Below, in pieces: positions 1-12,492 of a stretch of 12,492 bases of DNA. The DNA is from Christensenella sp. UBA3857 (lineage in GTDB: Bacteria > Bacillota > Clostridia > Christensenellales > CAG-138), in contig DGHD01000010.1 of NCBI GenBank assembly GCA_002392505.1, positions 13,830-26,321 on the forward strand, given 5' to 3'. Under the pieces are notes generated by a model, which saw nothing but the letters and a program-made list of their open reading frames with translations, searched no databases and was not told where the DNA came from. Every line of letters starts with the position of its first letter. Positions within the stretch are counted from its first letter, which is position 1. Made by a program: the position numbers and the translations under genes.

Positions 1-1
1 C

Positions 2-1576
2 GTGGGCTACGGCAAGACGGAGGTCGCCGTGCGCGCGGCGTTCAAATGCGCCATGGACGGCAGGCAGTGCGCCGTGCTCGTGCCGACGACGATACTCGCC
101 CAGCAGCATTTCAACACGTTCTCCTCCCGCTTCGCCGGGTTCCCAGTCAACGTGGAGCTTTTATCCCGCTTCCGCACGCCCGCGGAGCAGGAATCGATAA
201 AACAGCGCCTTAGAAAGGGCGAGATAGACGTACTGATCGGCACGCACAGCATTTTGGCGAAGTCGGTCAAATTCCGCGATCTGGGGCTTCTCGTCATCGA
301 CGAGGAGCAGCGCTTCGGCGTGAACCACAAGGAGAGGATCAAGGAGCTGAAGAAGAACGTCGACGTGCTCACGCTCTCCGCCACGCCCATACCGAGGACG
401 CTCCACATGAGCCTTTCCGGCATACGCGACATGAGCGTCATAGAGACCCCGCCCGAGGCGCGCTACCCCGTGCAGACCTTCGTCACGGAGTACAACGAAC
501 AGCTTGTGAGAGAGGCGATATTGAAGGAGCTCGCCCGCGGCGGGCAGGTGTATTTCCTATACAACACGGTCAAAACGATGGACCTTTTCGCCGCGTCCCT
601 GCAGGAGCTCGTACCCGAGGCGAGGATCGCCTGCGCGCACGGACAGATGTCCGAAAGGCGCCTCGAATCCACCATGATGGAGTTCATGGAGGGCAAGTTC
701 GACGTGCTCCTCTGCTCCACCATAATAGAAAACGGGCTCGATATCTCGAACGTCAATACGATGATAGTCTACGACGCGGACGCTCTCGGACTCTCACAGC
801 TCTATCAGCTCAGGGGACGCGTCGGAAGAGGCGCGCGCCTCGGCTACTGCTACCTGACCTTCCGCAGGAACAAGGTGCTTACGGAGGTCGCCGACAAGCG
901 TCTGACCGCGATAAAGGAGTTCACGCAGTTCGGCGCCGGGTTCCGCATCGCCATGCGCGATCTTGAGATAAGGGGCGCGGGCGACATACTCGGCGCGGAG
1001 CAGTCCGGGCACATGGCGGAAGTAGGCTACGAGCTTTACTGCAAGCTCATCAACGCCGCCGTGAAGGAGGTCAAGAACGAGCCCGTCAAGCCCGAGACCG
1101 ACACCGCGATGGAGATACCGCTCGACGCGCATATCCCGCCCAAATACATCCCGCGCGAGCAGGGGCGCATCGCCATGTACAAGCGCATCGCCGCTATAAC
1201 CGATCTCGACTCCATGCGCGACGTGCAGGATGAGCTGATCGACCGCTACGGCGAGATACCGAAGCCCGTGCAGACGCTCCTCGATATTTCGCTCCTCAAG
1301 GCGAAGGCGGGCGAGGTCGGGCTCTCCTCCGTATCGGTAAAGCAGGAGGAGGCGAAGCTCGTATTCAGCCCCGACGCATCCATCTCGCCGGAAAAATTCT
1401 TCTCCGTCGTAACGAACACGCCCGGGGCGCAGGTCGTGAACAAGCAGGTGAAGACCGACGGGCGTGAAAGGAACGCGACCGTGCTTATGATAAGACAGCG
1501 CAAAAAATCGCCCGAGGATATGTTCGCCATTGCGGGCGAGACCGTTGAAAGACTTTTGAAATGCGTTAACGAATAA
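2..1576 (+). CDS. mfd: Transcription-repair coupling factor Mfd, C-terminal part (5' end outside window)
   Basis: Mfd is the ATP-dependent DNA translocase that pushes stalled RNA polymerase off DNA and recruits UvrA to the lesion. Only the last 524 residues are here: the window opens inside the Walker A loop (VGYGKTE, residues 1-7), so roughly the first 600 residues of an ~1150-residue protein (UvrB-like module and RNA polymerase interaction domain) lie upstream. Visible in order: Walker A; the Walker B/DEEQ box (residues 100-103, IDEEQRFG); SATPIPRT (126-133); and helicase motif VI, RGRVGRG (271-277). A TRCF-type C-terminal domain follows (about 375-490), with the characteristic RIAMYKRI and IDRYGEIP. 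The GTG at position 2 is an internal valine, not a start. The reading frame is intact to its TAA. A UPF0597 gene follows after 19 bp with no terminator, so the two are probably cotranscribed. Identification rests on the RecG/Mfd helicase motifs plus the TRCF domain, which RecG lacks. Confidence 0.97.
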   Translation: MGYGKTEVAVRAAFKCAMDGRQCAVLVPTTILAQQHFNTFSSRFAGFPVNVELLSRFRTPAEQESIKQRLRKGEIDVLIGTHSILAKSVKFRDLGLLVIDEEQRFGVNHKERIKELKKNVDVLTLSATPIPRTLHMSLSGIRDMSVIETPPEARYPVQTFVTEYNEQLVREAILKELARGGQVYFLYNTVKTMDLFAASLQELVPEARIACAHGQMSERRLESTMMEFMEGKFDVLLCSTIIENGLDISNVNTMIVYDADALGLSQLYQLRGRVGRGARLGYCYLTFRRNKVLTEVADKRLTAIKEFTQFGAGFRIAMRDLEIRGAGDILGAEQSGHMAEVGYELYCKLINAAVKEVKNEPVKPETDTAMEIPLDAHIPPKYIPREQGRIAMYKRIAAITDLDSMRDVQDELIDRYGEIPKPVQTLLDISLLKAKAGEVGLSSVSVKQEEAKLVFSPDASISPEKFFSVVTNTPGAQVVNKQVKTDGRERNATVLMIRQRKKSPEDMFAIAGETVERLLKCVNE

Positions 1577-1595
1577 GCTTTGAAAGGACATAAAG

Positions 1596-2963
1596 ATGAA
1601 GGAGACGACTAAAAAGCTGATCGAGGCGGTAAAGGCCGATCTCGTACCCTCGCTCGGGGTGACGGAGCCCGTGGCGATAGCCTATGCCGCCGCCGCGGCA
1701 GCAAGGGCGCTCGGCGGAACGGTCAACAGCGTTTCGGTGTGGCTCAATTCGGGCGTTTACAAAAACTCGTTCACCTGCGCCGTCCCCGGAACGGGCGGCG
1801 TCGGATGCGCGCTTGCGGCGGCGCTCGGGGCAGTATCGGGCGATACCGAAAGGATCCTCGCCGCGCTCGAGAACGCCACGCCGGAGGATATCGAAACGGC
1901 GAAAAAGCTGGTAAAGGACGGCAGCGCGAAGGCGTATCTTGACGGGATATCGCCCGATATAAGCATCCGCGCCCGCGTGGAAACGGATCTCGGCACGGCG
2001 GAATCGCTCATGAAGGGCAGTCATACGGGGCTCGTTTCCGTCCGCGTGAACGGGCGGGAGGTATTCAAACGGGAAGAGACCCGCGAGGAGGAAAAGCAGG
2101 CGTTTTCCGTTTCCTCGGCAAGCTTTTCGGATATCGTCAACTGCCTGTACGAGGCGGAAGAGATCGATAAGCTCGAGCTTGCCCACGGCGACGACTGTAT
2201 CGAGCTCGACGCCCGGAAGGGTCTTGAAAAGCTCGATTTTCTGAACGAAGCCGTGAATACCGATATGGAGCTTTTTGAAGAAGGCAAAAGGAGCTCCCTC
2301 ATGCCCATGACGAAGGCGAGGCTCGGCGACGATCCCGAAGCCTGCTCGTCCGCCCGCGAGCTTGCGGAGATGCTTACCTCCGGCGCGATAGAGGCGCGTG
2401 TGCGCGGCGCAAAGGCGTTCGCAATGGCGATCACCGGCAGCGGCAGCCACGGGGTGCTGTGCATGCTGCCCATACACGCCGCCGCGGTCTACGAGGGCTT
2501 TGACATAAAAGAGGAGCGAAAGGCGCTGCTCCTCTCCGCCCTCGTCACCAAATACATAAAGGATCTCTCGGGGCTTCTGTCCACCGCCTGCGGCTGCGTG
2601 CTCGCCGGCGGCACGGGCGCGGCGCTCGGTCTGACGTACCTCTACTCCCTCAAGGACGGGCTCCCGAAGGAGGCGATGACCGAAAGGCTCGCCGCGGCGC
2701 TCAGCTTTATGGCGGCTTCCGTAACGGGCATGATATGCCACGGCGGCAACCCCGGCTGCTCGCTCAAGGCGTCGGTCGGCGTGAATATGGCGTTCTCCGC
2801 CGCGAAAATGGCGGTCGGCGGCGTTCCCGCCGAGACGGAGCACGGCGTCGTCGGCTTAACTCCCGAGGCGACCATACTGAATATGGGTCTCATCGCGCGG
2901 GATATGCTGCCCGTTGAGAAGACGATACTCGATATCATGGAAGAGAAAAGCGAAAAAGCATGA
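1596..2963 (+). CDS. UPF0597 / L-cysteine desulfidase-like protein (SDH-alpha fold) with Cys-to-Val at the catalytic site
   Basis: This 455-residue protein belongs to UPF0597 (CyuA/YhaM, and the methanogen L-cysteine desulfidase), [4Fe-4S] enzymes that split L-cysteine into pyruvate, ammonia and sulfide. The N-terminal signature is present as LGVTEPVAIAYAAA (residues 20-33). Three candidate cluster ligands are retained: a Cys in CGC (C332 or C334), then C381 and C388 in CHGGNPGC. That seven-residue spacing matches the Cys322/Cys329 pair I recall for the Methanocaldococcus enzyme. The odd point is V22: family members usually have GCTEP there, and that Cys (Cys25 in the methanogen enzyme) is the proposed catalytic base. 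The cluster may therefore be kept while activity or substrate is changed. The start is the ATG preceded by GAAAGGA at 1582-1588, 7 nt upstream. The end overlaps the next start as ATGA, so translational coupling is expected. Family assignment is firm; enzymatic function is uncertain. Confidence 0.88.
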   Translation: MKETTKKLIEAVKADLVPSLGVTEPVAIAYAAAAAARALGGTVNSVSVWLNSGVYKNSFTCAVPGTGGVGCALAAALGAVSGDTERILAALENATPEDIETAKKLVKDGSAKAYLDGISPDISIRARVETDLGTAESLMKGSHTGLVSVRVNGREVFKREETREEEKQAFSVSSASFSDIVNCLYEAEEIDKLELAHGDDCIELDARKGLEKLDFLNEAVNTDMELFEEGKRSSLMPMTKARLGDDPEACSSARELAEMLTSGAIEARVRGAKAFAMAITGSGSHGVLCMLPIHAAAVYEGFDIKEERKALLLSALVTKYIKDLSGLLSTACGCVLAGGTGAALGLTYLYSLKDGLPKEAMTERLAAALSFMAASVTGMICHGGNPGCSLKASVGVNMAFSAAKMAVGGVPAETEHGVVGLTPEATILNMGLIARDMLPVEKTILDIMEEKSEKA

Positions 2964-3861
2964 CTCTGATACTTAAAAAACCCGACGAGGCGCCCGCGAT
3001 CCCGGCGGCGTTCCTCTCTGTGATCGGTACGGACGCGCCGGAGATACTCCGCTATTTCGACGACTCCGTTTATGATAAGGAAAAGGGCTACAACACGTAA
3101 AAGCTGACCTCTCCAAAGGGCGTTTTCGTGCTGAAAAAATACGCGTATCCCGAGGACCTTGAGGACGAGCTCAAGCAGTATTCCCGCCTTTTCGGCATGC
3201 CGGTGCCGAAGCTTCTCGGCGCGTCGGAGGGCATGATACTCATGGAGCACGTCCCGGGCGACGATCTCAAACTGCCGACGGACGACGGGATACGGGCGTT
3301 TGCGAAAAGCCTTACGATGATAATGAACGCCTATCCCATGGGGCGCGGATACGCCAGCGAGCGTTATGCGCGCTATATGAAGCGGCTTGAAAAACGCGCC
3401 GGCTGTCTTGAGAACGAACCGAAGTTAAAGGCGGGATTCGCGCTCTTTTGCGAGCGGCAGAAGGATATCCCCCTCAGCTTTCAAACGCGGATCTTCTGCC
3501 CATCAACGTGCTTTACGACGGCGAAAAGGCGACCGTGATCGACTGGGAGTTCGGCGGTTTCCTGCCCTACGCGCTCGATATCGCCCGGTTCATCGCCCAC
3601 TCCCGCGAAAACGGCGAGGTGACCGGCTTCAGAATGACCGAAGCGCAGAAGCGCCTGTTCGTTGACCTTGTTTACGTCGGGCTCGAAAACAAGCCCTCCC
3701 GCGAAGCGTACGACAGGGATATCCGCCTCGCCCTGCTGAACGAATACGTCGAGATACTCGAATACTGCCTCGGTGACCCGACGGCGGAACGCGGCGCGGT
3801 GTATAACGACTATTACCCGCGGGCAAACCGGCTTGCCGAAAGCCTGATCGCCGAGGGCTGA
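2960..3861 (+). pseudogene. APH-family phosphotransferase (kinase-like), broken by a stop codon and a frameshift
   Basis: Joined reading frames give a protein of about 300 residues of the aminoglycoside/choline kinase-like phosphotransferase family. The start ATG overlaps the upstream stop (ATGA). The frame is interrupted by an in-frame TAA at 3098-3100 (codon 47). It then resumes with FVLKKY (a likely beta3-lysine region) and ILMEHVPGDDL (hinge). A second lesion lies near 3485: the reading frame steps back by one, the effect expected from a one-base deletion. Past it come the catalytic-loop-like NADLLPINVL and the metal-binding VIDWEFGG, and the product runs to a TGA at 3859-3861. Restoring one C after 3484 would give FQHADLLPINVL, the usual H/N-x-D-x5-N form. 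Everything outside the two lesions reads cleanly, so decay is recent or the lesions are assembly errors. The substrate cannot be told; metabolite kinases are as likely as resistance enzymes in this family. Confidence 0.82.
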
Positions 3862-3897
3862 CCGCCCGATGACAGGCGCCCGCGCGGGGAGGGCCAG

Positions 3898-4113
3898 TCA
3901 CTCCTTGCCGCACGGCGCGAAGACCAAAGCCAATACCGCTGCGGTAAGCAGTATAACGAGCAGCACCAGCAGCCATTGCGGCGCGAAGAACAGCAGCAGC
4001 GCGAGCGCGGCGAGGGCGCAGCAAAGCGCAAGCAGCCTCCACGCAATATCGCCGTATGCCGGTCTTTTTCTTACCCTTGCATTCCTTTTGCAGAAATCGA
4101 AGCCGAAAAGCAT
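3898..4113 (-). CDS. Small hypothetical protein with two membrane segments
   Basis: A 71-residue protein I do not recognise. The first 22 residues are basic and polar (CKRNARVRKRP). Two hydrophobic segments follow, at about 24-43 (WRLLALCCALAALALLLFF) and 46-66 (WLLVLLVILLTAAVLALVF), separated by a tight APQ turn, and a short APCGKE tail ends it. By the positive-inside rule the N-terminus is probably cytoplasmic, with a hairpin topology. The start is well supported by GGGAGGA 5 nt upstream of the ATG on the minus strand (4119-4125 on the plus strand). The gene stands alone, convergent with the phosphotransferase pseudogene 36 bp away and divergent from mreB. Nothing links it functionally to either. 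The good ribosome binding site and the clean hydrophobic pattern are the reasons to call it real. Confidence 0.66.
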   Translation of the reverse strand: MLFGFDFCKRNARVRKRPAYGDIAWRLLALCCALAALALLLFFAPQWLLVLLVILLTAAVLALVFAPCGKE

Positions 4114-4162
4114 GCGCGTCCTCCCGAAAGCCGTTCTCCATACAGGCTATTCGCGCGCGCCG

Positions 4163-4191
4163 TTTATAAGACCCGATAACATATTAAAAAA
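4163..4191 (-). promoter_or_regulatory. Possible promoter of the small membrane protein gene
   Basis: On the minus strand TATAAA (4168 down to 4163) can serve as a -10. It sits downstream of a T-rich stretch (about 4191-4186) at 17 bp spacing and gives a leader of about 40 nt. The -35 match is poor, so this rests mainly on the AT-rich sequence between divergent genes. Confidence 0.3.
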
Positions 4192-4218
4192 ATTTTTATA
4201 ATTTTTTCGATTTAGCTA

Positions 4219-4247
4219 TTGAACAGTTCATTATTGGATGATAAAAT
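4219..4247 (+). promoter_or_regulatory. SigA-type promoter of mreB
   Basis: TTGAAC (4219-4224) and TAAAAT (4242-4247) are separated by exactly 17 bp in an AT-rich stretch that stands out from the GC-rich surroundings. Transcription should begin near 4254, giving a leader of about 50 nt before the mreB start. This makes mreB independent of the mfd operon upstream. Confidence 0.72.
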
Positions 4248-4305
4248 ACTATGAATGGATATCTGCCTCACCCGGCGTCCACTATTTCTTAAATGGAGAA
4301 CATTC

Positions 4306-5346
4306 ATGGGTTTGTTTGAATTTAACGACGTTGGTATCGATCTCGGTACTTCCAGCGTTCTTGTATATGTACATAATAAGGGCATCGTGCTTCGCGAGCC
4401 CAGCGTTGTCGCAGTTGAAAAGGTCACCGGTCACATCTATGCCGTGGGCGAGGAAGCCCGCCGCATGCTCGGCCGCACCCCCGGCAACATCATCGCCATC
4501 CGCCCCTTACGCGACGGCGTTATTTCCAATTTCGACATTACGGAAAGGCTCCTTCGCCATTTCCTCAAGAAGGTCGTCGGCACCAAGATCTTCTTCAAGC
4601 CCCGCGTGGTCGTCTGCGTGCCCTCCGGCGTTACGGAGGTCGAAAAGCGCTCCGTAATCGACGCGACGGAGGAAGCCGGCGCGCGCCACACCTATCTTAT
4701 TGAGGAGCCTATCGCAGCCGCTATCGGCGCGGGTATCGACATTTCGCAGCCCCGCGGCAACATGGTCGTCGACATCGGCGGCGGCACGACGGACGTCGCC
4801 ATCATTTCCCTCGGCGGCAGCGTGCTTTCCGAGTCCATTAAGGTCGCCGGCGATAAATTCGACGACGCGATCGTCCGCTATATGAGGAAGAAGCATAACC
4901 TGCTCATCGGCGAGCGCACAGCCGAGGATATGAAGATAAGGATCGGCTCCGCTTACCCCAGGAAGGAGCAGCTCTATATCGACGTTAAGGGCAGGAACCT
5001 TATCTCCGGTCTGCCGCAGGCGATCACCATCGGCTCGAACGAGATGATCGACGCCCTTGAGGAGCCCCTGCAGAACATTCTGGAGACCGTCAGGAACCTC
5101 TTCGAGAAGACCCCGCCCGAGCTTGCCAGCGATATCGCCGAGAACGGCATCTGTCTGACCGGCGGCGGCGCGCTGCTTTACGGCATGGACAAGTTCGTGG
5201 CCGAGCATACCAAGGTCCCCTGCTACGTCGCGGAGGATCCCATCTCCTGCGTCGCCATCGGCACGGGCAAGGTGCTCGACAATATCGAGAAGTATTCCAT
5301 CAGCGCAATCTACGATTACAAGCGCGGCGACTATTTTGAATCCTAA
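4306..5346 (+). CDS. mreB: Rod shape-determining protein, MreB/Mbl family
   Basis: This is a bacterial actin homologue that forms ATP-dependent filaments on the inner face of the membrane and guides the elongation cell-wall machinery. At 346 residues it has normal length. The actin-fold ATP-binding elements are all present: phosphate-1 GIDLGTSS (10-17), IRPLRDGVI, LIEEPIAAAIGAG, phosphate-2 DIGGGTTD (156-163), KLLIGERTAE-like NLLIGERTAED, and the adenosine loop GGGALL (286-291), then the CVAIGTGKVLDN end. The start is the ATG at 4306, preceded by TGGAGAA at 4294-4300; in-frame sequence further upstream does not resemble MreB. A short C-terminal tail (YDYKRGDYFES) is unusual in detail. No mreC or mreD follows. 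Stand-alone genes of this family in Firmicutes are often Mbl, so Mbl is a fair alternative name. The gene has its own promoter and a downstream hairpin. Confidence 0.95.
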   Translation: MGLFEFNDVGIDLGTSSVLVYVHNKGIVLREPSVVAVEKVTGHIYAVGEEARRMLGRTPGNIIAIRPLRDGVISNFDITERLLRHFLKKVVGTKIFFKPRVVVCVPSGVTEVEKRSVIDATEEAGARHTYLIEEPIAAAIGAGIDISQPRGNMVVDIGGGTTDVAIISLGGSVLSESIKVAGDKFDDAIVRYMRKKHNLLIGERTAEDMKIRIGSAYPRKEQLYIDVKGRNLISGLPQAITIGSNEMIDALEEPLQNILETVRNLFEKTPPELASDIAENGICLTGGGALLYGMDKFVAEHTKVPCYVAEDPISCVAIGTGKVLDNIEKYSISAIYDYKRGDYFES

Positions 5347-5400
5347 AGGCTCAAAAGTCTTCGCTGCATTTGCATAAAAGTTTATAAGATTTAATTGAAT

Positions 5401-5438
5401 AAGCAGGTGCTTAGAGTTTTTTCTCTGTGCCTGCTTTT
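5401..5438 (+). terminator. Probable intrinsic terminator after mreB
   Basis: AAGCAGG (5401-5407) pairs with CCTGCTT (5430-5436). An inner AGAG/CTCT stem closes a T6 loop, and the outer stem runs into TTTT at 5435-5438. The U-tract is short, so termination may be partial and the downstream phosphomutase operon could receive read-through; I see no convincing separate promoter for it in 5347-5465. Confidence 0.55.
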
Positions 5439-5465
5439 GGTTCGACAAATTCTTTGGAGGTCAAT

Positions 5466-6983
5466 ATGAAAGACTATTCTTCCCTTCAGAACGGCAGCGA
5501 CATAAGGGGCGTCGCGATCGATATCCCCGGCGGCAAGCCCGTGAACTTAACGCTTGACGCCGCGCGCGACGTCGGCTTTGCCTTCGGGCGGTGGCTCTCG
5601 GAATACACGGGCAAGGACCCCGCCTCGCTCCGCGCCGCGATAGGCAGGGACTCCCGCATAACCGGCGAGGGGATCTCGCTCGCGCTTGCCGAGGGGCTTT
5701 CCATAGCGGGCGTCAAAGCGTTCATTTCCGGGCTCTCCTCCACCCCCGCCATGTTCATGTGCTGTGCGGAGGGCGATTTCGACGGCGGAATAATGGTCAC
5801 GGCGAGCCACCTTCCCTATGAAAGGAACGGCGCGAAGTTCTTCACGAAGGACTCCGGGCTTGAAAAAGCCGACATCAAAAAGATACTCGCTTACGCCTCG
5901 GAGGGTGCGAAGCCCGTTTCCGCGTCCTTCCACGCCCAAACAGCTGACGTGATGACCCCCTATATCGAGGGGCTGAAGAAAAAGATCACCGACGCGCTCG
6001 GGTGTGATAAGCCCTTTACCGGCATGAAGATCATCGTCGACGCCGGCAACGGCGCGGGCGGCTTCTTCGCGGAGCGCATACTCGCCCCCCTGGGCGCGGA
6101 TATCACCGGCAGCCTCTATCTTGAGCCGGACGGGTATTTCCCCAACCATCAGCCCAACCCCGAAAACAAGGAGGCAATGGACGCGATAACGAACGCCGTC
6201 ATCGCGACCGGCGCCGATATGGGCATCATTTTCGATACCGACGTAGACCGCGCGGGAGCGGTGCTCCCCGACGGGAACGGCGGCGCGCTCGCGCTCGACA
6301 GGAACCGCCTCATCGCCATGATGACCGCGATACTTTATAAGCAGTACGGGCCAATCACCGTCGTTACGGACTCCATCACCTCGACCGGGCTCAACGAGTT
6401 CATAGAGGGGCTCGGCTGCCGCCATCACAGGTTCAAGAGGGGCTACCGCAACGTAATAAACGAGGCGAAACGTCTTTTGGGCGAGGGTGAAAACGCCATA
6501 TTCGCCATGGAAACGAGCGGACACGGCGCGCTGAAGGAGAACTACTTCCTCGACGACGGCGCGTACATTATCGTTAAGCTCCTGACAGAGCTCGTCGAGA
6601 CCCGCCGCAGGGGTAAGGAGCTCACATTCCTCATCGCCTCCCTTCGCGAGCCGAAGGAGAGCTGCGAGGCGCGGCTTCCCGTGCTTACGGAGGATTTCGC
6701 CCCGCTCACCGAAAAGGTGCTCAACGCAGTAGGCGAGCGCTTCGCCTCGCTCGAGGGCTTCTCGATCGTCCCGAACAATTTCGAGGGCGTCCGCGTTAAC
6801 GCCGACAAGGCGCACGGCGACGGCTGGTTCCTTATCAGGAGGAGCCTGCACGACCCGCTCATGCCCACCAATATCGAGAGCGATTCGGCAGGCGGCGTCA
6901 AGCCCATAGCAAGGGCGCTTTACGATTGTCTTTCCGAATTCCCCGAGCTTGATCTTTCATCGCTTGCAGCTATCGCCGAATAA
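5466..6983 (+). CDS. Alpha-D-phosphohexomutase family protein (phosphomannomutase/phosphoglucomutase-like)
   Basis: A 505-residue member of the alpha-D-phosphohexomutase superfamily, which moves phosphate between C1 and C6 of a sugar. Family landmarks are the phosphoserine loop TASHLP with S114, the magnesium loop DTDVDR (D257, D259, D261), and the sugar-binding loop METSGHG (348-354) followed by KENYFLDDG. The C-terminal phosphate loop is not the usual RxSGTEP but RRSLHDP (458-464) followed by PTNIES. I associate this variant with a subfamily that also occurs in plants as chloroplast phosphoglucosamine-mutase-like proteins, so the substrate should not be assumed. The start is the ATG with TTTGGAGG at 5453-5460, 5 nt upstream. 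The stop shares its last A with the next start (TAATG), giving tight coupling to the nucleotidyltransferase. A role in making activated sugars for envelope polymers is plausible but inferred. Confidence 0.9.
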   Translation: MKDYSSLQNGSDIRGVAIDIPGGKPVNLTLDAARDVGFAFGRWLSEYTGKDPASLRAAIGRDSRITGEGISLALAEGLSIAGVKAFISGLSSTPAMFMCCAEGDFDGGIMVTASHLPYERNGAKFFTKDSGLEKADIKKILAYASEGAKPVSASFHAQTADVMTPYIEGLKKKITDALGCDKPFTGMKIIVDAGNGAGGFFAERILAPLGADITGSLYLEPDGYFPNHQPNPENKEAMDAITNAVIATGADMGIIFDTDVDRAGAVLPDGNGGALALDRNRLIAMMTAILYKQYGPITVVTDSITSTGLNEFIEGLGCRHHRFKRGYRNVINEAKRLLGEGENAIFAMETSGHGALKENYFLDDGAYIIVKLLTELVETRRRGKELTFLIASLREPKESCEARLPVLTEDFAPLTEKVLNAVGERFASLEGFSIVPNNFEGVRVNADKAHGDGWFLIRRSLHDPLMPTNIESDSAGGVKPIARALYDCLSEFPELDLSSLAAIAE

Positions 6984-8143
6984 TGACAGCATCCCCCGAA
7001 AACACCGAATATCTTTTGAGCGTGCTCCGCGCCGTAATAAACGGCTCGGCTGCGCCTTCCCCGCGGGACGGCGTCGATCTTGTCGAGGTCTATCACATAG
7101 CGGAGCAGCACCGTCTTGCCGCTATGGCGTATCACGGGCTTTATAAGCTCGGGCTTTCCGACAGGACGATGGAGCTTTTCCGCTACTCCCAGCGCGCCCA
7201 CATGAAGCGCGCGCTGCTTGCGGAAAGCGAATTCTGCCGCATAAGCGCCGCGCTTGAGATGCGCGGGATCGAATACTGCCCGATAAAGGGCTGGTTCACC
7301 CGCCGCCTTTACCCCGAGCCCTCCATGCGCGTTATGCACGATATCGACGTGCTGATACACTCGGAAGACGCCCCGACCGTAAAGGACGTCATGGACGGCT
7401 TCGGCTATGAGTGCGTGCGCTTCGGCGTGAGCGAGGACGACAGCTACCGCCGCCCCGGGCTTTACGTGGAGTTCCATCGCGAGCTCGATATAAAGGAAGC
7501 CTCCGGCGCAGATTTCGCGCACGATCCCTGGGCGCTGACCGTGCCCGTTTCCGGCTGTATGCGGCGTCTCGAGGACTCGGAGGGCTATCTTTACACCATC
7601 GCCCACGCCATGAAGCACTTCGCTTCGAGCGGTACGGGATTAAGGACGCTGATAGATATTTACCTCTTCCTTGAAAAAGCGGAGCTCGACCGCGCCTATA
7701 TCGAGCGCCGCGCGGATGAGATCGGTATTTCGCGCTTCATGCAGTGCATGGAGAAGGCGGCGCGCTGTGCTTTCGGCGGCGAGACGCCGGATGAAGATAC
7801 GAAGAAGATAATCGATTTCATAATAAGCTGCGGCGTTTCGGGCGATATGGACCGATGGCGCACCTCACAGCTCGTAAGGAGCGGTCCCGGCAGGCTCAAG
7901 GGCTCGAAGGCTTCCTACCTCCTCTCGCTGCTCTTCCCCTCCCCGAAAAAGATGCGCTTCGAGTACAAGGTGCTCTTCAAGGCGCCGTGGCTGCTGCCGT
8001 TCACGTACGTCGCGCGGTTCTTCTCGCTCCTTTTCGGCGGCAAGGGGCGCCTCGCCAAAGGCAAGGCAAGGTTCGACTCCCTCAAAACCGAGGACGCGAA
8101 CGCCCTGCGCGAGATCTACACGATCGCGGGTATTGAAAAATGA
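6983..8143 (+). CDS. Nucleotidyltransferase family protein (NTP_transf_5 type)
   Basis: A 386-residue protein matching the uncharacterised nucleotidyltransferase family NTP_transf_5 (PF14907) by pattern. It has IEYCPIKGWFTRRLYP, then RVMHDIDVLI with the likely metal-binding D120 and D122, then VEFHREL around H165, and a conserved-looking HAMKHF in the middle. The C-terminal part is basic and contains a hydrophobic stretch (about 333-353, PWLLPFTYVARFFSLLFGG) that might touch the membrane. Members often sit in surface-polysaccharide loci, but none has a well-established substrate that I can cite. The start is the ATG whose A is the last base of the preceding TAA. No clear ribosome binding site is visible, so termination-reinitiation is likely. 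It ends in an ATGA overlap with tatD. The fold assignment is good; the reaction is unknown. Confidence 0.82.
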   Translation: MTASPENTEYLLSVLRAVINGSAAPSPRDGVDLVEVYHIAEQHRLAAMAYHGLYKLGLSDRTMELFRYSQRAHMKRALLAESEFCRISAALEMRGIEYCPIKGWFTRRLYPEPSMRVMHDIDVLIHSEDAPTVKDVMDGFGYECVRFGVSEDDSYRRPGLYVEFHRELDIKEASGADFAHDPWALTVPVSGCMRRLEDSEGYLYTIAHAMKHFASSGTGLRTLIDIYLFLEKAELDRAYIERRADEIGISRFMQCMEKAARCAFGGETPDEDTKKIIDFIISCGVSGDMDRWRTSQLVRSGPGRLKGSKASYLLSLLFPSPKKMRFEYKVLFKAPWLLPFTYVARFFSLLFGGKGRLAKGKARFDSLKTEDANALREIYTIAGIEK

Positions 8144-8916
8144 GGATATTCGACACTCATGCGCATATTTCCGACACGCGCTTCGATATCGACCGCGAGG
8201 CGCTTATCGATCGGCTTAAAGAAAAAGACGTAGAGCTTATCGTCGACGTCGGGTGCGACCTTCGGGACGTATCGAAGACGCTTGAATTGACCGAGCGGTA
8301 CCCCTTCTTTTACGGCGCCGTCGGCATGCACCCGCACACCGCGGAGTATTTCGGTCCCGAAATGGCGGACGGGCTCGCGCGCCTTTTGGAAAGACCGAAG
8401 ATCGTCGCCCTCGGCGAGATCGGGCTCGACTATTATTACGACCTCTCCCCGCGCGATGTCCAGCGCAGGGTCTTCGACGAGCAGCTCTCCATCGCCGCCC
8501 TAAAAGGGCTGCCGGTCATACTGCACGTCAGGGACGCGATAGGCGAAAGCCTCGACATACTCCGCGCGCACAAGCGGGAACTCATTGAAAACGGCGGCGT
8601 TATGCACTGCTTTTCGGGCAGCGTCGAAAGCGCGCGCGAATGTCTCGAGCTTGGGCTTATGATCGGCTTCGGCGGGTCGCTCACGTTCAAGAACAACCGC
8701 CGCGGAGTCGAGACCGCCGAATTCGTGCCTCTCGACCGCTTCGTGTTCGAGACGGACTGCCCCTACCTCGCGCCCGTTCCCCATCGCGGCGAAAGGAACG
8801 ACCCCTCCATGATCGCGCTCGTCGCCGAAAAATTCGCCGAGATAAAGGGGATCACCCCCGACGAAGCCGCCGATATCGCGTTTAAAAACGGCATGAAGCT
8901 GTTCAGGCTCGGGTAA
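8140..8916 (+). CDS. tatD: TatD family metal-dependent deoxyribonuclease
   Basis: TatD/YcfH-type TIM-barrel hydrolase of 258 residues, the usual length. Family members are metal-dependent DNases (3'-5' exonuclease activity is reported for E. coli TatD) implicated in DNA repair and turnover. The two-metal site is complete: H7 and H9 in DTHAH, H64 in GMHPH, E93 in GEIGLDYY, H129 in LHVR, H156 in HCFSG, and D206 in ETDCPYLAP. The start overlaps the upstream stop (ATGA), so translation is coupled to the nucleotidyltransferase gene. In many Firmicutes tatD instead lies between metG and rnmV/ksgA, so this placement behind a sugar phosphomutase and a nucleotidyltransferase is less common. It is the last gene of the operon before the terminator region. 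Confidence 0.95.
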   Translation: MRIFDTHAHISDTRFDIDREALIDRLKEKDVELIVDVGCDLRDVSKTLELTERYPFFYGAVGMHPHTAEYFGPEMADGLARLLERPKIVALGEIGLDYYYDLSPRDVQRRVFDEQLSIAALKGLPVILHVRDAIGESLDILRAHKRELIENGGVMHCFSGSVESARECLELGLMIGFGGSLTFKNNRRGVETAEFVPLDRFVFETDCPYLAPVPHRGERNDPSMIALVAEKFAEIKGITPDEAADIAFKNGMKLFRLG

Positions 8917-9093
8917 GGAGGCCTTTTAGGACGATACGACCCTTCGGGTCAAGATATAAACGCAGGCGTTTTCGATATACGCTCGCGCGTTCGATATGCG
9001 CCCGAAGGCGCATGAAACAGCCCTCATCCACCTTTTGCAGCGTGCAGCTTCTCTTTGCATTTTCTGTGTGCCTCGTGAACCTAAATGAACAAC
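8917..9093. other. Intergenic region after tatD with small inverted repeats
   Basis: No gene is seen. It holds GACCC-TTC-GGGTC (8938-8950), a palindromic AAACGCAGGCGTTTT (8958-8972) whose 15 nt recur in the terminator at 9114-9128, and a perfect 7-bp hairpin ATGCGCC-CGAA-GGCGCAT (8996-9013). The first two may help to end the tatD operon, but their U-tracts are short or absent. The motif (G/C)GCG-TT-CGATAT-(A/G)CGC occurs twice, near 8967-8983 and 8987-9001. Confidence 0.5.
9013..9032. repeat. Dispersed 20-nt repeat (first copy)
   Basis: TGAAACAGCCCTCATCCACC here and TGAAACATCCCTCATCCACC at 12453-12472 agree at 19 of 20 positions in the same orientation. Both lie in gene-free sequence next to hairpins, as expected of a short dispersed intergenic element. 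Confidence 0.7.
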
Positions 9094-9130
9094 AAAACGC
9101 CCGCGTTTCGATAAAACGCAGGCGTTTTTT
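9094..9130. terminator. Bidirectional intrinsic terminator between the tatD operon and rnpB
   Basis: Arms of 15 nt (9094-9108 and 9114-9128) pair across a 5-nt CGATA loop with a single imperfect position: C-A when read on the plus strand, G-U when read on the minus strand. The plus-strand transcript runs into TTTTTT at 9125-9130, and the minus-strand transcript into TTTTGTTGTT. It therefore serves both convergent units. Confidence 0.82.
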
Positions 9131-9133
9131 GTA

Positions 9134-9472
9134 TCGAGCAAGCCGTAAGCCGAGTTCTGTTTATGTGACCATCTATCTTGGCAGCGCGTTGCCGCGCGGC
9201 TCCAGCGATTACGGGGAGCGTGACGGACAGCCATTAAATGCTCCCATTTCAATCTTGCTCCGGGTGGGGTTTACAGGGACGCGGCGCGTCTCCGCACCGC
9301 CGGTGGGCTCTTACCCCGCCTTTCCATCCTTACCGCATAATGCGGCGGTTTATTTCTGTTGCACTTTCCTTAAAGTCGCCTTCACCGGACGTTATCCGGC
9401 ACCCTTGTCCTGTGGAGCTCGGACTTTCCTCACAATCATTCAAAGGATTGCGCGGTCACTTGGCTTACTCGA
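9134..9472 (-). ncRNA. rnpB: RNase P RNA (class A-like)
   Basis: Catalytic RNA of RNase P, which matures the 5' ends of tRNAs, ~339 nt. On the minus strand it begins with P1 (GAGTAAGCC) and P2 (GTGACC), then a P3 hairpin (5-bp stem), then the universal GAGGAAAGTCCGAGCTC core (P4 5' strand). The specificity domain is recognisable by GTGCAACAG, AAACCGCC and GGTAAGAGC-like GGGTAAGAGCCC. Then come GTAAACCCCACCCGGAGCAAG, P16 (GGGAGC/GCTCCC), and the 3' end GGTCAC...ACAGAACTCGGCTTACGG closing P2, P4 and P1 (GGCTTGCTC). P1 pairs over 11 bp with one G-U. The GTAAACCCCACCCGGAGCAAG block is typical of class A rather than the Bacillus class B. The 3' side of L15 reads CGT, without the usual GGU. The gene follows the zinc-ribbon gene in the same direction, as in many Firmicutes. 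End positions are estimated from P1. Confidence 0.96.
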
Positions 9473-9474
9473 TC

Positions 9475-9480
9475 ATTTTA
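9475..9480 (-). promoter_or_regulatory. Possible -10 element of rnpB
   Basis: TAAAAT on the minus strand lies about 7 nt before the GAG that opens P1, the right distance for a -10. The sequence 16-18 bp further upstream has no good -35. The corresponding position in front of the partial second copy (GGAATT) does not look like a -10. Confidence 0.4.
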
Positions 9481-9518
9481 TTATTTTGAGAAAAACCTGT
9501 TTGCGTTCCTGTTTCCTA

Positions 9519-9636
9519 TCGCAGACGCTGCCGGGAATTGACTCGCAGGTGCGTTTTTCCGGTCTCGGTTTATCGCAGTATCGCGCCTGTCGCGGCGCTC
9601 CCGCGCTGACCCGCGCGGCTCCCTTTGGTCGCGATC
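9519..9636 (-). repeat. Intergenic repeat element, copy A (between the two rnpB 5' ends)
   Basis: The minus-strand segment 9579 to 9542 (beginning ACTGCGATAA, ending CCTGCGAG) aligns without gaps to plus-strand 12350-12387, with 30 of 38 positions identical. Flanking sequence (GGGAGCG...GCGAC...GGCG, about 9605-9585) also resembles 12322-12341. A second shared motif, CCGGCAGCGTCTGCGA (9534 to 9519), matches 12320-12335 at 15 of 16 but lies on the other side of the core in this copy. No coding frame is credible. Together with 9473-9518 it fills the 164-bp gap between rnpB and the duplicated rnpB end. Confidence 0.7.
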
Positions 9637-9699
9637 GGAGCTCGGACTTTCCTCACGGTAATTATCTCATACCGCGCGGTCACTTGGCTTACTCGATCA
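9637..9699 (-). pseudogene. Partial second copy of the rnpB 5' end (P1, P2, P3, P4 5' strand)
   Basis: Two blocks identical to rnpB, 19 nt (9637-9655 = 9414-9432) and 25 nt (9675-9699 = 9451-9475), flank a hairpin that differs: CGGTA/TACCG here against CAATC/GATTG in the gene. That hairpin is P3, so the copy holds the 5' strands of P1, P2 and P4 with a complete P3. After the GAGGAAAGTCCGAGCTCC core the sequence is unrelated to RNase P RNA, and no 3' partner strands follow except those of the intact gene. It is a truncated duplicate, not a second enzyme; paired changes in P3 suggest descent from a functional but diverged rnpB. Confidence 0.85.
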
Positions 9700-9720
9700 A
9701 TTCCTTTTTAGCTTTCCACC

Positions 9721-9772
9721 TCATCAGTCAGCCTCGCTTCGTTCGGCTGGCAGCTTCCCCTCAAGGGGAAGC
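9721..9772. repeat. REP-like intergenic double hairpin
   Basis: CAGCC (9729-9733) pairs with GGCTG (9745-9749). It is followed by a perfect 9-bp stem, GCTTCCCCT (9753-9761) with AGGGGAAGC (9764-9772). I recognise the CAGTCAGCC...CAGCTTCCCCTCAAGGGGAAGC type as a common dispersed element in gut Clostridia genomes; that is from memory, not a search. It sits 14 bp after the zinc-ribbon gene, without a T-tract on either side, so it is a poor intrinsic terminator. Confidence 0.65.
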
Positions 9773-9786
9773 CGGATCGAGAGCGA

Positions 9787-10506
9787 TCACTCGTCTCTGC
9801 AGAGGATCCTCGCGCAGTTTTCGCACTCGATTATCCCGTTGCCGGAGGCGAATTTCTTTATCGTATTCATCGGCAGGCTCATCCCGCAGCCGGAACAGCG
9901 ATTGTCCGTGACGCGGGCGACGGGGTTTGGATATTTCTTCTTGATCGTTTTATAGCGCTTCAGAAGCTCCGGCGAGAGCTGCGCGCCTATCCTTTCCACG
10001 TCTCTTTCCGCCTTATCGATGACGGGCTTCCTTTCCATGCGCTCGGTCTCGACGACGGTCTTCGCAGCCTCGTAATCGCGCTTGGTCTTCGCGCCCTTCT
10101 GATAGGTCTCCTTTATGGCTTCGGTGGTCTTCTTGATCCATTCCTGCGTTTCGGAGAGGGACTTTTTAAGCGAATTCACCCTCTCGAGCAGCTTTTCCAT
10201 GGACTTTCTGCTCTCGGTGATCTCGGCGGCGGTGCACTCCTCGTCCTCGAGCATTATGTTGAGATCGTCCTGCTCGAGGTCGTATTCCTTGAGCAGCGCC
10301 TCAAGCTTCTGCGTGCCCGCGGCAAGCTCCGCTTCCTTTTCCTTGACGCCCGTTTTGTAGGAGTCGATCTTCTCCGTCTGCTCCATGAGCACCTTGCGGA
10401 GCTTCCTGAGCTTCTGCCTCTCCGGAGTGGATTCGAGTTCCTTCTGAAGCTTGTCGAGCTCCATTTCGGCTTCCTGATACTTCCAAATGATTTCAGCCTG
10501 TGTCAT
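9787..10506 (-). CDS. Coiled-coil protein with C4-type zinc ribbon (zf-RING_7 / CdsZ-like)
   Basis: A 239-residue protein. Residues 1-180 are almost entirely charged heptad-like helix (a long coiled coil). A C-terminal zinc ribbon follows, with C204-x2-C207 (CSGCGMSLP) and C228-x2-C231 (CENC), and an extra C236. This is the DUF164/zf-RING_7 family, found in most Firmicutes and Actinobacteria next to a Nif3-like gene and often upstream of rnpB. Its role is not settled, though a regulatory or nucleic-acid-binding function is usually suggested. The start is the ATG at 10506; the nearest purine-rich site, GAAGG, lies inside a hairpin. It is 63 bp downstream of the Nif3-like gene on the same strand and probably cotranscribed with it. 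rnpB follows beyond the repeat region. Confidence 0.92.
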   Translation of the reverse strand: MTQAEIIWKYQEAEMELDKLQKELESTPERQKLRKLRKVLMEQTEKIDSYKTGVKEKEAELAAGTQKLEALLKEYDLEQDDLNIMLEDEECTAAEITESRKSMEKLLERVNSLKKSLSETQEWIKKTTEAIKETYQKGAKTKRDYEAAKTVVETERMERKPVIDKAERDVERIGAQLSPELLKRYKTIKKKYPNPVARVTDNRCSGCGMSLPMNTIKKFASGNGIIECENCARILCRDE

Positions 10507-10515
10507 AGTCTATCG

Positions 10516-10537
10516 TGCCTTCTTTTTGAGGAAGGCA
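10516..10537 (-). promoter_or_regulatory. Hairpin covering the ribosome binding site of the zinc-ribbon gene
   Basis: On the minus strand TGCCTTC (10537-10531) pairs perfectly with GAAGGCA (10522-10516) around the 8-nt loop CTCAAAAA. The 3' arm contains GAAGG, the only ribosome-binding-site-like sequence upstream of the ATG at 10506, about 11 nt away. If the stem forms, it would hide that site. No T-tract follows, so it is not an intrinsic terminator. Confidence 0.45.
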
Positions 10538-10569
10538 TCCTTTCCCGGCAAAATTCGCCGATAATTAAC

Positions 10570-11331
10570 TTATTCCGGTATGCGGAGCGGCGTTTCGGCT
10601 TCGGAAATGATGAATTCCGCCTCGCAGCCGAGCGCCTTCAGCCTTTCGACGAGCGGCTCCAGCACCACGCGCTCCGTTTCGTAATGCCCGGCGGCGATAA
10701 GATTCACGCCCGCGTGGATCGCCTCGATCGCCTCGTTATGCTTCACCTCGCCCGTGACGAGCACGTCCGCGCCCTCCGCCGCGGCAAAGGGGTATTCCGA
10801 CCCGCCCGAGCCGCCGCAGACCATTATCCTTTTGACCTGCTTCTCGGGCCCCGCGATGCGGACGGAGGTGTGAAGGACTGCCTCGACCTTCTTTGCGAAG
10901 GCGGAGAACGCCATGCTCTCCTCAAGCTCGCCCACCCGCAAAAGCCCTTCCGGCTCAACGGGCTTCTCGTTCTTTATGCCGAGCAGACGGCAGAGCGTCG
11001 TATTGACGCCGCCCTCGGCGCAGTCGAGATTCGTGTGCGCGGCGAACATGCCGACGCCGTTCCTGATGAGCTTATAGACCGGCGCGGTGACGGGATCGTC
11101 CGGCGAAATGCGCTTGACCGCGCGGAACAGCAGAGGATGATGCGTAAGCACCAAATCGCAGCCGAGCCTTATCGCCTCGTCGACAACGGGAATCGTGCAG
11201 TCGAGCGCGACGAGCACCCTTTCGAGCTCCTTTTTCTCCGTGCCGACGATAAGCCCGGGGTTGTCGAAATCGAACGCAAGCTCCCTCGGAGCTATCGATT
11301 CCATCGCCGAAAGCAGTTTTTCAAGCTTCAT
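10570..11331 (-). CDS. Nif3-like dinuclear metal centre hexameric protein (YqfO/YbgI family)
   Basis: A 253-residue Nif3/DUF34 protein, often annotated as GTP cyclohydrolase 1 type 2 although the true cellular role is unsettled. The two-metal site is complete: H64 and H65 (THHPLLF), D103 (HTNLD), H216 and E220 (GHYETE). The short length shows it lacks the PII-like insertion found in B. subtilis YqfO (about 370 residues). The N-terminal signature reads FDFDNPGLIVG, where W-D-N-x-G is more common (Phe for Trp). The start ATG lies 11 bp inside the end of trmK, preceded by AAAGG in the trmK coding sequence, so translation is coupled. The trmK / Nif3-like / zinc-ribbon order is a conserved Firmicute arrangement, which supports the assignment. 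Confidence 0.94.
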   Translation of the reverse strand: MKLEKLLSAMESIAPRELAFDFDNPGLIVGTEKKELERVLVALDCTIPVVDEAIRLGCDLVLTHHPLLFRAVKRISPDDPVTAPVYKLIRNGVGMFAAHTNLDCAEGGVNTTLCRLLGIKNEKPVEPEGLLRVGELEESMAFSAFAKKVEAVLHTSVRIAGPEKQVKRIMVCGGSGGSEYPFAAAEGADVLVTGEVKHNEAIEAIHAGVNLIAAGHYETERVVLEPLVERLKALGCEAEFIISEAETPLRIPE

Positions 11332-12040
11332 AAGTCCGACCTTTCATTGCGTCCATAAGCGCGTCGACCCGCTCGATCTCAATAACGAGGGGGGCGGGAT
11401 CCTTCCCCCGCGCACGCGCCTTTTCAAGCTCGCGCGCATAGACGGCGCGGTAATGCTCAAGCAGGGGCATAAGCTCCCCGGGGTGCTCCTCTGCCGCGAT
11501 CCAGCCGAAGCGGAACCAATCCTTCGGGAACCAATCGGGGACCGTATTAACGCCCTTCGGCACGGCGGCGATCACCTGGTAGAAGCGTTTGCCTTCCTTC
11601 ACGACCCTTTCGTCCGTAATGCCGTAACCGTTTTTGAAGAGGTATTCCCTCAATTCCGCCTCGCCCCGCATGGGCTGCATGACTATCCTTTCGGCGCGCG
11701 CGGCGGCGAGTGCGTCCTTATCCAGTATGCGGGCGATCAGCTCCCCGCCCATGCCGCAGACGGCGATGGTGTAGGGCGGCTCCTCCGCAGCGGCGGCAGC
11801 GAGACCGTCGCAGCAGATCACGGTCATCTTTTCGGATATGCCGAGCCTTTTTGCAAGCCTTTCCGCCTTCCTTGCGGAGACGGGGCTTATATCCGAAGCA
11901 AGCGCATAATCCGCCGCGCCCGTGAGTACGGCGGCGGCTGAAAGGAAGCCGTGATCGCAGCCGACGTCGGCAAGCGTTTCGCATCTACCGATCAGCGCGA
12001 GCACCGTCTTCAGCCTTTCATCCAGCCTGTCAAAGCGCAT
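11321..12040 (-). CDS. trmK: tRNA (adenine(22)-N1)-methyltransferase TrmK
   Basis: A SAM-dependent Rossmann-fold methyltransferase that modifies A22 in the D-loop region of certain tRNAs. With the start chosen it has 239 residues. Motif I is LADVGCDHG (23-31), the acidic end of beta2 is D50 (ASDISP), and GMGGELI (96-102) is the distinctive TrmK loop replacing the common NPPY. A helical, charged C-terminal segment (about 190-235) matches the family coiled-coil extension. Two in-frame ATGs exist, at 12052 and 12040. The promoter (-10 at 12065-12060) would start transcription around 12053, leaving the first ATG at the very 5' end. The second follows GTGGAAG and gives MRFDRLDERL, close to the family N-terminus, so I prefer it. 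It heads the minus-strand operon. Confidence 0.93.
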   Translation of the reverse strand: MRFDRLDERLKTVLALIGRCETLADVGCDHGFLSAAAVLTGAADYALASDISPVSARKAERLAKRLGISEKMTVICCDGLAAAAAEEPPYTIAVCGMGGELIARILDKDALAAARAERIVMQPMRGEAELREYLFKNGYGITDERVVKEGKRFYQVIAAVPKGVNTVPDWFPKDWFRFGWIAAEEHPGELMPLLEHYRAVYARELEKARARGKDPAPLVIEIERVDALMDAMKGRTYEA

Positions 12041-12059
12041 ACTTCCACTCATAAATTAT

Positions 12060-12088
12060 ATAGTAACATAAGGAGAGGGATAAGTCAA
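12060..12088 (-). promoter_or_regulatory. Promoter of the trmK operon
   Basis: On the minus strand TTGACT (12088-12083) is followed after exactly 17 bp by TACTAT (12065-12060). An overlapping TATAAT lies just downstream (about 12061-12056), but its spacing from TTGACT would be 22 bp. Transcription should begin about 12053, only a dozen bases before the preferred trmK start. Confidence 0.65.
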
Positions 12089-12092
12089 GACA

Positions 12093-12210
12093 TTAGGACG
12101 CACAGGCGAGCAGCGCGAGAAGCACTCAAGTTTTTAGGACGCACGTTAAGCGAGCGAATGCGAGAAGCACACAAGTTATTAGGATGCACGCCAAGCGAGC
12201 AGCGCGAGCC
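12093..12210. repeat. Three imperfect tandem repeats of 41-45 bp
   Basis: TTAGGAYGCAC begins at 12093, 12134 and 12179. Each is followed by GCGAGC, a short spacer and GCGAG; the first two continue with AAGCAC and CAAGTT. Spacing (41 and 45 bp) and sequence vary, with no spacer/repeat division as in CRISPR. The third unit diverges after about 12208. No coding frame is evident. TTTTAGGACG also occurs at 8924-8933 after tatD. Confidence 0.7.
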
Positions 12211-12239
12211 CGCAAGGACGACGAGAAATGCATGCAAAT

Positions 12240-12430
12240 TTCGAGGAGTCCGGCGCCCGCGCCGCGAGAGCGAGAGCGTTAAAAATCGTAACGGTGTTAC
12301 GATTTTAGCGAGCGCCCCGCCGGGAGCGTCTGCGACCGGCGAGGGGGGAACTGCGATAACGCAACAACGGAAAACCGCTCCTGCGAGACATATCCGAGTT
12401 TGTATGCACGCTGTAACATCAGTGTTACGG
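12240..12430 (+). repeat. Structured intergenic repeat element, copy B
   Basis: Gene-free sequence with several inverted repeats: GGCGC-CC-GCGCC (about 12252-12263), an 11-bp stem (12282-12306), CGCCGG/CCGGCG (12318-12323 with 12336-12341), and CTGTAACA/TGTTACGG (12411-12418 with 12423-12430). The core at 12350-12387 matches copy A upstream of rnpB on the opposite strand (30 of 38). Density of pairing and recurrence point to a small dispersed element that forms structured DNA or RNA. I cannot assign it to a known family. Confidence 0.6.
12282..12306. terminator. Perfect 11-bp inverted repeat, terminator-like
   Basis: AAAATCGTAAC (12282-12292) and GTTACGATTTT (12296-12306) are exact reverse complements around a GGT loop. 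The four terminal A/T bases give a U-tract on both strands, so it could terminate transcription from either side. It is not adjacent to any gene end seen here and may simply be part of the repeat element. Confidence 0.5.
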
Positions 12431-12452
12431 AGTTGGGAAGCAAAAGCTTATC

Positions 12453-12492
12453 TGAAACATCCCTCATCCACCGCTCGTTCCTCGCGGTCCCC
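12453..12492. repeat. Dispersed 20-nt repeat (second copy) running into a hairpin, cut by window end
   Basis: The first 20 nt repeat those at 9013-9032 with one change. They continue into ACCGC...GCGGT (about 12470-12488), a 5-bp stem. CCCTCATCCACCGC...GCGGTCCCC resembles a common intergenic element in gut Clostridia, from memory. The remainder lies outside the window. Confidence 0.6.

What the first reader, a model, noticed from the sequence alone, without database searches (positions are those of the whole stretch)
9414..9699. The RNase P RNA gene has a second, truncated 5' end upstream, with a P3 hairpin that differs but still pairs
Seen: two identical blocks (19 and 25 nt) flank an 18-19 nt segment that is a hairpin in both copies but with unrelated stems (CAATC/GATTG versus CGGTA/TACCG). 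Known: this layout is P1-P2-P3-P4 5' strand of RNase P RNA, whose partner strands are all at the 3' end. Inference: the upstream copy came from a functional, diverged rnpB by recombination or conversion, not from a fresh slip. If the trmK operon reads through, this second 5' end could compete with the true one for the same 3' strands and act as a folding decoy or switch on RNase P. A plain relic is the simpler alternative.
Basis: partly seen in the sequence, partly recalled or inferred. Interest (0 to 1): 0.72.

Follow-up and report, generated by a model that had tools for sequence, protein, structure and literature searches.

The report
Mobile repeat duplicating RNase P end
In a group of ruminant-gut bacteria a short folded repeat sits inside the ends of important genes, such as the RNase P RNA gene, with a copy of the gene's end on each side so that the gene stays whole; the window holds one example.

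Summary
In detail: 9637-9699 (minus) repeats the 5' end of rnpB (9131-9471, class A, 282.6 bits) with a different but pairing P3. It is not special to rnpB. Between the copies lies a ~105-nt structured core (9527-9634; no Rfam match), a dispersed repeat found in 18 of 103 family genomes, including all 13 of this genus. The same layout occurs at 22 loci covering 17 gene ends: rnpB 5' (5 of 13 genomes) and 3', smpB, yebC, grpE, greA and others. The order is always truncated gene end, core, tail, intact gene. Coding differences between copies fall 3:6:34 on codon positions 1:2:3, so both evolved as working ends. The upstream copy sits in native flank (593/600 identical to a sister genome); at rnpB and smpB the element-free sister looks like a crossover product of the two copies. 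Best reading: a short non-autonomous mobile element with long target duplications, reshuffled by recombination; the duplication mechanism is inferred. An rnpB-specific decoy or switch is not supported. A UG26-class reverse transcriptase co-occurs with the core (14 of 18 core-bearing versus 4 of 85 other family genomes), a lead only.

The parts
9131..9471 (-). complete rnpB gene, class A RNase P RNA
   Evidence: RF00010, 282.6 bits, full length; body 281/294 identical to rnpB of sister G005
9414..9475 (-). copy B: 5' end of the intact rnpB (P1, P2, P3, P4 5' strands); its P3 is 9433-9450
   Evidence: alignment to copy A
9472..9526 (-). tail between core and intact rnpB; unrelated to the native upstream flank
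   Evidence: 72/156 identical to the G005 flank, chance level
9527..9634 (-). structured core of the dispersed element
   Evidence: model R1: G000:C16:23356-23463, E 2.5e-24; this copy is one of the 15 the model was built from; HMM 9531-9633, 80.1 bits
9637..9699 (-). copy A: truncated, displaced rnpB 5' end; its P3 is 9656-9674
   Evidence: flank upstream of it 593/600 identical to G005
12327..12400 (+). second, partial core copy in the window, no flanking gene-end repeat found
   Evidence: HMM 28.8 bits, E 3.4e-07; direct repeat score 16, shuffles 20

Best explanation
The upstream rnpB 5' end is one side of the target duplication of a short, structured mobile element without a reading frame of its own. 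The element's 3' side joins at the edge of a transcription unit (terminator, RNA 5' end, or next to the RBS or stop codon). Its 5' side, the start of the core, joins a point about 30-245 nt inside the gene. The stretch between those points is present on both sides, so the gene on the 3' side stays complete and the outer copy is a displaced, truncated end. Shown: the dispersed structured core, the fixed order, gene-end duplications at many genes, the native flank on copy A, constraint on both copies, a mosaic relation to the element-free sister. Inferred: that insertion itself makes the long duplication; that homologous recombination between the two ends and between strains later excises, re-inserts or multiplies the unit and swaps alleles; that a factor supplied in trans moves it.
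For: Core in 18 of 103 family genomes, 13 of 13 in the genus; 31 of 81 testable copies flanked by long direct repeats against 7 of 600 random positions; 24 of those copies at 20 gene-end loci, plus two more loci; sequence inside the gene continues on the 3' side of the core in 21 of 21 loci where it is on the contig; outer edge of the repeat at the terminator in 6 of 10 3'-end loci; native flank on copy A; copies A and B share a lineage-specific P3 in G009 and G012, as expected if the duplication was made in that lineage; hairpins of the core covary.
Against: 43 of 81 testable copies have no long repeat and 7 only a weak one. Copies A and B often differ, mainly at synonymous sites, which a plain duplication followed by decay of the truncated copy does not predict. 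In G000 and G004 their P3 hairpins differ. At yebC the sister's first codons match copy A, not B. No transposase or RT adjoins the cores that were looked at (ORF lists read by eye). The copies were picked as best hits, not at random.
Confidence: 0.6

Rival explanations
1. Gene-end-carrying cassette, working like the mORF elements of fungal mitochondria: the unit arrives from another strain with its own copy of the gene end, enters the recipient gene by recombination or a cut, restores it with the foreign end and leaves the native end as a relic.
For: Coding differences 3:6:34 on codon positions 1:2:3 and compensated hairpins mean both copies evolved as working ends; new UTRs, RBS spacers or terminators come with the intact copy at smpB, LOR and methylaspartate ammonia-lyase; fungal analogue in passages of PMC3630166.
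Against: A and B share the lineage's own P3 in G009 and G012; no nuclease or integrase reading frame in the ~105-nt core; the same core serves 17 different gene ends, which a carried end would have to match each time.
Confidence: 0.28
2. The upstream copy is kept for a function at rnpB: a decoy or switch that competes for the 3' strands of RNase P RNA.
For: P1, P2 and P4 strands of copy A are identical to those of the gene and its P3 still pairs.
Against: The same core and layout occur at 16 other gene ends, mostly protein genes; 8 of 13 genus genomes do without it; the old smpB duplicate in G012 is frameshifted.
Confidence: 0.04
3. Assembly artefact of metagenome-assembled genomes.
For: G000 is 53.5% complete; the contigs of G002 and G004 end within about 100 nt after the second repeat copy.
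Against: The same arrangement with different sequences in several genomes and at 17 gene ends, always with the core between and in one orientation.
Confidence: 0.03

Closest known systems
mORF elements of fungal mitochondria (duplicated carboxy-terminal ends of atp6, atp9, cox2, nad3; PMC3630166, passages read)
   Same: Mobile insertion inside a gene end, flanked by two copies of that end; the gene stays complete; copies differ largely by synonymous changes.
   Different: There the insert is a homing endonuclease ORF of several hundred bases in mitochondria. Here it is a ~105-nt structured core without an ORF, in bacteria, at 5' and 3' ends, also of an RNA gene.
Genomic islands and phages that integrate in gene ends and restore the gene (recalled)
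   Same: Displaced native end on one side, restored gene on the other.
   Different: No integrase or island is present; the insert is only a few hundred bases and the same core is used at many unrelated genes.
MITEs and terminator-targeting elements, including group IIC introns (recalled)
   Same: Short, dispersed, no ORF; some copies of this core have terminal inverted repeats and lie in terminator hairpins (L137, L144, L140, L142).
   Different: The rnpB copy has no terminal inverted repeats above chance; duplications of about 30-245 nt; no Rfam group II match.

Membership tests
Class A RNase P RNA (RF00010) | full-length match with both strands of P1-P4 | tested here: met
   9471..9131, model 1-367 of 367, 282.6 bits
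Class A RNase P RNA (RF00010) | copy 9637-9699 is a second RNase P RNA gene | tested here: not met
   only the 5' strands are present; no second match in cmscan
Known Rfam family for the core | match at or above the gathering score | tested here: not met
   8 loci with cores, E up to 10: no match on a core reaches a gathering score
MITE | short, dispersed, no ORF | tested here: met
MITE | terminal inverted repeats | tested here: inconclusive
   none above chance at the rnpB copy (inverted score 16, shuffles 23); present by eye in other copies
MITE | short target duplication of a few bases | tested here: not met
   gene-end repeats of about 31-245 nt; terminator-hairpin copies 21-28 nt
mORF gene-end element | two copies of a gene end flanking the insert | tested here: met
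   22 loci
mORF gene-end element | endonuclease ORF inside the insert | tested here: not met
   the insert at rnpB is about 160 nt between the copies
Retroelement (SINE-like) | movement through an RNA and cDNA made by a reverse transcriptase | not testable with these tools
   only co-occurrence with a UG26 RT was tested

The most novel reading that the evidence does not exclude
The core is a bacterial SINE: a short structured RNA that the genus's UG26 reverse transcriptase, which sits beside an RT-5 RNA, inserts by target-primed reverse transcription. The first nick lies at transcript boundaries such as terminators and the second 30-245 nt into the gene. This gives long target duplications that keep essential genes intact, and recombination between the copies later removes the element cleanly.
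Probability: 0.12. Interest if true: 0.9.

Novelty: new variant of a known kind. Interest (0 to 1): 0.68.

Why it matters
Insertions in essential genes normally kill them. Here a tiny element lies inside the ends of rnpB, smpB, yebC, grpE, greA and others while the gene stays complete, because its end is present twice. If the duplication is made at insertion, its length far exceeds that of classical transposons (recalled comparison), and it lets an element use essential genes as safe homes. The layout also gives recombining tandem gene ends that can mislead annotation and assembly, and a natural record of exchange between strains of uncultured gut bacteria.

Tried and rejected
Rejected: phage or plasmid remnant. 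9401-9760 has no match in 50,697 phage records or 72,556 plasmid records, and an exact core 22-mer has none in IMG/VR. Rejected: a known RNA family. Rejected as the whole account: fresh slippage, because the copies differ like constrained genes. Not a general Y1-transposase or TnpB element: Y1 in 5 of 13 genus genomes, TnpB over the cut-off in 1 of 13, the core in 13 of 13. Large islands with the second gene end far away: ORFs between paired cores in three loci looked like host genes (read by eye, no family search); I did not follow every core, so this is not excluded.

Led nowhere: RNA fold of the segment (z -1.54), promoter scan (none), Rfam on the rplK leader, a consensus at the inner break (by eye). 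Alignment A1 was discarded because one row had wrong coordinates. Two pattern matches (L059, L066) are not cores by sequence.

Literature: searched for rnpB insertions, terminator MITEs, gene-end elements, rumen repeats and UG26; no title listed describes this family. Only PMC3630166 was opened, in passages; the rest are search listings. The library lacks most subscription papers, so I cannot say the family is unpublished.

Rows dropped: 20 of 101 copies had too little flank. Of the 31 with repeats, 7 (L130, L132 twice, L134 twice, L135, L156) were judged by eye to be other repeats and left out of the gene-end count. Searches also left out L133, L204, L101, L103 and L173. The codon count drops one of two greA comparisons and adds L069; for yebC it compares two array units. 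One search skipped spans with N or core-like words.

Full report
1. The observation. On the minus strand the window holds one complete class A RNase P RNA gene, 9471..9131. Upstream, 9699..9637 repeats its 5' end: 25 identical nt (P1 and P2 5' strands), a P3 hairpin, 19 identical nt (P4 5' strand). Both P3 sequences pair. The match scores 76; shuffles reached at most 27. At 600 random positions of the fetched loci 7 had a direct repeat of score 60 or more, all in two loci rich in other repeats.

2. What lies between. The segment between the copies contains a ~105-nt core. An exact pattern from it hits 11 of 13 genus genomes, 43 times in one; at least two of the listed hits are not cores. A covariance model built from 15 copies matches 18 of 103 family genomes: all 13 of this genus and 5 of one other genus, with up to 37 matches per genome, which is the number of candidates scored, so counts are lower bounds. 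In the order it matches 6 of 396 genomes, in the same 2 of 142 genera. Over 84,980 GTDB species an exact 22-mer returned 46 stretches, 45 from Clostridia MAGs (several titles name sheep, goat or buffalo gut) and one from a Streptomyces, not followed up. On the 15-row alignment the core's two hairpins have pairs changed on both sides; the covariation score of the drawn structure is 0.152 against 0.041 in shuffles and at most 0.060 when slid. The longer closing helix that I drew has no compensatory change. Rfam has no match at a gathering score.

3. The general rule. I gathered 101 non-redundant copies, chosen as best hits and so not a random sample. Of 81 with enough flank, 31 have long direct repeats, 7 weak ones, 43 none. 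Seven of the 31 belong by eye to other repeats; the other 24 lie at 20 loci whose repeats are gene ends. Two further loci make 22: a metallophosphoesterase (weak class) and rnpB of G002 (contig ends too soon; seen). The 17 gene ends are: rnpB 5' (G000, G002, G004, G009, G012) and rnpB 3' (G009); the 5' ends of smpB, yebC, grpE, the metallophosphoesterase and a LURP-one-related gene; a leader before rplK; the 3' ends of greA, methylaspartate ammonia-lyase (two species, same site), GcvP2, OTC, GGGtGRT, a PEP-utilising enzyme (PPDK by recall), an aconitase-like protein (recalled; no Pfam match) and two unnamed proteins (smpB, yebC and rplK are named by recall). In the 21 loci where sequence inside the gene is on the contig, it continues on the 3' side of the core, and the truncated end abuts the core's 5' side. 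Repeats are about 31-245 nt. At five of ten 3'-end loci both copies keep the same terminator and identity stops there; at one it stops in a terminator loop; at four it stops near the stop codon. Tandem units occur at rnpB (G002, G009), yebC, greA and grpE.

4. Other settings of the core. Some copies have terminal inverted repeats and sit in terminators. In L137 (two copies), L144 and L204 a terminator hairpin of 21-28 nt, different at each place, is on both sides; in L140 and L142 the element lies between the two arms of one terminator (arms read by eye). The core is thus a module found in more than one kind of insertion.

5. History. Coding differences between the copies fall 3, 6 and 34 on codon positions 1, 2 and 3 (P=1e-9 against equal thirds; before one drop and one addition 4, 7 and 33 with 30 synonymous and 12 other codons). 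RNA hairpins differ with pairing kept in rnpB and before rplK. In G000 the flank outside the truncated rnpB end is 593/600 identical to sister G005 and the flank of the intact gene is not (72/156); at smpB 1180/1200 and 68/156. At both loci G005 lacks the element and joins A's outer part to a B-like inner part: the product of one crossover between the copies, or the target from which one crossover would integrate a unit. Limits: the G005 contig ends just after the smpB repeat; a few coding differences at 1-2% divergence prove little, and B's P3 only resembles that of G005. At yebC the G005 contig starts one base before the ATG and its first codons match copy A rather than B. In G009 and G012 copies A and B share a P3 seen in no other genus genome, and the two visible units of G002 differ by one base there; this argues for duplication inside the lineage. 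In G012 an smpB duplicate without a core is frameshifted, so relics decay.

6. Mechanism. Shown: dispersed structured core, gene-end duplication, fixed order, native flank on the truncated side, constraint on both copies. Inferred: insertion makes a long target duplication whose outer edge is a transcript boundary and whose inner edge varies; recombination later excises, re-inserts, multiplies and exchanges alleles. The rival is a cassette that brings a foreign gene end, as fungal mitochondrial mORF elements do (PMC3630166, passages). These MAGs cannot decide between the two.

7. A lead. A reverse transcriptase match occurs in 10 of 13 genus genomes (G002 has a second, different one), one close relative per genome. 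Two of them were classified: RT_UG26, 566 and 559 bits. Three loci were scanned and have an RT-5 RNA (RF03026) upstream. Close relatives (E below 1e-80) occur in 14 of 18 core-bearing and 4 of 85 core-free family genomes. Against a causal link: G003 and G012 (90-94% complete) have cores but no match; among the 11 g10 genomes listed the association is not significant (P=0.24); no core lies in the four RT loci scanned. Shared ancestry could give this pattern.

8. The upstream copy, however, sits where the native end was, and the RNase P decoy idea loses its point because the same thing happens at many protein genes. Transcription of 9637-9699 could not be tested.

Noticed in passing
window 12080-12400: A second, partial core (12327-12400, +) follows a run of TTAGGACGCAC-type repeats upstream of trmK; the same run precedes other cores of this genome (L129-L134).
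   Followed up: partly
L244-L258 (ten genus genomes): A UG26-class reverse transcriptase; in the three loci scanned an RT-5 RNA (RF03026) lies just upstream of it.
   Followed up: partly
L033-L044 and window 9433-9450: P3 of rnpB turns over fast: the 12 genus genomes whose intact 5' end is on the contig have 12 different P3 sequences.
   Followed up: partly
L218 (G012), about 1493-1650: smpB has a duplicated, frameshifted 5' end 132 nt upstream with only a short spacer and no recognisable core: an old relic of the same kind.
   Followed up: partly
L041 (G009), downstream of rnpB: rnpB carries the element at both ends: two further units duplicate its 3' end with the terminator.
   Followed up: yes
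L137, L144, L204, L140, L142: Core-bearing elements with terminal inverted repeats inserted in rho-independent terminators, either duplicating the hairpin or lying in its loop.
   Followed up: partly
L124 (G003): The leader before rplK is duplicated by the element; one hairpin differs completely between the copies but pairs in both. Rfam has no match for the leader.
   Followed up: partly
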